Below, in pieces: positions 1 to 64,000 of a stretch of DNA of 64,000 nucleotides. Location of the stretch: the NCBI RefSeq assembly GCF_003605575.1, contig NZ_QKNY01000001.1:1-64000 (forward strand), read 5' to 3'. The translations under genes were made by a program, and so were the position numbers. This DNA comes from Halonotius aquaticus. GTDB lineage: Archaea > Halobacteriota > Halobacteria > Halobacteriales > Haloferacaceae. Numbering within the stretch: position 1 is the stretch's first letter; every line of letters starts with the position of its first letter. Below the pieces are notes generated by a model. It saw only the letters and a program-made list of their open reading frames with translations, made no database searches and was not told the origin of the DNA.

Positions 1-1008
1 GCAGCGACGACCGACACCGAGCCAGCAACCGCGGCGACCACCGACACCCCCGAGGGGATCGCCGCCGCCCTCGCCGCGGAACTCCGTGAGGGAACGATCT
101 CCGAGGAGGATCGCTCAACGATCAAATCCGAACTCGGGTTGGGGCTGCCCCGGAGCGCGGAGGTGCGGATCGAACGCCTCCAATCTCAGGTTGAGGATCT
201 GGCCGCCTACACCGACGCCCTTGAGGCGTTCATCGACGACCGCGGGACGAGCGACGACATCCTTGATGGCCTCCGCGACGATGTCGACGACCTCTCAGCG
301 ACTGTCGCGGCGATGGAAGAGGAACTGGCGACCGACACCGCCGATCGGGAGGCCCTCGAAGCCTCGGTTGACTCGCTTGAAACCGAGGTTGAGACGACAA
401 CCGATGAGCTCACAACCCTCTCGGAGACAGTCGACAGCCACGCGCGGAACCTGGACGACATCGAGTCCGACATCACTGTCCTTGATGAACGGCTCGACGA
501 GACCGATGACACCGCAACCGAGGCGGCGGAGACAGCCGACACAGCCCACACAACGGCTACCGACGCCGAGGCCGCCGTCGATGCGGTTGAGGACGATCTT
601 GACGACGCTGTCTCGGAGATCGATGCCGTCATCGACGAGGTTGACTCCCTTGCCACTGAGGTCGACACCGTCGACGACAGCGTCACCGACATCGAGGGGA
701 CGGTTGATACCCTTGAGGACTCGGTGGCCGCGCTTGACGATGCGGTCGTCGACACCCAAAGTGAGATCGACGATCTCAGTGACCAACTCGACTCGGTCGA
801 GGCAGAGCTCGGTGCGGACATCGACTCCCTCCGAGAGACGCTTAGCGAGGTCGAACGCATGGCGGATGCCGCCGCCGACGAAGACGATATCGCCGACATC
901 GAAGCCCGGATCGACGATGTCGAGGATGGCATTGAAACCCTCGAACGGTTCCGCGAGGGCCTGAGCTCGGCGTTCGGTGGCGTTGGCGACGGCGGCGACG
1001 ACAGCTAA
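1..1008 (+). CDS. Acidic coiled-coil protein, 5' end outside the window
   Basis: The reading frame is open from base 1 to the TAA at 1008 and has no convincing start inside the window, so the gene begins upstream. Most of the product is a long Asp/Glu/Thr-rich alpha-helical stretch with hydrophobic residues every three or four positions, the look of a long coiled coil, ending in a short Gly/Asp tail. No catalytic motif is visible. Small haloarchaeal families of such coiled-coil proteins exist, but I cannot name one with confidence. The next gene follows after 74 bases on the same strand, so the two may share a transcript. The role is unknown; scaffolding or partner binding is a guess from the architecture. 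Confidence 0.8.
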   Translation, partial: AATTDTEPATAATTDTPEGIAAALAAELREGTISEEDRSTIKSELGLGLPRSAEVRIERLQSQVEDLAAYTDALEAFIDDRGTSDDILDGLRDDVDDLSATVAAMEEELATDTADREALEASVDSLETEVETTTDELTTLSETVDSHARNLDDIESDITVLDERLDETDDTATEAAETADTAHTTATDAEAAVDAVEDDLDDAVSEIDAVIDEVDSLATEVDTVDDSVTDIEGTVDTLEDSVAALDDAVVDTQSEIDDLSDQLDSVEAELGADIDSLRETLSEVERMADAAADEDDIADIEARIDDVEDGIETLERFREGLSSAFGGVGDGGDDS

Positions 1009-1082
1009 CTTCCTTTTGTGGAGCGTTTCCTGGTGGCCGGGAAAACGGAATCCGTTTAGTCGGGGACGATAAGAGTGAGCTA

Positions 1083-1982
1083 ATGACCGCGACGATCCCG
1101 GTTGCCGTCCCCAGAAAGGGGCGGCCGCTGGAGGCGGTGCTCGAACGTATCGCCGCCGTAGCTGATGTCGATGCCCTCGCAGACAGTATCATCTCCACGC
1201 TGCGCTACGAGAAGGCCCTCACCAAAGGCACGAAAACGGCCGACGCGAGCCCCTACGAACGGCTGGCCGACTACAGCGAGACAGGTGACCCCCACGCCCC
1301 GGAGTACACACTGCTCCGTGACGACCGAGAGGGGTTCCCCCGGCGAGTGGTTTTCGATAGCCTCACCGTCGCACTCGACGGGGTCGATCTCCGGCTGATC
1401 GGCCGCGAGGAGCCGTTTCGGTCGCTGCGAACCCATGAGTTTGCCCTCGGCTTCGACAGCGCGGATCTGGTGCTCGAAGAGGTCGTCGAACTCCGAGAGG
1501 CGGGCGTCGGCTCACTCTCTGAGATCAACGCCCGGATCAACCCACATGACACCGATGTCGCCGTCGTCACCGGCCTCGGCGACACGGTGTATCATACCTT
1601 GTTGGCAACACCCGAGGTCGTCGGCGAGACGGCAACACTCGATCGTGAGTTCGTTGCCGACTACCAGGGGCCGCTGTGTATTTCGCCGCGGTACGAACGC
1701 CTCGTTGAGGCGGTTCTCGGGACACGGGCGACCGATGGTGTCGAGTTTGTGTATCCGAGCGACGCCGCCGAGGAGGAAGCCGCCATCGCCGAAGCCGGTC
1801 TTGGGGTCTACCTGACGGTCACCGGGTCGACAGCCCGGGAACACGGCCTCGTGCTCGGCGAGCACCTGTTCCCTAGCGAAACGGTGCTGATGGAAAACAC
1901 GGTTGAGGCCGACAGCGAAGCCGGCGCGATCAAAACACTACTTACCGAGCCCGCTATTGATACCGCCTTGCAGGTTGAGTAA
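1083..1982 (+). CDS. HisG-like (PBP2-fold) protein, 299 aa
   Basis: The start resembles ATP phosphoribosyltransferase: a beta strand followed by VAVPRKGRPLE, comparable to the VPNKGR opening of HisG. The C-terminal third, with its ISPRYERLVEAV segment, a GLGVYLTVTGSTAREHGL stretch and a run ending in an LMENT motif, is reminiscent of the second HisG lobe. The middle departs from HisG, and no obvious PRPP-binding motif could be confirmed. It could be a true but divergent HisG, a HisG paralogue with another role, or an unrelated protein with a periplasmic-binding-type fold. No other histidine gene lies in the window. The gene ends one base before the convergent Mrp gene ends, leaving no spacer. 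Confidence 0.6.
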   Translation: MTATIPVAVPRKGRPLEAVLERIAAVADVDALADSIISTLRYEKALTKGTKTADASPYERLADYSETGDPHAPEYTLLRDDREGFPRRVVFDSLTVALDGVDLRLIGREEPFRSLRTHEFALGFDSADLVLEEVVELREAGVGSLSEINARINPHDTDVAVVTGLGDTVYHTLLATPEVVGETATLDREFVADYQGPLCISPRYERLVEAVLGTRATDGVEFVYPSDAAEEEAAIAEAGLGVYLTVTGSTAREHGLVLGEHLFPSETVLMENTVEADSEAGAIKTLLTEPAIDTALQVE

Positions 1983-3041
1983 CTACTGTTCTGGAGTGGT
2001 CTTTGCGTGAGTGCTGGCTTGTTGTCGCCGAACAATGCCGATATTGTTGGCGACCCGTTCGGTCATCGCTTGGAATGCGGTCGCTGTCTCGCCGTCTGAC
2101 CGGACGATCGGTTCGCCGCCGTCGCCGCCGGCCCGGATCGCTGGATCGAGTGGGATCGCCCCGAGGAAGGGGAGATTTTCCTCGTCGGCAAAGTCCTCGC
2201 CGCCGCCGCTGCCAAAGATATCGTGGCTGCCGCCACAGTCGGGACACCGGAACGACGACATGTTTTCGACGATCCCCAACACCGGGGTTTCGTGCTCGCC
2301 AAACATGCGTAATCCCTTGACAGCGTCGTCAATCGCCACCTCCTGTGGTGTCGTGACAATCACAGCCCCCGTTAGTGGCAACGTTTGGAGGACGGTGAGC
2401 TGTGTATCACCTGTTCCTGGTGGCAGGTCGACGACGAGATAATCAAGCTGGCCCCACTCGACATCCTCGACCAGTTGGGTCAGCATCTTGTGTACCATCG
2501 GCCCACGCCAGATCACCGGGTCGTCGGGGCCGACAAGGAAATCCATGCTCATCAGTTTGAGGCCGTACTTCTCGGGGGGAATCAGCGTCTTGTCGTCGGT
2601 TGCCTCCGGGGCGTCCTCGCTGTCGACCATGCGGGGGACATTCGGCCCGTAGATATCGGTATCGAACAACCCGACTCTCGCGCCACGCTTGGCGAGGCCA
2701 GCAGCGAGATTCACCGAGACCGTCGATTTCCCGACGCCGCCTTTCCCGGAGGCGACAGCGATGATATTCTGGATATTTGGAAGCACCTCCTCGTCGGTGT
2801 GGAGCCCCGGCGGCATCGCCGCGGTCAACTCGATCTCGCGGTCGGTGTCAGCAAGGGCGTCCCGCACCTGGTCGGCAATCTGGGATTCATGGGGGGCATA
2901 CGGGGCACCGAGCGCAAGCGAGAGCCGGATGGTCTCGGCGTCGACATCGATGGCGTTGACCAAGCCAAGCGAGACGATATCGTCGTCGAGATCCGGATCC
3001 TCGACGCTTGACAAGAGCGACCGCACCTCATCGGGATTCAT
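1983..3041 (-). CDS. apbC: Mrp/ApbC/NBP35-family P-loop ATPase, Fe-S cluster carrier
   Basis: This 352-residue protein has an N-terminal MIP18/DUF59-type domain (about residues 1-80). A deviant Walker A, GKGGVGKST, lies at 99-107, followed by a DTDIYGPN segment and a Walker B-like VVDLPPGTGD at about 204-212. A CPDCG pair at 266-270 is the expected bridging Fe-S site of this family. Such proteins bind and hand over 4Fe-4S clusters in the cytosol in an ATP-dependent way. It lies downstream of the isopentenyl phosphate kinase gene on the same strand, but a TATA-like element 27 bases before the ATG suggests its own leaderless transcript. The length is normal for the family. Confidence 0.95.
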   Translation of the reverse strand: MNPDEVRSLLSSVEDPDLDDDIVSLGLVNAIDVDAETIRLSLALGAPYAPHESQIADQVRDALADTDREIELTAAMPPGLHTDEEVLPNIQNIIAVASGKGGVGKSTVSVNLAAGLAKRGARVGLFDTDIYGPNVPRMVDSEDAPEATDDKTLIPPEKYGLKLMSMDFLVGPDDPVIWRGPMVHKMLTQLVEDVEWGQLDYLVVDLPPGTGDTQLTVLQTLPLTGAVIVTTPQEVAIDDAVKGLRMFGEHETPVLGIVENMSSFRCPDCGGSHDIFGSGGGEDFADEENLPFLGAIPLDPAIRAGGDGGEPIVRSDGETATAFQAMTERVANNIGIVRRQQASTHAKTTPEQ

Positions 3042-3062
3042 ACCGATAGCTCGGCGAGTCCG

Positions 3063-3077
3063 TTGAATAAGGGTTTG
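3063..3077 (-). promoter_or_regulatory. TATA-like promoter of the Mrp gene
   Basis: On the minus strand the bases read CCCTTATTCAACG. The TTATTC core is centred about 27 bases upstream of the ATG at 3041, the usual archaeal TATA-to-start distance, so the mRNA is expected to begin at or next to the start codon. This is inference from spacing only. Confidence 0.5.
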
Positions 3078-3098
3078 GTACCGGGCTGTGGTACAGCC

Positions 3099-3893
3099 TC
3101 AGTCTCTACTCCCGCCGTCGATCAACGTGCCCGGCGCGTCGCCAGCAAGAAACGCGCCGACAGCGTCAGGCCCGAAGATACGCGCTGGCCGTGCCAACGC
3201 GAGTAACTCCTCGACCTTGCCGGCCATTCCGCCGCTCACATCGGTCGATTCGCTGTCGCCCAACGCGGCAGCGACTGATTCGAAGTCGGTGATCGACTCG
3301 ATCACGTCGCCTTCGCCGTCCAAGACGCCCGGAACCGTCGAACAGAGCCCCACCCGCGCGGCACCAAGCCGGTCGGCCAGTCCCGTCACGAGTTCGTCGC
3401 CGCTGATCACTGTAACCCCCTGTCCAGCGTGAGCGATCACATCGCCGTGCAGCACGGGCACGAAACCCTCGGCGCGGAGGCTCCCAACAGCAGCCGTCGG
3501 CAACGACACCGCCGCCTCGCCGTCGCGGGCGACTGCTGATAGGGGATGGACGGGAACAGCCGCCACGCCGGCGGCTTGCAGGCGGTCGACGACGACACTG
3601 TTGAGCCGCTTCATCGCGCCGTGGATCGCCGTTACTGCCGCCGGATCATGTGTTCCCTCGGTCGTCGAGACGCCGTGGTCGGACGCATGGACGTGCCCGA
3701 AGCTTCCGCCGCCGTGGACGATAATTAGGTTTGCTTCGTCGCTCTCGTCATCGATCGCCGGGGACTCGGCGATCGCCGCGACCGCCGCAGCAAGCGCGTC
3801 GTCGTCGACTGTTTCGGGGGTATCCTTGTCGGTGATGACGCTCCCGCCGAGTTTGAGGATCGTTAGGTTGTCGCCCCCGCCCGTGTCGGCCAT
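3099..3893 (-). CDS. ipk: Isopentenyl phosphate kinase (amino acid kinase family)
   Basis: This 264-residue protein opens with LTILKLGGSVITDK (residues 10-23), the amino-acid-kinase nucleotide loop. It carries HGGGSFGH at 60-67, where the histidine typical of isopentenyl phosphate kinase sits, and later TVISGDELVTGLA and STVPGVLDG segments. The enzyme phosphorylates isopentenyl phosphate to isopentenyl diphosphate, the last step of the archaeal mevalonate route to membrane lipids. Its ATG overlaps the mevalonate kinase stop by one base (TAATG), so translation is probably coupled. Pathway neighbour and motif agree, which makes the call firm. Confidence 0.95.
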   Translation of the reverse strand: MADTGGGDNLTILKLGGSVITDKDTPETVDDDALAAAVAAIAESPAIDDESDEANLIIVHGGGSFGHVHASDHGVSTTEGTHDPAAVTAIHGAMKRLNSVVVDRLQAAGVAAVPVHPLSAVARDGEAAVSLPTAAVGSLRAEGFVPVLHGDVIAHAGQGVTVISGDELVTGLADRLGAARVGLCSTVPGVLDGEGDVIESITDFESVAAALGDSESTDVSGGMAGKVEELLALARPARIFGPDAVGAFLAGDAPGTLIDGGSRD

Positions 3894-4909
3894 TATTCGT
3901 CCTCCACGCGAACGCCGTCGGTGGCGAGTTCGGCACGGAACGCCTGTTCACAGTCCGGCGTATACTGAAGACTCGTCTCGGTTTCAGCGGTTGCATCGAG
4001 GGCGACGATACAGCCGCCACCGCCTGCACCGGTCAGCTTTGCCCCATCTGCGCCGGCCTCACGGGCGGCCCAGACCATCGTATCCAGCGACCGCGAGGAG
4101 ACCCCGAGTGCCGAGAGGAGGCCGTGGTTGATATCCATCAGTTCGCCGAGTTCGCCGATCAGTTCCGCACTGGGGTCGCTCTCGGGGTCGGCTGCCGCCA
4201 GCAACGACTCGCCTTCCCTGACAATATCGCCGATCGCGTCGACCGTATCGGCCGCGAACTCATAGCGGTCGCGCAGCGAGCGCACGCCGGCGACGAGCTG
4301 GCCGGTGTCGCCCGCGCCGCCATCGAAACCGACGACGAACGGGAGTTCCGGCGTCTCAAGGCGGCTGCAGTCGTCGCCCTCGACGCGGACGGCTCCCCCC
4401 ATCGTCGAACAGAACGTGTCGGCTCGGGAGGCTTGGCCATCCTGAACGTCGTACTCCGCTTGGTAGGCGCGATCCGCAAGCTCACGGCGGTCGAGTGGCT
4501 CGCCCAGCGCACGGGTTGCGGCGTCGATGCCCGCGACAACAACGGCTGCCGAGGAGCCCAGCCCCGCTCCGAGTGGGATCTCGCTGTCGACAGAGATATC
4601 GAAGCCGGCGGCGGGGGCGTCGGCGGCATCCCGAGCCTGTTCGACGGCGGCATCAACGTAGCCGGTTGCGGCTTCGATCAGCGGTTTCGGCACGTCAACA
4701 TCGGGCCCGCTGGCCGGCGAGTCGGCGTACTCAACGGCAAACCCATTGAGCGTGAGATCCTGAGCCTCGACGCGGACGTGGCCGTCGTCGCGCGGTTCGA
4801 CCGTGACGGTCGCGCGTTTCTCGATGGCACATGGGACGGCTGGCTCGCCGTAGACGACGGCGTGTTCGCCGAAGAGATATACCTTCCCCGGCGCGCTGAC
4901 GACGGTCAT
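3893..4909 (-). CDS. mvk: Mevalonate kinase (GHMP kinase)
   Basis: This 338-residue GHMP kinase phosphorylates mevalonate to 5-phosphomevalonate in the cytosol. Motif 1 with GEHAVVYGEPAV is at about 14-25, the ATP-binding motif 2 IPLGAGLGSSAAV at 111-123, and motif 3 KLTGAGGGGCIV near the C terminus; all three look intact. It is followed with a one-base overlap by isopentenyl phosphate kinase, giving a two-gene isoprenoid unit. The chosen ATG overlaps the stop codon of a short upstream ORF (ATGA), and a strong TATA-like box lies at 4988-4998, so this start is well placed for termination-reinitiation. Confidence 0.96.
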   Translation of the reverse strand: MTVVSAPGKVYLFGEHAVVYGEPAVPCAIEKRATVTVEPRDDGHVRVEAQDLTLNGFAVEYADSPASGPDVDVPKPLIEAATGYVDAAVEQARDAADAPAAGFDISVDSEIPLGAGLGSSAAVVVAGIDAATRALGEPLDRRELADRAYQAEYDVQDGQASRADTFCSTMGGAVRVEGDDCSRLETPELPFVVGFDGGAGDTGQLVAGVRSLRDRYEFAADTVDAIGDIVREGESLLAAADPESDPSAELIGELGELMDINHGLLSALGVSSRSLDTMVWAAREAGADGAKLTGAGGGGCIVALDATAETETSLQYTPDCEQAFRAELATDGVRVEDE

Positions 4910-4962
4910 CGGGTGCCCCCGTCGTCGCCCGCCAGTTCGTGTGTTGCGATCGAATTGTACAT
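4906..4962 (-). CDS. Possible 18-codon leader ORF before mvk
   Basis: An ATG at 4962-4960 opens MYNSIATHELAGDDGGTR and ends at a TGA sharing bases with the mvk ATG (ATGA). The TATA-like box at 4988-4998 would place the transcript start only a few bases before this ATG, so the ORF would be the first thing translated on the mRNA. No family is recognised. It may be a leader peptide that sets mvk translation by coupling, or a chance ORF in the untranslated leader. Confidence 0.35.
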   Translation of the reverse strand: MYNSIATHELAGDDGGTR

Positions 4963-4987
4963 CTATATTCCCGTACGATAGCGTAGG

Positions 4988-4998
4988 TTTTTATATGG
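4988..4998 (-). promoter_or_regulatory. TATA-like box of the mvk-ipk unit
   Basis: The minus strand reads CCATATAAAAA, the most AT-rich stretch of the intergenic region and a good archaeal TATA box. With a start point about 27 bases downstream, transcription would begin near 4967. Confidence 0.55.
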
Positions 4999-5024
4999 TT
5001 GCATGGTAACAACGGAGTGTGAAC

Positions 5025-5045
5025 GTCAACCACACCGTGGTTGAC
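5025..5045. promoter_or_regulatory. Perfect 9-bp inverted repeat upstream of the mvk promoter
   Basis: Arms GTCAACCAC (5025-5033) and GTGGTTGAC (5037-5045) are perfectly complementary around a 3-base spacer. The centre lies about 40 bases upstream of the mvk TATA-like box, a position that suits an activator site. It also lies about 95 bases beyond the stop of the CNNM gene, so a terminator stem is possible, although no T-tract follows. No specific regulator can be named. Confidence 0.5.
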
Positions 5046-5106
5046 ACTCACGTGTTTGGGGTGTGGCCCTCGCCCTCCTCAAACGGGAACGGGGAATGCA
5101 CGCTGC

Positions 5107-5126
5107 GTCCGCACGGTGGTGCGGAC
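5107..5126. terminator. GC-rich hairpin just past the CNNM gene stop
   Basis: Perfect 8-bp arms GTCCGCAC (5107-5114) and GTGCGGAC (5119-5126) flank a 4-base loop, 11 bases downstream of the minus-strand TAG at 5138-5140. Its position suggests an mRNA 3'-end structure. The oligo-T run typical of archaeal termination is missing, so processing or stabilisation of the 3' end is equally likely. Confidence 0.45.
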
Positions 5127-5137
5127 ACCGGGTTTCA

Positions 5138-6220
5138 CTATTTTGACTGAGTAGCTTCGCCTTCGGCTCGCGTATCCAGCGGATCCTCGAGGTCACCCAT
5201 CACGGCTTCGAGTGTGTCGGTCGCTGTCACCAATCCGACGACGTCGCCGTCCTGCACCACGAGGGCTAACTCCTGATCCTCGGCTTGGAACTGATCGAAG
5301 GCGTCGCTCACGCTTGTCTCGGCGGCGACGGTCATCGTCGCCGCGGCGATATCCTCGAACCGCTCCTCGCCGGCCTGCAAGGCGTCGTAGTGGTCGATGA
5401 TCGACGGCGAGTAGACGACACCCCGGAAATCCGTTAGCGCGTCGCCGACGAGCGGGAACCGGGTGTGTGGCGTATGGCGAATCCGGTCGAGGTTGTCGTC
5501 GACTGACCGCTCTGTTGACAGGGCGACGATATCGTCGGCAGCTACCATGACCTCGCTGATCGGAAGTTCACCGACTTCGAGGGCGTTGAGCACCTCCTCG
5601 CGGCGTTCGTCAGGAATCTCGCCCTCCTTCAGTAGCGACCCGAGTTCGTTCCGCAGGTCGGCGCGGGATTCCAGTACGTCTTCCTCAGTTTCCAGCCATG
5701 CGCCGGTCATCTCGATCCCGAACAGTTTGAGCGTCCCCTTGGCGACCCAGTCGCCAAGGGTGATCACCGGCGAGATACCGCGGTGAAACCAGTACAGCGG
5801 CGATGCACCGTACCGACAGACGAACCGCGACCGTTCGACCCCAAGGTAGGTCGGCGTCTGCTCGCCGTGGGTGAGATGGACGAGGTTGATGATTAGAAAG
5901 GCGATCACGCCGCCCGCTCCGATCGACGCCAGCGGCCCGCCGACGAACAACGGCTCGAAGATGGCTGCGAGCGCCGGCTCGGCGACGATCCCAACGGCGA
6001 TCGAGGAGGCCGTAATCCCGACCTGGCAGGTCGTTAGATAGATTTCGAGATTCTGGGTCATCTCCCAGGCTCGTTCCAGGGCGGGCCGGTCGCCGATAAA
6101 CTCGCTTTTCTCGAACTGTCTGGCGCGCGTCAGCGCGAACTCGATAGCGACGAAAAAGCCGTTGGTGAGGATCAATGTAACCCCAGCAACGAGACGGAGG
6201 GTCAACTCAAGCGGTGTCAT
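5138..6220 (-). CDS. CNNM/CorC-type membrane protein with CBS pair
   Basis: This 360-residue protein has an N-terminal DUF21/CNNM membrane domain with about four hydrophobic segments (residues 5-30, 65-85, 92-112 and 130-160). It includes the typical TNGFFVAIEFALTRAR start, then a linker helix and two CBS repeats (about 215-345). Members of this family are linked to divalent cation, mainly Mg2+, transport or tolerance, with CBS domains sensing nucleotides. The C-terminal CorC/HlyC domain found in many longer relatives is not seen; the protein ends soon after the second CBS motif. It stands alone between two intergenic regions. Substrate cannot be told from sequence. Confidence 0.88.
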   Translation of the reverse strand: MTPLELTLRLVAGVTLILTNGFFVAIEFALTRARQFEKSEFIGDRPALERAWEMTQNLEIYLTTCQVGITASSIAVGIVAEPALAAIFEPLFVGGPLASIGAGGVIAFLIINLVHLTHGEQTPTYLGVERSRFVCRYGASPLYWFHRGISPVITLGDWVAKGTLKLFGIEMTGAWLETEEDVLESRADLRNELGSLLKEGEIPDERREEVLNALEVGELPISEVMVAADDIVALSTERSVDDNLDRIRHTPHTRFPLVGDALTDFRGVVYSPSIIDHYDALQAGEERFEDIAAATMTVAAETSVSDAFDQFQAEDQELALVVQDGDVVGLVTATDTLEAVMGDLEDPLDTRAEGEATQSK

Positions 6221-6287
6221 CGCCCGCGGCTAGGTCGGTGCTCGCCAAAGAAGGCCATGGAATCGACAGCCACGCGGGGACGGCCGC

Positions 6288-7247
6288 TTACTCCGGTGTG
6301 TCGATGTAGAGCCCGTAGCGGTACAGCTGGTCGTCATACCACAGCAGCCTGCCGTTCAGGCTCTCATCGGCAGTCGCCACGCCGAGAGCCGCAAGCACCG
6401 CCTCGAAGGCCGTCGACAGCGGCGTCGACTCCGTATGCTCGCCGCCGAGGGCGCGATCAAGCAGGTCACGGGCCGCCATCGACAACGACCCATCGTCGAG
6501 TTCGGCGTCGATCTCAGCGGCGAACACCACCTTGCCAAACGCTGCCTCGTCGTCGGCAACGGGAATCGCCCGTGTTGTGTACTCAGTCTCACGGATCGAT
6601 TCGGTGGTGACGGACACGCGATACGGAAAGCCGCCGTCTGCTGTCATCGTGATGACTCGGCCGTCAAGGTCGCCCGTTGCCAGCTGGCTGTCGCGTTCGG
6701 CCGGCCGCCGGAGGACGTAGGCGTCATCTCGGATCAGGTCGGCCGACGCCCCCGCGCCGCGGGTCGCGCTGTTGCTGTGGAGGATTTTGATCACCCGCGC
6801 ACTCGGCCGGTCGAGCGCGTCGACGTGGATCGCCTCCGCGCCGCTCTCGTCGCCGTCGCTCTCGCCGACAGCGTCGTCGTCGAGCGATTCCACACGAACC
6901 AGCGTTCGATCCATCTCCTGCCGGCCAGTGACCGCGCTATCGGTCTGGAAATATCGCTCCTCACCAGCGACGTAGCTGTCTTCGGGCAGCGGCGTGAAGC
7001 CGTACGTTCTGTGTGTACCGTCAGGAAGGATCGCAGCCAGTGCGGCGCGGGCGGGATCACCGAACAGCGGATCGTCGCTCGGCTCATACAGCGCGTGTTC
7101 GGTTGGGCTGGCGTCGATCGTGTCGATGCTGAGTGTGTATTCGGTCGACTGGTCGGTATCGCTGAAGCCACCGCTCGTACAGCCGGCAACCCCGGCTAGC
7201 ACCGCCGGGGCGGCCGTCTGGAGGAGTCGGCGTCGACTCGGGGACAT
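6288..7247 (-). CDS. Tat-exported lipoprotein of unknown function, 319 aa
   Basis: The N terminus MSPSRRRLLQTAAPAVLAGVAGC has a twin-arginine signal (SRRRLLQ) and a lipobox ending at Cys 23, so the protein is predicted to be exported folded and anchored by lipid on the outer face of the membrane. The mature part is acidic and mixed alpha/beta, with no motif I recognise. It lies just downstream of rps2 on the same strand, about 77 bases away, and probably has its own transcript or is a read-through product of that operon. Function unknown. Confidence 0.85.
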   Translation of the reverse strand: MSPSRRRLLQTAAPAVLAGVAGCTSGGFSDTDQSTEYTLSIDTIDASPTEHALYEPSDDPLFGDPARAALAAILPDGTHRTYGFTPLPEDSYVAGEERYFQTDSAVTGRQEMDRTLVRVESLDDDAVGESDGDESGAEAIHVDALDRPSARVIKILHSNSATRGAGASADLIRDDAYVLRRPAERDSQLATGDLDGRVITMTADGGFPYRVSVTTESIRETEYTTRAIPVADDEAAFGKVVFAAEIDAELDDGSLSMAARDLLDRALGGEHTESTPLSTAFEAVLAALGVATADESLNGRLLWYDDQLYRYGLYIDTPE

Positions 7248-7324
7248 ACGCGGAGCTTCGACTGGGGATACTTGCGACTGTCGAATCGGCGACAGAATAG
7301 AACGAAAATCGACGAAAAAGCCCG

Positions 7325-8170
7325 CTACAGCGCGTCTTCGAAGTCTTCGAGCTCGTAGAGCGTGCCGGCGTTGCGTCGGTCGAGCGTCTCGTTGGCAAGC
7401 AGCCAGTAGACAACGCTCAGCGCGCGGCGACCCTTGTTGTTGGTCGGGACAACGAGGTCAACATTGCTGACCTGGTTGTTGGAGTCACACATCGCAATGA
7501 CTGGGATGCCGACGGTGATCGCCTCCTTGACCGCCTGGGCGTCGCCGATCGGGTCGGTGACGACCAACACGTCGGGCTCGATGTAGCCGGCGTAGTCGGG
7601 GTTGGTCAGCGTCCCGGGGATGAATCGCCCAGTACGGGCGCGTGCGCCGATGGCCTCGGCAAACTTTTCGGCCGGGAAGCGACCGTACTGCCGCGAGGAG
7701 GTCACGAGGATCTGCTCGGGATCGTAGTTTGCCAGGAAGTCCGCCGCCGTCCGGATACGCTGGTCGGTCTGGCTCACATCGAGCACGTAGAGCCCATCGT
7801 CACGGACGCGGTGGATGAACCGCTCCATGTCGTGGGTCTTCTGTTGGGTACCGATGTGGACACCCGCGCCGAGGTAGTCCTCGACAGGGATGAGGAGATC
7901 GGCCTCGTCGTCCGGCATCACATCGTCATCGAACGGCGTGGCTTCTTCCTCGTCCTCGGCCTCGTCGTCAGCGTCGGCCTCGGCTTCGGCTTCGGCATCG
8001 GCGTCAGCAGCTTCGCCGTCGTCGGCATCGGTTGCTTCGGCCTCCTCGGCGGCCTCGCTGGCGGTGTCGGTGGCGTCCGGTTCATCATCGACAGGCTCCT
8101 CGGCGTCAGCAGCCTCATCGGCCGCCTCAGCGTCGTCCTGTTCTTCGAGTTCTGTGTTGTTGTCGCTCAT
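7325..8170 (-). CDS. rps2: Small-subunit ribosomal protein uS2 with long acidic N-terminal extension
   Basis: Residues from about 85 to the end follow uS2: [41 protein letters not shown], then the segments around [19 protein letters not shown] and [15 protein letters not shown]. The first 80 or so residues are almost entirely Asp, Glu and Ala, an extension much longer than the bacterial protein and longer than needed for the fold. It is the last gene of the cluster, and its ATG overlaps the eno stop in ATGA, so translation is likely coupled. The extension is probably disordered in high salt; whether it has a role is unknown. Confidence 0.97.
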
Positions 8171-9366
8171 ACTGCGTCGTCCGCGATTCGGATCAGTTCA
8201 TTTAGCTTGGCGGTGCGTTCGCCGGCAACGGTGCCGGTCTTGATGTAGTCGGCGTCGGTGGCGACCGCCAGATGGGCGATCGTCGTATCCTCGGTCTCTC
8301 CGGAGCGGTGGGAGATGATCGTCTTGTAGCCGTGTTTGACGGCCAGTTCGATCGCATCGAAGGTGTCCGACAGTGAGCCGATCTGGTTCGGCTTGATCAG
8401 GATGCTGTTGGCCGCACCGGCGTCGATACCGTCCTGCAGCCGTGAGACGTTGGTGACGAAGAGGTCGTCACCACAGATCAGCGTCTGGTCGCCAACCTGC
8501 TCGGTCAGCTCGGCGAAGGCCTCGTAGTCGTTTTCGTCGAGTGGATCCTCGACGTACGCGAGGTCGTACTCTTCGACGAGGTCAGCGACGTACTCGATCT
8601 GTTCGTCGGTCGACTTCTCGCCGTCGCTGTACTGGTAGGCACCGTCTTCGTACATCTCCGCGGCGGCCATATCGAGGCCGAACTTGATCTCGAAGCCAAC
8701 CTCGTCGGCGACCTGCGAGACCGCCTCGTCGACGATCTCGAAGGCTTCCTCGTCGTCGATCGGTGGGGCCCACGCGCCCTCGTCGCCTTTGCCCGCACCA
8801 ATTTCGCGCTCATCGAAGATGTCGCCGATCGCCGCGTGGACGGCGGCGTTGGCGAAGACAGCTTCCTCGACGCTCGGCGCGCCGACCGGCGCCGAGAGGA
8901 ACTCCTGGATGTCAGTGGCGTCTTTGGCGTGTTCGCCGCCGCCGACAACGTTGCCCAGCGGGATCGGGAAGTTGTCGCCGCGGAACGCGCCACCGAGATG
9001 CTGGTACAGTGGTGCACCCAGCGTGTCCGCGCCGGCCTTTGCGGCGGCCATCGAGATGGCGACCGCGCTGTTGGCACCGATCTCGGAGAAGTTGTCGGTG
9101 CCGTCAGCAGCCCGCAGTGCGTTGTCGACCGCGCGCTGATCGCCCGCGTAGACGGTGTCGACCAGCCGTGGCACCGCGTGTTCGCGGGCGTTGGCGATGG
9201 CTTCCTGTGCCGGCAGTTCGATCGCTTCGTACTCGCCGGTCGAGGCACCCGAGGGTGCCGCGGCGCGGCCGAAGCCGCCGGAGTCGGTGAGTACGTCTGC
9301 TTCGACCGTGGCGTTCCCACGGGAGTCGAGCACGCGTCGGAGTGAAACGGAGCTGATTCGTGTCAT
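8167..9366 (-). CDS. eno: Enolase (phosphopyruvate hydratase)
   Basis: This 399-residue enolase converts 2-phosphoglycerate to phosphoenolpyruvate. Visible family segments include the N-terminal [15 protein letters not shown], the [16 protein letters not shown] loop-like stretch (here [13 protein letters not shown]), the metal-site region [21 protein letters not shown] with the catalytic lysine segment [14 protein letters not shown], and [18 protein letters not shown]. The length is slightly shorter than the bacterial enzyme, as in many archaea. It is embedded between rpoK and rps2 with four-base overlaps at both ends (ATGA), the classical archaeal placement of this glycolytic gene inside the ribosomal/RNA polymerase cluster. 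Confidence 0.97.
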
Positions 9367-9536
9367 TGGTCTCGGTTGATCGTAAACGGCAGGACGCCCG
9401 CGTCGTACTCCTCGGCGGCGATGAGGATCGGCTCGCTTTGGTCAGTCTCGACGAGCACCGGGGCCCCATAGGAGATCTGCAGCGACCGCGCGCCGAGAAT
9501 GCGGGCCTTCTCGTAGCGGTTGTAGTGCATAGTCAT
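9363..9536 (-). CDS. rpoK: RNA polymerase subunit Rpo6 (RpoK)
   Basis: This 57-residue ORF starts [20 protein letters not shown], continues [11 protein letters not shown], and ends [20 protein letters not shown]-type and ISxGAPxLV segments are the signature of subunit K/omega, which wraps the C terminus of the largest subunit and aids polymerase assembly. The ATG at 9536 overlaps the rpoN stop, and the TGA overlaps the eno start, both as ATGA, so the set is translationally coupled. A second ATG two codons in (9530) is an alternative start. The gene is easy to miss because of its size. Confidence 0.96.
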
Positions 9537-9727
9537 TGGTATGGGGCAACTACGTCGACGAGATCCGTGTGCGATACCATCATGCGCCGACAGCAGTGGC
9601 GGGTGATCCCCAGGTCGTCGAGTACCTCCGCGGGGTCTTCATCGCCCTCGCTGGCGCGTGCCTCGAACTCCTCGTAGTGTTCACCGATGACCGTGCCACA
9701 GGTGAAACACCGGACTGGGATCATCAT
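9533..9727 (-). CDS. rpoN: RNA polymerase subunit Rpo10 (RpoN)
   Basis: This 64-residue zinc-binding subunit has the atypical Rpb10 zinc motif CFTCG near residue 7 and the CC pair at about 45-46 (TRHCCRRM). The N-terminal [10 protein letters not shown] matches the eukaryotic Rpb10 start. It helps assemble the D/L platform of RNA polymerase. It lies 12 bases downstream of rps9 and overlaps rpoK by four bases. Either of the first two methionines could be used; the first keeps the better spacing from rps9. Confidence 0.97.
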
Positions 9728-9739
9728 ACGTGGATCACC

Positions 9740-10138
9740 TCAGCGGTAGGACTTCTGGTAGCGCGCCCGTGCACCCGGGCCGCCCCACTTTTTCTTCTCG
9801 GATTGCCGAACGTCGTTGACCAGCAGCGAGCGATCGAACTCGCGGTAGGCCTCGCGCAGTTCGGCGTCATTGTGATGCTGGACGAGCCCGCGGGCGAGGG
9901 CGGTGCGGACGGCGTCGGCCTGGCCGCTGAAGCCGCCGCCCTCGACGGTCACGTCGATGTCGACGCTGTCTCGCAGATCGTCGTCGGCGATGCGGAACGG
10001 TTCGAGCATCTTGAGCTGTGCCATCTCCGGCTCAACCAGCTCGACGGGCTGGGAGTTGATCCGGACACGACCCTCACCCTCACGCACGGTTGCGCGGGCG
10101 ATGGCCGTCTTCTTCTTACCTGATGTATTGGTTACCAT
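9740..10138 (-). CDS. rps9: Small-subunit ribosomal protein uS9
   Basis: This 132-residue protein begins with [25 protein letters not shown], and ends [17 protein letters not shown], the conserved basic uS9 tail that reaches the ribosomal P site. It overlaps the end of rpl13 by seven bases and precedes rpoN, the usual archaeal order. No anomalies seen. Confidence 0.97.
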
Positions 10139-10569
10139 GTAACGTTTGCCCCCAGTTTTTCGGAGATCTCGCCAAGCGAGATGAACTTGATATTCGAGAG
10201 TCGATCCAGTGAGGTGCCGTCAAGCACCTCGCCATCCTCGTCGTAAGGGTTGCCGAGGTAGACGCGGACGTTCTCGAAGGCCTCCCGGCCGTGATCCTGC
10301 TTGTACGGCAGCATGCCGCGGATCGCCCGCTTGAAGATGCGATCCGGCCGTTTCGGGTAGTACGGCCCGCTGTCGGAGCCGACCTCGGCGCGTTTCCGGT
10401 AGGTCTCCATCGTCGACTCCGGATTGCCGGTGATGACGGCGTCTTCGGCGTTGACGACGGCGACACGGTCGCCATCGAGTGCCTGCTGGGCGACCTCGCT
10501 GGCGACGCGACCAAGGATGCAGTCTCTGGCGTCGATAACGACATCGACGTCGAATTTGGCTGCGCTCAT
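10132..10569 (-). CDS. rpl13: Large-subunit ribosomal protein uL13
   Basis: This 145-residue protein has [22 protein letters not shown] at the start, [21 protein letters not shown] in the middle and a KNLGxNVTW-type C terminus (KLGANVTW). It overlaps rpl18e by four bases and rps9 by seven, so the three are read from one mRNA. Normal length for archaea. Confidence 0.97.
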
Positions 10570-10919
10570 CGAATCACCCGGACGTTACTGCCCTCGGGAT
10601 TGCTGTCGAGGGCTTCTTCGAGTGTCACCGCGTCGCCGACCTGCCCGATCTTGCGGCGGGCGGTCGAAGAGAAGTCGACGGCGGCGATCGTGACGTTTGT
10701 TTCAAGCACACCACTGCCCAGCACCTTGCCGGGGACAACAACGGTCTCGTCTTCCCGGGCGTATCGCTCGATACGGCCAAGGTTGACTTCCGCGTGGGTG
10801 CGCCGTGGCTTTGCGAGACGGTCGGCGATATCGCGCCAGACACCGGCGTCTGACTCGCCTGCGACCGTCCGTAGCTCGGCGATGAGACTCTGTAGTCTCG
10901 GATTCGTTTTGCTGCTCAT
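10566..10919 (-). CDS. rpl18e: Large-subunit ribosomal protein eL18
   Basis: This 117-residue protein includes [38 protein letters not shown] and [18 protein letters not shown], all typical of archaeal eL18, which has no bacterial homologue. It is the first protein gene after tRNA-Leu, whose 3' end lies only 27 bases upstream. That leaves no room for a separate promoter outside the tRNA, so the mRNA start is either inside or before the tRNA gene. Confidence 0.96.
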
Positions 10920-10946
10920 GAATACTGCTCCTGAGAGAAATCGGAG

Positions 10947-11031
10947 TGCAGGGAGCAGGATTTGAACCTGCGGACCCCTATGGGACAGCGCCCTGAACGC
11001 TGCGCCGTTGGCCTGACTTGGCTATCCCTGC
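10947..11031 (-). tRNA. tRNA-Leu, anticodon CAG
   Basis: Acceptor stem GCAGGGA (5', ending at 11031) pairs with TCCCTGC, discriminator A at 10947, no encoded CCA. The anticodon stem CAGCG/CGCTG encloses TTCAGGG, giving anticodon CAG, which reads CUG. A long variable arm, as expected of tRNA-Leu, precedes a T-arm with the GGTTCAAATCC loop. No intron is visible. It sits between rpoD and rpl18e on the same strand. Confidence 0.97.
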
Positions 11032-11195
11032 ACGCACTCCGAGGTACCGCACACCACGGCTTACCAGTTTCGATCCCACGCCGGTCTGTCATCGACCGAC
11101 GGCCACGGCTCGGCGGCCACATGGCTACGGGGCCGGGGCGGCGAGCACGTGAGTGGATCGGATCTGTCATAGTGGTGTCCGGTGGGTGCAGTCAG

Positions 11196-11945
11196 CTAAG
11201 CGGTGACTGCGTCGTGTAGTTCGTCCGCGCGGTCGCCGAGCGATTCGGCGGCGCGGAGCACCAGTTCTGCAACATCGAAGGAGCCGTCCGTCTCGACGTG
11301 GAACACGTAGGCTCCGGGCACGTCTTCGACGGTCAGCTCCGTGCCGGGATATTTGTTCGTGAGGTCGTGATCGAACTCCTTGGTGAGGACAACCTCGCCC
11401 TCGTCGGTTTCGATCGCCCCACGCAGGATCTCCGGCTCCTGCTCGTCGAACTCGCCGATGTCGTCGCCAACGGTGACCGACTGGAGGTGACGGAAGCCGA
11501 CAGCCACGCCGCCCTGCTGTTTGGCGTGTTCCTTGCCGGTGTCCAACACCGCGTCGGCCTCGAATTCGAGGCTGTGGCCTTCTTTGAGCTCAACGATCGG
11601 GATATTCTCGTCAGCCGGCTGCACCAGCTCGTCGCTGGATTCGATATCGCCGGAGTAGGCCGTCGCCGGCCCCTCGACGTCGAGAGCGACGGTGACGGTG
11701 TCACCGATCTCAAACTCGTCTAACGGTGTTGTCAACGGGACGAGGCCCAATCGGAGGCCGATCATCTCGTCGAACATGACAGAGGAGTTCTCGGTGAACC
11801 GAACGGAGTCGATGGCAAACGTCGGCACATCGGCGATCATCGCCCGGCGGAAGCCGTTGGCTAACGCCGGTGTCAGCCCGCGAACAACGAAGCGGGCTTG
11901 CCGATCGTCGCGTTCGATAATCTGAACGTCGAATTCGCCTGACAT
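11196..11945 (-). CDS. rpoD: RNA polymerase subunit Rpo3 (RpoD)
   Basis: This 249-residue alpha-like subunit has the N-terminal dimerisation part [28 protein letters not shown] followed by [17 protein letters not shown], the hallmark of archaeal D/eukaryotic Rpb3. The central domain, which in some archaea carries Fe-S cysteines, shows none here, as usual in halophiles. It nucleates polymerase assembly with subunits L, N and P. The start is one base after the rps11 stop (two-gene coupling), and the gene is followed by a 164-base gap up to tRNA-Leu. Confidence 0.97.
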
Positions 11946-11946
11946 A

Positions 11947-12336
11947 CTAGAGTCGCTTGTTTTTCGGCGCGCGTGTCCCGTCGTGTGGGATCGGGGTTAC
12001 GTCCTCGATGCGGCCGATCTCGATGCCGGCCCGGGCCAGCGCGCGGATCGTCGCCTGCGCGCCGGGGCCGGGGGATTTGTTGCCGTTGCCACCGGGGCCG
12101 CGCACGCGAACGTGGACGCCCTCGATGCCCGCGGCCTTCGCCTTCTCGGCGACGACCTCGGCCATCTGCATGGCGGCGTACGGCGACGCTTCGTCGCGGT
12201 TCTGCTTGACCACGGTACCACCGGAGGACTTGGCCAGCGTCTCTGCGCCAGTCTGGTCGGTGATCGTGATCAGCGTGTTGTTGAACGAGGAGAACACGTG
12301 GGCGATGCCCCACTTGTCGTCTTGTGATTCACTCAT
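11947..12336 (-). CDS. rps11: Small-subunit ribosomal protein uS11
   Basis: This 129-residue protein reads [26 protein letters not shown] at the start, includes [36 protein letters not shown], and ends [13 protein letters not shown], all matching uS11. It lies three bases downstream of rps4. No anomalies. Confidence 0.97.
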
Positions 12337-12339
12337 TGG

Positions 12340-12867
12340 TTACTCCTGAGCCTCCGCCCGGGCTGGGTGCAGATCGTCTGCAAGCGGACTGGTCTCATCG
12401 TAGCTGATCGCCGACTCTTCGGCGACCTCGATGGTGCGAGAGGGCGTCGTCGCCCGGGCACCGTTGACGGTGATGTGGCCGTGAGAGATGAACTGCCGGG
12501 CCTGCTGTGGCGTGCTGGCCAGGCCATCCCGGTAGACGACCGTCTGGAGTCGTCGTTCGAGGATATCGGTGACCTCAAGCGACAGAATGTCGGTGATCGT
12601 GTCGTTGTCGCCGAGGATCCCGTAGCGGCGAAGCTTGGCGAGGAACTCGCTGCCGGCCTCGGCAGCGGCCTCGGTGTCACCCTGTGCCTCACCGATGAGG
12701 CGACGGGCCTCCCGTCGGATCGATCGGAGTTCCGACTGGGCGCGCCAGAGTTCTTCTTTGTTTTTCAGGCCGTAGCGGCCGATGAGGCCACTTTCTTCGG
12801 CGATCCGTTCACCCTGGTAGGGGTGGTTAGGCGTCTCGTAGCCGACGGTGTTTTGGCCGGTCGTCAT
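12340..12867 (-). CDS. rps4: Small-subunit ribosomal protein uS4
   Basis: This 175-residue protein starts with [18 protein letters not shown] and has the S4 RNA-binding domain at about 105-160 ([34 protein letters not shown]). It overlaps rps13 by four bases. It is the archaeal short form without bacterial zinc-binding N terminus. Confidence 0.97.
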
Positions 12868-13409
12868 TCGTCGTCATCCCCTGCGGCCTCTTCCTCGGCG
12901 GCCGCGTCTTCCGCTTGCTCCTCTTTGATCCGTTCAACGTTGACACCGATCGTCCCTTCGGTACGACCGGTGGATTTGGTGCGCTGGCCACGAACCTTCT
13001 GGCCGCGCTTGTGGCGGATCCCTTTGTAGGAGTCGATCATCTGCATGCGGTTGATGTCCTGTCGGCGCTGCTCGTCGACCTCACTGCCCACGATGTGGCT
13101 GGAGTCACCGGTAAAGAAGTCATCTTGCCGGTTGACCATCCACTCGGGCATGTGGTCGTCGAGGTTTTCGACGACATCGACAACGCTGTCGATCTCGTCG
13201 TCCTCAAGCAGGCCGAAGGTGGCTGTACGGTCGATATCGGCCGCCTCGGTCACGATGCGTGCCGTGCGCTGGCCGATACCGTTCATGTCTGTGAGACTGC
13301 GTTCGACGCTCTTCGTGCCGTCGAGATCGGTCTGCCCGATCCGGACGAAGTACCGGAGGTCTTCGTCGTCCTCCTCCGTCGAACCGTCTTGTGGGTCTTC
13401 TGCACTCAT
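12864..13409 (-). CDS. rps13: Small-subunit ribosomal protein uS13
   Basis: The frame is open back to 13499, but that extension runs through tRNA-Ser, so the ATG at 13409 (MSAEDPQDG) is chosen, giving 181 residues. The core has [34 protein letters not shown], and later [25 protein letters not shown], the nucleic-acid-binding uS13 motif. Both ends are acidic, as usual in halophiles. The ATG lies only 20 bases from the tRNA 3' end, so the mRNA is probably produced from a joint transcript. First protein gene of the rps13-rps4-rps11-rpoD set. Confidence 0.96.
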
Positions 13410-13429
13410 AGCTAGTTCAGTTGTGCGAG

Positions 13430-13515
13430 CGTTGCGGCGGGGATTCGAACCCCGGAGGCAGTGACGCCACAGAGTTAGCAACCCTGCGCCTTGGGCCAAG
13501 CTTGGCTACCGCAAC
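13430..13515 (-). tRNA. tRNA-Ser, anticodon GCU
   Basis: Acceptor stem GTTGCGG (5' end at 13515) pairs with CCGCAAC, discriminator G at 13430, no encoded CCA. The anticodon stem CAGGG/CTCTG (with a G-T pair) encloses TTGCTAA, giving anticodon GCT for AGC/AGU. A long variable arm and a GGTTCGAATCC T-loop region complete a class II tRNA. It directly precedes rps13. Confidence 0.97.
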
Positions 13516-13704
13516 CCGCGGTTATCGGTCATATTGTCGCCCGTCACGGACTCGGGGCCGGTCGCCCCTACAGTACTACGAGTAAGCGAAGCCTTGTCGG
13601 TTACTTAAGGGTCACGGATAGTCGGAGGCATGCGGCGGTGTCGCATGGCTGTCAGCGACCGAGAAAACCGGATTCATTTTAGTAACCCACCGAAACACTG
13701 AGAT

Positions 13705-13911
13705 ATGACTGACCACAGCGACGACCCCGAGGTGCCGATCATCTGTGAGGAATGCGGGACGGAGACGACGGTGCCGCTGTCGGAGCTTGAAACGCAACTC
13801 GATCGACACAACGAGAATCGCCACGACGGCGAGGAACACGCCACCGTCGATCCGACGCTGAAATCCCAACTCCAGGATCTCGTCGCCGAGGATCTCGGGC
13901 TGTTTGAGTAG
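13705..13911 (+). CDS. Small zinc-finger-like protein, 68 aa
   Basis: The short acidic protein carries CEECG at about residues 14-18 and a distal H-x(4)-H pair (DRHNENRHDGEEH), which together could bind one zinc ion as a C2H2-type micro-domain. It then runs into a helical acidic tail. Nothing more specific is visible. It converges on the ABC transporter ATPase gene with a 6-base gap. Small proteins of this type are common in haloarchaea and mostly of unknown role; nucleic acid or protein binding is an inference. Confidence 0.75.
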   Translation: MTDHSDDPEVPIICEECGTETTVPLSELETQLDRHNENRHDGEEHATVDPTLKSQLQDLVAEDLGLFE

Positions 13912-13917
13912 CGGCCC

Positions 13918-15072
13918 TTACAACACCTGGTGTGTTGCGTCCTCGGAGTCGAACGTCCGGTTGTGAACCGCAACTCCGGAGTCGGTATCGAAGAGATGGA
14001 TCGAATCCGGTGGGAAGGTGGCGACGACCTCGTCGCCAGCCGAGATATTTCTGAGGCCGCTGACGGTCGCGGTGAACGTCACTGGGTCGTCGACGCTGCG
14101 GTCGAAGGTGAGATGGATCGTGTTCTCGTCGCCGCGGGGTTCGACAACGTCGACGGTCACCTCAAACTGGTAGTTGTCGCTGAGCCCGCCGGGTTCCTTG
14201 ATCCGGATGTCCTCCGGCCGGATGCCGAAGACAACGTCGGATCTGCCACTGATAGCCTCCTGTTGGGCCGGCTTGAGCGGATACTCAAAGCGGTCGATGA
14301 CGAGCGTTTCGCCGTCGACGTCCATCTCGAAGAAGTTCATCGAGGGGTCGCCGATGAAGCCGGCGACAAAGCGATTATTTGGTGTGTGGTAACACTCCAA
14401 GGGCGTGCCGACCTGCTGGAGAATCCCATCGTTGAGGATGGCGATTCGGTCGCCCATCGTCATCGCCTCCGTCTGGTCGTGGGTGACGTAGACGGTCGTC
14501 ACGTCGAGGTCATCCTGAATGCGCTGGAGCTCTGTCCGCATCGTCGCCCGCAGTTTCGCATCAAGATTGCTCAGCGGTTCATCCATCAGGAATGCTTCGG
14601 GCGCACGCACGATGGCCCGCCCGAGGGCGACACGTTGCTGCTGGCCGCCGGAGAGATCGCTCGGCTTTCGATCCAACAGCTCCTTGATCTCCATGAGCTC
14701 AGCGGTGTCAGCGACTTTGGATTCGATCTCATCGTCGTTCATCTCGGTTGACTCCTCCAGCCCGAAGCTCATGTTCTGCTGGACGGTCATATGCGGGTAC
14801 AGCGCGTAGGACTGAAACACCATGGCGATGTCCCGCTCGGCGGGTGGCTTCTCGTTGATGCGCCGGCCGGCCAGCCGGATCTCGCCGGTCGTGATCGTCT
14901 CTAAGCCGGCGATCATCCGCAACGTTGTCGACTTCCCGCAGCCGGAGGGGCCGACCAACACGAGGAATTCGCCGTCCTCAATGTCGACCGAGACCTCATC
15001 AACTGCGGTGATCTCGTTGCCGTCGTCTTCGGTGAATACCTTCGTTACGTCGTCGAGTGTTAGCTCTGCCAT
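13918..15072 (-). CDS. Sugar-type ABC transporter ATP-binding protein (MalK/UgpC-like)
   Basis: This 384-residue ATPase has Walker A GPSGCGKSTT at about 38-47, a Q-loop VFQSYALYPHMTV, signature LSGGQQQRVALGRA at about 139-152, and Walker B EAFLMDEPLSNLDAKLR. A C-terminal TOBE-type extension (about 240-370) is typical of carbohydrate importers. It energises uptake by the two permeases encoded immediately before it. The spacing of 33 bases to the upstream permease and shared strand make one operon with the binding protein at 17046-18356. The transported solute is not shown by the sequence; the composition fits the MalK/UgpC class. Confidence 0.94.
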   Translation of the reverse strand: MAELTLDDVTKVFTEDDGNEITAVDEVSVDIEDGEFLVLVGPSGCGKSTTLRMIAGLETITTGEIRLAGRRINEKPPAERDIAMVFQSYALYPHMTVQQNMSFGLEESTEMNDDEIESKVADTAELMEIKELLDRKPSDLSGGQQQRVALGRAIVRAPEAFLMDEPLSNLDAKLRATMRTELQRIQDDLDVTTVYVTHDQTEAMTMGDRIAILNDGILQQVGTPLECYHTPNNRFVAGFIGDPSMNFFEMDVDGETLVIDRFEYPLKPAQQEAISGRSDVVFGIRPEDIRIKEPGGLSDNYQFEVTVDVVEPRGDENTIHLTFDRSVDDPVTFTATVSGLRNISAGDEVVATFPPDSIHLFDTDSGVAVHNRTFDSEDATHQVL

Positions 15073-15105
15073 GGATGGGTTCCTCCTGTGAGTTCAGTGA
15101 TCATG

Positions 15106-16029
15106 CTATGCGGCGACCCCCTTGGCGAACTTGTCGCCGAAGAAGATGTACACCAACAGCGTCGGCAACGCCGCCAGCAACGCCGCGGCCATCCGCAGCG
15201 GGAAGTTCGTCCCCGACTGGGAGACGCCGATGCCGACGAGATCCTGCGTGACGACCGCCGCATCGCCGAACTGGACGATGGTCAGCGCAAACAGCAGGTC
15301 ATTCCAGATCTGGGTGAACTGGTAGATAAACACGACGGCGAACATCGGGATCGACAGCGGCAAGATGATCCGTCGGTAGATCGTTGCCACCGACGCGCCG
15401 TCGAGTTGGGCGGCTTCGACCATCTCGTCGGAGAGCTTCTTGTAGTGGGCGCGGAACAGCAGCGTACAGATCGGCAGCCCGTAGGCCGTGTGGGTGATAA
15501 TCAACGCCAGCAGTTTCCAGTGGTACGTCTCGACCAACGGCAACGCCGCCAGCGGTTCGAAGGCGGCCCGCAGTGGGACGACGTTGTACCAAAACTGCGT
15601 CAGCGGCACCAACACTGCTTGGTAGGGGATGAAAATCCCCGCGACAAACAGGATGTAGATACCGATCTGTCCGCGCCAACTGATCGTTGTCAACCCGAAG
15701 GCAGCCATACTGCCAAGCAGCCCCGAGAGAATCGTCGCCGGCACGACGAGGATGACGCTGTTGACAAGCCCTTGTCCAAGGCCGTCGATAGCACCCCGCC
15801 ATGGCTCTATGGAGAGTTCACCCGTTCCCGGTACCAGCGGCTCCAGTGGCGGAAGATACGGGAAGTTCCCGGAGTAGGTCTCGGGGCTGATGATCGAGGT
15901 CATCAGCCCGGTCTCGATCGGGATAAGATAGAACGCCCCCATCCCGATGAGGACGAGATACAGGACGATCCGTCGCCACGAGTGGCCGAACAGGGTGCGT
16001 TCGCCTGCGCGACCCGTCTCGGTGCTCAT
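15106..16029 (-). CDS. Sugar-type ABC transporter permease (MalG-like)
   Basis: This 307-residue inner-membrane protein has six hydrophobic segments and the cytoplasmic EAA loop EMVEAAQLDGASVATIYRRI at about 205-225, which contacts the ATPase. The N-terminal segment with a long extracytoplasmic loop after the first helix fits the MalG class. Its ATG overlaps the stop of the other permease by four bases. Confidence 0.92.
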   Translation of the reverse strand: MSTETGRAGERTLFGHSWRRIVLYLVLIGMGAFYLIPIETGLMTSIISPETYSGNFPYLPPLEPLVPGTGELSIEPWRGAIDGLGQGLVNSVILVVPATILSGLLGSMAAFGLTTISWRGQIGIYILFVAGIFIPYQAVLVPLTQFWYNVVPLRAAFEPLAALPLVETYHWKLLALIITHTAYGLPICTLLFRAHYKKLSDEMVEAAQLDGASVATIYRRIILPLSIPMFAVVFIYQFTQIWNDLLFALTIVQFGDAAVVTQDLVGIGVSQSGTNFPLRMAAALLAALPTLLVYIFFGDKFAKGVAA

Positions 16030-17021
16030 AGCTCACCCCGCTGGTACTGCGTGTAGATGTACGGGGCGACGATAGCGAGTGCCATAATGAACAGCAGTAC
16101 CGCGATCGCCGAGCCGTAGGCCCAGTTACCGTTGGCGTAGGCTTCTCGCACCATGCGGGTGGCAAGAATATCAGCCGACGGCCCCGGCTGGTAGCCGCCG
16201 TACATCGAGAACAGGAAGTCGAAGGCCTTCAGCGAGAACACCGTCAACACGACGAGCGCGCTCACCGTAGCCGTCCTGAGTTGCGGGATAATCACGCGCC
16301 AGTACATCCGGATCGTGCTCGCGCCGTCGACACGGGCGGCCTCGAAGTGGCTGGTCGGGATCGCTCGCAACCCGGCCAGATAGACGATCATCGCATAGCC
16401 GCTGAACTGCCAGATCAACGCGAAGGCGACCGCCGCCAACTTCAGGTCAGGGTTCTGGACGATTTCGATCGGACCAACGCCGACCGCCCCGAGGATGATG
16501 TTGACGAGGCCGGTTTCGACGTTGTACATGTAGAGCCAGAACTTCGCCGTAACGACAAAGGAGAGGCTCATTGGCAGCAGGTAGATCGTCCGGAACGTGT
16601 TCTCAAAGCGGATTTCCTGATCGACGAGGATCGCCATCACCAGTCCGACAGCCAGACAGACCACCGAAAACGACACCATCAGGACGACCGTGTTCCAGGC
16701 TGCGTTCCAAACCGGCGAGACGGTCAACTCCGACCACGACGGTGTCCCGCCGACAAAGGCGATGACGTAGTTTTCGAAGTCAAGCGCACTGTAGTCTGGC
16801 GAACCGAGCCCTTGGAAATCGGTCAACGAGAGGACGATATTCCAGATGATCGCCCCATAGATGAACAGCCCGATCAACAGGAACGGCGGGAGCCAAAACG
16901 GGGCCGATCGCACCGAATCGCGATCGAGGATTGACCCCGCCTCCGTGGCGGTGCCGCCGTCGGCGCGTACCTCACGGTGGTCTTCGAGGCGTTGTCTGAG
17001 TATGGTAAGTGGATTACGCAT
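16026..17021 (-). CDS. Sugar-type ABC transporter permease (MalF-like)
   Basis: This 331-residue membrane protein has six to seven hydrophobic segments and an EAA loop HFEAARVDGASTIRMYWRVI at about 225-245. About 45 hydrophilic residues precede the first helix. It is coupled by a four-base overlap to the MalG-like gene and lies 24 bases after the binding protein gene, forming the expected order binding protein, permease, permease, ATPase. Confidence 0.92.
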   Translation of the reverse strand: MRNPLTILRQRLEDHREVRADGGTATEAGSILDRDSVRSAPFWLPPFLLIGLFIYGAIIWNIVLSLTDFQGLGSPDYSALDFENYVIAFVGGTPSWSELTVSPVWNAAWNTVVLMVSFSVVCLAVGLVMAILVDQEIRFENTFRTIYLLPMSLSFVVTAKFWLYMYNVETGLVNIILGAVGVGPIEIVQNPDLKLAAVAFALIWQFSGYAMIVYLAGLRAIPTSHFEAARVDGASTIRMYWRVIIPQLRTATVSALVVLTVFSLKAFDFLFSMYGGYQPGPSADILATRMVREAYANGNWAYGSAIAVLLFIMALAIVAPYIYTQYQRGEL

Positions 17022-17045
17022 AATGCGGGGATGGGAGTGTCCCGA

Positions 17046-18356
17046 TTAGTTGAACGCGTTAATCAGTGCGTCGGCTGTGGCGGCGGCATCGTAATCCTCG
17101 AGGAAGCCACTGAACGCACTGGTGATATTTGTGGAGACGCCGGGGGAGACAGCTAGGCCGTGTTGAATCGACGGCGGCTGGTTGTCGGCGGCGTTGAAGT
17201 CGTCGAACTGATCCTGTTGGAAGGCGTTGAGACTCGATACGTCTGCATCGCTTCGCGGCGGGATCGAGCCCTTCTTGGCGTTAAACAGGACTTGCCCTTC
17301 CGCACTGCCACAGTAGCTGAGGAACTGCTTTGTCGCCTCCGGTGAGGGGTTGTCGGCGAGATACGGGAAGGAGTCCATGTTGAGGAGGTAGCTCCCGCTG
17401 GTGCCGGGGTAAGTGACTTGCCCCCAATCTTCGCCGTAATTAAATTCTTCCTTTCCTCCGTACGCACCCGCAGCCCAGTCGCCTTGGTGGATGAACGCGG
17501 CGTCGCCGTCCATCACCATCGTGTTGGCCTCGGTGAAGCTGATCGACGAGGAGTCACTCGGGTAGTACTCGCTGAGATCGACGACCGACTGGAGGGCACT
17601 TTCGACAGCCGCGGTGTCGCCGTTGCCGTTGATGAACGCTTCGTAGCCATCGATGCCGGCCTGACCAAGCAGGATCGTCTCCCACAGTTGGACGGTCGAC
17701 CACCCACCGCTGGTCTGTTGGGCGAAGGGCACGGCGTCGGTTTCGGCGGCAATCGTCTCACAGGCGTCGACAACATCGCTCGGCGACGAGAGGCCTTCAG
17801 GGTCGACTCCGGCCTCCTCAAGGACGGCCGTGTTGTAAAACAGGTTGTTGATCCGGTGGATGTTCAGCGGGACAGTGACGTAGCTTCCGTCGTACTGGGC
17901 TTGTTCCTGTGGCCCCGCCAGATAGTTCTCCTTGAGATCATCGTCCCACACATCGCCCTCGATGTCCTCGTAGGCTCCGTCGAACTTGGCGAGGGTTTTG
18001 CCGGGCCACGTCTGGAACGTACTCGGTGGATCGTTGGCCTGCAGTTTGTTGAGGACGACCTGATCGAGATTGCTACGGGCCGCGCCGTCGACCGGCTCCT
18101 CGGCGAACTCAACATCGGGGTGTTCCTCTTGGAACCCTTCGATGAGGGCCGCGATCGCGGCGTTGCCGTCGCCGGATGACCATGCGTGAAGCAGTTCAAG
18201 CTCGTTGCTGCCGCTTCCACCGTCGCCGCCATCGCCGCCATCGCCGCCATCGCCGCCACCGCCGCCACCGCTACAGCCGGCTAACCCGGCGACAGCAGCA
18301 GCACTGGTTGTCGTGAGGACGGTACGGCGTGACACATTTGGTTCGTGTTCAGACAT
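17046..18356 (-). CDS. ABC transporter substrate-binding lipoprotein (sugar type)
   Basis: This 436-residue protein starts with a twin-arginine signal (SRRTVLTTTSAAAVAGLAGC) whose lipobox Cys is at about residue 28. A Gly/Asp linker built from repeated GGD follows, then a type I carbohydrate-binding fold: LLHAWSSGDGNAAIAALIEGFQEEHPDVEF, and later an AAFIHQGDWAAG segment. It should capture the solute outside the membrane and deliver it to the permeases. It is first in the operon, behind an AT-rich promoter. Similar haloarchaeal systems take up glucose or other sugars, but the ligand cannot be read from sequence. Confidence 0.93.
   Translation of the reverse strand: MSEHEPNVSRRTVLTTTSAAAVAGLAGCSGGGGGGDGGDGGDGGDGGSGSNELELLHAWSSGDGNAAIAALIEGFQEEHPDVEFAEEPVDGAARSNLDQVVLNKLQANDPPSTFQTWPGKTLAKFDGAYEDIEGDVWDDDLKENYLAGPQEQAQYDGSYVTVPLNIHRINNLFYNTAVLEEAGVDPEGLSSPSDVVDACETIAAETDAVPFAQQTSGGWSTVQLWETILLGQAGIDGYEAFINGNGDTAAVESALQSVVDLSEYYPSDSSSISFTEANTMVMDGDAAFIHQGDWAAGAYGGKEEFNYGEDWGQVTYPGTSGSYLLNMDSFPYLADNPSPEATKQFLSYCGSAEGQVLFNAKKGSIPPRSDADVSSLNAFQQDQFDDFNAADNQPPSIQHGLAVSPGVSTNITSAFSGFLEDYDAAATADALINAFN
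18223..18266. repeat. 9-bp tandem repeat coding for the Gly-Gly-Asp linker
   Basis: On the plus strand the unit ATCGCCGCC recurs with minor changes four to five times. On the coding strand it gives the GGD repeats of the binding-protein linker. Such runs expand and contract easily; here it only sets linker length. Confidence 0.8.
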
Positions 18357-18683
18357 TGGGTATCATTCCTCTGGGAGGATCGTGCTGCCGGTAGACTGCT
18401 CGGTGGCTACCGTCAACCGCAACGCACGAATCCACTGGTTCACCCTGAAACACTAAGACGCATTAACAATTATGTAGAATTTAATTTATATAGTATTTCG
18501 AAACCGGATACTATACACGATTTGTAAACTGATTCCGATTGCAACTTCTGCAGTATTTGCTATAGAAGACGAGTGGTACAACCGTCTACTCAGCGATTTC
18601 GCCCACGGGTTCTCCATTAAATCGAACGTTCAGTAAACTGGCCGCGACGACCAAGCGATCACACCAGCGACGGCGCGAACGTA
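18357..18683. promoter_or_regulatory. 327-base intergenic region upstream of the sugar ABC operon
   Basis: No gene is seen. Bases 18450-18540 are strikingly AT-rich for this genome. Read on the minus strand they hold a TATATAAATTAAATT stretch (about 18478-18492) that is a good TATA box for the operon, giving a leader of roughly 100 bases. A perfect inverted repeat overlaps its upstream edge. The rest, 18540-18683, contains nothing I can interpret. Confidence 0.6.
18489..18515. promoter_or_regulatory. Perfect inverted repeat at the ABC operon promoter, candidate operator
   Basis: Arms TATAGTAT (18489-18496) and ATACTATA (18508-18515) are exact reverse complements separated by 11 bases, about 2.5 turns centre to centre between equivalent bases being roughly 19 bp. 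The left arm overlaps the TATA-like stretch, so a bound dimer would block or assist TBP/TFB. Haloarchaeal sugar genes are known to be controlled by regulators such as TrmB and others; this repeat does not match the TrmB site I know, so the factor is unnamed. Confidence 0.5.
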
Positions 18684-18785
18684 TCAACGAACGCTAACGA
18701 GCAGCCAGCCGATATAGCCGAAGGCGACTAACACCGCTGCAATCGATCCCCAGACGATCCCACCGAACAGGAGGCTGCCGACCAT
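18684..18785 (-). CDS. 33-residue single-helix membrane protein, partner of the SSS symporter
   Basis: An ATG at 18785 shares its first base with the TGA of the symporter gene (TGATG) and opens a 33-codon ORF ending at TGA 18684-18686. Residues 3-31 are almost all hydrophobic with two tryptophans (for example GSLLFGGIVWGS and YIGWLLVSV), enough for one membrane-spanning helix. The tight overlap implies coupled translation. Tiny accessory proteins encoded directly after SSS symporters are known in prokaryotes, and this has their size and position. The sequence assignment itself is inference. Confidence 0.65.
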   Translation of the reverse strand: MVGSLLFGGIVWGSIAAVLVAFGYIGWLLVSVR

Positions 18786-20320
18786 CAGTCGGACACCTCC
18801 GAGGCCGCCGTGCCGTCCTCGGTCGTCGCCTCAGCCCCGGGCGGATCGAAGGATCGAATCTCCGTTGTCAACGACTCGAAGGCGAAGCCGTCGCCGCCAA
18901 TGGCGGATGCAACAGCCGTCACAGCTGTCGAGACGGCGGTCGCTCCCAAGAACGCCGGTAGAAACGCCGGTTCGGGCAGCACGCCAGCGATCCCAGGAAT
19001 TGTCGCGACCAGCCCGCGGAGCATCGGGAAGTAGGTGATCCCGACGACGAGGCCGGCGAGACTCGCCGCCAGCGCGCCGCCCTGCGTGAGTTCCCGGGAG
19101 AACAATCCCCAGATCAGCGGCACGAATACGGCGGCCGCAAGCAGGTCGGCTGTCAGGAACAACTGGAGGACGCTGTACTGTTGGGCCCCGATGATGACGG
19201 CCCCGAGCGCGACGAGCGCGGTGAGACCCCGACCCGTCAGGCGGAGTGAGCGGTCGTCCTCAACGTCGATGAGGCGGGCAAGGTCGACGGTGATGAGACT
19301 CGAAATCGCGTTGAGCATCGTGTCGGCTGAGCTCATCACCAACAGGACGACCAGCATGACGACGACGAAGGCGACCGCATCAGGCAGGGCCTCGGTGACG
19401 ACGAGGAAGAACGCGACGCTGTTGGTTTCCGGCGTTGTGAGCCCTAACCCAGCGGCCGCGACGCCGAAAAGCCCGGCCAACAGCACCATTGGAATCACGG
19501 TCAGGGCGGCCACGCTGAACGACCGCGAGAGCGTCGTCTCGCTGTCGGCCGCATAGACGCGCTGCCAGATCCCCTGATTCAGCATGTTGGCTCCGAGCAC
19601 GGCGAAGACGACATACAAGCCGAACTCAAGCCCAGGACGAAAACCAGGATCGAGCAGCGTCGGATCGGTTGCCATTGCTGTCTGGTAGAGGTCGCCGGTG
19701 CCGCCGAGCGAGACGACGGCCGCGGCGAAGCCAACCGCCAACAGCGGGAGGATCACGAGCGTCTGAACTGTATCGGTAAAGATGCTGGCGACGAGGCCGC
19801 CGTAGGCCGTATACACCAACACGAACGCGCCGACAACCGTGGCGGTCTGCCACGCTGGAACGCCGGCGATCAACTCCAGCGCGCCCGCGATCCCGGTCAT
19901 CTCCGCGGCGAGGAAGATGAACATGTAGAACACTGAAACGATGAGCACGAAGACGTACATCACCGGACCAAACCGGACAAGGACGAACTCCGTCAACGAG
20001 TGTCCTGTCGGCATCAACTCCCGAATCCGTTTGCCGACCGGGACGAACAACAGCAGCGGGATCGCACTGCCGATAGCGTAGCCGAAGACGGCGGTGATGC
20101 CGCCGAAGGCCGCGCCAGCCTCCGCGGGACTGAACAGGATCCACGCGCCCATCGTTGAGGCGATCAGCGTCGCGGTCGTCATCCCCGTCCCCGTGGAGTT
20201 GCGTGCGGTCAGCAGATCCTCGACGCTGCCAACGCGCCCGCGAGAGTACCACAGCCCCGCGATGGTAAAGACCGCCAGCGTGGCGATTGTCAACCCGAGT
20301 CCAAGTGTTGTCGAAACCAT
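18785..20320 (-). CDS. Sodium:solute symporter family (SSS) protein
   Basis: This 511-residue protein has about 13 hydrophobic segments and the SSS features: an N-terminal LTARNSTGTGMTTATLIASTMGAWILFSPAEAGAAFGG stretch with helix breaks, GYAIGSAIPLLLFVPVGKRIR, and AYGGLVASIFTDTVQTLVILPLL, the family signature region. It should couple Na+ inflow to uptake of a small organic solute such as a carboxylate, sugar or amino acid; the substrate is not deducible. A hydrophilic acidic tail of about 40 residues ends it. A 33-residue helix protein follows with a one-base overlap. An ATTATATA box at about 20401-20408 (minus) is the probable promoter. Confidence 0.93.
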   Translation of the reverse strand: MVSTTLGLGLTIATLAVFTIAGLWYSRGRVGSVEDLLTARNSTGTGMTTATLIASTMGAWILFSPAEAGAAFGGITAVFGYAIGSAIPLLLFVPVGKRIRELMPTGHSLTEFVLVRFGPVMYVFVLIVSVFYMFIFLAAEMTGIAGALELIAGVPAWQTATVVGAFVLVYTAYGGLVASIFTDTVQTLVILPLLAVGFAAAVVSLGGTGDLYQTAMATDPTLLDPGFRPGLEFGLYVVFAVLGANMLNQGIWQRVYAADSETTLSRSFSVAALTVIPMVLLAGLFGVAAAGLGLTTPETNSVAFFLVVTEALPDAVAFVVVMLVVLLVMSSADTMLNAISSLITVDLARLIDVEDDRSLRLTGRGLTALVALGAVIIGAQQYSVLQLFLTADLLAAAVFVPLIWGLFSRELTQGGALAASLAGLVVGITYFPMLRGLVATIPGIAGVLPEPAFLPAFLGATAVSTAVTAVASAIGGDGFAFESLTTEIRSFDPPGAEATTEDGTAASEVSD

Positions 20321-20400
20321 GCTATGTCCCCTCCAGGGACTCGATTTGGGCGTCGTCGTGTCGAGACATTCAGTTCAGTCAAGCCGTACCGACCGCGACC

Positions 20401-20408
20401 TATATAAT
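20401..20408 (-). promoter_or_regulatory. TATA-like box of the SSS symporter gene
   Basis: ATTATATA on the minus strand predicts a start near 20377 and a leader of about 55 bases before the ATG at 20320. A second AT-rich element (TTATATTC, about 20412-20419) lies just upstream. Confidence 0.45.
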
Positions 20409-20478
20409 TGACGAATATAACTGCTGAATAACTGGGTTCTGTATCGCGAGAGATACCAGCGAGTCGAATGCCGTGCAG

Positions 20479-21231
20479 CTACGAAACTGAAACGCGAAGC
20501 CCATCGCGGGCGATGTGCACCTCGCCGTCGAAGGATTCGGCAACGGTCGCACACATCTCTTCGTGGGTGCCCTCGGTATGTGGGTAGAGATGCGTCAGAT
20601 AGAGATGGTCGACATCGCTGTCGGCGAAGGCCTCGCCGAGTTGACTCGGCGTCGGGTGGCCGTCGACATCGACCGAATCGGGAAACGAGCAGTCGTGGGC
20701 GACGACCCGGCAGCCCTCGACGAACCGCGCCATCCCGGCGAAGGCCTCGGTATCGCCCGAGAAGGCGAATTCTGCATCGTCGCCGTCGACAGCGAACCGG
20801 TAGGCGAGCCCGTCGATCGAATGCTGTGTCTCACGGCTTTCGACGCTGAGCCCGCCGACAGACACGGTCTCGCTGGCCACAATCTCCCGCACCTGGAGGT
20901 CGACCCGCCCGTCAAGATACCCATGGACAGAAAGAAGGCCATCGACCAGCCCTTTCGTGCCGACGGGACCGACGACTTCCAGGTGTTCCTCACCGGCGAG
21001 CCACCGTGCTTTGAGCAGGGGTAGCAGGTCGGCGACGTGGTCGAGATGAAGGTGTGTTAGCAGGACGGTACTCACGCCCTCGTAGCCGGCGTTGGTCGCG
21101 GCAAGGCGGTGGAGCACGCCGCTGCCGCAGTCGACCAACAGGCGTCGGTCGTCGTGTGTCACCAGCAGCCCGGTCTGCATGCGGTCGCCGGTCGGCATCG
21201 CGCTGCCCGTTCCGAGAAACGTGACCTCCAT
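20479..21231 (-). CDS. Metallo-beta-lactamase-fold hydrolase, RNase Z/arylsulfatase-like
   Basis: This 250-residue protein starts MEVTFLGTGSAMPTGDRMQTG, typical of the RNase Z/PhnP branch, and carries the zinc motif HLHLDHVADL at about 60-69, a conserved Asp in FSGDTEAF, and HLYPH late in the chain. The flexible exosite arm of true tRNase Z is not evident. It may act on phosphodiesters or other small esters; the exact substrate is unknown. It stands alone between the symporter promoter and the divergent Lhr helicase. Confidence 0.87.
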   Translation of the reverse strand: MEVTFLGTGSAMPTGDRMQTGLLVTHDDRRLLVDCGSGVLHRLAATNAGYEGVSTVLLTHLHLDHVADLLPLLKARWLAGEEHLEVVGPVGTKGLVDGLLSVHGYLDGRVDLQVREIVASETVSVGGLSVESRETQHSIDGLAYRFAVDGDDAEFAFSGDTEAFAGMARFVEGCRVVAHDCSFPDSVDVDGHPTPSQLGEAFADSDVDHLYLTHLYPHTEGTHEEMCATVAESFDGEVHIARDGLRVSVS

Positions 21232-21342
21232 ACGCGAACCGTACGGGGCAGCGTGGAAAGCGGTTGTGACACACTGTGAGTCGGAAGGGGTATTCCGACG
21301 CCCACAACCGACTTACGGACGCGTGACCAAGCCTTCTTATCA

Positions 21343-24114
21343 ATGGCGCGCTCCGGGCGGGATCGACTTTGCGACGCTGACAGCGACTACGTGTTCGATC
21401 CCGAAACGGTCGAGATCGCCGACGAGGACGTCCTCTCCTTATTGGAACCCACCGTCGCCGACTGGTGGGTCGATCAGTTCGGCGAGTACGTCGCCGGCAA
21501 CGGCGGCTTCTTCACGCCGCCGCAACGCGGCGCGATCCCCCACATTCACGACGAACAAAACGCCCTGATCTGCGCGCCGACCGGCTCCGGCAAGACACTG
21601 GCCTCGTTTGCGGCGATCATCAACGAACTCTTCGCCCGCGAGCAGGCCAGCCCGGACGGCCTTGAGAATTCGGTGTACTGTCTCTATATCTCGCCGCTGA
21701 AATCCCTCGCCAACGACATCCACCGCAATCTCACCGTTCCGCTGGAGGGTATCGCCGACCGGCTGGCCGACGACGGCGTCGACACCGACATCCGGCATGC
21801 GATCCGCCACGGCGACACCAGTAGTAGCGACCGGCAGGCCATGCTGGAGACGACACCGCACATCCTCAACACGACGCCGGAGACGCTGGCAATTTTGCTC
21901 AACAGCCCGAAATTCAAGCAGAAACTCGAAACCGTCGAGTACGTCATCGTCGACGAGATTCACAGTCTCGCCGAAAACAAACGCGGCACCCACCTCGCGG
22001 TCTCGCTGGAACGCCTCGAAGCGATGGCCGAGGAGTCGCCGACGCGAATCGGCTGTTCGGCGACGGTCGAACCACTTTCGACGGTTGGTGAGTTCCTCGT
22101 CGGCCGCCAGCAGCCGGGCGGCGAGCCACGCGACTACGAACTCGTTGACAGCCGCTTTGTGCGGGAGTTCGACATCCAGTTGGAGTGTCCGACTGACGAC
22201 CTGATCAACACGCCGCGAGAGATCGTGCAGGGTCGATTTTACGACAGGCTGCACGAACTGATCGGCGACAACGAGCAGACACTCGTCTTTACCAACACCC
22301 GGTCGGGAGCCGAACGCGTCCTCCAGACCTTGCGGGAGCGGTTCCCCGACGAGTACGACGACGCCAACTCCGGCTGCCATCACGGTAGCCTCTCGAAAGA
22401 CCGCCGCAAAGAGATCGAAAACGGGCTGAAAGACGGCGATCTCGACGTCGTGACGACCTCAACGAGCCTCGAACTCGGGATCGACATGCCACACCTCGAT
22501 ATGGTCGTCCAGGTCGGGTCGCCAAAATCTGTCGCCGCCTTGCTCCAGCGGATCGGCCGGGCGGGCCACCAACTCGGCGAAACCGTCGCCGGTCGGGTGA
22601 TCGCACTCGACCGCGACGAACTCGTCGAGTGTGCGGTGATGCTCCGGAAAGCCGAAGAGGGATTCGTTGACCGTGTCTTCATTCCCGAGAACGCCGCCGA
22701 TGTCGCCTCTCAGCACGTCTACGGGATGGCGATCAATCAAGTCTGGCGCGAAGCCGAACTCAAGGCGACACTCCGGCGTGCCTATCCCTACCGGAACTTC
22801 GACGACACCGAGTGGGAGCGGCTCATGCGGTATCTCACCGCCGACTACACCGGCCTTGAATCGAAGGACGTCTACGCCAAGATCTGGCGCGATACCAACG
22901 ACGCGCCCGATGGTGACCATCACTACGAGGAGTTCCCGGTCGGCGAGCCGTTGATCGGCAAGCGAGGTCGCCTTGCGCGGGTGATCTACATGACCAACAT
23001 CGGGACGATTCCCGATTCATTCAGTTGCGACGTGCTCACCCGGCAGGGCGACGAGTGGGTCGGCAGTCTCGACGAGAACTATCTCGATACGCTTGAGCCG
23101 GGTGACGTGTTCGTTCTCGGTGGCTCGAACTACGAGTACAGCTATCGGCGCGGCTCGAAGGTCTACGTCGAGCCGACGAGCGCACGCCCGACCGTCCCCT
23201 CGTGGTTTTCCGAGCGGCTGCCGCTGTCCTATGATCTGGGCCGCGAAATCGTCGCCTTTCAGGGCAACCTCTGTGAGCGATTCGACTCCGGCGGCGTCGC
23301 CGGCTGTCGGGAGTGGCTGCGGGAGTTCCCGATTGACGAAAACGCCGTTCGAGCAATTAGCCGACTGTTCGAAGAGCAGTTGCAGTATCTCGGCCCCGAT
23401 GCCGTGAGCACGCCCGACCGCATCGTCGTCGAGGAGGAGTTAGATCGCGCCGAGTATCAGCGGCGGTTCTACGTCCACTCGAACTATGGCCGGCAGTTCA
23501 ACGACGGCCTCTCGCGGCTGGTGGCCTTCCACTGTGCCCAGCAGGCGACCGCGAACGTGCAGGTCGCCGTCGCCGACAACGGGTTTTCGGTGCAGATGCC
23601 GCTCAACCGCAAGGTCGACATCGCCGGCATCATTCGTGGGCTTGCCCCTGACAGCGTGACGACTGACCTGCGAGCCTCACTCGACGGCACCGACCTGTTG
23701 CAGCGGTATTTCCGCATTAACGCGACGCGCTCGCTGATGATTCTCAAACGGTACAAAGGCTATGAGAAGTCGGCGGCCCAACAGCAGGTTTCTAGTGAGA
23801 TGCTGTTGTCGTTCGCGCAGGATCTCGACTCCTTTGCGGTGATCGAGGAAACCTATCGGGAGATCATGGAGGACAAACTCAACGTGAGCGGGATTCGGGA
23901 GGTATTAGAGCGAGTCGACCGCGGAGAGATCGAGATCGTCGCCCACGAGGTCAACTCGCCGAGCCCGCGGGCGTTCGGGCTGGCGACGCTGATGGCCAGC
24001 GACGTGGTGCTCGCCGAGGACGAAAGCGCGGTACTCCAGGAGTTCCACGAACGCGTGGTCGCGGCGATCGACGAGAACTCGTCGTCAGTTTCCGAGGCCA
24101 TTGAAACTGATTAA
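21343..24114 (+). CDS. lhr: Lhr-family ATP-dependent DNA helicase
   Basis: This 923-residue superfamily 2 helicase has a Q-motif region FTPPQRGAIPHI, Walker A APTGSGKTLASF at about 75-86, motif II VDEIHSL at about 205, motif III SATV, then the second RecA domain with VFTNTRSGAERV, TTSTSLELGIDM and QRIGRAGHQ (motif VI). The long C-terminal part fits the winged-helix and Lhr-core domains. Lhr enzymes unwind DNA and DNA-RNA forks and serve repair or recombination. The gene is monocistronic and divergent from the hydrolase at 20479-21231. Upstream ATG chosen is the first with a clear fit to family start. Confidence 0.94.
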   Translation: MARSGRDRLCDADSDYVFDPETVEIADEDVLSLLEPTVADWWVDQFGEYVAGNGGFFTPPQRGAIPHIHDEQNALICAPTGSGKTLASFAAIINELFAREQASPDGLENSVYCLYISPLKSLANDIHRNLTVPLEGIADRLADDGVDTDIRHAIRHGDTSSSDRQAMLETTPHILNTTPETLAILLNSPKFKQKLETVEYVIVDEIHSLAENKRGTHLAVSLERLEAMAEESPTRIGCSATVEPLSTVGEFLVGRQQPGGEPRDYELVDSRFVREFDIQLECPTDDLINTPREIVQGRFYDRLHELIGDNEQTLVFTNTRSGAERVLQTLRERFPDEYDDANSGCHHGSLSKDRRKEIENGLKDGDLDVVTTSTSLELGIDMPHLDMVVQVGSPKSVAALLQRIGRAGHQLGETVAGRVIALDRDELVECAVMLRKAEEGFVDRVFIPENAADVASQHVYGMAINQVWREAELKATLRRAYPYRNFDDTEWERLMRYLTADYTGLESKDVYAKIWRDTNDAPDGDHHYEEFPVGEPLIGKRGRLARVIYMTNIGTIPDSFSCDVLTRQGDEWVGSLDENYLDTLEPGDVFVLGGSNYEYSYRRGSKVYVEPTSARPTVPSWFSERLPLSYDLGREIVAFQGNLCERFDSGGVAGCREWLREFPIDENAVRAISRLFEEQLQYLGPDAVSTPDRIVVEEELDRAEYQRRFYVHSNYGRQFNDGLSRLVAFHCAQQATANVQVAVADNGFSVQMPLNRKVDIAGIIRGLAPDSVTTDLRASLDGTDLLQRYFRINATRSLMILKRYKGYEKSAAQQQVSSEMLLSFAQDLDSFAVIEETYREIMEDKLNVSGIREVLERVDRGEIEIVAHEVNSPSPRAFGLATLMASDVVLAEDESAVLQEFHERVVAAIDENSSSVSEAIETD

Positions 24115-24268
24115 GTCACCGCCGGAGATGTGATGCTGAGAGGTACACCTATGTAGCTCGATCATCACGGAATATACAGTAGGAGTAGCTGGTGACCACC
24201 CAGACCCATTGCACTACAGCATCCGATATGTCTAATACAGCAAATCACCCATCCGAGCGACGCCGAGC

Positions 24269-25240
24269 ATGAGCGAGACAGACTCGATCAGTGCTGCGTC
24301 GAACCAAATTTCGACGATCATCTCGCGGATCAGAGATGCAGTCATTACCGACGAACAGTTCCTCGAAACGGTAGTATCCGGGCTGCTGGCCAGAGGCCAC
24401 GTCCTCCTAGAGGATGTTCCGGGAACCGGGAAAACGCTGACCGCTGTCGCGCTCGCCGACGCATTGAACCTTGAGTTCAACCGAATCCAGTTCACCCCTG
24501 ATCTGTTGCCGAGTGATATCACCGGCTCGCAGATCTACAACGAGCAGGCTGGTGAGTTTCGCTTTCAGCGTGGGCCGGTCTTTGCCAATATCGTGCTTGC
24601 CGATGAGATCAATCGAGCCCCACCGAAAACGCAGTCCGCCCTGCTTGAGGCCATGGATGAAGGCCAGGTGACCGTCGGCGGAACCACCTACGAGCTTCCG
24701 GATCCCTTCTTCGTGATTGCGACCCAGAACCCGATCGAACAGGAAGGGACGTTTCGGCTGCCGGAGGCCCAACGCGACCGATTTGTCGTGAAGACCTCAC
24801 TCGGCTATCCGGATCGTGACGGCGAGATCGAACTCCTTTCGCGACGCGAAGACCGAACAACAAAGCTGCCCACCGTCGAACCCGTCGTCGACGCCGAGCA
24901 GGTTTCGACGCTCCGGCAACTCCCGGAACAGGTGCGGATGGACGCAGAGCTGAAAGGCTATCTTGTTGATCTCGTTCGCGAAAGCCGAGCGGATTCCCGT
25001 GTTGACGTTGGTGTCTCGCCGCGTGGGATCCAGCGATTTTTCGAAGCCGCTCGGGCACGGGCGGTGATTCGGGGCCGAGACTACGTGACACCGGATGACA
25101 TCAAGACGATCGCCCTCCCTGTGATGACACACCGTCTCGTGTTGACCTCGGAGGCAGCGATCCAGGATGTTGATGCGGCGACGATTGTTGCAGAAGTGCT
25201 TGAGAGCGTCCCTGTTCCAGGAGCGACCGGCGAGGCCTGA
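24269..25240 (+). CDS. MoxR-family AAA ATPase
   Basis: This 323-residue AAA protein has Walker A EDVPGTGKTLTAVAL at about 50-64, TPDLLPSDITGSQIYN, Walker B VLADEINRAPPKTQSALLEAM at about 110-130, and the sensor ATQNPIEQEGTFRLPEAQRDRF. MoxR ATPases act as chaperones that insert metals or assemble membrane or secreted complexes, usually beside DUF58 proteins. Here the DUF58 and transglutaminase genes lie immediately beyond on the opposite strand and converge on it with a 3-base gap, so it belongs to the same system but is transcribed separately. Confidence 0.95.
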   Translation: MSETDSISAASNQISTIISRIRDAVITDEQFLETVVSGLLARGHVLLEDVPGTGKTLTAVALADALNLEFNRIQFTPDLLPSDITGSQIYNEQAGEFRFQRGPVFANIVLADEINRAPPKTQSALLEAMDEGQVTVGGTTYELPDPFFVIATQNPIEQEGTFRLPEAQRDRFVVKTSLGYPDRDGEIELLSRREDRTTKLPTVEPVVDAEQVSTLRQLPEQVRMDAELKGYLVDLVRESRADSRVDVGVSPRGIQRFFEAARARAVIRGRDYVTPDDIKTIALPVMTHRLVLTSEAAIQDVDAATIVAEVLESVPVPGATGEA

Positions 25241-25243
25241 GTC

Positions 25244-26782
25244 TTAGCCCTGAATTGCGGCGAGGATCACGACAACACCCAAAATGGCGGCCAGCATCGC
25301 AACCACCGTTCCGCCTTCAGGGACGATCCCGCCGAGCACAGTCGCATACAGCACCCACGCGATGGCGATTCCACCGATCGTGACCACGGCCGCCGACAGT
25401 GTATGAATTAACTCGATCTGCAGCGGTGACTCGGTTTTGAGCTCCGCCCACGTGGTCGCACCCCGGTCGCCGATATCCCAGACGAACACCGAGAGTCCGA
25501 CGACAGCAAACACCGTGAGCCCTGAGGCCCCAAAGATGCCGATCGCAATCGCGCCGATTGCAAGGCCGGTCGCCGCCATCGCGCTGCCGGCGGTCTCGAC
25601 GGGGAAGTAGTTGATTCCGCTCCCGAAGATGACGACGCCGAGAACAAATGTCAGGAGCGACATGCCGATGACAATAACACCGGCGATGACACCAGCCGGC
25701 GTGAGCGCGGTTGTCACCTGTTCAACGAGGGGCGCGACCGCTGCTGGAACGCGGTCGTGAAGCATCGATACCGCCGGCGTCCCGACAACCGCGAGCGTGC
25801 CCGTGGTAGCACCTGCAAGCATCCCTGGTACAAACCAGCCGACGGTGCTGGCGATACGGCCGGTGACCAGCTGTACTCCACCAAACACAGCTGCGATCAG
25901 CATCGCCCCGCCAAACGCGACAAGCAGGACGCGACGGAGACCGGGGGCCGCAAACAACGCAAATACCGCGGGATAGCGACCGGCGATGGCAGCGATATCG
26001 ACCGACGACACAACTGCCACTAATCCACCGACAGTCAGTGATACAATCACCCACAGCGAGATATTCAGCAGCCGGCTGAGTTGGTTCACGCCGGCTTCAA
26101 CCCGCTCTTGGCTTGTTTGCGGGGTGAGCTGGACAATCGGTGCGGCCGCAAGGATGAGCTGTCCGCCTGCGATAACGAAACTACACAAGACAAGGAAGGT
26201 GATCATCGCCACGGTCGCAGTTCGCGGCGCGAGGAGCACGGACGTGACGCCCAGGCTGTCGAATCCAACTGCCGGCACCTGCGTCAGGGCATTGAACCGT
26301 CCCACGATGATTCCCGCAAAGAGAACACTGGGCCCAACTGCGGCCTTGTTGTTCACCGTCCACATGTCTGCGATACTCCCGTTGCCGACCGTGTTGTTGA
26401 ACAGCCCGAGAACGCCGAATCCGGCCAGCCATGCGGCCCCCACGAGCCCGAATAATCCGATCGCCGTCGGGATCGTTGCGAGAATCGCGTCGACTGGCAC
26501 CGGCACCAACACACGTACTGGCAGAACGACCGCTGCCAACACGCTGACACCAACGACCGGCAGCAACAGTGCGGTGATGGCGAGGCCGGCTGGCGTCTCT
26601 GTATCACGCAGAATTGTTAGCGCGCCGACGCTCACTCCGGAGCAGCCAGCGACGAGTGCCGGCGATGTCCGGCCAACAACGGTTGTGAGCAGCCAGATCC
26701 CCACCGCGACCCCGACCGCGATGAGTACCGCTGTCGACCGTGTGCCATTCGGTTCTGGGATCGATAGTCGGCCACGAAGCAT
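25244..26782 (-). CDS. Polytopic membrane protein of the MoxR/DUF58 cluster, 512 aa
   Basis: About 14 hydrophobic segments fill almost the whole chain with short loops; there is no recognisable catalytic motif. It resembles a haloarchaeal family that co-occurs with MoxR, DUF58 and transglutaminase-like proteins. It starts two bases after the DUF58 stop, so the two are co-transcribed. It may form a membrane channel or scaffold for the complex, but that is a guess from context. Confidence 0.8.
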   Translation of the reverse strand: MLRGRLSIPEPNGTRSTAVLIAVGVAVGIWLLTTVVGRTSPALVAGCSGVSVGALTILRDTETPAGLAITALLLPVVGVSVLAAVVLPVRVLVPVPVDAILATIPTAIGLFGLVGAAWLAGFGVLGLFNNTVGNGSIADMWTVNNKAAVGPSVLFAGIIVGRFNALTQVPAVGFDSLGVTSVLLAPRTATVAMITFLVLCSFVIAGGQLILAAAPIVQLTPQTSQERVEAGVNQLSRLLNISLWVIVSLTVGGLVAVVSSVDIAAIAGRYPAVFALFAAPGLRRVLLVAFGGAMLIAAVFGGVQLVTGRIASTVGWFVPGMLAGATTGTLAVVGTPAVSMLHDRVPAAVAPLVEQVTTALTPAGVIAGVIVIGMSLLTFVLGVVIFGSGINYFPVETAGSAMAATGLAIGAIAIGIFGASGLTVFAVVGLSVFVWDIGDRGATTWAELKTESPLQIELIHTLSAAVVTIGGIAIAWVLYATVLGGIVPEGGTVVAMLAAILGVVVILAAIQG

Positions 26783-26784
26783 CG

Positions 26785-28122
26785 TTATCGACCCATCCCC
26801 GTGAGTCGTGTGAGAGCATTCCGAAGGCTGTCTTCAGACTCCCAATCGATGACGGTCGTCCCCAGCAGTCGCAGGGATTCGAGCCGTACCGCCCGTTGCA
26901 TCCCGGTGATGCGACCGCCGATTGTCGCCGGCGTCGTGGCCGGCGAAAGAATCGTCACCGCATGGCCATCAGCGCGGAGGGATTCGACGAGGTCGGTGAT
27001 CGGTGCGTCTGTCACCGGGCTACAGAGAATTACCTGTGCCCCGGTCGGCACGAGCGACCGCGTTCGATTCCACGCCACCCCGCCGTCGGCGACAGACGCA
27101 CCGGGGGGTGTGTTGTCAGCGGTCGGGTCATCGGTCGTTGCCGAGCCGGGAGCCGTGTGAGACTCATCTGTCGTGCTGGTCGCAGCGGCGTTACAGATGG
27201 CTGTGGCATGCGGCACAAATGAGCGCCCCTCCTCGGCGGCAGCCCAGGCTGGCGGATGACGATCGGTTTCTGGGTCTGCGACGCCGAGGGCACCCAACGA
27301 GACCTCGTGGCCCTCGTTGATGAGTACCTCAAGGGCGATCGTTGCGGCATACGCGCTCAGTGTTGCCCCCGTTGGTGCGTTGCGGTCGGCTGCGGTATGA
27401 GCCGCCCGACGACTGTCGATGAGGACGGTGATGTGTGCGGCATGCTGTTCACGGAACTCAATGGTCGCCAGCTCCCCGGTTTTGGCGTAGCTGCGCCAGT
27501 CAAGCCGCTTGACCGGGTCGCCAGGACGATACTCGCGGGTTGCATGGAATTCGACACCCGGCCCGCCGCTATCTGTCGCTAACTGGCCCGCATAGGCTGT
27601 TGTCTGTTGTACCGGGATATCTTCGATCGTTACCCGACACTCGAAGCGATCGATGCCGTCGGCCGTTTTCGTCGTCTCCGCGAGTCGGGTGCCGTTGGTA
27701 TTTCTGGCTCTGAGCGTGACCGGCTCGAAACTGTAGCTCCCGCGGTCAGCTCTGATTGTGTAGGTTACCGTATACTGGTCGCCGGGTCGGAGCGCGCCCC
27801 CGGATCGAGGCGAGCCGTCAGTGACACCGATCTCCGGGGGGACTCCGTCGACAACCCGCAGATCCGGGATCGTCGACGTCCCCGTGTTTTCGACGGTCAG
27901 TGTGACAGCGATCGATTCCCCCGGTGCTGGTGTTTCGGGTGTGAGCTCTCGGGTGACGGTGACGGCGTCGTCGATCGCTGGTGTGGTGGCCACAGCCGCA
28001 GTCAACACAAAGAGCAGTGGAATCCCGGCTGCGAGAATCAGGGTGTATGTCCCCGTGAGAATCCCTGTGGCAGCTAAGAGCAGTGCGTACGCCCGAAACC
28101 CGCTGAATCGTCTGATCCGCAT
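26785..28122 (-). CDS. DUF58 domain protein
   Basis: This 445-residue protein has two hydrophobic helices near the N terminus (about 10-45), an extracellular-type beta domain (about 50-170) and the DUF58 core, VKRLDWRSYAKTGELATIEFREQHAAHITVLIDSRRAAH, at about 215-255, which resembles a von Willebrand A fold. A long acidic Thr-rich stretch near 320-350 is low complexity. DUF58 proteins are partners of MoxR ATPases. It overlaps the upstream gene by one base (28122) and is two bases from the downstream membrane protein. Confidence 0.9.
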   Translation of the reverse strand: MRIRRFSGFRAYALLLAATGILTGTYTLILAAGIPLLFVLTAAVATTPAIDDAVTVTRELTPETPAPGESIAVTLTVENTGTSTIPDLRVVDGVPPEIGVTDGSPRSGGALRPGDQYTVTYTIRADRGSYSFEPVTLRARNTNGTRLAETTKTADGIDRFECRVTIEDIPVQQTTAYAGQLATDSGGPGVEFHATREYRPGDPVKRLDWRSYAKTGELATIEFREQHAAHITVLIDSRRAAHTAADRNAPTGATLSAYAATIALEVLINEGHEVSLGALGVADPETDRHPPAWAAAEEGRSFVPHATAICNAAATSTTDESHTAPGSATTDDPTADNTPPGASVADGGVAWNRTRSLVPTGAQVILCSPVTDAPITDLVESLRADGHAVTILSPATTPATIGGRITGMQRAVRLESLRLLGTTVIDWESEDSLRNALTRLTGMGR

Positions 28123-28808
28123 TAGCTGTCACCACCGGTGTCCGTCTGCAGTCGACCACGCAGTTTGTCGATCCATGACTGCTGGGTGGTGACGGGTGCA
28201 AAGCCGGTCGTCGCCTCAGCACACTGTGTTTCGACAACCCGCAACGTTCGCCGAATACGGTAGTCGTAGGCATGGGTTGGATACAGCCACTCGTAGAGCC
28301 GGTACCACAGCGGGAAGTCCGCGGCATTGGTCGTCGTCACCGTTGCCGCCGCGACAGCATCGGTCGTCCAATCGCCGCCGTCAACATACCTGATTGCGTC
28401 CTGTTTCTGTTTGTCCTGTGTGTAGAGTGCGATGAGTGTTTGTCTCAGTGCATCCTCGATGGGTGTCTCCGCGCTGTGTGCGTGGGCTGTCTGTTCAAAC
28501 GCTGTCGTGAGTCGCTCACCCGTAATCGACACGTCGCGAGTTGGTGTTTCGACCGACGTGGTGTCCAACCCGGTGTCTGCATCGCGGCCGTTCCAGACCC
28601 CGAATCCGACCAATCCAATGAGCGCGAGCAGTCCACCAGTTAGCAGGACAATGCGCCGATCGCCAAGCGTCTCGGTTCCTTGGGTGAGTGGCTCGGTCAC
28701 GCTGGTCGGCAGGGCCGACGGGCGGTAGCCGATCAGCAGCGCAAAGCCGACTGTGAGACACACACTCCCAGCGAGCGCGATATTGCGAGCGGTGCGTGTC
28801 TGTCTCAT
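28122..28808 (-). CDS. Membrane protein of the transglutaminase cluster, 228 aa
   Basis: Two hydrophobic segments lie in the first 75 residues (ALAGSVCLTVGFALLIGY and IVLLTGGLLALIGLVGF). The rest is a soluble helical domain with a LRVVETQCAEATTGFAPV stretch near the end. The family resembles haloarchaeal DUF4129/DUF7269-like neighbours of DUF58. It overlaps the transglutaminase gene by four bases (ATGA), and shares one base with DUF58, so the unit is strictly coupled. Function unknown. Confidence 0.78.
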   Translation of the reverse strand: MRQTRTARNIALAGSVCLTVGFALLIGYRPSALPTSVTEPLTQGTETLGDRRIVLLTGGLLALIGLVGFGVWNGRDADTGLDTTSVETPTRDVSITGERLTTAFEQTAHAHSAETPIEDALRQTLIALYTQDKQKQDAIRYVDGGDWTTDAVAAATVTTTNAADFPLWYRLYEWLYPTHAYDYRIRRTLRVVETQCAEATTGFAPVTTQQSWIDKLRGRLQTDTGGDS

Positions 28809-31540
28809 GGGTCGTCGTCCTCCGAGGACTCGGTGATCTCTGCGAGGGCCTGTCGGGCTGCGTCGAGCCGTGAGTCTCCCGGTGATTGCTGGCCGTACTC
28901 AACGGCCCGATACAGATCCGTGAGGTAGGTGACCGGTTGGTTCGGAACCCCCTTCTCGATCGCGTACTGTCCGATCTCAACGGGCGTTCGGGTTACGGCC
29001 TGTGGGGGACGGATGAGCGAGACGAATGTCTGCCACATCGATCGGAGCTGTCGATCCGGCCCAGCCCCGTTAGCCTCACTGTGTGTCGATTCCGTGTCTG
29101 CGTTGCCAGCGGCTGCTTGCCACCGGTGACGAAGGCGCTCCAGCCACGATTTGAGTGCGGCTAACAGCCGGCGTGGATCGAGTCGCTGCTGGATCTCACT
29201 TACCGACAGAGCAAACACCGACCGCCACGCCCGGAGCCGGGCGAGAAGCCGCCTCATCGCGGTGGTCAACCGATCTGCTAGCCCCACCAGGAGTGTCGTT
29301 GCTCGATCGGGGAGTCGCCGCAGAAACGCCCTGATGACAGCCAATCTATCTGTCACCGAGCCGCTGGTCACACCGCGACGACGGGCAGCAATCACGAACC
29401 CAGCGATGACGACGAGGACGCCACCAACAACGATAGCAGCGTTTCGGTAGAGCCCACCGACCTGTGTCTCGCCTGTTACACCAGTCACCGTCGTTGCAAC
29501 TGTGGCAGTATTTGCGATCGGGAAATTGAACGCAAGCGTGCCGTTTTCGTCTGTCTCCCCGACCGTCTCACCGTTGACACGGACAGGAACCCCGTCGATC
29601 TGCTCTCCGGATCGGGTTACCGTCGCCGTCGCTGGCCCCGCGGGGAGCGCGATGCCACCCGGACTGACTGAGACATTTGGTGTCAATGCAGTCCGCTCGT
29701 CGTTCGGCGTGTCAGCATTTGCTGGGGTGACCTCGAAGGTGGTCGACTCACTCACGGCTCCTCGGGAGACGGTGACGCGATACGTGCCCGGAGTGACATC
29801 GGCCAAGGAGAGATCGTAGTACCCCTCCCTGTTTGTTGTTCCGACCTCGGTTCCATCGAACGAGACTGTCGCATCGCTGATCGGGATATCCTCGACGCTG
29901 GCGACGACTCTGGCGGTTTCGCCGGCTGTTCGGCTGCCGACGACCGCGAGTGTGGCGTTTTTCGCCAGCGGATAGGTCGCTGTTGAGTCCGCTGTCTCCC
30001 CATCGACCTGTGGGATCACTGTATTGCCTGATGTCAGTGGTGTCGCTGCACTCAGCAGTGGGAGACCGTTGGTGATCGCGCCGAGCGAGGCCACAGCGAG
30101 TGGCCTCGCTTGGGGGGTCGGTGTGGCATCGGTGTATTCGGTCTGGGTGGTGTCGTCGCCGGCCCGGATCGTGACCCGATCGGTATAGGGCAGTGTGGTC
30201 TCGACGGATCCGGTCGCATCTGTCCACCCGACTCGCTGATCGTTGACGAACACCGGGACACCGCTGATCGACTCATTTTCTTTGGTGACTCGCACTGACA
30301 CCGGCGCGCCGACAACAGCCGACCGGTTCAACGAAACCTCGTACGGTGGGTCTGGTGTCGACACCGAGAGCTCGTCGGCTGGCGTGGGATCGAACCGAAC
30401 CCAGCCGACATCCGGGAAGTACACCTCGACCCACGCGTGGCCGCGGTCGCTCGTGACGAGATAGGTGTCATCGCCGACCGGTCTGCCCTTCCGGAAGCCG
30501 ACGACATACCGGGCGGGGACGCCCTGGCTTCGGAGCATGGCGGCCATCGTGGTCGCAAACTGCTGGCAGTAGGCGGCATCCACCTCAAAGATCAGTTGGT
30601 CGGCGATCGGCTGGCTTGGGTCGAGCGACGTGTTCAGCGAATAGCCCTTGTTCGATGTGAGCCACCGCTGGACGGTCATCGCGCGGTCGTATCGGGTGTC
30701 CGTCCCCGCCAAGAGTTCGCCGGTGAAGTCGCCGACGCGATCGGGGGTGTCGCCCGGCATTCGGGTGTACGTTTCGCGGATCTCCCGTGGTGTTTGGCCC
30801 TCCGCGTTTCGAAGCACCGACGGCTGCCGCGGTGGGAGCGCACTCGTTGCGGTGTAGGTCGTCTCCGCCGACAGCGACTCGTCGGTTTGAATGCCGCCGG
30901 TCGCTGAGGTTTGGAGAGTTGGCTGGGTGCCGTCGCCGCGGAACGAGACTGATTCGGGTTGCCACGCCGTCGGCAGCGAGCGGCCACCCTCCAAGAGGGT
31001 GACATCGTAGGTGATGCGTCGATTGCCGCCGGTGAGGTCGTCGTTTGGAATCCCCTCATCGAGTGGGGTGGGGGCCTCGGCCTGTTGCCAGCCGGTGCCG
31101 GTGTAGGTCTCGTAGGCGGTCTGTCGCCAGTAGGTGTTTACCGGCGATTCGACGGTAAACAGCGGGGCTTGGCTGGGTTGCTCGCTGAGGCTCCCGCTGA
31201 TCTGAGCCGACTGTGGTGGGTTGGTGAGCGAGCCCCCGGCGGTCTGTCCGGGCGCGCCGATCCCGGTGGGCTCACCACTCCCAGCAGACTGGCTCTCACC
31301 GGACTCGCCGTCGCCGGTGGATCCCATCTCGCCGGATTGAGCGCCTGCTTGCGTGCCGGCCGCTGACCCGCCGGGCGATTGCGTGCCAGCGGGCAGTTGG
31401 CTGCCTTCCGGGAGTTGCTCGGCGATGGCTTCGTTTGAGCCGAAGATGTCGACGGCCGGGAGAAACGCGGCCGAAAACAGGAGGGCGACGATTGCGATCA
31501 CGACCAAGATGGCCTCGCCGATCCGCCTGTCGTCGCCCAT
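28805..31540 (-). CDS. Membrane-anchored transglutaminase-like protein, 911 aa
   Basis: After an N-terminal membrane segment (about 13-33) comes a Gly/Ser/Gln-rich linker. The transglutaminase-like core follows at about 300-415, with Cys in AAYCQQFATTMAAML, His in SDRGHAWVEVYF and Asp in RFDPTPAD forming a Cys-His-Asp triad. Beta-sandwich repeats come next (VPVFVNDQRVGWTDATGSVETTLP, VPVRVNGETVGETDENGTL), a second helix at about 705-728, and a cytosolic C-terminal domain. The active site would face the outside. Possible roles are cross-linking or cleavage of surface proteins, but the substrate is unknown. It is the first gene of the four-gene operon. Confidence 0.9.
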   Translation of the reverse strand: MGDDRRIGEAILVVIAIVALLFSAAFLPAVDIFGSNEAIAEQLPEGSQLPAGTQSPGGSAAGTQAGAQSGEMGSTGDGESGESQSAGSGEPTGIGAPGQTAGGSLTNPPQSAQISGSLSEQPSQAPLFTVESPVNTYWRQTAYETYTGTGWQQAEAPTPLDEGIPNDDLTGGNRRITYDVTLLEGGRSLPTAWQPESVSFRGDGTQPTLQTSATGGIQTDESLSAETTYTATSALPPRQPSVLRNAEGQTPREIRETYTRMPGDTPDRVGDFTGELLAGTDTRYDRAMTVQRWLTSNKGYSLNTSLDPSQPIADQLIFEVDAAYCQQFATTMAAMLRSQGVPARYVVGFRKGRPVGDDTYLVTSDRGHAWVEVYFPDVGWVRFDPTPADELSVSTPDPPYEVSLNRSAVVGAPVSVRVTKENESISGVPVFVNDQRVGWTDATGSVETTLPYTDRVTIRAGDDTTQTEYTDATPTPQARPLAVASLGAITNGLPLLSAATPLTSGNTVIPQVDGETADSTATYPLAKNATLAVVGSRTAGETARVVASVEDIPISDATVSFDGTEVGTTNREGYYDLSLADVTPGTYRVTVSRGAVSESTTFEVTPANADTPNDERTALTPNVSVSPGGIALPAGPATATVTRSGEQIDGVPVRVNGETVGETDENGTLAFNFPIANTATVATTVTGVTGETQVGGLYRNAAIVVGGVLVVIAGFVIAARRRGVTSGSVTDRLAVIRAFLRRLPDRATTLLVGLADRLTTAMRRLLARLRAWRSVFALSVSEIQQRLDPRRLLAALKSWLERLRHRWQAAAGNADTESTHSEANGAGPDRQLRSMWQTFVSLIRPPQAVTRTPVEIGQYAIEKGVPNQPVTYLTDLYRAVEYGQQSPGDSRLDAARQALAEITESSEDDDP

Positions 31541-31605
31541 GGTATAGTAGCTGTCTCGGGTGCAGCGCAGGTAAATGTGACCCCTGAAGCGGTGAGTCGT
31601 TATCG

Positions 31606-31812
31606 GTGACTGGTGGGAGTTTGGCGTCGGTCGCGTGGGTTGACGACCGCAAGGCGCGGTTCGTCGTGCTGCCCGCCGGCAGCGAGTGGTATCCGACCGA
31701 GACGGTGGCCGACAGCGAGCCGATCAGCGCGACCGTCGTCGATAGCGACGCGATACCGGGGACGTATGCGCATCCGGAGTTGCCGTACGAAATCACGGTT
31801 CTCGAAGCATAG
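31606..31812 (+). CDS. Small hypothetical protein, 68 aa
   Basis: The ORF uses GTG at 31606. The product is a compact beta-rich protein with VAWVDDRKARFVVLPAG, ending in EITVLEA. No family is recognised. It is divergent from the transglutaminase gene, with 65 bases between them. Coding potential is supported by the acidic halophilic composition; the start is less sure. Confidence 0.6.
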   Translation: MTGGSLASVAWVDDRKARFVVLPAGSEWYPTETVADSEPISATVVDSDAIPGTYAHPELPYEITVLEA

Positions 31813-31869
31813 CTCGTGGTGTGGCGTCAGAACTTATTCACGTGGCCGCCAGTAATTCAGGCAAGAGTC

Positions 31870-32004
31870 ATGAGTGGTTTCGATAAACAGGACGACCCCG
31901 AGCTTGGAAACGGCGATACCGTCTCCGAGCGGCTGGAAACCCTCGATGTAGATGAGGACGACACCTGTTCGACCGAGGAACTCCGCGAGCGGCTTGATCT
32001 GTAG
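31870..32004 (+). CDS. Small acidic protein, 44 aa
   Basis: The ATG at 31870 opens a very acidic 44-residue protein (MSGFDKQDDPELGNGDTVSE at the start, ELRERLDL at the end). A TTATTC element about 35 bases upstream is a possible TATA box. There is no recognisable domain. It could be a small regulator or anti-factor; no evidence beyond the ORF and its composition. Confidence 0.5.
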   Translation: MSGFDKQDDPELGNGDTVSERLETLDVDEDDTCSTEELRERLDL

Positions 32005-32070
32005 ACGACTTCGATTGACGGTATCGAAGCGGCTATGACTTTCAAGAATTGGGTATAGATCAATCCACAA

Positions 32071-32643
32071 TTAGTCTTCATTTTCGAACAATTCTGTTGG
32101 GAGCAGAGGCCACAATAGTCTGTTTACGACCGCCTGAAATGGCCCCAGTGCAGTGACAACACCTCCGGCTGCAAATGAGCTAATACCCAGTACGAGATAG
32201 GCTCTCACTGGAAATCCAGAGGATTGTCCACCAAGAGAGAATCCGATATATGTCCCAATCAAAATAAGCGCCGTTGCAAACATCAAAGAGCCAATTATCA
32301 CATACATACCGGGAGCGGTTCTGGAGTGTCGTTTCAACAGACCCCAGAGTTCTCGATAAAATCCACCCACCGCCGTCTTAGTCTCCGTTGAGGCTGGATT
32401 GTGTGTTTCTGTATTCCAAACGACCGTCATTTGTGCTTCTGTTTTGTTAATCCATGTTTCGTCTCCCTCTTCCATTTCCTGAATTAGTTCACTGACACGA
32501 GTTTTCGAGACCGAGACAGCATCCCCTATCTCATCAAGTGTGAACTGCTTCCCATGGTTCATGTACAGGAGTTCTGCAATTTCGAAGAACGTTTCTCCCT
32601 TAGAATCGAATTCATCTTCGAAGCTATTCGGAATTTGAACCAT
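32071..32643 (-). CDS. Membrane-tethered winged-helix protein, 190 aa
   Basis: Residues 15-75 form a winged helix-turn-helix: FFEIAELLYMNHGKQFTLDEI, then GDAVSVSKTRVSELIQEME as the recognition part. A linker leads to two hydrophobic helices (about 113-138 and 147-175) and a short tail, FENED. The DNA-binding half would face the cytoplasm, held to the membrane. The gene is clearly AT-richer than its neighbours. A divergently oriented membrane zinc-protease-like gene starts 147 bases away, which suggests regulation by membrane tethering or proteolysis. That link is inference. Confidence 0.8.
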   Translation of the reverse strand: MVQIPNSFEDEFDSKGETFFEIAELLYMNHGKQFTLDEIGDAVSVSKTRVSELIQEMEEGDETWINKTEAQMTVVWNTETHNPASTETKTAVGGFYRELWGLLKRHSRTAPGMYVIIGSLMFATALILIGTYIGFSLGGQSSGFPVRAYLVLGISSFAAGGVVTALGPFQAVVNRLLWPLLPTELFENED

Positions 32644-32790
32644 ATGAACATATCACGAAACCCGAAAGTAAATAATTAGTTCCGGTGTTGATGACGATCA
32701 ATACCCCGGTTGATAGCGATAAACCCCCGTATTAGCCGATTTAAACGTCTTCTGTGTTTTTTGACCCTCGAACAGTGGTTATGGTTGGCT

Positions 32791-33423
32791 ATGTCAGGCC
32801 ACAATGAATCAGACACAACGAAGCATCGACTCAAAACACTCTCGGCTGATCCGAACTGGAATGAATACATTATCCCAGAGAGAGCGATAGGAGTAACAGG
32901 GGCCTTGATAGTGATCGTGGTGTCTGTACTATTCTATCCGGAGGAAATCATTCGGTTCGGAAGCGAGTTGGATCAGGGCTATATTAGCGCGCTGCAAAGC
33001 ATCGCCCCAGAAATTGGTCTTATTTTCCTGCTTGTTGTTGTCCACGAGTGTATCCATTATGCGGTAGCGGTCGCAGAAGGAAAGAAGCCACAATTCGGAT
33101 TGAAAGTCCGTAAAACGGTTGGACTACCCTTAGAGATAAATCCGTATGTTATTGCACTCAAACAACGGATTTCTCGTAACGAGAATATTTTGGTGCTTAT
33201 CGCACCGCTGATTTTGATTAATTCGCTCGCAGTTGGTGTATTGTTACTTCCCATGCCGAATAAAGTGAGTTACTACGCAGAGTTAGTCTTCGTAGTCAAT
33301 ACCATCGGTTCAATTCAAGATATATACAATGTGATTCGGTTACTTGGCTTTCCCAAGACGACTGAATTTGTGAATTTCGTTGACGACGAGGTTAGAACAT
33401 TCTACACGACTCAATCAGAGTAA
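32791..33423 (+). CDS. DUF3267-like membrane zinc metalloprotease homologue, 210 aa
   Basis: The start at 32791 (MSGHNES) is chosen because upstream codons look non-coding; a TTTAAA box lies about 50 bases upstream. The protein has four hydrophobic segments. The second contains VVVHECIHYAVAVAEG, an HExxH zinc motif, and the last part has NTIGSIQDIYNVIRLL, where the Asp matches the late zinc ligand of DUF3267/site-2-protease-like proteins. This indicates a membrane-embedded metallopeptidase or an inactive relative. One 60-base line (33121-33180) has 25 G+C, far below the window. The gene ends 35 bases before the Dna2-like gene's end. Confidence 0.75.
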   Translation: MSGHNESDTTKHRLKTLSADPNWNEYIIPERAIGVTGALIVIVVSVLFYPEEIIRFGSELDQGYISALQSIAPEIGLIFLLVVVHECIHYAVAVAEGKKPQFGLKVRKTVGLPLEINPYVIALKQRISRNENILVLIAPLILINSLAVGVLLLPMPNKVSYYAELVFVVNTIGSIQDIYNVIRLLGFPKTTEFVNFVDDEVRTFYTTQSE

Positions 33424-33457
33424 TCGAATTAGAACCCCTGCGACGCGATTTTTCCAC

Positions 33458-36175
33458 TCACCGATCCGCCCATTCCAGCATCCGCTCGTAGAACTGCTCA
33501 CTCGACAGCGCGGCCCGATCACCGACCAACACGAGCCCCTTTTTCGCCCGCGTCAGCGCGACGTTGATCCGGCGGTAATCCTCGAACAGCGGCCCATCCA
33601 ACCCCCCGGTGGCGACAAAGGAGACGATGATGACCTCTTTGCTTGAGCCCTGAAACCGATCGACGGTATCGACAGTCACGCCGACCCGACGGCTGATCTC
33701 GGCGACCTGCGCGCGGAACGGCGCGATGACACCGATGTCTTCGGCGGCGACGCCGGCGTCAAGATACGACTCGACGATCTCGGCGACCAGGTCGGCCTCG
33801 ACGGGGTTCGTGTTGCCGACGCGCTCGCCGTCGGGGTCGATAAACGCGACTGCATCACCCAACTCGGCCGGCAGCGATGCCGGATCGACGAGGTCGCCAA
33901 GCGACTGGCCTGCGACCGCGCCGGTCGCCGGACGGAGCGCGCCGTCGTAGAACTCCGCCGACGAGAAGGCCTGAATCCGCTGGCACATGCGGTACTGCCG
34001 GGTGAGCATCACGCTCGCCTCGGGATAGGCATCAATCAGCCGCTCGAACAGCGAGGTCGACAGCGGATTGTCCGCAGCCGGTTCGTCGGCGACGCCGCCC
34101 TCGCCACCGGGATCGGCGGCCTGCACGACCGGCGGCAACTGCTCGTGGTCGCCGACGAGCACGAACCGCTCGGCACGATTTAGCGCGGCCAACGCGTCCG
34201 GCTCGGTGAGTTGACTGGCCTCGTCGACGACCGCTACGTCGAACTCCTGTTCGCGCATCACCCGGGAGCCACAACTCGCGGTCGTCGCCGCCACCACGGG
34301 TGCGTTCCGAAGCGAGCCGGCCAACTCTTGCGGGTCGCCGGCCTTCTCAAGACGCACGTCGAGCATATCCTCACGAACCCCGGTCGTCGTCCCGACGCGC
34401 TGGATGTCCTCGAACCCTTGCTCACGAAGGGCCTCCAGGGCGTTGTCGACCGCGCGATTGGTAAACGCCGTCAGCAACACCCGATCCCCGCGAGCGACGA
34501 GCGCGCGGATCAGCCGCGCGATTGTATACGTTTTCCCTGTCCCGGGCGGGCCGTGAATCAGCGCGCAGTCCTCGGCGTTGACCGCGAGATTCACCGCCTG
34601 ATTTTGCCCGTCGTTGTTGTCGATAAACGTCTCCTCGCCCTCGCTAAATTCGGGCTCACGTCGCCCAAAGAGGATGTCCTTGCGGTCATCGCTGCCTTTC
34701 AGCACCGTGTCGTGCAGCGCGGTCAACATTCGGTCGACCGAGAGTTCGGAGGGATACACGTCGAGCCGCCGGAGTTCGACCGGCTCGTCGGCCGTGACGA
34801 CGATCTCTTCGTCGAGTTGGGTGATGCGGCAGAGTTCAGCATGCCCCGAAACCGGGTCGCCGTCGCTGGCGAGCGCGACATCGCCTTCGCGGAGTTTCGA
34901 CACCGCCTCGGCCGGTTTCCGCGCTCGAAGCTCCCAGCGATTGCCGTCGATCTCCTCGCGACCCAATGGTTCAAGCTCGATCAACGCACGGTCATCGGCC
35001 GCCCGCTCTTCGGCGTCTTGCTCCCAGAGTTTGCGATATTCGGCGTGGATCGCCCGACGTTCGGCCTCAATTGCGTGATACAATCGCTCGAAGTACTGCT
35101 GTTCTTCTTCGGGTACCGCAGTCCCGATCTGACCGGCTTTCGATTCCTGATCGAGTCGCCCAGAGACGACCATGCAGGTGTCCTGCTCGAAACAGTACTC
35201 ACATTTCGCATCGGCCTCATAGCCGGTCGGTACCTTGCCGCGGGCCTCCATCGCCGCCAGTTCGTTACGACTGCGGACGACGAAATCGAGCAGACCTTTG
35301 CCCACCGAGAATTCTTTCGCGGGCGAGAGGTCACCGGATTCCTCAGTTCGCTCCAGTGTCGTGTTTTTTGTATAGAGCAAGGTTCCGGTATCGGCGTCGA
35401 TCCCACGTTCCTCCAGCATCAGCGCGTAGCAGGCGGCCTGAATCTTGTCCTGAAACCGTGGCTCGCGGGTCGTGTTTTTACCCGTTTTGAGTTCGACCGG
35501 CATCCCCCGTCGCAGCGCGTCGGCACGGCCCTTCAGGCCGAACGTCGGGCTAATGAGCGTGTACTCAGAGCGCCAGTTGTCCTCCTCGGTGAGCGTTCCT
35601 TGGGCGAGCCACCCTTCGATTGCGGCGGCGTTCTGTTTGACCTCGCCTTCGACTTCAGCCACATCGCGGCCCAAGACCCCAAGTTCGAGGCCGGCCTCCT
35701 CGACGCGGTCGGCGACGGCGGTATCGAGGTCGCGGCCACGAAGCAGATCCCCGAAAACCTCGTGGACGATTGTTCCCTTAATCACGGGGTAGTTCAGCGG
35801 AATCGCCGACAGTTTGTTGAGGTAGTACATCCGCGGGCACTGCACCCACGACCGGACGCTGGTCACGTCAACGATGAAATCCGGTTCGAGGACGACGTAG
35901 GAATCGCCGCCCGTGCTGTAGGTTGTCGACCCTTGATACTCACCTTCTTCGGGGTCGGTGAGAAGCAAATCCATCCCGGTCTCGGCGTCCGCAGCTGTGT
36001 CGGCCCACTTGCCCCACAGCGTTACGTCGACGGCGTCGTCGCCGCCGGTCGGCGTGCCGTCGGTCGGTCGCACGCGGAGTTCGGCCAGCCGTCGCTCGCC
36101 GTGTTGCGTTTCGACTGTCGTCGCCCCATCGCAGGCGACGATCTCGCCGCGAAGCTCGTCGGTCACTACCCTCAC
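33458..36175 (-). CDS. Dna2-like Fe-S nuclease-helicase
   Basis: This 905-residue protein has an N-terminal OB-like part, then a Cas4/Dna2-type nuclease: Cys in WVQCPRMYYLNKL, GTIVHEVF, ELKTGKN and the triple Cys segment CEYCFEQDTC, expected to hold a 4Fe-4S cluster. The C-terminal superfamily 1 helicase has Walker A IHGPPGTGKTYTIARL, VVDEASQLTEP, LVGDHEQLPPV, RQYRMCQRI, and VALTRAKKGLVLVGD. Dna2 enzymes cut flaps and resect ends in DNA repair and replication. The annotated start is a GTG at 36175; a GTG at 36166 is an alternative. No CRISPR array or cas gene is near, so it is not Cas4. Confidence 0.9.
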   Translation of the reverse strand: MRVVTDELRGEIVACDGATTVETQHGERRLAELRVRPTDGTPTGGDDAVDVTLWGKWADTAADAETGMDLLLTDPEEGEYQGSTTYSTGGDSYVVLEPDFIVDVTSVRSWVQCPRMYYLNKLSAIPLNYPVIKGTIVHEVFGDLLRGRDLDTAVADRVEEAGLELGVLGRDVAEVEGEVKQNAAAIEGWLAQGTLTEEDNWRSEYTLISPTFGLKGRADALRRGMPVELKTGKNTTREPRFQDKIQAACYALMLEERGIDADTGTLLYTKNTTLERTEESGDLSPAKEFSVGKGLLDFVVRSRNELAAMEARGKVPTGYEADAKCEYCFEQDTCMVVSGRLDQESKAGQIGTAVPEEEQQYFERLYHAIEAERRAIHAEYRKLWEQDAEERAADDRALIELEPLGREEIDGNRWELRARKPAEAVSKLREGDVALASDGDPVSGHAELCRITQLDEEIVVTADEPVELRRLDVYPSELSVDRMLTALHDTVLKGSDDRKDILFGRREPEFSEGEETFIDNNDGQNQAVNLAVNAEDCALIHGPPGTGKTYTIARLIRALVARGDRVLLTAFTNRAVDNALEALREQGFEDIQRVGTTTGVREDMLDVRLEKAGDPQELAGSLRNAPVVAATTASCGSRVMREQEFDVAVVDEASQLTEPDALAALNRAERFVLVGDHEQLPPVVQAADPGGEGGVADEPAADNPLSTSLFERLIDAYPEASVMLTRQYRMCQRIQAFSSAEFYDGALRPATGAVAGQSLGDLVDPASLPAELGDAVAFIDPDGERVGNTNPVEADLVAEIVESYLDAGVAAEDIGVIAPFRAQVAEISRRVGVTVDTVDRFQGSSKEVIIVSFVATGGLDGPLFEDYRRINVALTRAKKGLVLVGDRAALSSEQFYERMLEWADR

Positions 36176-36235
36176 TCTGCGCGGCGGCCTGAAAAACGCT
36201 GTCGGTGGCCACGCCGCAATCGACCACCGACTCGC

Positions 36236-36931
36236 TCAGGCATCGACTGGCTCGATCAGGTCTGGATCGTCGTTAGTCGGGCTGTTGACGCGGTCGGAGA
36301 CGCGGTAATAGTCGAACTCGTCGGCCGGATACGGATCGAGCAAAGCCGCGGCCGCATCAGGATCCTCGTTGAGCCACTGTTCTTCCTCATCAGGTTCGAG
36401 CACGACGGCCATCCGATGATGGAGCTTCGAAACGAGGTCGTTCGGTTCTGTCGTAATCACGGTAAACGTCTCCAGCGGTTCGGGGTCGTCGTCGGCATCA
36501 CCACCACCGAAGGAATCGAGCCCGAGTTGCTGGGTCGGCGGCTCCCAGCGTTCCCATAGCCCGGCCATCGCAAACGGGCGGTCGTCCTCGAAGGCGACGC
36601 GGTAGGGTTCCTTCCCGTCGCCGAGATCGGTCCACTCATAGAATCCGTCGGCCGGCACGAGACAGCGACGCGATTCGTAGGCGTCGGCGAAGCTCCGCTT
36701 TTGACGGACGGTCTCAGCGCGAGCGTTGATCAACCCCTGTTTCTCGTCGGCCCATGAGGGTGTCAACCCCCACGTGAAAAACTGCAGTCGGTCGGGGTTC
36801 TCGCCTGTGATGACCGGGAGCTCTTGGCCGGGCGAACAGTTGTACCGCGGTTCGAGCGAGTCAGGAACGGCCACATCGAACCGCTCGGCGAGGCGTTCCG
36901 GCGACGTATGCAGGGTGTACCGGCCGCACAT
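36236..36931 (-). CDS. SRAP/HMCES-type DNA-protein crosslink protein (YedK family)
   Basis: This 231-residue protein begins MCGRYTL with catalytic Cys at residue 2. It has YNCSPGQELPVI, EWADEKQGLINARAE-like and RCLVPADGFYEW segments (conserved Glu in GFYEW) and a HHRMAVVL histidine stretch near 170. These proteins form a covalent thiazolidine bond to abasic sites in single-stranded DNA and shield them. The gene lies 60 bases beyond the start of the Dna2-like gene on the same strand, and both act on damaged DNA, so joint expression is plausible. Confidence 0.94.
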   Translation of the reverse strand: MCGRYTLHTSPERLAERFDVAVPDSLEPRYNCSPGQELPVITGENPDRLQFFTWGLTPSWADEKQGLINARAETVRQKRSFADAYESRRCLVPADGFYEWTDLGDGKEPYRVAFEDDRPFAMAGLWERWEPPTQQLGLDSFGGGDADDDPEPLETFTVITTEPNDLVSKLHHRMAVVLEPDEEEQWLNEDPDAAAALLDPYPADEFDYYRVSDRVNSPTNDDPDLIEPVDA

Positions 36932-37017
36932 GGGCCAACATCGAGCCGCCGGGGCTTATCTGTCGTGATCCGCGGCGAGCCGGAGAATTAAACTACACCC
37001 ACCGCCCGGATGCATGT

Positions 37018-37776
37018 GTGCGAATCGAGAACAGTTTTATTCCTGTCAGCGGGGTCGGTGAGACGACCGAGCGAAAGCTCTGGGCCAACGGTGCGACCGA
37101 CTGGGACTGCTTCGATCCCTCGCTGGTCGGGCCGACGACCGCCGAGAAAATCGAGTCGTTCATCGACACGGCACGGGATCACCTCGCCGCCGAGAACCCC
37201 ACGTTCTTCGATCAGACCTTCCCCAGCAGCGAGCGGTGGCGACTCTACGAGAATTTCCGGGATGACGCCTGTTTCTTCGATATCGAGACGACCGGGCTGG
37301 ACGAACAGCGCGACATCGTCACGACCGTTAGTTACCATCAGGCCGGCGAGACGACGACACTGGTTCGTGGCGACGACCTCACGGCCGATCGAGTGCAGGC
37401 GATGGTTGACGATGCCAGCCTGCTGGTCAGCTTCAACGGGATTCGGTTCGACCAGCCGTTTCTGGAGACCTCCTTCGGCGTCGATGTCGACGTCCCGCAC
37501 CTCGATCTGATGTACCCCTGCAAAACCGTCGGGCTCGACGGTGGACTCAAACAGGTCGAACGCGATATCGGGGTTGAGCGCGACCGCCCCGACATCTCGG
37601 GACGGGACGCCGTCCGGCTGTGGCGCGAACACGAATCCGGTGTCGATGGCGCGCTGGACACTCTCATTTCCTACAACCGCGAGGACGCGGTCAACCTCAA
37701 AACGCTGGCCGACGAAGTGACGACGACACTCCACGAGCAAGTCTTCGAGCAAGCGCGGCAGCAGTCAGTCGAGTAG
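37018..37776 (+). CDS. YprB-like RNase H-fold DEDD exonuclease, 252 aa
   Basis: Translation from GTG at 37018 gives an N-terminal helical part (FIPVSGVGETTERKLWANG) that resembles a helix-hairpin-helix-like entry, then motif I FFDIETTGLDEQ at about 84-93, motif II SFNGIRFDQPFLE with HLDLMYPCK at about 140-165, and motif III ISYNREDAVNLKTL at about 222. This set matches YprB exonucleases. YprB (MrfB) in Bacillus works with the helicase YprA (MrfA), whose homologue is at 60785-63196. The gene is divergent from the SRAP gene. Confidence 0.85.
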   Translation: MRIENSFIPVSGVGETTERKLWANGATDWDCFDPSLVGPTTAEKIESFIDTARDHLAAENPTFFDQTFPSSERWRLYENFRDDACFFDIETTGLDEQRDIVTTVSYHQAGETTTLVRGDDLTADRVQAMVDDASLLVSFNGIRFDQPFLETSFGVDVDVPHLDLMYPCKTVGLDGGLKQVERDIGVERDRPDISGRDAVRLWREHESGVDGALDTLISYNREDAVNLKTLADEVTTTLHEQVFEQARQQSVE

Positions 37777-37784
37777 GCTGCGAG

Positions 37785-39227
37785 TTAGGAGTCCGCAGTC
37801 GAATCGGGGTCGGCACCGTCGCCGTCGCTTTCGAGTTCGATATCGTCGCTTTCGGCGTCGGTGATGATGACCGCGCCGTCGTCGGTGTCAGTGTTGTCGC
37901 CGGCTGCGTTGTCATCGTCCTCGCTGTCAGCATCGTCAGGATCAGTCTCGACAGCGTCAGTCTCGGATTCGGCTGTGTCGTCGGCAGCGTCGCCGCCAGC
38001 GAGGTAGTGGCTGCCAACCGTTTTCGCCGTCTCGCTGTCGGGTTCGGAGTCCTCGTCGTCAGTTTCACCGTCCGGCTCGGCAGCCGATTCGCTGGCGGCG
38101 TCATCACTGCCACCGACTGTGTAGGCGGCACCGACCGGATCACTGGCGTTCTCGGTTGGCTCGTCGGTGTACGCAGATTCGGCAGCGTCGTCCTCGATCG
38201 CAGCCGCCTCAGCCGCGTCGCTGCCGGCCGTGTACGACATCTTCAGTCCGGAATCCGTCTCGGCTGCGGCGGCTGCGTCCGGTTCTTCGGTGTCTGCGGC
38301 CGCTGAGTCACCGTCGTCAGCAGCGTCGCTATCCTCAGCTGCCTCCTCGTCGGCGTCGTCGCTGGCGTCGTCCTCCCTCGTATCATCCTCAGTTCGACGG
38401 ATCAGCTTCATCTCGCCGCGGGCCCGGAGCGTGCCATCGACTTCGGCCCCTTCGTTGACGACGAGATCCTCGCAGGCGACATCGCCGCGGATGTGGGAGC
38501 CAGCAGCGAGCGTAATCGTCCCGCCGCGGGTCGTTACGTCGCCGATGACAACTGTGTTCTCGCCGACCTCGATGTCGTCGCGGGCGCGCAGGCTGCCGAA
38601 AACGGTCGTGTTCTCGCCGATAGCGATGGATTCGGCGCGGATGTTGCCGTGGAGCCGGCAGTCGTCGCCGATCTGGGCCGGCGTCGAGACGCGCCAGGCG
38701 TCGTCGGAGATCTCGGCCCCGCGGGGGACGACAAGCGGTGATCGCTCCTCGATGCCTTCGCCGGCGAGCGCGGAGGCGAACTCGTCGGCCTTGTCGGTAT
38801 CGCCCACCCGGAGGAACTGCGAGAGGACGATGAAGTAGAAGACGAGGACAGGCACTGGGTTCCGGGTGACGATCCAGCCATTGGCCTCGAAGCCTTCCTC
38901 GATGGTCACATCATCGCCGATATCGAGATCGCCGGAGACGAGGAGTTGGCCGTTGATCTCGACGCGCTCGCCGATGTAGGCGTCTTCGCCGGCGAGCACA
39001 CTCCCGTCGACCGCACACCACATGTCGAGGCGGCAGTCACCGTCGGCCTCGATCTGTCGGCCGAAGTCGACGCGTTCGCCAGCTGCGATCGTTCGACCCC
39101 GCAGCCCGAAATCCACGGTGCTGTTGCTCCCGATAAGGATGTCGCCGTCGGTGACGACATCGTGTTCCTCGACGGTCGTCCCGTCGGGGATCTGAAGCTC
39201 ATCGAGCGGGTTCTGCGGGGGGTTCAC
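37785..39227 (-). CDS. Polymer-forming cytoskeletal (bactofilin-like) protein with acidic tail
   Basis: The frame is open up to 39302, but the first 25 residues there look non-native; GTG at 39227, before NPLDELQIPDGTTVEEHDVVTDG, fits relatives better (about 480 residues). Two sets of short beta-helix repeats (about 20-110 and 170-260) have the DGDILIGSN, GEDAYIG and GENTTVFGSLRARD patterns of bactofilin. A hydrophobic segment, VLVFYFIVLSQFL, splits them. The last 200 residues are Asp/Glu/Ser-rich low complexity. Such proteins are predicted to form filaments. It is divergent from the small gene at 39357. Confidence 0.82.
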   Translation of the reverse strand: MNPPQNPLDELQIPDGTTVEEHDVVTDGDILIGSNSTVDFGLRGRTIAAGERVDFGRQIEADGDCRLDMWCAVDGSVLAGEDAYIGERVEINGQLLVSGDLDIGDDVTIEEGFEANGWIVTRNPVPVLVFYFIVLSQFLRVGDTDKADEFASALAGEGIEERSPLVVPRGAEISDDAWRVSTPAQIGDDCRLHGNIRAESIAIGENTTVFGSLRARDDIEVGENTVVIGDVTTRGGTITLAAGSHIRGDVACEDLVVNEGAEVDGTLRARGEMKLIRRTEDDTREDDASDDADEEAAEDSDAADDGDSAAADTEEPDAAAAAETDSGLKMSYTAGSDAAEAAAIEDDAAESAYTDEPTENASDPVGAAYTVGGSDDAASESAAEPDGETDDEDSEPDSETAKTVGSHYLAGGDAADDTAESETDAVETDPDDADSEDDDNAAGDNTDTDDGAVIITDAESDDIELESDGDGADPDSTADS

Positions 39228-39356
39228 AGGCCGATGCAACACGCCGCGGCTATTAAACCGTCCGCAAGACGGGTGGCTGACACGTCGGTGTCGGGCCGAC
39301 AACCCATCGCCGACAGCCTCGTGTCGTTTTTACTGCTTGGGGGCAACCGTTCAGGT

Positions 39357-39557
39357 ATGACCGCGCTTTCGTTCGATGAAACCGGCGTCGACGTTGTCTA
39401 CAACGGCACCGAGTTCCGGCTTGAGAAGGAACTCATCGAGGACGCGATCCAGAAATCCTATCCCGATATCACCGACCATGAGGTGCTCCAGATCGTCGAG
39501 GAGGCACCCGACCTCTCGGGTGAACCCCAACAGATCAGCGATATTCTCTACGAGTAA
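39357..39557 (+). CDS. DUF5800-like small protein, 66 aa
   Basis: The ATG at 39357 starts MTALSFDETGVDVVYNGTEF; the remainder continues with RLEKELIEDAIQKSYPDITDHEV and ends ISDILYE. I recall this as a conserved haloarchaeal family (DUF5800) of unknown function. It is 60 bases before the YchF-like GTPase on the same strand, so the two may be co-expressed. An upstream open frame exists but overlaps the divergent bactofilin gene and is rejected. Confidence 0.8.
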   Translation: MTALSFDETGVDVVYNGTEFRLEKELIEDAIQKSYPDITDHEVLQIVEEAPDLSGEPQQISDILYE

Positions 39558-39617
39558 TCGCCGTTCAGCAACAACGCAGACCGAAAGACAGTTTCCAGCC
39601 GTCCGTGAACGGAAGGT

Positions 39618-40799
39618 ATGCTCTCTCTGGCGCTCGCGGGGAAACCCAACGCGGGCAAATCGACGTTCTACACGGCGGCGACACGCGCCGATGTCGATGT
39701 CGCCAACTACCCCTTTACCACCATCGACGCCAACCGCGGCGTCGCCACGGTGCGCACCGACTGCCCCTGTCTCGAACTTGATGAGCGGTGCGACAACGAC
39801 CGCTGCCACGATGGAATCCGCTACGTCCCCATCGAACTCTACGACGTGGCCGGCCTCGTTCCCGGTGCCCACGAGGGCCGCGGCCTCGGCAATCAGTTCC
39901 TCGATGAGTTGACGAACGCGGATGCGATCCTCAACGTGCTGGACGCCTCCGGCAGCACTGACGAAGAAGGCGAACCCGTCGAAGCCGGGAGCCACGATCC
40001 CGTTGAGGATGTCGAGTTCATCGAACAGGAGATGAATCAGTGGCTGACCGGGATCATCGACCGCAACTGGGAGTCGGTCGAACGCAAATCCCGCTCGCCC
40101 GATTTCGATATCAACGATGCGCTCACCGACCTCCTGACCGGCTTCGGTGCGACGACCGCTGACGTAGCGGCCTGTCTGCGGGATCTCGACTATCCCGACG
40201 ATCCGATCCAGTGGGACGACGACGACACCGAAGCCCTTGCTGCGGCAGTCCGTTCGCGGACGAAACCGATCATCCTCGTCGCCAACAAAGCCGATATCGC
40301 CGACGAGGAGACCCTCGAACGACTGCAAGACGCCGCTGAGATCGTCATCCCCGCGACGGCCGACGGCGAACTCGCGCTCCGCCGGGCGTCCGAAGCCGGC
40401 GTCGTCGACTACAACCCTGGCGACGACGACTTCGAGATCACCGGCGATATCAGCGACGAGCAGGCCGCGGGGCTTGAACAGATCCGCGAGGTGATGGCCG
40501 ACCACGGCGGCACCGGCGTCCAGACCGCGCTCAACGCGGCTGTCTACGATCTCCTGGATCACATCACAGCCTACCCTGTTGAAAACGAGACAAAGTGGGT
40601 CGACGGACAGGGTAACGTCCTCCCTGATGCCTTCCTCCTGCCGGAGGGGTCGACACCGACTGATCTCGCAGCCAAGATCCACTCGGATATCGCCGAAGGG
40701 TATCTCCACGCGGTCAACGGGAAAACAAACCGCCGGATCTCAGATAGCTACGAGCTCGAAGACGGCGACGTGATCAAGATCGTTAGCACGGCGAGTTGA
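39618..40799 (+). CDS. ychF: YchF/OLA1-DRG-like GTPase with TGS domain
   Basis: This 393-residue P-loop protein starts [20 protein letters not shown] (G1 at about 8-16), has a [14 protein letters not shown] switch region, the G3 segment [21 protein letters not shown]4 NKAD at about 222 and a TGS-type C terminus (ending [12 protein letters not shown]). The NKAD motif is the GTP-specific form. This archaeal group differs from bacterial YchF by a large insert. Such proteins bind ribosomes or tRNA and act in translation or stress; the exact role here is unknown. It likely follows the DUF5800-like gene. Confidence 0.92.
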
Positions 40800-40826
40800 G
40801 ATTGATCTGCGTGGGCGGCTGCCGCG

Positions 40827-41177
40827 TTACAATTCGTGGTCGGCGTATATCTCGTCCATCTTTGCGGCCATCACGAAGTCGGCTTTGCGGAGGCCATCGA
40901 TCTCGTGAGTGAATAGTTCAACACCAACCTCCCCCCACGTGAGACTGAGATCCGGGTGGTGCCACTCATCCTCGGCGAGTTCGCCAACAGCGTAGGTGAA
41001 CTCCAAAGCATCCCGGAAATTATCGAACTCGTAGGTCGCCTCCAGATGGTGGCCACCAATGACATCCCAGACGCCGGTGTCGAGTTCCGCGAGATACCGT
41101 TGGGTCGCGTCTTCATCAAACGGTTCTTGATCGTCGCTGCAGTCCTCAACCGACTCGGACGCTAGGTCTGATACCAT
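40827..41177 (-). CDS. Pterin-4a-carbinolamine dehydratase
   Basis: The frame is open to 41231, but the ATG at 41177 (MVSDLAS) gives the normal family length of 116 residues. The signature [40 protein letters not shown] carries the conserved HH and the C-terminal T-H-x(2)-D-G-L part. The enzyme dehydrates 4a-hydroxytetrahydropterin during cofactor recycling. Which pterin-dependent hydroxylase it serves in this organism is not shown. It converges on the YchF gene and is followed 71 bases later by the aminotransferase start region on the same strand. Confidence 0.9.
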
Positions 41178-41248
41178 ACCCCGTGCAACGCGCCCCACGG
41201 GTTTGTATCTTGACGCTACAGCAACAGGCAACCCGAGAGCTGCTTCGG

Positions 41249-42370
41249 CTATCGAACCGCAGCCGCCGCCTCGCCCATAGTCTCGATCGCCTCTCTGAGA
41301 GCGTCCTCGTCGGTCGCATACGAGATCCGCGCCAGTCCCGCGCCCTGTTCGCCAAAGGCATCACCCGGGACGACGATCACACCCCGGTCGAGACATTCCT
41401 CGACGAAGCCGTCGGGCACGCGTGGCATAGCGTAAAACGCGCCCTGCGGGGTCGGACACTCGATGTCGTGCTCGGCTAATCCATCAAGCAAGATATCACG
41501 GCGACGCCGGAATGAATCGGTCATCTCGCTGACAACGTCTTGGAGGCCAGTGAGGGCGGCCTCGGCGGCGAACTGCGCGGGCGCGCTCGCACAGGCTTGG
41601 GTGTATTGGTGGACGCGCAACATCCGTTCGACCCGGTCGCTGCTGGCGGTCACCCAGCCGAGTCGCCACCCGGTCATCGAGTACAGCTTCGAGGCGGAGT
41701 TGACGACGACGACGTTGTCGCTATCGGCGTACTCCAGCGGTGAGTGGTGTTCGCCCTCGAAAACAGTGTACTCGTAGACCTCATCAGACACGCAGACCAC
41801 GTCATGTTCGTCGGCGATCCGGGCGAACTCGCGGATGTCGGCCTCGTCGGCGACCGCGCCGGTCGGATTGGCCGGCGAGTTGATGACGAACGCCGCAGTA
41901 TCGTCGGTGATCGCGTCCTCAACGGCCGCGGGATCAAGGGTCAGATCCTCGCGCAGCCCGACCGGCACTGGATCGCCGCCGACCAGTTTTGTGAGGGCGT
42001 CGTAGGAGACAAAGCCCGGATCCGGGATGATGACCTCCTCGCCGGCGTCGACGTGGGCAGCCAGTGCGAGGTGGAGGGCTTCGCTGCCGCCGGAGGTAGC
42101 GATCACATCGTCAGGGTCGATATCGAGGCCCTGATCGCGCTCGTATTTCGCGGTGATAGCGTCCCGGAGTGCTGGCCGACCCTTGTTTTCGGTGTAGTCG
42201 TCGGCCTTGCCGGCTTCGATGGCGTCAACGGCGGCTTGCCGGGCATGTTTCGGGGTCGGGAAATCCGGTTGGCCCAATCCGAGGTTGATCGCGTCGTCGC
42301 CGGCGGCCTCAAACACATCTCGAATCCCACTGATCGAAATCCGTTCCACACGGTCAGCAAATCGGCTCAT
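41249..42370 (-). CDS. Class I/II pyridoxal-phosphate aminotransferase
   Basis: ATG at 42370 gives [20 protein letters not shown] and 373 residues; an upstream frame extension to 42439 looks non-coding. Fold type I aminotransferase motifs include [60 protein letters not shown] and [19 protein letters not shown], with the PLP lysine in SASKLYS at about 228. It is most like aspartate or aromatic aminotransferase-type enzymes in amino acid metabolism. Specificity cannot be read here. Confidence 0.92.
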
Positions 42371-42459
42371 ACCCACACACGGGACGACCGCGCCCATAGC
42401 CTTTCGCACTCGGCGGCGGTGATCGAAACGCTCAGGCATTGCTCGGGCGTACCGTCGGT

Positions 42460-42945
42460 ATGGAACGTTCCGGACTGCGGTATGTCGCCGGCATCCTTGC
42501 GCTTGCGGTCGCGGCGATCCACGTCTACTGGGGGTTCCCGCGGCTGGTGTTGTATCTCCAGGCCGGTCGGGCTCCCGACCCGCGACCGTTTCTCTTCGTT
42601 GGCTCGGCGGTGTTGATCTTTCTTGGCATCGCTCGCGTCCTTGACGGACGCAACGAGCGGGCGATCTATCTGGCCGGGATCGCGCTCATGGGCACCTACA
42701 TCATCGGCTACGGGCTGTGGCACACCGGCCTCGAACACGGCGGCTTTTGGCCGTGGGGCCCCGAGCCGATCAGCCACAACGAGCCCGCCTGGCAGGTACT
42801 TCTCGATCACATGCGGGCAGACGAGCTCGGCGTTGTCTCAAAACTGCTGGAGGCGACGCTTGCAGCCGTTTTAGCCCTGTTGTACCGAGCTGCCGGTGAC
42901 GAAACGACCGCTGGTGACGATATTCCAGCGATCATTCGGGAGTAA
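42460..42945 (+). CDS. Multi-span membrane protein, 161 aa
   Basis: The start at 42460 (MERSGLRYVAG) is chosen over an upstream ATG at 42439, whose extra residues lie in the divergent promoter area. Four hydrophobic segments are seen: YVAGILALAVAAIHVYWGF, PFLFVGSAVLIFLGIARVL, AIYLAGIALMGTYIIGYGLW and VSKLLEATLAAVLALLY. Conserved-looking His residues near HTGLEHGGFW could bind a metal. No family recognised. Confidence 0.75.
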   Translation: MERSGLRYVAGILALAVAAIHVYWGFPRLVLYLQAGRAPDPRPFLFVGSAVLIFLGIARVLDGRNERAIYLAGIALMGTYIIGYGLWHTGLEHGGFWPWGPEPISHNEPAWQVLLDHMRADELGVVSKLLEATLAAVLALLYRAAGDETTAGDDIPAIIRE

Positions 42946-42976
42946 CGTTTTCCGTCCGGTTTCCGTTCGCTCAGAC

Positions 42977-43198
42977 GTGAGTCGACTTCGTGCGGTTATC
43001 GATCGCCTCTATGCCCTAGAGACGAACCTGCTTGAAGACTTAGCCGTCTCAGCGATTCTGTTTATCGGGATATCGCTGCTGTGGGCGCAAGCGCCCGCAG
43101 CGTGGCCACAATTCATCTACTATATCGCGCTGGCTGTCGGGCTGTTTGGCTATTTTCGGTTCGTGAGCCCACCAGAGAACATCGATCGCAAAACGTAG
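42977..43198 (+). CDS. Small two-helix membrane protein, 73 aa
   Basis: GTG at 42977 starts MSRLRAVIDRLYALETNLLED; an ATG further upstream overlaps the preceding gene and is less likely. Two hydrophobic helices, LAVSAILFIGISLLWAQ and FIYYIALAVGLFGYF, with a short charged tail. It follows the 161-residue membrane gene at 31 bases and may be co-transcribed. Function unknown. Confidence 0.6.
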   Translation: MSRLRAVIDRLYALETNLLEDLAVSAILFIGISLLWAQAPAAWPQFIYYIALAVGLFGYFRFVSPPENIDRKT

Positions 43199-43208
43199 TC
43201 GCTCCCGA

Positions 43209-43844
43209 TCAGCAGACCGGCTTAGGGTTGACGCCCATCGCTTCCAGCGATTCGGTGTACTCGTCGTACGCTGCCTGAATCGCCTCGCTTGCGGCCTCGT
43301 GGGCACGCTCGCGATCGTCATCCGTTGTACAGATTGCGTCGACAAGGTCGGCTGCCGCCTCGATCTGTGCGTCAACGTCGTCGCCGAGCCCCCGGAAGAG
43401 ACTGGCTGTCTGCGGGTCGGCTTGGCCGGTAAAGTAGCCGGTATACTGCTCTTTTGATTTCTTTGCGACCAGACAGCGCCCGACGAGCCCGCCGACGCGT
43501 TCGACTGTGTCATCGAACGCCCGCAGCACTGACTGAATCGCCGGCGTCTCGCTGTCGGCTGCCTGCGGCGGATCATCGAGTTCGCCGGCGACTGTCTCGT
43601 AGTGGTCGGCCTCCTCGTCGGCAACAGTCGCAAAGAGCTCGGCTGCCTCAGCGTGTTCCTCGTCGTCGGCCCACGCATGGAAGGTCTCGCTGGCGGCATC
43701 CTCCGCGATGGCGGCTGCGTGGAGTACCTGTTCGGTCTCAAGCTCGCCATTCGTCTCGGCATAGAGGGATTTTGAGGAGCCAAGCCGTGAGAGTGCCGTT
43801 TGGTTAGCCTCACTCACACTGTCGACGAAGTCGCTGGCTGTCAT
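43209..43844 (-). CDS. Ferritin-like (rubrerythrin-type) protein, 211 aa
   Basis: A helical acidic protein with carboxylate/His pairs, EDAASETFHAWADDEEHAEAAELFATVADEEADHYE, of the type seen in rubrerythrin-like di-iron four-helix bundles (E-x(n)-E-x-x-H twice). The C-terminal half has another helical run. There is no rubredoxin CxxC domain, so electron supply would need a partner. It may bind iron or handle peroxide; not proven. It is convergent with the small membrane gene. Confidence 0.7.
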   Translation of the reverse strand: MTASDFVDSVSEANQTALSRLGSSKSLYAETNGELETEQVLHAAAIAEDAASETFHAWADDEEHAEAAELFATVADEEADHYETVAGELDDPPQAADSETPAIQSVLRAFDDTVERVGGLVGRCLVAKKSKEQYTGYFTGQADPQTASLFRGLGDDVDAQIEAAADLVDAICTTDDDRERAHEAASEAIQAAYDEYTESLEAMGVNPKPVC

Positions 43845-43986
43845 GCATGTTGTTAGACAACGAGGGGTCTTGAGTCCTATCGGTTGGGCTGCGTCGCTGA
43901 GGGCTGTCGTTCTATTGTCGCGAAAAAATCAATCGAGTCGGAAATACAGTGCGCGGTCGTCACTGCCGGTTCGTCAGCTGCGGTGC

Positions 43987-44010
43987 TTAGTCGTCAGCTT
44001 CGCCCGTCTT
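43987..44010 (-). repeat. Duplicated 3' end of the rhodanese gene
   Basis: Minus strand bases here would read AAG..GGC GAA GCT GAC GAC TAA, that is, the last residues G-E-A-D-D and a stop, the same C terminus as the rhodanese gene ending at 44065 (GGC GAG GCT GAC GAC TGA). The copy lies 78 bases downstream of the true end. Differences in the shared codons are synonymous. Between the copies lies a GC-rich stretch rich in GCGAAG motifs. Confidence 0.6.
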
Positions 44011-44064
44011 CGCGGGTCGGCGATGCCTCCCCGCTCCGATTCGAGGCTTCCGCCTTCGCTTCGC

Positions 44065-44931
44065 TCAGTCGTCAGCCTCGCCCTTCTCGATCGGCGCGCC
44101 AACGAGGTTGCCCCACTCGGTCCAGGACCCATCGTAGTTGATGGCGTCCTCGTAGCCGAGTAGTTCGTGCAGCGCGAACCACGCAACCGACGAGCGCTCG
44201 CCGATCCGGCAGTAGGCGACGGTCGTCTCATCGCCGCTGATGCCTTTCTCAGCGTAAAGCTCCTCGATCTCATCGGCGTCTTTGAACGTCCCGTCGTCGT
44301 TGGTGACGGCTGCCCACGAGATGTTCTGAGCACCGGGGATGTGGCCGCCGCGTTGGGCGGTCTCCTGGAGGCCGGTCGGGGCGAGAATCTCACCCGTGAA
44401 CTCCTCGGGGGAGCGCACGTCGACGAGCGGCAGGCCGCGGTCGATGGCGTTCTCGACATCGTCGCGGTAGGCCCGGATCGACTCCCGCGGGCCGGAGGCA
44501 TTGTACTCCTGTGCAGCAAATGACGGCACCTCGTCGGTCGTGGTATAGTCGTTCTCGATCCAATATTCGCGGCCGCCGTCGAGGAGTTTCACGTCGTCGT
44601 GCCCGTAGTATTTGAACTGCCAGTAGGTGTAGGCCGCAAACCAGTTGGCGTTGTCACCGTAGAGGACGACGGTTGAGTCCTCGGTGATGCCGTGGGCACC
44701 CAGCAGGTTCTCGAAGTCCTCCTTCGTGAGGATGTCGCGGGTGGTCTGATCCTGCAGATCCTCTTCCCAGTTGAAGCCGATAGCACCGGGGGCGTGGCTC
44801 TCCTCGTAGGCCTCGGTGTCAACGTCGACTTCGACAAGTCGGTGGTCGGGGTCGTCGCTCTGGAAGGCGTCGAGATTGTCCTCGACCCAGTCGGCCGTGA
44901 CAAGCACGTCTTTTGCGTAGTCTGATGACAT
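44065..44931 (-). CDS. Sulfurtransferase with two rhodanese domains, 288 aa
   Basis: The N-terminal rhodanese domain (about 1-130, with LVEVDVDTEAYEESHAPGAIGFNW) has no active cysteine. The C-terminal one has the active loop CRIGERSS at about 241-248 and VDVRSPEEF. The enzyme should move a sulfane sulfur from thiosulfate or 3-mercaptopyruvate to an acceptor. It is divergent from a second rhodanese (45193-45990), with 261 bases between. Its 3' end is partly duplicated just downstream. Confidence 0.9.
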   Translation of the reverse strand: MSSDYAKDVLVTADWVEDNLDAFQSDDPDHRLVEVDVDTEAYEESHAPGAIGFNWEEDLQDQTTRDILTKEDFENLLGAHGITEDSTVVLYGDNANWFAAYTYWQFKYYGHDDVKLLDGGREYWIENDYTTTDEVPSFAAQEYNASGPRESIRAYRDDVENAIDRGLPLVDVRSPEEFTGEILAPTGLQETAQRGGHIPGAQNISWAAVTNDDGTFKDADEIEELYAEKGISGDETTVAYCRIGERSSVAWFALHELLGYEDAINYDGSWTEWGNLVGAPIEKGEADD

Positions 44932-44992
44932 ACACAGCCTCCTATACCCCCTATCCGTATAGACCTACACCCAACGGTGGTTTCGACCGGTC

Positions 44993-45091
44993 CTAAACGA
45001 TCCCGGATATTTTTGCAGGCATCGACCCCAGCTGTCGACAGCAGCCGTCGCTGGGGTCGCCGCAGTCCACGCCGCCCGGCTGGTGGCCCAC
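44993..45091 (-). CDS. Candidate leaderless 32-residue Cys-rich protein
   Basis: A GTG at 45091 is 27 bases downstream of a TATA-like ATATAC element at about 45115-45120, the spacing of leaderless haloarchaeal genes. The product starts MGHQPGGVDCGDPSDGCC, so it has three Cys and one His that could bind zinc, and ends in KISGIV. No family known to me matches. It lies in the spacer between the two rhodanese genes. It is an ORF without homology support. Confidence 0.35.
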   Translation of the reverse strand: MGHQPGGVDCGDPSDGCCRQLGSMPAKISGIV

Positions 45092-45192
45092 GGTGACTCC
45101 ACAAAAACAAGCAAGTATATCCGCTATCCGCGAACACCGGCGGCCATCGACCGCGGCGAACCCTTGAATGACCCGGGTGACAAACAGCGTGT

Positions 45193-45990
45193 ATGCCCGA
45201 GACACCGCTGGTCGATCCTGCGTGGCTTGCCGACCACCGGGACGACCCGTCAGTCCATATCGTCGACGTTCGTGACTCGTGGGAGTACGACTCGATCGGC
45301 CACCTTCCCGGGGCAGTAAACATCCCCTTCGACAGCTACCGCGACGCTGACAGCAGCGACCCGGGCACACTCCCCGGTGCCGACGCCTTCGCCCGACTAC
45401 TCGGCGAGGCCGGCATCGGCCCGGATGATACCATCGTCGCCTACGATGACACTCACGGCGTGTTTGCCGCCCGACTTCTCGTGACCGCTCTCGCCTATGG
45501 CCACGAGAACGTCGCCTTGCTTGACGGCGATTTCAGTTCCTGGCAGCGAGCCTTTGAGACCACAACCGAGTCGCCGACGGTCGAGTCCGTCACCTACGTG
45601 ATCGATGGCCTCGCAGCAACGGCGCCGATTGTTGATCGAGCGGCTGTTGCGGCGGCGATCGATGATGAGACGGTAACGCTGCTTGACACCCGCGACGAAG
45701 CCGAGTACGAGGAACAACATATCCCGGGGGCGATCCGCATCGACTGGCGGGAGTTCGTCGACGACGAGAGCCGCGGCGTCAGATCGGCCGCCGAGATTGA
45801 GAGCCTGCTGACCGATCGCGGGATCAGCACCGACCGCAACCAGCGGATTATCCTCTACTGCAATACATCCCGTCGCCTCAGCCACACCTTTGTCGTACTT
45901 CGCTCACTCGGCTTTACCGATGTCGTCATCTACGAGGGGAGTATGACCGACTGGACGGCTGTCGGCGGCGCGACTGAATCGCTCGTCTGA
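45193..45990 (+). CDS. Sulfurtransferase with two rhodanese domains, 265 aa
   Basis: The protein has HIVDVRDSWEYDSIGHLPGAVNIPF in the first domain and LLDTRDEAEYEEQHIPGAIRIDW in the second, whose active loop is CNTSRR at about 226-231. It is a paralogue of the enzyme at 44065-44931. Having one of each in divergent arrangement suggests separate control or different sulfur acceptors. Substrate not known. Confidence 0.9.
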   Translation: MPETPLVDPAWLADHRDDPSVHIVDVRDSWEYDSIGHLPGAVNIPFDSYRDADSSDPGTLPGADAFARLLGEAGIGPDDTIVAYDDTHGVFAARLLVTALAYGHENVALLDGDFSSWQRAFETTTESPTVESVTYVIDGLAATAPIVDRAAVAAAIDDETVTLLDTRDEAEYEEQHIPGAIRIDWREFVDDESRGVRSAAEIESLLTDRGISTDRNQRIILYCNTSRRLSHTFVVLRSLGFTDVVIYEGSMTDWTAVGGATESLV

Positions 45991-46053
45991 CCGCGGCGAT
46001 CATCGCCACGACTCGCCGACACCGTTTACGCGGTTGACGCCGAACCCATCGAT

Positions 46054-46533
46054 ATGTCTGATCAACCCGTTGACGACCCACCCAAGACAGCCGATCCAGC
46101 TGTCATCGAGTATCTCGTTGTCACTGGTGAGGATGTAGTGACGGCGCTGGAAGCGACACTGGGCACCGGCCGTGAAACAGTGCTGCGGGTTACCCCACCG
46201 TTCAGCGGCCGCATGCGCGCTCGGCTCCACGTCGCCGGCACCGCAGGGTCTTACGATGGCCCCGATCCGATCCTTGTCGATCCCCGCGTCCTCGTTGACC
46301 CGCTACCGGAGTATCCGACCGCCGCGGATACCGCTGCTGAGTTGGACTCCCCAGCGGCAGTCAACACGGAGCACCATCAGGAAACCCACGCGGAGCGACT
46401 GGCCGAGTGGCGTGACACCGTTCGTGGCTCGATCGCTGACGAGGCGACGATCGAAACCGCGGACGGCGCGATCACCGTCGCGGTACGCGCACTTGGGTCG
46501 GCGGCTGACACTGACGATGGGGCGGCCGACTGA
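46054..46533 (+). CDS. Conserved acidic protein of unknown function, 159 aa
   Basis: The protein opens with an acidic leader and a segment YLVVTGEDVVTALEATLGTGRETVLRVTPPFSGRMRARLHV, then a Pro/Asp-containing linker and a helical domain with TEHHQETHAERLAEWRDTVRGS. No motif I can name. It is followed in the opposite direction by the cold-shock gene with an 83-base gap. Likely a haloarchaeal orphan family. Confidence 0.7.
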   Translation: MSDQPVDDPPKTADPAVIEYLVVTGEDVVTALEATLGTGRETVLRVTPPFSGRMRARLHVAGTAGSYDGPDPILVDPRVLVDPLPEYPTAADTAAELDSPAAVNTEHHQETHAERLAEWRDTVRGSIADEATIETADGAITVAVRALGSAADTDDGAAD

Positions 46534-46616
46534 GTGGCACGAACTATCGACATACGCCTCACAACATAGCCGCGCCGCTCTGGGCGTGAAAAATACGAAA
46601 CCCCATTCGTCGACCG

Positions 46617-46811
46617 CTACAACCGCTGTAGGTTCGTCGCGCGGGGGCCTTTGTCTGCCTGTTCGATGTCGAATTCAACTTCTTGGCCCTCTTCGAGATC
46701 AGGGCCACCGACATCTTCCATGTGGAAGAACACGTCGTCGTCCGACTCCTCTGTTTCGATGAATCCGTAACCGCCTGTGTCGTTGAAGAACGCAACCGTA
46801 CCTTGTGCCAT
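46617..46811 (-). CDS. cspA: Cold-shock-domain protein
   Basis: The 64-residue protein reads MAQGTVAFFNDTGGYGFIET and includes DDVFFHMEDV, the RNP1/RNP2 motifs of the cold-shock fold. An ATG two codons upstream is possible, but MAQGT matches family starts, and a Shine-Dalgarno GGAG (46821-46824, minus) lies at a good distance. It binds single-stranded RNA or DNA and is monocistronic, with a TATA-like box at about 46850-46857. Confidence 0.95.
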   Translation of the reverse strand: MAQGTVAFFNDTGGYGFIETEESDDDVFFHMEDVGGPDLEEGQEVEFDIEQADKGPRATNLQRL

Positions 46812-46849
46812 TCGCAACTACTCCATGTGAATGAATGTCGTTCTGATAC

Positions 46850-46857
46850 AAATATGT
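46850..46857 (-). promoter_or_regulatory. TATA-like box of the cold-shock gene, leader with GGAG
   Basis: TACATATT on the minus strand predicts a start near 46827 and a leader of about 16 bases that includes GGAG at 46821-46824, nine bases before the ATG. This is one of the few clear leadered genes with a Shine-Dalgarno in the window. Confidence 0.5.
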
Positions 46858-46945
46858 AAGGGTCACTCCGAATCGGAGGGTTCGCCCGCGACGGTACCGC
46901 TGTCGCGGCAATCTTGTGGACGACCGGCGGCCGCTGTCACACGGA

Positions 46946-46953
46946 TTTAAATA
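46946..46953 (+). promoter_or_regulatory. TATA box of the 59-residue membrane protein
   Basis: TTTAAATA lies centred 27 bases upstream of the ATG at 46976, a textbook leaderless haloarchaeal promoter. Confidence 0.6.
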
Positions 46954-46975
46954 GCTGAGCGGTGAATCCGAGGGT

Positions 46976-47155
46976 ATGTCGGAGGACGACCCACTCAGCA
47001 GGCCGAGCGGACGGGAGTTCGGGTTCGGGCCGATCATGGTGGCACTCCTGTTGCTCATCGCTGTCGGTATCGCTGGCGTCGTCGGCCTCATCTTTCTCGC
47101 CCCGGATCTCGTCGAGGTTTCGCCGGGTGGAACCGTTATTGCGCACCAGTTCTGA
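46976..47155 (+). CDS. Small single-span membrane protein, 59 aa
   Basis: Starts MSEDDPLSRPSGREFGFGPI, then one hydrophobic helix IMVALLLLIAVGIAGVVGLIFL, and a short extracellular-type tail. A TTTAAATA box 27 bases upstream supports leaderless transcription. The 3' end overlaps the convergent phosphopantothenate synthetase gene by 20 bases. No family recognised. Confidence 0.65.
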   Translation: MSEDDPLSRPSGREFGFGPIMVALLLLIAVGIAGVVGLIFLAPDLVEVSPGGTVIAHQF

Positions 47156-47882
47156 TCGCTTCCTCGGCGGCCGCCAAAGCGTCGCTGCCAACAAACTGAT
47201 CGACAATGGTGTGCAGTGTTTCCGACTCTGAGCCGTGCAGTTCCTCGGCGTGAGCAGTCATGTTCGGAACGGCGCGAATGATGTTGTCGACGATCGGGAT
47301 CGCTGCCGTCTGGGCTGACCGGGAGAGGGGATTCAGGTCGATGACGATCTCAGTTTTACCGAGATCGGCGAGTGCCTCGGCGCGGTCGCCGTCCTCCAGT
47401 GGCACGACAACCACGTCGGCCGCGCCGATCCCGTCGGCATCGACCTTCGCGCGCTCGTGGCTCAGGTTCGGGATACGGCCGTCGGCTGTGAGTCCTTTCA
47501 CCTCGTCGGCACCGTGTTCGCGGAGGTGAGCGGCGATGGCCTCCATTCGTTTCTCGGTGCGATTGAACAGATTGACCTCGATGTCGGCGTCGACGGCGGC
47601 GGCAAGCGCGACGATTTCCGGGGCGACCAACGCAGCGACGTTGCCGTTGACCGAGAGCACCGGGTGGTCGGCCAGCAACAACTGGGCGGCTGCGGCACGT
47701 TCGGCCGCATCCGCACTCGGAATCGTTTGCTCACCCAACAGATAGTCGAAGGCCTCGCCGCGACCTTGGGCGATCAGCCCCTGTTTGCTTGTGATCCCCT
47801 TCTCGACGCCTGCCTCGATTCGGTGCCGCGTCAGCAACGACGCATACCGCGGGTGATCCTCCGGTAGATCGATCTCGCTCAT
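47136..47882 (-). CDS. 4-phosphopantoate--beta-alanine ligase (phosphopantothenate synthetase)
   Basis: ATG at 47882 (MSEIDLPEDHPRYASL) gives 248 residues; the frame is open further up, but that part is not conserved. The family core is clear: GLIAQGRGEAFDYLLGE, ADHPVLSVNGNVAALVAPEIVALA, VEVNLFNRTEKRM-like IEVNLFNRTEKR, GADVVVVPLEDGDRAEAL and IDLNPLSRSAQTAAIPIVDNIIRA. The enzyme joins phosphopantoate and beta-alanine in archaeal CoA synthesis, after pantoate kinase (50242-51111). Confidence 0.93.
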   Translation of the reverse strand: MSEIDLPEDHPRYASLLTRHRIEAGVEKGITSKQGLIAQGRGEAFDYLLGEQTIPSADAAERAAAAQLLLADHPVLSVNGNVAALVAPEIVALAAAVDADIEVNLFNRTEKRMEAIAAHLREHGADEVKGLTADGRIPNLSHERAKVDADGIGAADVVVVPLEDGDRAEALADLGKTEIVIDLNPLSRSAQTAAIPIVDNIIRAVPNMTAHAEELHGSESETLHTIVDQFVGSDALAAAEEAIRTGAQ

Positions 47883-47957
47883 TGTCGGGTCTTCGACTCC
47901 GGCGGCAAAACGTTCGCTCTTCGGGGTCGACAGCCGACCGGCATCGCTCACCGCTGC

Positions 47958-50105
47958 TCAGAGTTTGTCGGCTGCCTGGGCCTGCTCGGATCGCCGCTGT
48001 GACTGCGCCAGCCGTCGTTCACTCGCCCGCTCAATCTCGTTGGGCAGCGAGTCGCTGGCTTCCGCCAGCCGGGTGGTGGCTCGCTCAAGCCGATCTTCGA
48101 CGTTGGCGAGGCTTTGGTCGGCCTGCCCGCGGTCGCCGGCCGCGGCCCGCTCGGCGGCCCGGCGGGCGGCGTCGGCGATGGCATCGAGGGCTCGTCGCAG
48201 GCCACGGATCGCGTTTTCCGATCCCTCCAGCGTCTCGTTGCGGCCACCCGCGCCACCGGAACCATTCGTTTCGTCGTCACCATCGTCAGCGGTCTCCTCG
48301 ACGGCTGCGACGGCCGCACTCGTCTCTTCGGCCACGTCGGCGAGATACGTTGCCAGCGAGGCCTTGCCGGTCTGGGGATTGGTGAGCCGAACTCGCTCGT
48401 CGGCGTCCGTGGCGGCTTGATTGATGCGGATCGCGCCGATCTCGTCGTCGCTATCCCTGACTTCGGTCGTGTACGCGCCGCCGCGGTGGACGTAGACGGC
48501 GTCCGGCCCCGACAGCGGCGCGTCGTAGAGCCGGCCGGCGAAGTCATCCTCAACGGCGAGATCGGTGAGATCGCTGTCGGTGTCGGCGGGATCGACTTCG
48601 AGTTTCGTTGCGTTCTCGCGGGCAACGAGCGGAATCGAGCCCTCGACGCCCGCCGGTGTCGTTTCCGTCTCCTCCTCGACGCCGACTGTCTCGCTGTGGG
48701 GCTCCACACCGGCTCCGTTGACGGTCAGCCGGTGGTCGCCCGTGGGTACGTCGTCGACGACGGCGACGCCGTTGAACGTCGGGACAGCTGCTGGATCGCT
48801 CTCCAGCAACGCGACCCCTTCGATCCCGAGGTCGGCGGTTGTGAGCCCCTCATCCTCGGGAGCGTCGTCGTTGCTGACAGCCTGTGAAAGGCTGGCGACG
48901 ACGGTTGACGCCGAAGCCGGCGCGCCGATGGCGTCGTATCGCTCGGCCAGCGTCGCGCGGTGGTTTCGATCCGAGATATCCGCGGCCGGATCGTCGTACC
49001 GGGGTTGCCCCCACGGCACGCCCGTGGTCGTGATGTGGCCGGCAAAGGCGTCTTCGGCGAACTGCGGCACCGCAAACTCGAAGCTCAACTGCGGGCCGGT
49101 GAATGCCGTGATGTGCTCGATCTCCCGGGTCGAGACGAGATCGTACTCGGCGTCGATGCTGGCCTCGTTGTCAATTTGGTTGGGTTCGTCTCGGCCCGCA
49201 TATTGGAAGACCGAGCCCGTGGCTCTGGCGGGAAGTTCACTCGGTGGCGAGGCAAGCTCCTGAAACGAGCTCACGGTCAACGAATCAGGGAGCAGATCGC
49301 CGCGCTCGACAGCGGGCAGTCGGTCGTGCTCGTAGAGCGGCGCGCCCTCATACTCCGGGACGAGATACGGGAGTCGCGACCCCTCATCGCGGGGTAACCC
49401 ATAGGCGATTGGGAGATTGATGACGTCCTCGACGGTATCGATCGCACTGTTGGTGATGTCCGCGAGCGCGCCGTCGATCGACAGCCGTTGGAACCGATCG
49501 GCGAGGTCGTTGACTGACAGCGCGCTGGAATGTGATCCCAACTCCGAGAGGATCCGGGGCTGGGCGTCTGGATCGGGATCGAGGAACTCGTTGTTTGGAA
49601 CCTTCCGGGAGTGTGAGCTGGCGACGTAGAGTTGGGGTTCGTCGGTGTCGGTGTCGACGAACACGTGGAGAACTTCCCAATCATGCCAGTGGAAGTTGGT
49701 CGTGAACTGGTCGAACGCCGAATAGTACCAAAACTGGACAACCGACAGCGGCGAATCTTCATACGAGACCCCGTGGTAGAACAGCGTCGGCTCCGGTGGC
49801 GATGCTAACTCGTTCGACGCCGCCGTATAGTCGTTGAGCGCGTCGAAACCGTCGACAACCGTTTCGCCGTCCTGTTCGGATTCGAACGCCCTGGGATCAG
49901 TCGGAAACCATTTTTCGGCCTCATCAAAGTACAGCGTCGGGGCATACTCTTCGGCGAGTTCCTGGGTTCGCTCTTCGCTTAGCGTCGTGGTGCTGCGATC
50001 CGGTGCGGGCTCAGTGGCCGAACAGCCGGCGAGCGACGCCGTCCCGGCAATGCCAAGCGATGTGAGGAGACTGCGACGGTCAAGGGTCAGCGGTGGTGAG
50101 GGCAT
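47958..50105 (-). CDS. Large Tat lipoprotein, Vps62-like N-terminal part, 715 aa
   Basis: The N terminus RRSLLTSLGIAGTASLAGC has a twin-arginine signal and lipobox Cys at about 28. The next 200 residues have YAPTLYFDEAEKWFPTDP and FHWHDWEVLHVFVDTD, similar to Vps62-related and DUF946-type proteins that often handle lipids or polysaccharides. The C-terminal 150 residues are helical with coiled-coil character (ERAAAGDRGQADQSLANVEDR, ending QAQAADKL), so the protein may be a surface scaffold. It sits between the two CoA-pathway genes without an obvious link to them. Confidence 0.75.
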   Translation of the reverse strand: MPSPPLTLDRRSLLTSLGIAGTASLAGCSATEPAPDRSTTTLSEERTQELAEEYAPTLYFDEAEKWFPTDPRAFESEQDGETVVDGFDALNDYTAASNELASPPEPTLFYHGVSYEDSPLSVVQFWYYSAFDQFTTNFHWHDWEVLHVFVDTDTDEPQLYVASSHSRKVPNNEFLDPDPDAQPRILSELGSHSSALSVNDLADRFQRLSIDGALADITNSAIDTVEDVINLPIAYGLPRDEGSRLPYLVPEYEGAPLYEHDRLPAVERGDLLPDSLTVSSFQELASPPSELPARATGSVFQYAGRDEPNQIDNEASIDAEYDLVSTREIEHITAFTGPQLSFEFAVPQFAEDAFAGHITTTGVPWGQPRYDDPAADISDRNHRATLAERYDAIGAPASASTVVASLSQAVSNDDAPEDEGLTTADLGIEGVALLESDPAAVPTFNGVAVVDDVPTGDHRLTVNGAGVEPHSETVGVEEETETTPAGVEGSIPLVARENATKLEVDPADTDSDLTDLAVEDDFAGRLYDAPLSGPDAVYVHRGGAYTTEVRDSDDEIGAIRINQAATDADERVRLTNPQTGKASLATYLADVAEETSAAVAAVEETADDGDDETNGSGGAGGRNETLEGSENAIRGLRRALDAIADAARRAAERAAAGDRGQADQSLANVEDRLERATTRLAEASDSLPNEIERASERRLAQSQRRSEQAQAADKL

Positions 50106-50241
50106 CGCTCACCAAACACATCCCGGAGCTCTGATTGGCGAACAAGTCATGTATTTGTTTCAGCGAGCGGACGAATAGGTCTTCTGGCGGACGAACGCCA
50201 CAAAATAGTATCAGCTCAGTCGCTTCGCGGTCGCGTTGCCG

Positions 50242-51111
50242 TCACCGCTCATCGATGAGTCGAGCCCCGCCGGCGTCGACCCGGCACTGGTGGGCGTCGT
50301 AGCCGGCCGCCGAGAGTTTCTCGCCGGTCGCAAAGACGGTGTTGCCGAGCATCGCCATTGCGGCACCGGTGTCGATGTCGTTGCCGGTGTCGCCGCCGAC
50401 CTCATCGACGGCGTCGAGAGCCGCAGCCACCTCGTCGGTCACGAGTCCCGCCTCAGCAGCGAATTCCCGGGAGGCGGTCATAAATCGGTCGAGCGTCGGC
50501 CACTCCAACAGGTGGCTGAGTGCAGACTCACCGGCGCGGGTCAGTTCGTCGGTATCACCGGACAGCACCGTTTCAGTCGATACCTCGCCAAACGTGACGT
50601 ACTCGATTTGGGGGCGAGCGGGCAGTCCGTCAAGTCGGCCGTGGCTCGGCGAACCCGGATCAATCCGGATCGGCAGCCCGCCGCGGGCTTGGGCGACGAC
50701 ATCGCCAAGCCCGGTGCCGGCGTCGACCTCCGCGCAGTGGGCGAGTGTGATCAACTCGTTTTCGGTCTTCCCGCAGTCGAAGACTGTGTTGGCGGCGAGC
50801 GCGGTGCCAAGCGTGAGTGCGCCGGAGACGCCGAAGCCGGCTCCGAGCGGCAGCGACGTGGTGGCATCGACGGCGGCATCGACGCCAAGGCGGGTGCACA
50901 CGTCAGCGACCGGTAGCATCTCGATGGTCTCGCCGTTGAGTCGGAGTCCCGAGCCGGGACTGACGGTTACCTCGACGCCGTCGGTGAGCGTAATGCCGGC
51001 TCCGCGGCTCCCTGCCTGTGCGCACGTGGTGGCTGTGTGCGCGCTGAAAAAGCCGGTGATATGGCCAGGAACGAACGCCGTCGCCGACGGCTGGCTGTCC
51101 CCCGCTGTCAT
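50242..51111 (-). CDS. Pantoate kinase (GHMP family)
   Basis: This 289-residue kinase has FVPGHITGFFSAH at about 13-25, the GHMP ATP motif TSLPLGAGFGVSGALTLGTALA at about 90-110 and a late AMLGNTVFATGEK. PGHxTGFF is typical of pantoate kinase rather than of other GHMP enzymes. It makes 4-phosphopantoate, used by the synthetase at 47136-47882. The two genes are separated by the Tat lipoprotein gene on the same strand. Initiation at 51111 is the first ATG. Confidence 0.93.
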   Translation of the reverse strand: MTAGDSQPSATAFVPGHITGFFSAHTATTCAQAGSRGAGITLTDGVEVTVSPGSGLRLNGETIEMLPVADVCTRLGVDAAVDATTSLPLGAGFGVSGALTLGTALAANTVFDCGKTENELITLAHCAEVDAGTGLGDVVAQARGGLPIRIDPGSPSHGRLDGLPARPQIEYVTFGEVSTETVLSGDTDELTRAGESALSHLLEWPTLDRFMTASREFAAEAGLVTDEVAAALDAVDEVGGDTGNDIDTGAAMAMLGNTVFATGEKLSAAGYDAHQCRVDAGGARLIDER

Positions 51112-51150
51112 ACCCCTACCAGGGGTAGCGAGCGATTAATTCTTGCTGGT

Positions 51151-51546
51151 TCACTCGCGGGGTGACTCGTGTTCTGTAACAGTCGACCGCGCCTCGTCGA
51201 CCGTTACGTCCGACGCCGTCCCGAGTAGCTCCTCAAGCCGCCGTTCGAACTCGGCGTCATCGATCTCGCCGCGAGCGTATCGGTCTTTGAGTGCTGCAAC
51301 AGGATCGTCGCTGTCGGCTGCGTCGTCGGTGTCATCGGACTGCTGGTAGTATCGCAGCAGGCCCATCACCGCCGGGAGAATGCCGCCGAAGCCGACCGGG
51401 AAAACGATCCAGAACCACGAGACATCAAGCGCGAGGAGGCCGAAGGCAACGAGTAAGATAAGCGCTGTTGTCACGCCTGCGGCGACCTGCTCCAGCGGTG
51501 TCCCCGTGTCGTCGGCAGCGACAAGCTCAGCAGGGCTATCGCTCAT
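51151..51546 (-). CDS. Membrane protein with SHOCT-type C-terminal segment, 131 aa
   Basis: After an acidic leader, two hydrophobic helices (AGVTTALILLVAFGLLALDV and IVFPVGFGGILPAVMGLL) are followed by a helical DPVAALKDRYARGEIDDAEFERRLEELL, the SHOCT motif found in membrane-protein tails and oligomerisation segments. Its role is unknown. It lies 187 bases from the aspS stop on the same strand. Confidence 0.8.
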   Translation of the reverse strand: MSDSPAELVAADDTGTPLEQVAAGVTTALILLVAFGLLALDVSWFWIVFPVGFGGILPAVMGLLRYYQQSDDTDDAADSDDPVAALKDRYARGEIDDAEFERRLEELLGTASDVTVDEARSTVTEHESPRE

Positions 51547-51594
51547 ATCCGGCTGTATTCAGTGCGATCGCAAAAAGGTGAACGTCGCTGTCGG

Positions 51595-51627
51595 CTATGG
51601 GCTCAGCCGCTGTCGATCCCGTGGGAA
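51595..51627 (-). repeat. 33-bp duplicated 3' end of aspS
   Basis: On the minus strand these bases would encode [10 protein letters not shown] and TAG, exactly the last 10 residues of AspS (ending at 51734). The copy differs from the gene at 6 of 33 bases and every difference is synonymous. It lies 139 bases downstream of the authentic end. The bases before TTC do not match aspS. Confidence 0.75.
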
Positions 51628-51709
51628 CTCACTCGCAGCAAAGCTGCTCGTTGCTCCCGCTCGATGATCGCGGCGTCGCTCACGGCTCCCGCCGGTCGCC
51701 GTTCGCTGT

Positions 51710-51729
51710 CGAGGTCGCAAGCGACCTCG
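51710..51729. terminator. Palindrome just past the aspS stop
   Basis: The plus strand reads CGAGGTCGC AA GCGACCTCG, a perfect 9-bp inverted repeat with a two-base loop, four bases downstream of the aspS TAG (51734). It lies between the duplicated ends of aspS. It may act as a 3'-end hairpin. A smaller stem, GCAGC AAA GCTGC, lies at about 51635-51647. Confidence 0.5.
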
Positions 51730-51733
51730 CTCC

Positions 51734-53038
51734 CTACGGCGACAGCCGCTGTCGATCTCGCGGGAACAGCACGCCCTCGCGGATGTTATCCAGCCCGAGC
51801 AGCGTCATCACGAGTCGCTCGCCGCCGAGGCCGAAGCCGGCGTGCGGCGGCATCCCGTATTTGAACATCTTCGTGTAGTAGTCGAACGCCTCGGGGTCGA
51901 GTCCCTGCTGTTCGAAGCCCTCGATCAGGTGATCGTAGCGGTGTTCACGCTGGCCGCCGGAGACGAGTTCCATCCGCGGATGCATCAGGTCGAAGCCCGT
52001 CGAAAGCTGCTCGTCATCGTCCTGATCCATGATGTAGAACGGTTTGATCTCGCTGGGCCAGTCGGTGATAAAGTAGTGTTCGCCCACGTCCTCGCCGAGG
52101 GCGACCTCGCCCTCGGTCGGCAGGTCGTCGCCCCACAGCAGTTGCTCGTCGAGTTCGCCGGTCGCGTTGATGCGCTCGATGGCCTCCTCGTAGCTGAGTC
52201 GCGGGAAGTCGCCCGTTGGGACTTCGAACTCCTCGGCGAGGCCGAGGGCGTCGAGTTCGTCTTCGCAGTTTTCTGCAACCGCTTCGTAGGCGGCGGTGAC
52301 GACGGCTTCGGCCACGTCCATCGCCTCGTGGTGGTCGCAGAACGCGCCCTCAAAGTCGATGGATGTTGCCTCGTTGAGGTGTCGCGGTGTGTTGTGCTCC
52401 TCGGCGCGGAAGATCGGGCCGATCTCGAAGACGCGCTCGACGTTGGAGCCGGCGATCAACTGTTTGAACAGCTGTGGGCTCTGGTTCATGAAGGCCTCCT
52501 CGCCGAAGTAGGTGATCGGGAAGAGTTCGGTGCCGCCCTCGGTACCGGTGGCGACGATCTTCGGCGTGTTGATCTCGGTACACTCGAGCTCGCGGAACTG
52601 CTCGCGGGCGGCGTGTTGGATTTCCGCGCGGATCGTGAAGATCGCCTGCACCTCCTCTTTGCGGAGGTCGAGCGTCCGGTTGTCGAGCCGCGTCGAGAGT
52701 TCGGCGTCAACTTTCCCGGAGGGATCAAGCGGGAGTTCGGTGTCGGCCTCGGCGACAACCTCGACCGAGTCGGGCGTGATCTCGACGCCCGTCGGTGCGC
52801 GTGGCTCCTCGTCAACGTCGCCGGTGACCGAGATGACGCTCTCGCGGGCGACGTTGAGCCCGGTTTCGACGAGGTCGTCGTCCATCTCGTCTTTTTCAAA
52901 CTTGATCTGAATCTTGCCGGTCGTATCGCGCAAGATCAGAAAGGCGATGCCACCGAGGTCGCGGAGTTCGTGCACCCAGCCGGCAACTGTGGCCGTCTCG
53001 CCGGGGGCAGCATCCGCGGTGTAGGTTCGGTTTTCCAT
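51734..53038 (-). CDS. aspS: Aspartyl-tRNA synthetase (archaeal, likely Asp/Asn-type)
   Basis: This 434-residue class IIb synthetase has an N-terminal anticodon-binding OB domain ([28 protein letters not shown]), motif 1 [22 protein letters not shown], motif 2 [29 protein letters not shown], and motif 3 [15 protein letters not shown]. Archaeal short enzymes like this one often charge both tRNA-Asp and tRNA-Asn, but this cannot be seen here. It is divergent from the Bax1-like gene. Its 3' end is duplicated downstream. Confidence 0.95.
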
Positions 53039-53154
53039 ACCCGATGCTGTCGGCGGCTGCCCTTAAACTCGGCTGATTCCGGTTGCGCTCGCACCCGGTG
53101 TCGGTTGATCCCTGCCTCGGGGCGTTTTTACCACCACGCGACGAACGCGAGGGC

Positions 53155-54714
53155 GTGCTGACGAAGGATCTCCTCCGGGTCTCCCGCCGCGGCGGTCGCT
53201 ATCGCCCCGAGTTCATCGGCCGGCCCCATCGCCCGTTGGCCGCGACACTCATCGGCACCTATCAGGGCCACGTCGGCGAGACACGAGAGACGCTCGACGA
53301 GGCCGTCGAGACCATCGAGCGCGATGAGGACGATTTCAAGCTCGTGCGGGGGTTTGCTGCCCTCCTTGATCGGGAGGCGACCTTCGAGACTGACGCGCCG
53401 CTGCCGCCCGAACGCGCCCGCCGGGTCGCCTTCGAAGCCGCCGAAGCCGTTGGTGTTGCCAGCGAGTCCGAACGCGAGCAGGCGATCACACAGGCGGCCG
53501 ACGACCTCGCAGTCGAGCCCGACGCCATCGAGGACTCGTTGTACGCCGACCGCGACTGCAAGCAACGACTGGCAGAGTTCGATCCCCGGTGGGATCCCGA
53601 TAGCCTCATCGAGCAGTACAATCTTTCACTGGCCCAGACCGCGCTGTTCGACGCGACCGAGGTACGACTCAAAAGCGACGATCCACGGGCGGTGATTGCA
53701 GCTGTCAAGCGACTCGGGTTGATGTACGAGATCGAACAGCCCGACAGCGACGGCGATGACGTGACCGACGACGACAGCCCGCTGGCGGGCCAGCGAACGG
53801 TGGTCGTCACAGGCCCTGACCGCCTCTTTCGGCGCACGCGGCGGTACGGCACCGCCTTCGCCCGCCTGTTGCGGTCGGTCGCGGCCACGAACGAGTGGGA
53901 ACTCCGAGCAACCGTCGACGACCACGGCACCGACCGCGAGATGACGCTCCGCAGTGGCGACGTGTCGGTGCCGGGTGTCGATCCCGTTGCCGAACCGAGC
54001 TACGACAGCGGCGTCGAGCGCGATTTCGCCGCGCGATTCGAGGCACTCGACCTCGACTGGGAACTACAGCGAGAGCCGGATCTCCTCGAAACCGGATCGA
54101 GTGTGATGATCCCGGATTTCGCCTTCGATTACCGCTATGCTGACTTTCGGGTCTACTTCGAGGTCATGGGGTTTTGGACGCCGGAGTACGTCGAAAAGAA
54201 GCTCGGCCAACTGGCTGATGTCGAGGCTGTCGAACTCATCGTCGCCGTCGACGAATCGCTGGGCGTCGGTGAGGAAATCGCTGCTGAGGATCACCGTGCG
54301 ATCCCCTACTCCGGCACAGTTCGCGTCAAAGACGTTGTTGACGTGCTCAGAGAGTACGAGGCTGACCTCGTTGCCGACGCGGCCGCTGACCTGCCAGCCA
54401 CGATTCAGCCCGACGACAACGTGACAACGCTGGCAGCCGTCGCCAAGGCGTACGGCGTCTCGGTTGATGCAATCGACGGTCGAACGTTCCCGGATCACGA
54501 TCGAGTCGGGCAGTTGCTCGTCCGACCGGCCGTGTTGGCGACGGTGGCCGAGGAGCTGTCGGCCGGAATGTCGCTGTCGGAGGCCGAAGCCGTGTTGGAC
54601 GACTACGAGCTGACCGACACCAGCGCGGTGCTGTCGGCGGTCGGCTACCGCGTCAAGTGGGACGGGCTCTCAGGTGGGACGCTTGCGGAGCGAGAGCCGC
54701 AGACTAGCGAGTGA
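53155..54714 (+). CDS. Bax1-like nuclease (DUF790 family), 519 aa
   Basis: GTG at 53155 opens MLTKDLLRVSRRGGRYRPEF, fitting the start of archaeal DUF790 proteins; the ATG at 53083 is in the aspS promoter region and is rejected. The family is also known as Bax1, the nuclease that binds XPB helicase in archaea. Features seen are a helical N-terminal part, a central PD-(D/E)xK-like region around LLETGSSVMIPDFAFDYRYADFRVYFEVMGFWTPEYVEKKL (about 320-360) and a C-terminal helical part. No XPB gene is adjacent. A GCGTTTTTACC box at about 53123 could be the promoter. Confidence 0.85.
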   Translation: MLTKDLLRVSRRGGRYRPEFIGRPHRPLAATLIGTYQGHVGETRETLDEAVETIERDEDDFKLVRGFAALLDREATFETDAPLPPERARRVAFEAAEAVGVASESEREQAITQAADDLAVEPDAIEDSLYADRDCKQRLAEFDPRWDPDSLIEQYNLSLAQTALFDATEVRLKSDDPRAVIAAVKRLGLMYEIEQPDSDGDDVTDDDSPLAGQRTVVVTGPDRLFRRTRRYGTAFARLLRSVAATNEWELRATVDDHGTDREMTLRSGDVSVPGVDPVAEPSYDSGVERDFAARFEALDLDWELQREPDLLETGSSVMIPDFAFDYRYADFRVYFEVMGFWTPEYVEKKLGQLADVEAVELIVAVDESLGVGEEIAAEDHRAIPYSGTVRVKDVVDVLREYEADLVADAAADLPATIQPDDNVTTLAAVAKAYGVSVDAIDGRTFPDHDRVGQLLVRPAVLATVAEELSAGMSLSEAEAVLDDYELTDTSAVLSAVGYRVKWDGLSGGTLAEREPQTSE

Positions 54715-54751
54715 CACGGTTGCTTTTCCCGACGTGTCCCAAAGGAAGGCT

Positions 54752-54982
54752 ATGGCCCTCGCACACCTGTTCGGCTCAAAGTGGACACGGATATTCAGTA
54801 TGCTTTCGGTCGTTGTCACCGGCCTGCGAGCGTTGCTCGGGGGGAATCGTCGCCTCGGCGCGCTGCTGCTTGGGGTTGCATTCCTCGCGTACCGCTGGTC
54901 GCCGGTCGGCATCGCACTCACGCTGCTGTACCACCGCTACGGCGATCAGATCACACGGCGGGCACTCGATGGTGACGCCTAA
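54752..54982 (+). CDS. Small membrane protein, 76 aa
   Basis: The ATG at 54752 (MALAHLFGSKW) is chosen over an upstream start that overlaps the Bax1-like gene. The product has two hydrophobic segments: MLSVVVTGLRALLG and GALLLGVAFLAYRWSPVGIALTLLYHR. It converges with the gene ending at 54979 with a four-base overlap. No function known. Confidence 0.6.
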   Translation: MALAHLFGSKWTRIFSMLSVVVTGLRALLGGNRRLGALLLGVAFLAYRWSPVGIALTLLYHRYGDQITRRALDGDA

Positions 54983-55509
54983 TCCGTCGACAGCGGCGAC
55001 AACGATTCCTGATTCCCTTTCGGCACGGTTGAGCGCAACTCCCCGTAGACGTACAGGCCAACACCGATGGGTTCGCGTTCGCCGCCAACGTCGTGGGCCG
55101 CGATGAGATAGCCCCAGTCGCCGTCCCAATCAAGTTCCTGATCCTCGCCGCGGGCGAACGTCGCCGCGGCTTCGCCGTCGATCTCGATGACGTTTTTCGT
55201 CGCGTGGCCGCCGAACCGCTGGATCGCGCTTTGGGTCGGCTTCCAGTGTTCCTGCCGTGTGCGCAACACGGTCATGCCGAGGCCCTCGACGCAGATCGGA
55301 CTCGGCGCGTCGGCGGCGAAGATCCAGATCTTGCCTTTGCCCTTCTCCCAGAAAGAGAAGTCCTCGAAGACAGCGGGGTCGATGTCGAACCGTTCGGCGA
55401 AGAAGTCGATGACTTCCTCGCGTGAGGCGCGCCCCTCGACCTCGCGGTTGGCCGCCGTCGCCGGCAAGCGGCCGAACTGCTGGCCGACATTTTCTTGGGC
55501 GTCGCTCAT
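54979..55509 (-). CDS. Protein linked to an RNA methyltransferase, possible PUA-like, 176 aa
   Basis: ATG at 55509 (MSDAQENVG) overlaps the preceding methyltransferase gene by four bases, so the two are co-translated. It contains REEVIDFFAERFDIDPAVFEDFSFWEKGKGKIWIF, then PICVEGLGMTVLRTRQEHWKPTQSAIQRFG, resembling PUA-like RNA-binding segments in NOL1/NOP2/Sun-associated archaeal proteins. The fold assignment is inference. It likely helps the partner bind rRNA or tRNA. Confidence 0.6.
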   Translation of the reverse strand: MSDAQENVGQQFGRLPATAANREVEGRASREEVIDFFAERFDIDPAVFEDFSFWEKGKGKIWIFAADAPSPICVEGLGMTVLRTRQEHWKPTQSAIQRFGGHATKNVIEIDGEAAATFARGEDQELDWDGDWGYLIAAHDVGGEREPIGVGLYVYGELRSTVPKGNQESLSPLSTD

Positions 55510-56414
55510 GCCGTCACCTCCAGTTTCGCACAGTAGAAGCCGCCGGTGTCGTTGAGATGCGGATAGATCCGATGGGTTTGTTCGACGCTCCGGTCGTAGT
55601 TGGCACCCTCCCACTCGGTGACGCCAGAAACCGAATCGAGGGGGCAGTCGAAGTCAACGACCTCGCAGTCCTCGGTCTCCAGCACGTGATCGACAACAGC
55701 CTCGTTCTCCTCGGGGGCGAACGTACACGTCGAGTAGACGACCGTCCCGCCCGGCTTGGTCGCCTGGACGGCCCGCGAGAGGATGCCCTTTTGTACCGCT
55801 GCAACGCTGTGAACGTGCTCCAGCGTCCACTCCTCCAGCGTCGTCGGATTTTTTCGGATTGTTCCCTCACACGAGCAGGGTGCGTCAACGATAGCGCGGT
55901 CGAATTCATCGAAGCCGAAGTCCTTGAGCGAGAAGTTCCGGCCGTCCTGTTTGGTGACGACGAGGTTCGTGACGCCCAGCCGTTCGGCGTTGTGCCGCAG
56001 CGAGGAGAGCCGCCCGAGGTTGTTATCGTTGCCAACGACGGTGCCGCGGTCGTCCATCATCGCCGACAGCTGGGTCGTCTTGCTGCCCGGGGCGGCACAG
56101 CTATCCCAGACCTTCTCGCCCGGCTTTGGATCGAGCGCGAGCGCGGGCACCGCCGAAACCTCCTCTTGGCCGTGGAGCCAGCCGTGGAAATACGGCCAGT
56201 TTGTCCCCGGGCTGGCCTCGGGCAGCCGGAGAAGCTGGTCGTGCCACCCAACAGACTCGTATTCGATGCCTTCATCGTCAAGGGCGCGACGAGCGCGCTC
56301 TGGAGCAGTTTTGATCGTGTTGACGCGGACGACCGAGGGCAGCGGTCGCTCGCAGGCCGCAAAAAACGCCGCTTTGTCGTCGACGAGCGGGGCGTACCGC
56401 TCTAAGGGATTCAT
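55506..56414 (-). CDS. RsmB/NOP2-family RNA cytosine-5 methyltransferase
   Basis: ATG at 56414 (MNPLERYAPLVDD) gives 302 residues. The SAM-binding motif VWDSCAAPGSKTTQLSAMM, the catalytic IVDAPCSCEGTIRKNP and the second cysteine in VVYSTCTFAPEENEAVVDHVL are intact. NOL1/NOP2/Sun enzymes methylate cytosine-5 in rRNA or tRNA with a Cys nucleophile and a helper Cys. The next gene overlaps by four bases. Confidence 0.94.
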   Translation of the reverse strand: MNPLERYAPLVDDKAAFFAACERPLPSVVRVNTIKTAPERARRALDDEGIEYESVGWHDQLLRLPEASPGTNWPYFHGWLHGQEEVSAVPALALDPKPGEKVWDSCAAPGSKTTQLSAMMDDRGTVVGNDNNLGRLSSLRHNAERLGVTNLVVTKQDGRNFSLKDFGFDEFDRAIVDAPCSCEGTIRKNPTTLEEWTLEHVHSVAAVQKGILSRAVQATKPGGTVVYSTCTFAPEENEAVVDHVLETEDCEVVDFDCPLDSVSGVTEWEGANYDRSVEQTHRIYPHLNDTGGFYCAKLEVTA

Positions 56415-56524
56415 GGCGTCCGTTTCGCGGCCGCTGGTTTGTCGGTTTCGCTCCGTGTGACCCGTCTGGTGGCCCACCCGCCAGCGACACCAACGATTAG
56501 GTGGATCGCTCCTGTCGACACTAT

Positions 56525-57271
56525 ATGGCTCGTATCGAGTACCAGCTGGATGATGTTGTACTCGACAGCCCGACGCTCATCGAAGGCTTTCCTGGCGTCG
56601 GGTTAGTCGGCAAGATCATCGTTGACCACCTGATCGAGCAGTTGGGGATGGAGCACTATGCAAACGTCCACTGTGAGGGGATTCCGCGGGTGGCGACCTA
56701 CCAACCCGACAGCAGCGAGTTGGTGACGCCGGTCAGACTCTACGTCGACAGCGACCGCGAACTGATCGCCCTCCAGAGTGACGTGCCGATCAAGCCGAAT
56801 GCCGCCACCGCCTTCGCCGACTGCGTGACCGGCTGGTTCAAAACCGAGGATGTGTTGCCCATCTACGTCTCCGGGCTGCCGCGACAGCCTGACGAGCAGG
56901 CCGAACCACCAGCCCTCTACGGCGTTGGAACCGGCGGCGGCTCAGAACAATTGGCGGCAGCAGGCATCGACACGCCCGCAGAGATGGGGATGGTTTCGGG
57001 GCCGACCGGCGCGCTGCTGTCGCATGCCCTCGACAACGACACGACCGCAGTAGGGTACATCGTCGAATCCGACCCGCAGTTTCCTGATCCAGACGCCGCA
57101 AAAGCCGTGCTCGAACGCGGCATCGAGCCGATCGTCGATCGCGATATTGACACGAGTGAGCTCACCGACAAAGCTGCGGAGATCGAACAGGCTCGCAAAC
57201 AACTGCTGAAGCGGATGCAGCAGGCCACAGAGGAAAGTAGCCGCGCCGAGCCGATCCGGATGTACCAGTAG
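56525..57271 (+). CDS. PAC2-family (proteasome assembly chaperone-like) protein
   Basis: This 248-residue protein starts MARIEYQLDDVVLDSPTLIE and has the PAC2 segment GFPGVGLVGKIIVDHLIEQLGME, then a core with YVSGLPRQ and a GMVSGPTGALLSHAL stretch. A helical C terminus (DKAAEIEQARKQLLKRMQQ) follows. PAC2 proteins help assemble proteasomes in eukaryotes; archaeal relatives are not well characterised. Upstream ATG selected is downstream of a GATTAGG segment; no strong promoter seen. Confidence 0.88.
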   Translation: MARIEYQLDDVVLDSPTLIEGFPGVGLVGKIIVDHLIEQLGMEHYANVHCEGIPRVATYQPDSSELVTPVRLYVDSDRELIALQSDVPIKPNAATAFADCVTGWFKTEDVLPIYVSGLPRQPDEQAEPPALYGVGTGGGSEQLAAAGIDTPAEMGMVSGPTGALLSHALDNDTTAVGYIVESDPQFPDPDAAKAVLERGIEPIVDRDIDTSELTDKAAEIEQARKQLLKRMQQATEESSRAEPIRMYQ

Positions 57272-57283
57272 GCTTCTGAACCC

Positions 57284-57287
57284 TTAA
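57284..57287 (+). promoter_or_regulatory. TATA-like box of grpE
   Basis: CCCTTAAGCC, with TTAA at 57284-57287, lies 28 bases upstream of the grpE ATG (57313), consistent with leaderless transcription. Confidence 0.4.
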
Positions 57288-57312
57288 GCCGCCGAAGGGC
57301 CTCCTCCCGTGT

Positions 57313-57945
57313 ATGAGTGAAGACGCAGCAGCGGTCGAGGAATCAGATCCCGAGACGGACGCTGCAGCCGACGAGCCGACCGACGATGACAGCGAGGCCA
57401 TCGAAGCTCTGCCCGCAGACGAACTCGTCGACCGTATCATCGACAGCGACGAGACACTCACTGAGCCGGCAACGGAACTTCGATCCCGGATCGAGGCGTT
57501 GGAAAATGAGGTCGCCGAAAAGAACAACGAGATTGATGAACTCACCGAGAAGCTCTCTCGTGCACGAGCCGACTTCAAGAACTACAAGAAACGAACCAAG
57601 CAACAACAGGAGGAGATGAAGGCGCGGGCGACCGAAGAGTTGGTCGAACGGCTGACTGATGTCCGGGACAACCTCGTTCGCGCACTCGATCAAGACGACG
57701 ACGCTGACATCCGCCCCGGCGTTGAGTCGACGCTGGAGTCCTTCGATCGGGCACTTGAAGACGAAAATGTCGCGTTCATCTCGCCGGCGGCCGGCGACGA
57801 GGTCGACCCTGAACGCCATGAGGTCATGCAGCGCGTCGACAGCGACCAGCCCGCAGGCACCATCGTCGACATCTACCAAGAGGGCTACGAGATGGCCGAC
57901 AAGGTGCTCCAGCCGGCGCGAGTGACGGTCAGCACCGACGAGTAA
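57313..57945 (+). CDS. grpE: Nucleotide exchange factor GrpE
   Basis: This 210-residue protein has an acidic N-terminal stretch, a long helix with a coiled-coil heptad (SRIEALENEVAEKNNEIDELTEKLSRARADFKNYKKRTKQQQEE), and a C-terminal beta domain (GEDAAFISPAAGDEVDPERHEVMQRVDS-like, with VDSDQPAGTIVDIYQEGYEMADKVLQPARVTVS). It releases ADP from DnaK. dnaK follows 176 bases downstream on the same strand. Confidence 0.96.
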   Translation: MSEDAAAVEESDPETDAAADEPTDDDSEAIEALPADELVDRIIDSDETLTEPATELRSRIEALENEVAEKNNEIDELTEKLSRARADFKNYKKRTKQQQEEMKARATEELVERLTDVRDNLVRALDQDDDADIRPGVESTLESFDRALEDENVAFISPAAGDEVDPERHEVMQRVDSDQPAGTIVDIYQEGYEMADKVLQPARVTVSTDE

Positions 57946-58085
57946 GACCCCAGCGACGCTGCTGTGAGACCGAGACTGGTGCGTTTGCGGTTTATTTAAA
58001 CACACCGACTGTCTCACCTCATCTATCGGCCTAATCGCAAGACAGCGTCGATATTGTTGGTTCGCTTGTGTCGCCGTGTCTAGTA

Positions 58086-58097
58086 ACCTTTAACCGA
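58086..58097 (+). promoter_or_regulatory. TATA-like box of dnaK
   Basis: ACCTTTAACCGA, with a TTTAA core at 58090-58094, is centred 30 bases before the ATG at 58122. A second, more AT-rich element, TTTATTTAAAC (about 57989-58000), lies further upstream and may serve an alternative, possibly heat-induced, start. Confidence 0.4.
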
Positions 58098-58121
58098 TCC
58101 AAGGCGGTAATTCAGGGCAAG

Positions 58122-60032
58122 ATGGCCAGTGAGAAAATTCTCGGTATTGACCTTGGCACCACGAACAGCGCGTTTGCAGTGATGGAGGGTGGCGACCCGG
58201 AGATCATCGTCAACGGCGAGGGCGACCGGACGACCCCATCGGTCGTCGCCTTCGACGACGACGGCGAGCGACTGATCGGCAAGCCAGCGAAAAATCAGGC
58301 CGTTCAGAACCCCGACAAGACGATCCAGTCGATCAAACGCCACATGGGCGAAGAGGACTACGAGGTCGAGATCGACGACGAGAGCTATACGCCCGAACAG
58401 ATCTCGGCGATGATCCTCCAGAAGATCAAACGCGACGCCGAGGAGTATCTCGGCCACGACGTCGAGAAAGCTGTCATCACCGTGCCGGCGTACTTCAACG
58501 ACCGGCAGCGACAGGCGACGAAAAACGCCGGCGAGATCGCCGGCTTTGAGGTCGAACGCATCGTCAACGAGCCGACCGCGGCGTCGATGGCCTACGGGCT
58601 TGACGATGAATCCGACCAGACTGTTCTTGTCTACGACCTTGGTGGCGGCACGTTCGATGTCTCTGTGCTGGAACTCGGCGGCGGCGTCTACGACGTGGTT
58701 GCCACGAACGGTGACAACGACCTCGGTGGCGACGACTGGGATGAGGCGATCATCGACCACCTCGCCGACGAATTCGAAGACGACCACGGGATCGACCTCC
58801 GCGACGATCGGCAGGCTCTCCAGCGACTCAAGGAAGCCGCCGAGGAGGCGAAGATCGAACTCTCCTCGCGGAAGGAAGCCAACATCAACCTCCCGTTCAT
58901 CACGGCGACCGACTCCGGTCCTGTCCACCTCGAAACGTCGATCACACGAGCGACCTTCGAGAACATCACCAAAGAGCTAATCGAGCGAACGGTTGAGCCG
59001 ACCGAGCAGGCTCTCGACGACGCCGACAAATCGAAAGGCGACATCGACGAGGTCATTCTCGTCGGCGGATCGACCCGGATGCCGCAGGTGGCTGACCAGG
59101 TCGAAGAACTCGTCGGTCAGGAGCCCAAGAAAAACGTCAACCCCGACGAAGCCGTCGCGCTCGGCGCGGCGATTCAGGGCGGCGTCCTCGCCGGCGATGT
59201 CGACGACATCGTCCTGCTCGACGTGACGCCGCTGAGCCTCGGGATCGAGGTCAAGGGTGGTATCTTCGAGCGACTGATCGAAAAGAACACGACGATCCCG
59301 ACCGACGCCTCGAAGGTCTTCACCACGGCGGCGGACAACCAGACCTCAGTCCAGGTTCGCGTCTTCCAAGGCGAACGCGAGATCGCCGAGGAGAACGAAC
59401 TGCTCGGGGAGTTCATGCTGTCCGGGATCCCACCAGCGCCCGCAGGAACGCCGCAGATCGAAGTTGAGTTCTCGATCGACGCCGACGGTATCGTCAACGT
59501 CTCCGCCGAGGATCAGGGCTCGGGCAACGCCGAGTCGATCACCATCGAAGGCGGCGCCGGCCTCTCCGATGAGGAAGTCGAACGGATGCAGGAAGAAGCC
59601 GAGCAACACGCCGAAGAAGATCAGCAACGTCGCGAGCGGATCGAAGCCCGCAACGAGGCCGAGGGCGCGGTTCAGCGCGCCGAATCCCTGCTTGAGGAGA
59701 ACGAAGAACAGGTCGACGACGATCTTGAGGCCGATATTCAGGATGCGATCGAGGATGTCGAAGCAGTCCTCGAAGACGACGACGCCGAAACCGAGGAACT
59801 GCAAGAGGTCACCGAGAACCTCTCGGAGGAACTCCAGGAGATCGGCAAACAGATGTACCAACAGCAGGCCCAGCAGGCTCAGGCCGGCCCTGGCGGCGCG
59901 GGCGGCCCTGAAGGCGGCTTTGGGCCCGATGGTGCCGGCGCAGGCGGTGCTGCTGGTGCTGACAGCGAGGGCGACGAGTACGTTGACGCTGACTTCGAAG
60001 ACGCCGACGAAGACGACGAGAAAGACGAGTAA
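58122..60032 (+). CDS. dnaK: Hsp70 chaperone DnaK
   Basis: ATG at 58122 ([20 protein letters not shown]) gives 636 residues. ATPase motifs are present: [56 protein letters not shown], and [12 protein letters not shown]. The substrate-binding domain has the [11 protein letters not shown] and acidic helical lid regions, followed by a Gly/Pro-rich stretch and an acidic tail ([15 protein letters not shown]). It works with GrpE in protein folding. No dnaJ gene follows; the next gene is convergent. Confidence 0.98.
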
Positions 60033-60090
60033 GCCCTCGCGCGCCCTCTGACTGTTACTGAGCTATTTCTTTCTGATTGTTGCTGCTGAT

Positions 60091-60498
60091 TCAATCCCAA
60101 ACAATGGGATAGTCGGCGTCGGCGATGACGCTGTCAGTTGTGATGATCGCATCCGTCCCTCGGGCACGATGACTGGCGACGATCAAGCCGTCGTGAATGC
60201 TAAACTCGCTTTCCACCTGCGCGTATTCGGTGAGTGCCGCGTTGTCGACTGGGGCAACCGACACAGGGCCGTCCTCGACCAGTGCCCGTCTGGCGTCATC
60301 CGGTGTGCCCGCGAGTGAAACACCCCGGATCGATGTGTCGTGGCTGACCGAATACAGCACTTCGGCGAGTGCTGTGCTCGGGGCCTGTATCACAGCTTCC
60401 CCGGCTTCGGCCTCGGCGAACACCCGGTCGGCAGCGTGAGGCAGCGCATCAACGAGATACACCAGCATCGAGACGGCATCGGCCGTATACGACTCCAT
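60091..60498 (-). CDS. PIN-domain toxin (VapC-like)
   Basis: This 135-residue PIN protein starts MESYTADAVSMLVYLVDALP, with the first acidic residue D7. Other acidic residues of the family are seen in ALAEVLYSVS (E) and FSIHDGLIVASHRARGTDAIITTDSVIAD (D positions). It is a likely RNase that cleaves RNA. Its ATG begins directly after the stop of the AbrB-type gene, with no spacer, so the two are coupled. The target RNA is unknown. Confidence 0.9.
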   Translation of the reverse strand: MESYTADAVSMLVYLVDALPHAADRVFAEAEAGEAVIQAPSTALAEVLYSVSHDTSIRGVSLAGTPDDARRALVEDGPVSVAPVDNAALTEYAQVESEFSIHDGLIVASHRARGTDAIITTDSVIADADYPIVWD

Positions 60499-60759
60499 CT
60501 ACTCCTCCTCGTAGTTTCGATCCCGGCGGGTTCGCAGTCGGGTCGCTAACTCCGATGCGATCTCGTCTCGCGTCTCTTGGGGGGTATCGTCAGGAACGAG
60601 CATGCCGCGACCACTCCCCTGCGTTCGTTTTTTCACGACGATTCCGTCGTCTGTATCCACCCACACCACCTCGTCGCCGGGTTCCAGATCGTATTTCTCA
60701 CGGAGGGGCTTCGGGATCGTCGCTTGGCCTTTCTCCGTGACACGCGTTGACTTGCTCAT
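60499..60759 (-). CDS. AbrB/MazE-fold antitoxin (VapB-like)
   Basis: The 86-residue protein begins STRVTEKGQATIPKPLREKYDLEPGDEVVWVDTDDG, the swapped-hairpin AbrB DNA-binding fold, and has a charged C-terminal tail that could neutralise the toxin. The gene precedes the PIN gene and would repress its own operon as such antitoxins do. Stop and next start are adjacent. Confidence 0.9.
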   Translation of the reverse strand: MSKSTRVTEKGQATIPKPLREKYDLEPGDEVVWVDTDDGIVVKKRTQGSGRGMLVPDDTPQETRDEIASELATRLRTRRDRNYEEE

Positions 60760-60784
60760 ACGTGGTAATACTTCTTGTAATATC

Positions 60785-63196
60785 TCAATCTTGTGGCGAG
60801 ACGCTGTCAGACTGGTTCGAATGGCGGTTCGTCGCCGTCAACGCATCGAGAAGCGTCACCGCCGGTGTTTTTGCCAGCGGTTCGTTTCCGTTGCCACACT
60901 GCGGCGACTGAACACAGGCCGGACAGCCGTCTGCGCAGTCACAGTCATCGATCAGCCGAGCGGTACGGGTCATTAACTCCTCGACGATCTCGAAGCCGGC
61001 TTCGGTGAGGCCGACGCCACCGGGGTAGCCGTCGTAGATGAAGACGGTCGCCCGCTCGGTGTGGGGGTGGTGTGGGATCGACAGCCCGCCGATGTCGCCG
61101 CGGTCGCAGAGCAGCATGAACGGGAACAGCGAGATCATGCCGTGTTCGGCGGCGTGAATGCCGCCATTAAATTCCCAGTCAGAGTGGGTATCCCGAAGGT
61201 CGCGTTCGACGGCCGGCGGGACGGTGAAATAGAGGGCTTTCGTTCGCAACGTCGTTTTCGGCAACTCCAGCGTTTCCTCGCCGATGACCTCGCCGGTGCG
61301 GCGATCTTTGCGCTGGAAGCCGGTGATCCGCTCGGTGACGGTGACATCGGCGAAGTGAACAGTCGCCTCGGCATCAGACTCAGTATCCGCCTCAGCGTCA
61401 CCCGTCGCGTACGGCAGTGATTTTTCGGTGAGATCGTCGTTGACAACGACCGATTTCTCCGCAAGGACTTGCGTGTAGTAGTCGGCCCACGAGGGTTGGA
61501 GTTCGGCGACATCGCGGTCGAGATCGAGTTTGCTTACCTCGTAGGTCTGGCCCTGCTGGTGGTAGATCGCACCGCGGTGGGCGTCCCGGAGGGCATCATC
61601 GAAGCCCAGCGTGGCGATCACGTCGTTGCTGCGAGCGTCAAGGAGGTCAATCTCGCGGTCGCCGATCGTTCGGAGGTTCATGGTGTGCTGTGGGCTGCCG
61701 TCGCCGTCGTGCAGCCAGCGAATGCCATCCTTCGTCTCACGGCGATCCAACCGACCCTCGTCGACTAACTCGCTGACAGCGTCAGGAAAGTCCTCGCCAA
61801 AGTGTGTCTCGTCGGCGGTCGATAGCCAGTTTTCAGCGGCGGCGCAGGCGACGTGATCCGCCAGCAACTCACGGTTGTCGGGATCGACGATGGCCTGCTC
61901 GGGGTCGGCCTCGAAGAACTCCTCGGGGTGTGTCATCAGATACTGGTCGAGTTGATCCTCCCCGCCGACGAACGCGACGAGGGCGGGATCGGTGCCACGA
62001 CCGGCGCGACCGGCCTGTTGGGAGGCCGACATTCGCGTGCCGGGATAGCCGTCGAGGATGACAGCGTTGAGGCCGCCGATGTCGACGCCGAGTTCGAGGG
62101 CGTTCGTACTCCAGATGCCTCGCAAATCGCCGGACTGGAGGTCGCCTTCGATCGCTCGGCGGGTGTCATGGTTGAGTGCGGCCTGATAGGCGCGGATCTT
62201 GTCGGCGAGGTCGCGCTCGCCGCGATTGCGGAGTTCGTCGCTGCTCTCGGTGGCGTACTGCTCGGCGGCCTGCCGAGCGCGAGTGAACGCCAACGTCTGG
62301 TAGCCGCGGGCGACGAGGTCGACGAACAGCGATTTCGATTCGGTGTGACTCGACCGTCGACGGCCGCTGCCGTGACCGCGCTGTGCATCTTCGTACTCGG
62401 GCGGGTTCCACAGCAGCCAGTGCCGCGGGCCGCGCGCGCTGGTATCGTCGTCAACGAGGGCGAACGACGACTCGTCGCGGCCGGTGATCCGAGCGGCGTG
62501 TTCGACTGGGTTGCCGATCGTCGCCGAACAGCAGACGAACTGTGGATCGCTGTCGTATCGCTCACAGATGCGGTTCAGTCGGCGGAGCACGAGAGCGACC
62601 TGCGTGCCAAAAACGCCGCGATAGCCGTGGATTTCGTCGATGACAACGGTTTCCAGCGACGAGAAAAACCACTCCCACAGCCGGTTGGCATAGGGCAGCA
62701 GCGCGAAATGAAGCATATCCGGGTTCGACAGCAGGACGGTCGGCCGGCGGTCGCGGACATCTCGCTTTTCGCTATCGGAGAGACGGCCGGTGTATTGATC
62801 GACCGACACCCGGCTGCCGAAGCCGAGGTCGTGAGCGAGTTCTGAGAGTGTTTCGTCCTGATCAGCGATCAGCGCGTTCTGGGGGCCGAGATACAGTGTT
62901 CGCCCGCCGTGATCCATCGCGCGCTCGAAGGCTGGCACGGTGTAGGCGAGACTCTTGCCGCTGGCGGTTTCGGTGGCGATGACGGCGTTGTCGCCGTCGC
63001 GGACGGCGTTGATAGCGGCGGCTTGATGCTCATAGAGTTGGTTGATTCCGCGGTCGGCAAGAGCTGATTTGAGGCGGGATTCGAGGTCGATATCGGCGAA
63101 CTCGGCGTCGCGGGCTGGGAGGGTTCGATGGGCGACGATCTGGCCATCGTAGTGTGGGCGTGTTCGCAGCCAGTCGACGAGCTCGTTCACACCCAT
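60785..63196 (-). CDS. YprA/MrfA (Hrq1-like) DEAD/DEAH helicase with Zn-binding C terminus
   Basis: This 803-residue SF2 helicase has YEHQAAAINAVRDGDNAVIATETASGKSLAYTVPAF (Walker A), TVVIDEIHGYRG (motif II), CCSATIGNP, and FTRARQAAEQYA in RecA2 with QAGRAGRGTDPALVAF. The C terminus has the DUF1998-type cysteine cluster DCDCADGCPACVQSPQCGN, which coordinates zinc. YprA homologues (MrfA) act on mitomycin-type DNA damage, with YprB (MrfB). A YprB-like gene lies at 37018-37776 in this window. It starts with a normal ATG and is alone on its strand. Confidence 0.92.
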   Translation of the reverse strand: MGVNELVDWLRTRPHYDGQIVAHRTLPARDAEFADIDLESRLKSALADRGINQLYEHQAAAINAVRDGDNAVIATETASGKSLAYTVPAFERAMDHGGRTLYLGPQNALIADQDETLSELAHDLGFGSRVSVDQYTGRLSDSEKRDVRDRRPTVLLSNPDMLHFALLPYANRLWEWFFSSLETVVIDEIHGYRGVFGTQVALVLRRLNRICERYDSDPQFVCCSATIGNPVEHAARITGRDESSFALVDDDTSARGPRHWLLWNPPEYEDAQRGHGSGRRRSSHTESKSLFVDLVARGYQTLAFTRARQAAEQYATESSDELRNRGERDLADKIRAYQAALNHDTRRAIEGDLQSGDLRGIWSTNALELGVDIGGLNAVILDGYPGTRMSASQQAGRAGRGTDPALVAFVGGEDQLDQYLMTHPEEFFEADPEQAIVDPDNRELLADHVACAAAENWLSTADETHFGEDFPDAVSELVDEGRLDRRETKDGIRWLHDGDGSPQHTMNLRTIGDREIDLLDARSNDVIATLGFDDALRDAHRGAIYHQQGQTYEVSKLDLDRDVAELQPSWADYYTQVLAEKSVVVNDDLTEKSLPYATGDAEADTESDAEATVHFADVTVTERITGFQRKDRRTGEVIGEETLELPKTTLRTKALYFTVPPAVERDLRDTHSDWEFNGGIHAAEHGMISLFPFMLLCDRGDIGGLSIPHHPHTERATVFIYDGYPGGVGLTEAGFEIVEELMTRTARLIDDCDCADGCPACVQSPQCGNGNEPLAKTPAVTLLDALTATNRHSNQSDSVSPQD

Positions 63197-63311
63197 CGTT
63201 CGGTTCCAGCGATGCTAACGGTTGTGGTGGGTGGTCGCTGTGTAGGCGGATCGACAGCCAGTGAAGTCGCCAAACCGATTAATTCACAACGGCGCACGGA
63301 AACGTTGAGAT

Positions 63312-63749
63312 ATGTACGAGACGGTGCTGTTCCCGACCGACGGTAGTGAGGCGGCCAGCGAAGCCGCATCTCACGCGATCGATCTGGCGGACAAACATGA
63401 CGCTGCCATGCATATTCTCTATGTCGTCGATCACGAGCGCGTGAGCCAGATGGCTCCCAAACTTGGCAGTGACCACATCAAAGGAACACTCCAGGAAGAG
63501 GGCGAACGCATCACCGATGAGGTTGCTGACGCTGCGAGTTCGGCAGGCCTCAATACGGTTGTGAGCATCCGCGAGGGCGCACCCGGCGAGACGATCACGA
63601 ACTACGCCGACGATATCGACGCCGATACGATCGTGATGGGTACCAACGGCCGAACGGGGATGGATCGGCTGCTGATGGGCAGTGTCGCCGAACGCGTGAT
63701 CCAAAACACGGAGCTGCCGGTCATGACAGTCAAGCGAGCCGAGGACTGA
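63312..63749 (+). CDS. Universal stress protein (UspA family)
   Basis: This 145-residue protein starts MYETVLFPTDGSEAASEAAS and ends with the ATP-binding motif GTNGRTGMDRLLMGSVAERVIQN, G-x2-G-x(9)-G-S. A nucleotide-binding UspA of the standard length. It is divergent from the YprA-like helicase. Confidence 0.96.
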   Translation: MYETVLFPTDGSEAASEAASHAIDLADKHDAAMHILYVVDHERVSQMAPKLGSDHIKGTLQEEGERITDEVADAASSAGLNTVVSIREGAPGETITNYADDIDADTIVMGTNGRTGMDRLLMGSVAERVIQNTELPVMTVKRAED

Positions 63750-63815
63750 GGCGGCTGGTCAGCGTGTGCGCACACAACGATAAGGGATTTATGAGGCTGT
63801 CTCCTTCCGACTGAT

Positions 63816-64000
63816 ATGACTGGCTCCCCCGTCGCGTGGCTCCGCGACGAACTGTTCACGATGGGGCCACTCTCGGATGCGTTGATCTGGGTCGTCGTGC
63901 TCCTCTTTGCGGCCGCCGGCATCACCGAGTGGTACGGCCGCCGCTCGGGAACGGATCTCATGCAGCAGGCACGGGTGACCGCGACAACCGCATGGGTGGG
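63816..64000 (+). CDS. Membrane protein, 3' end beyond the window
   Basis: An ATG at 63816 starts MTGSPVAWLRDELFTMGPLS, followed by one hydrophobic segment (DALIWVVVLLFAAAGI) and a basic stretch, and the frame is open to the window end. Only 61 residues are visible. No family recognised. Confidence 0.5.
   Translation, partial: MTGSPVAWLRDELFTMGPLSDALIWVVVLLFAAAGITEWYGRRSGTDLMQQARVTATTAWV

Follow-up and report, generated by a model that had tools for sequence, protein, structure and literature searches.

A membrane-anchored winged-helix regulator encoded divergently from a DUF3267 protease in Halonotius aquaticus: a possible portable intramembrane-proteolysis cassette of haloarchaea

On the whole, our analysis points to a local module in Halonotius aquaticus, made of a membrane-anchored winged-helix (wHTH) protein and a divergently encoded putative intramembrane protease of the DUF3267 family, in which the regulator would bind a repeat between the two genes, the protease would cut the regulator, and the cut would feed back on the occupancy of the repeat. 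We regard this reading as about evenly balanced against its competitors taken together. The wider proposal, that haloarchaea have a portable cassette for regulated intramembrane proteolysis, with unrelated proteases interchangeable on a locally bound regulator, is a little more tentative, and as far as we found it would be the first of its kind proposed for archaea. Below, the window means the whole stretch of 64,000 nucleotides analysed here (contig NZ_QKNY01000001.1, positions 1 to 64,000), and its relevant features are as follows.

31800-33457, no strand: AT-rich stretch, also present in H. pteroides, delimited by sequence comparison with Halonotius G003
32071-32643, minus strand: membrane-anchored wHTH gene, an ORF of 190 aa
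32669-32675, minus strand: TTATTTA, 26-32 nt ahead of the wHTH ATG and a candidate TATA box for this gene
32687-32724, no strand: putative operator common to both divergent genes, an inverted repeat whose arms span 32687-32701 and 32710-32724
32740-32762, plus strand: TTTAAA (at 32740) and TTTTTT (at 32757), either of which may be the TATA box of the DUF3267 gene
32791-33423, plus strand: DUF3267 (PF11667) gene, putative intramembrane zinc protease, with profile match and HECIH and NTIGSIQD motifs

The wHTH and DUF3267 genes have G+C contents of 0.457 and 0.438, and their intergenic stretch one of 0.42, while the surroundings are at about 0.63, so the composition noticed in the original prediction is confirmed. 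The pair is also found in H. pteroides (G001) with 97-99% identity. In Halonotius G003, the similarity to the window ends at 31799 and restarts at 33457, with about 1.65 kb differing, and an unrelated 109-aa membrane ORF stands at the same site in place of the AT-rich stretch. Because the similarity breaks and restarts at these points, the pair looks like an acquired replacement, in agreement with the lateral transfer hinted at before. Many regulator homologues are plasmid-borne. No relatives of either protein are found among the viral contigs searched, and a virus origin of the pair is therefore unsupported. As for the flanks, positions 31606-31812 hold the C-terminal remnant of a gene which is longer (98-aa frame) in Halonotius G003 and apparently truncated at the start of the AT-rich stretch. 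A TgpA-type transglutaminase with additional archaeal Fn3-like repeats is encoded at 28805-31540, and a Dna2/Cas4-nuclease and SF1 helicase protein at 33458-36175.

The wHTH protein consists of a soluble N-terminal half with the wHTH (about residues 18-75), followed by a two-helix membrane hairpin with hydrophobic segments at residues 115-133 and 148-166, which is the order first described, a DNA-binding half ahead of two membrane helices. In Pfam all HTH matches of the window protein are below threshold (best E=0.0093), and the HTH assignment comes through a homologue in genome G014 (43% identical), which exceeds the MarR cut-off with 25.1 against 24.6 bits. Profile matches in the PDB are mostly to MarR-type regulators, with weak E-values. 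Among 11 homologues, two to six K/R charges are found before the first segment and zero to one in the loop, a distribution which argues for a predicted N-in/C-in hairpin with the DNA-binding part in the cytoplasm. The DUF3267 protein matches PF11667 with E=2e-16 (60.7 bits against a cut-off of 27.1) and carries HECIH at residues 85-89 and the distal motif NTIGSIQD; its recognition from the letters as a DUF3267-type membrane protein with HExxH and NxxGSxxD was thus correct. H85, E86 and H89 as well as N170, S174 and D177 are invariant in six relatives, and no close homologue among these has lost the HExxH. Judged from the N-termini of homologues, the ATG at 32791 is a more likely start than the TTG at 32710. 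A search of the PDB gave no sequence match for this protein, and AlphaFold models built from two near-identical sequences each are unusable for both proteins (pLDDT 48 for the wHTH and 38 for the DUF3267 protein). The DUF3267 family belongs to the S2P-clan proteases (PMC13252029). In its member TmcP of Staphylococcus, mutation showed that the HExxH histidine and the distal aspartate are required for trimming a membrane precursor, and TmcP is assisted by the two-helix partner TmcE (PMC13252029).

The same divergent pair is present on a plasmid of Haloplanus rubicundus (wHTH 56% and DUF3267 45% identical), with a small two-helix protein encoded between the two genes. In Haloarcula pelagica (wHTH 48%) and Haloarcula sinaiiensis (42%), the regulator is divergent from an operon ending in a rhomboid; rhomboids are a class of intramembrane serine proteases unrelated to DUF3267. 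A regulator profile run over 391 haloarchaeal genomes gave further loci. Among them, G105 and G168 have a rhomboid directly divergent from the regulator homologue, that of G168 being very diverged, and seven (G014, G126, G229, G205, G245, G275 and G119) have the small two-helix protein and no linked protease. Regulator homologues divergent from rhomboids are found in Haloarcula and two other genera. Overall, of 13 loci selected by the wHTH protein only, 6 encode an intramembrane protease in their divergent operon; it is DUF3267 in two lineages and a rhomboid in four. With 10-25 such enzymes per genome, the chance of at least 6 in 13 is 1e-9 to 2e-7, and that of at least 4 in 13, if four only count, is 5e-6 to 1.6e-4, figures which are optimistic since by the regulator tree, where the DUF3267-linked copies cluster together and the Haloarcula copies separately, the six loci amount to about three independent associations. 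The co-occurrence across archaeal genomes, proposed as a check in the original prediction, is therefore borne out in part: the neighbourhood is conserved, with the divergent pair recurring in Haloplanus and a rhomboid exchanged for the DUF3267 protease elsewhere, but 7 of the 13 regulator loci have no linked protease.

The two Haloarcula rhomboids match PF01694 (E of 7e-11 and 2e-10), with GxSG and the conserved His. A diverged rhomboid group reaches 20.1 bits in G105 (cut-off 22.6) and shows no match to this profile in G168 and Haloplanus, and H61, H66, N70, G130, S132 and H257 are invariant in it. The presence of two unrelated protease classes beside a membrane-anchored regulator suggests that they may share a membrane substrate. 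At the Haloplanus locus, a rhomboid-like six-helix protein (L044:8597-9430) is convergent with the regulator and has GFSA in place of the GxSG of active rhomboids, so that two candidate intramembrane proteases, DUF3267 and rhomboid-like, flank the regulator there. CPBP (CAAX-type) proteins in G078 and G157 were considered as a third protease class and rejected, being encoded on the same strand as the regulator, whose copies are truncated. Both genomes belong to the same genus, and their CPBP genes (L038:5622-6437 and L091:5878-6690) adjoin decayed regulator copies and a degenerate operator-like site.

The intergenic stretches are alignable across the DUF3267, rhomboid and protease-less loci, the very diverged G168 being left out. 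We judged dyad symmetry by scanning every axis of this alignment, and dropped arm-picking, which is biased as its consensus is symmetric by construction. The scan detects one repeat in which 63% of positions are complementary, compared with 25% on average (z=5.8) and 42% at the second-best axis. Its conserved form is GGTTTAnnGnnATCAA-N8-TTnATnnnCGTnAACC, about 40 bp, and G105 has its weakest version. In the window it lies between the candidate TATA boxes of the wHTH and DUF3267 genes, and for the wHTH gene the spacing from TATA box to ATG would suit a leaderless transcript. We also searched with a 65-bp sequence model of this region, which matches at the module in 15 of 18 genomes or records, including the degenerate copies in G078 and G157; it misses the module in G105 and G365, and in G349 gives chance-level matches elsewhere. 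Otherwise the model matches at one place per genome, its own module, and this holds for the genome of the window, which has a single match. The simplest inference is that both divergent transcription units are autoregulated via the repeat. The original prediction had the two genes as a proteolysis switch that releases a transcription factor. Conserved linkage and the exchange of proteases speak for the switch, but an operator-like site confined to the module argues against a released factor with a large regulon, unless further sites exist in diverged form, and fits autoregulation better.

The small two-helix membrane protein has an invariant R-x-Q (mostly RGQ) ahead of helix 1 and AGPL-like residues within this helix; the RGQ may resemble haloarchaeal pilin-type signal motifs. 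In the five loci read, the small domain forms the C-terminal part of a wHTH protein with two membrane helices (wHTH-2TM), and judged by frame length the same fusion probably occurs in nine loci. Two plasmid copies of the fusion are annotated as winged-helix proteins. The fusion ties the small protein physically to such regulators. In G032 and G103, its gene and that of a rhomboid make up an operon, which is divergent from the gene of another wHTH-2TM protein. No frame for it is found in the 147-bp intergenic stretch of the window, and it is absent from G105 too. At the fusion loci L102:1498-2283, L100, L103, L105 and L110 there is an upstream overlap by a frame for a 67-aa two-helix protein, and L102, L103 and L105 adjoin a short two-gene set resembling a toxin-antitoxin pair.

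Regulated intramembrane proteolysis is a classic mechanism, and we propose the following course for the module. The C-terminal hairpin would hold the wHTH protein in the membrane with its DNA-binding domain in the cytoplasm, where it would bind the 40-bp inverted repeat that separates its promoter from the divergent one; binding between both promoters would let it control itself as well as the protease operon. The DUF3267 protease would cut inside the membrane hairpin, which in its N-in orientation could plausibly serve an S2P-type enzyme as substrate, and the cut would alter the occupancy of the repeat and so close a local feedback loop. The same slot would be taken by a rhomboid in other haloarchaea, often together with the small two-helix protein, which is perhaps a co-sensor or gate. 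Rhomboids mostly cut N-out helices, and a rhomboid cut of the hairpin alone would therefore not free the DNA-binding half; as a speculation, the rhomboid might cut first in the loop or second helix, followed by a general site-2 protease. The flanking DUF3267 and rhomboid-like proteins of Haloplanus would, equally speculatively, fit such two-step cutting. Since the sole site found is local, destruction of the regulator would be as likely as its release.

As to this direction of effect, one version of the proposed module has the protease destroying the regulator, with the small protein shielding it as TcpH and ToxS do. Taken as a statement on direction, we hold it for possible but somewhat doubtful. 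It may lean on the analogy with TcpP of Vibrio, degraded by YaeL/RseP, and on the review of co-component systems of such design (PMC10269533); moreover, one local target site would need no diffusible factor, and other genomes have the small protein joined to a wHTH-2TM regulator in one chain. A different and unlikely reading, which has to be taken seriously, is that the wHTH protein controls the divergent operon as any transmembrane regulator would, while the protease has another target, either the small two-helix protein or some protein of the envelope, the link being transcriptional only. The operator-like site common to both genes would be expected on this account, and small protein and protease do share one operon in Haloplanus, Haloarcula sinaiiensis, G032 and G103. 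However, regulator and protease are paired in the window and in G105, where the small protein is lacking, and the finding of two unrelated classes of intramembrane protease next to this anchored regulator points to a common membrane substrate.

Two further accounts are much less probable. That the two AT-rich genes were merely carried together on mobile DNA, with no functional link, would agree with their low G+C content, with the absence of the site from the sister genome and with the many homologues on plasmids; we consider it improbable, as the divergent order is kept across genera, the dyad is conserved and the pairing with intramembrane proteases is repeated. Even less probable is a cluster for peptide maturation like that of the TMcins, in which DUF3267 would trim a small membrane peptide precursor under the control of the wHTH protein. 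TmcP does process a membrane precursor with its two-helix helper TmcE (PMC13252029), but neither a precursor-like ORF nor an adjacent transporter is found in the window or on the Haloplanus plasmid, and the small protein is elsewhere fused to a wHTH-2TM regulator.

Returning to the proposed cassette, we then looked at regulators of other families. A second wHTH-2TM family has a DUF3267 gene in Halobaculum XH14 and a rhomboid in G313, with homologous regulators and homologous small membrane proteins; the XH14 regulator is split across two ORFs, and the G313 rhomboid is convergent with the regulator, not divergent. Halonotius aquaticus itself has a second pair on contig C18 (17395-18192), where a rhomboid of the diverged type and an unrelated wHTH-2TM protein of 216 aa are encoded back to back (locus L149:3884-4705 and 4783-5433; G+C content 0.42 against 0.59 around). 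Additional rhomboid pairs in divergent orientation are found in G401, G191 and G148. Among 39 unselected lower-ranked rhomboids, two have a wHTH-2TM neighbour, with a background of 1 in 331 genes, so a rhomboid link in regulator families beyond that of the window is only suggestive. No wHTH-2TM neighbour is found for generic short DUF3267 genes (0 of 17 analysed loci) or for the DUF3267 gene of G057 (35% identical). Generic DUF3267 genes do not pair with such regulators, and the link between protease and regulator is therefore limited to subgroups.

Among known systems, SREBP/S2P and TcpP/YaeL likewise combine a membrane-anchored DNA-binding protein with an S2P-clan intramembrane protease, whereas the present module is archaeal, has its protease divergent under a shared operator-like site and exchanges DUF3267 for rhomboid, with a cleavage that is here putative. 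ToxR/ToxS, TcpP/TcpH, VtrA/VtrC and archaeal ArnR/ArnR1 share the N-terminal HTH, the membrane segment and a small membrane partner nearby or fused; unlike these, the module has a two-helix hairpin and no extracellular sensor domain, and roughly half of its loci include a linked intramembrane protease. Transmembrane regulators in general occur widely; co-component partners are known for them, and some undergo proteolysis (PMC10269533). The staphylococcal TmcP/TmcE (PMC13252029) resembles the module in its DUF3267 protease and two-helix membrane helper, but TmcP matures an antimicrobial peptide, while the partner here is a wHTH regulator, with no precursor or transporter seen. Rho1 and Rho2 of Haloferax volcanii are likewise haloarchaeal rhomboid-family proteases; the available part of PMC11985538 mentions no regulator partner for them, and states that the natural substrates of haloarchaeal rhomboids are still to be identified. 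In the literature searched, a part of the whole, we found neither an account of archaeal membrane regulators that pair with DUF3267 or rhomboid proteases nor any study of archaeal DUF3267 proteins. The module would name a candidate protease substrate encoded next door and a putative operator with known position, and it would do so in organisms amenable to genetics. That either class of protease can occupy one slot is a natural experiment of a rare kind; the prediction from it is that two unrelated enzymes serve the same function on a single membrane protein.
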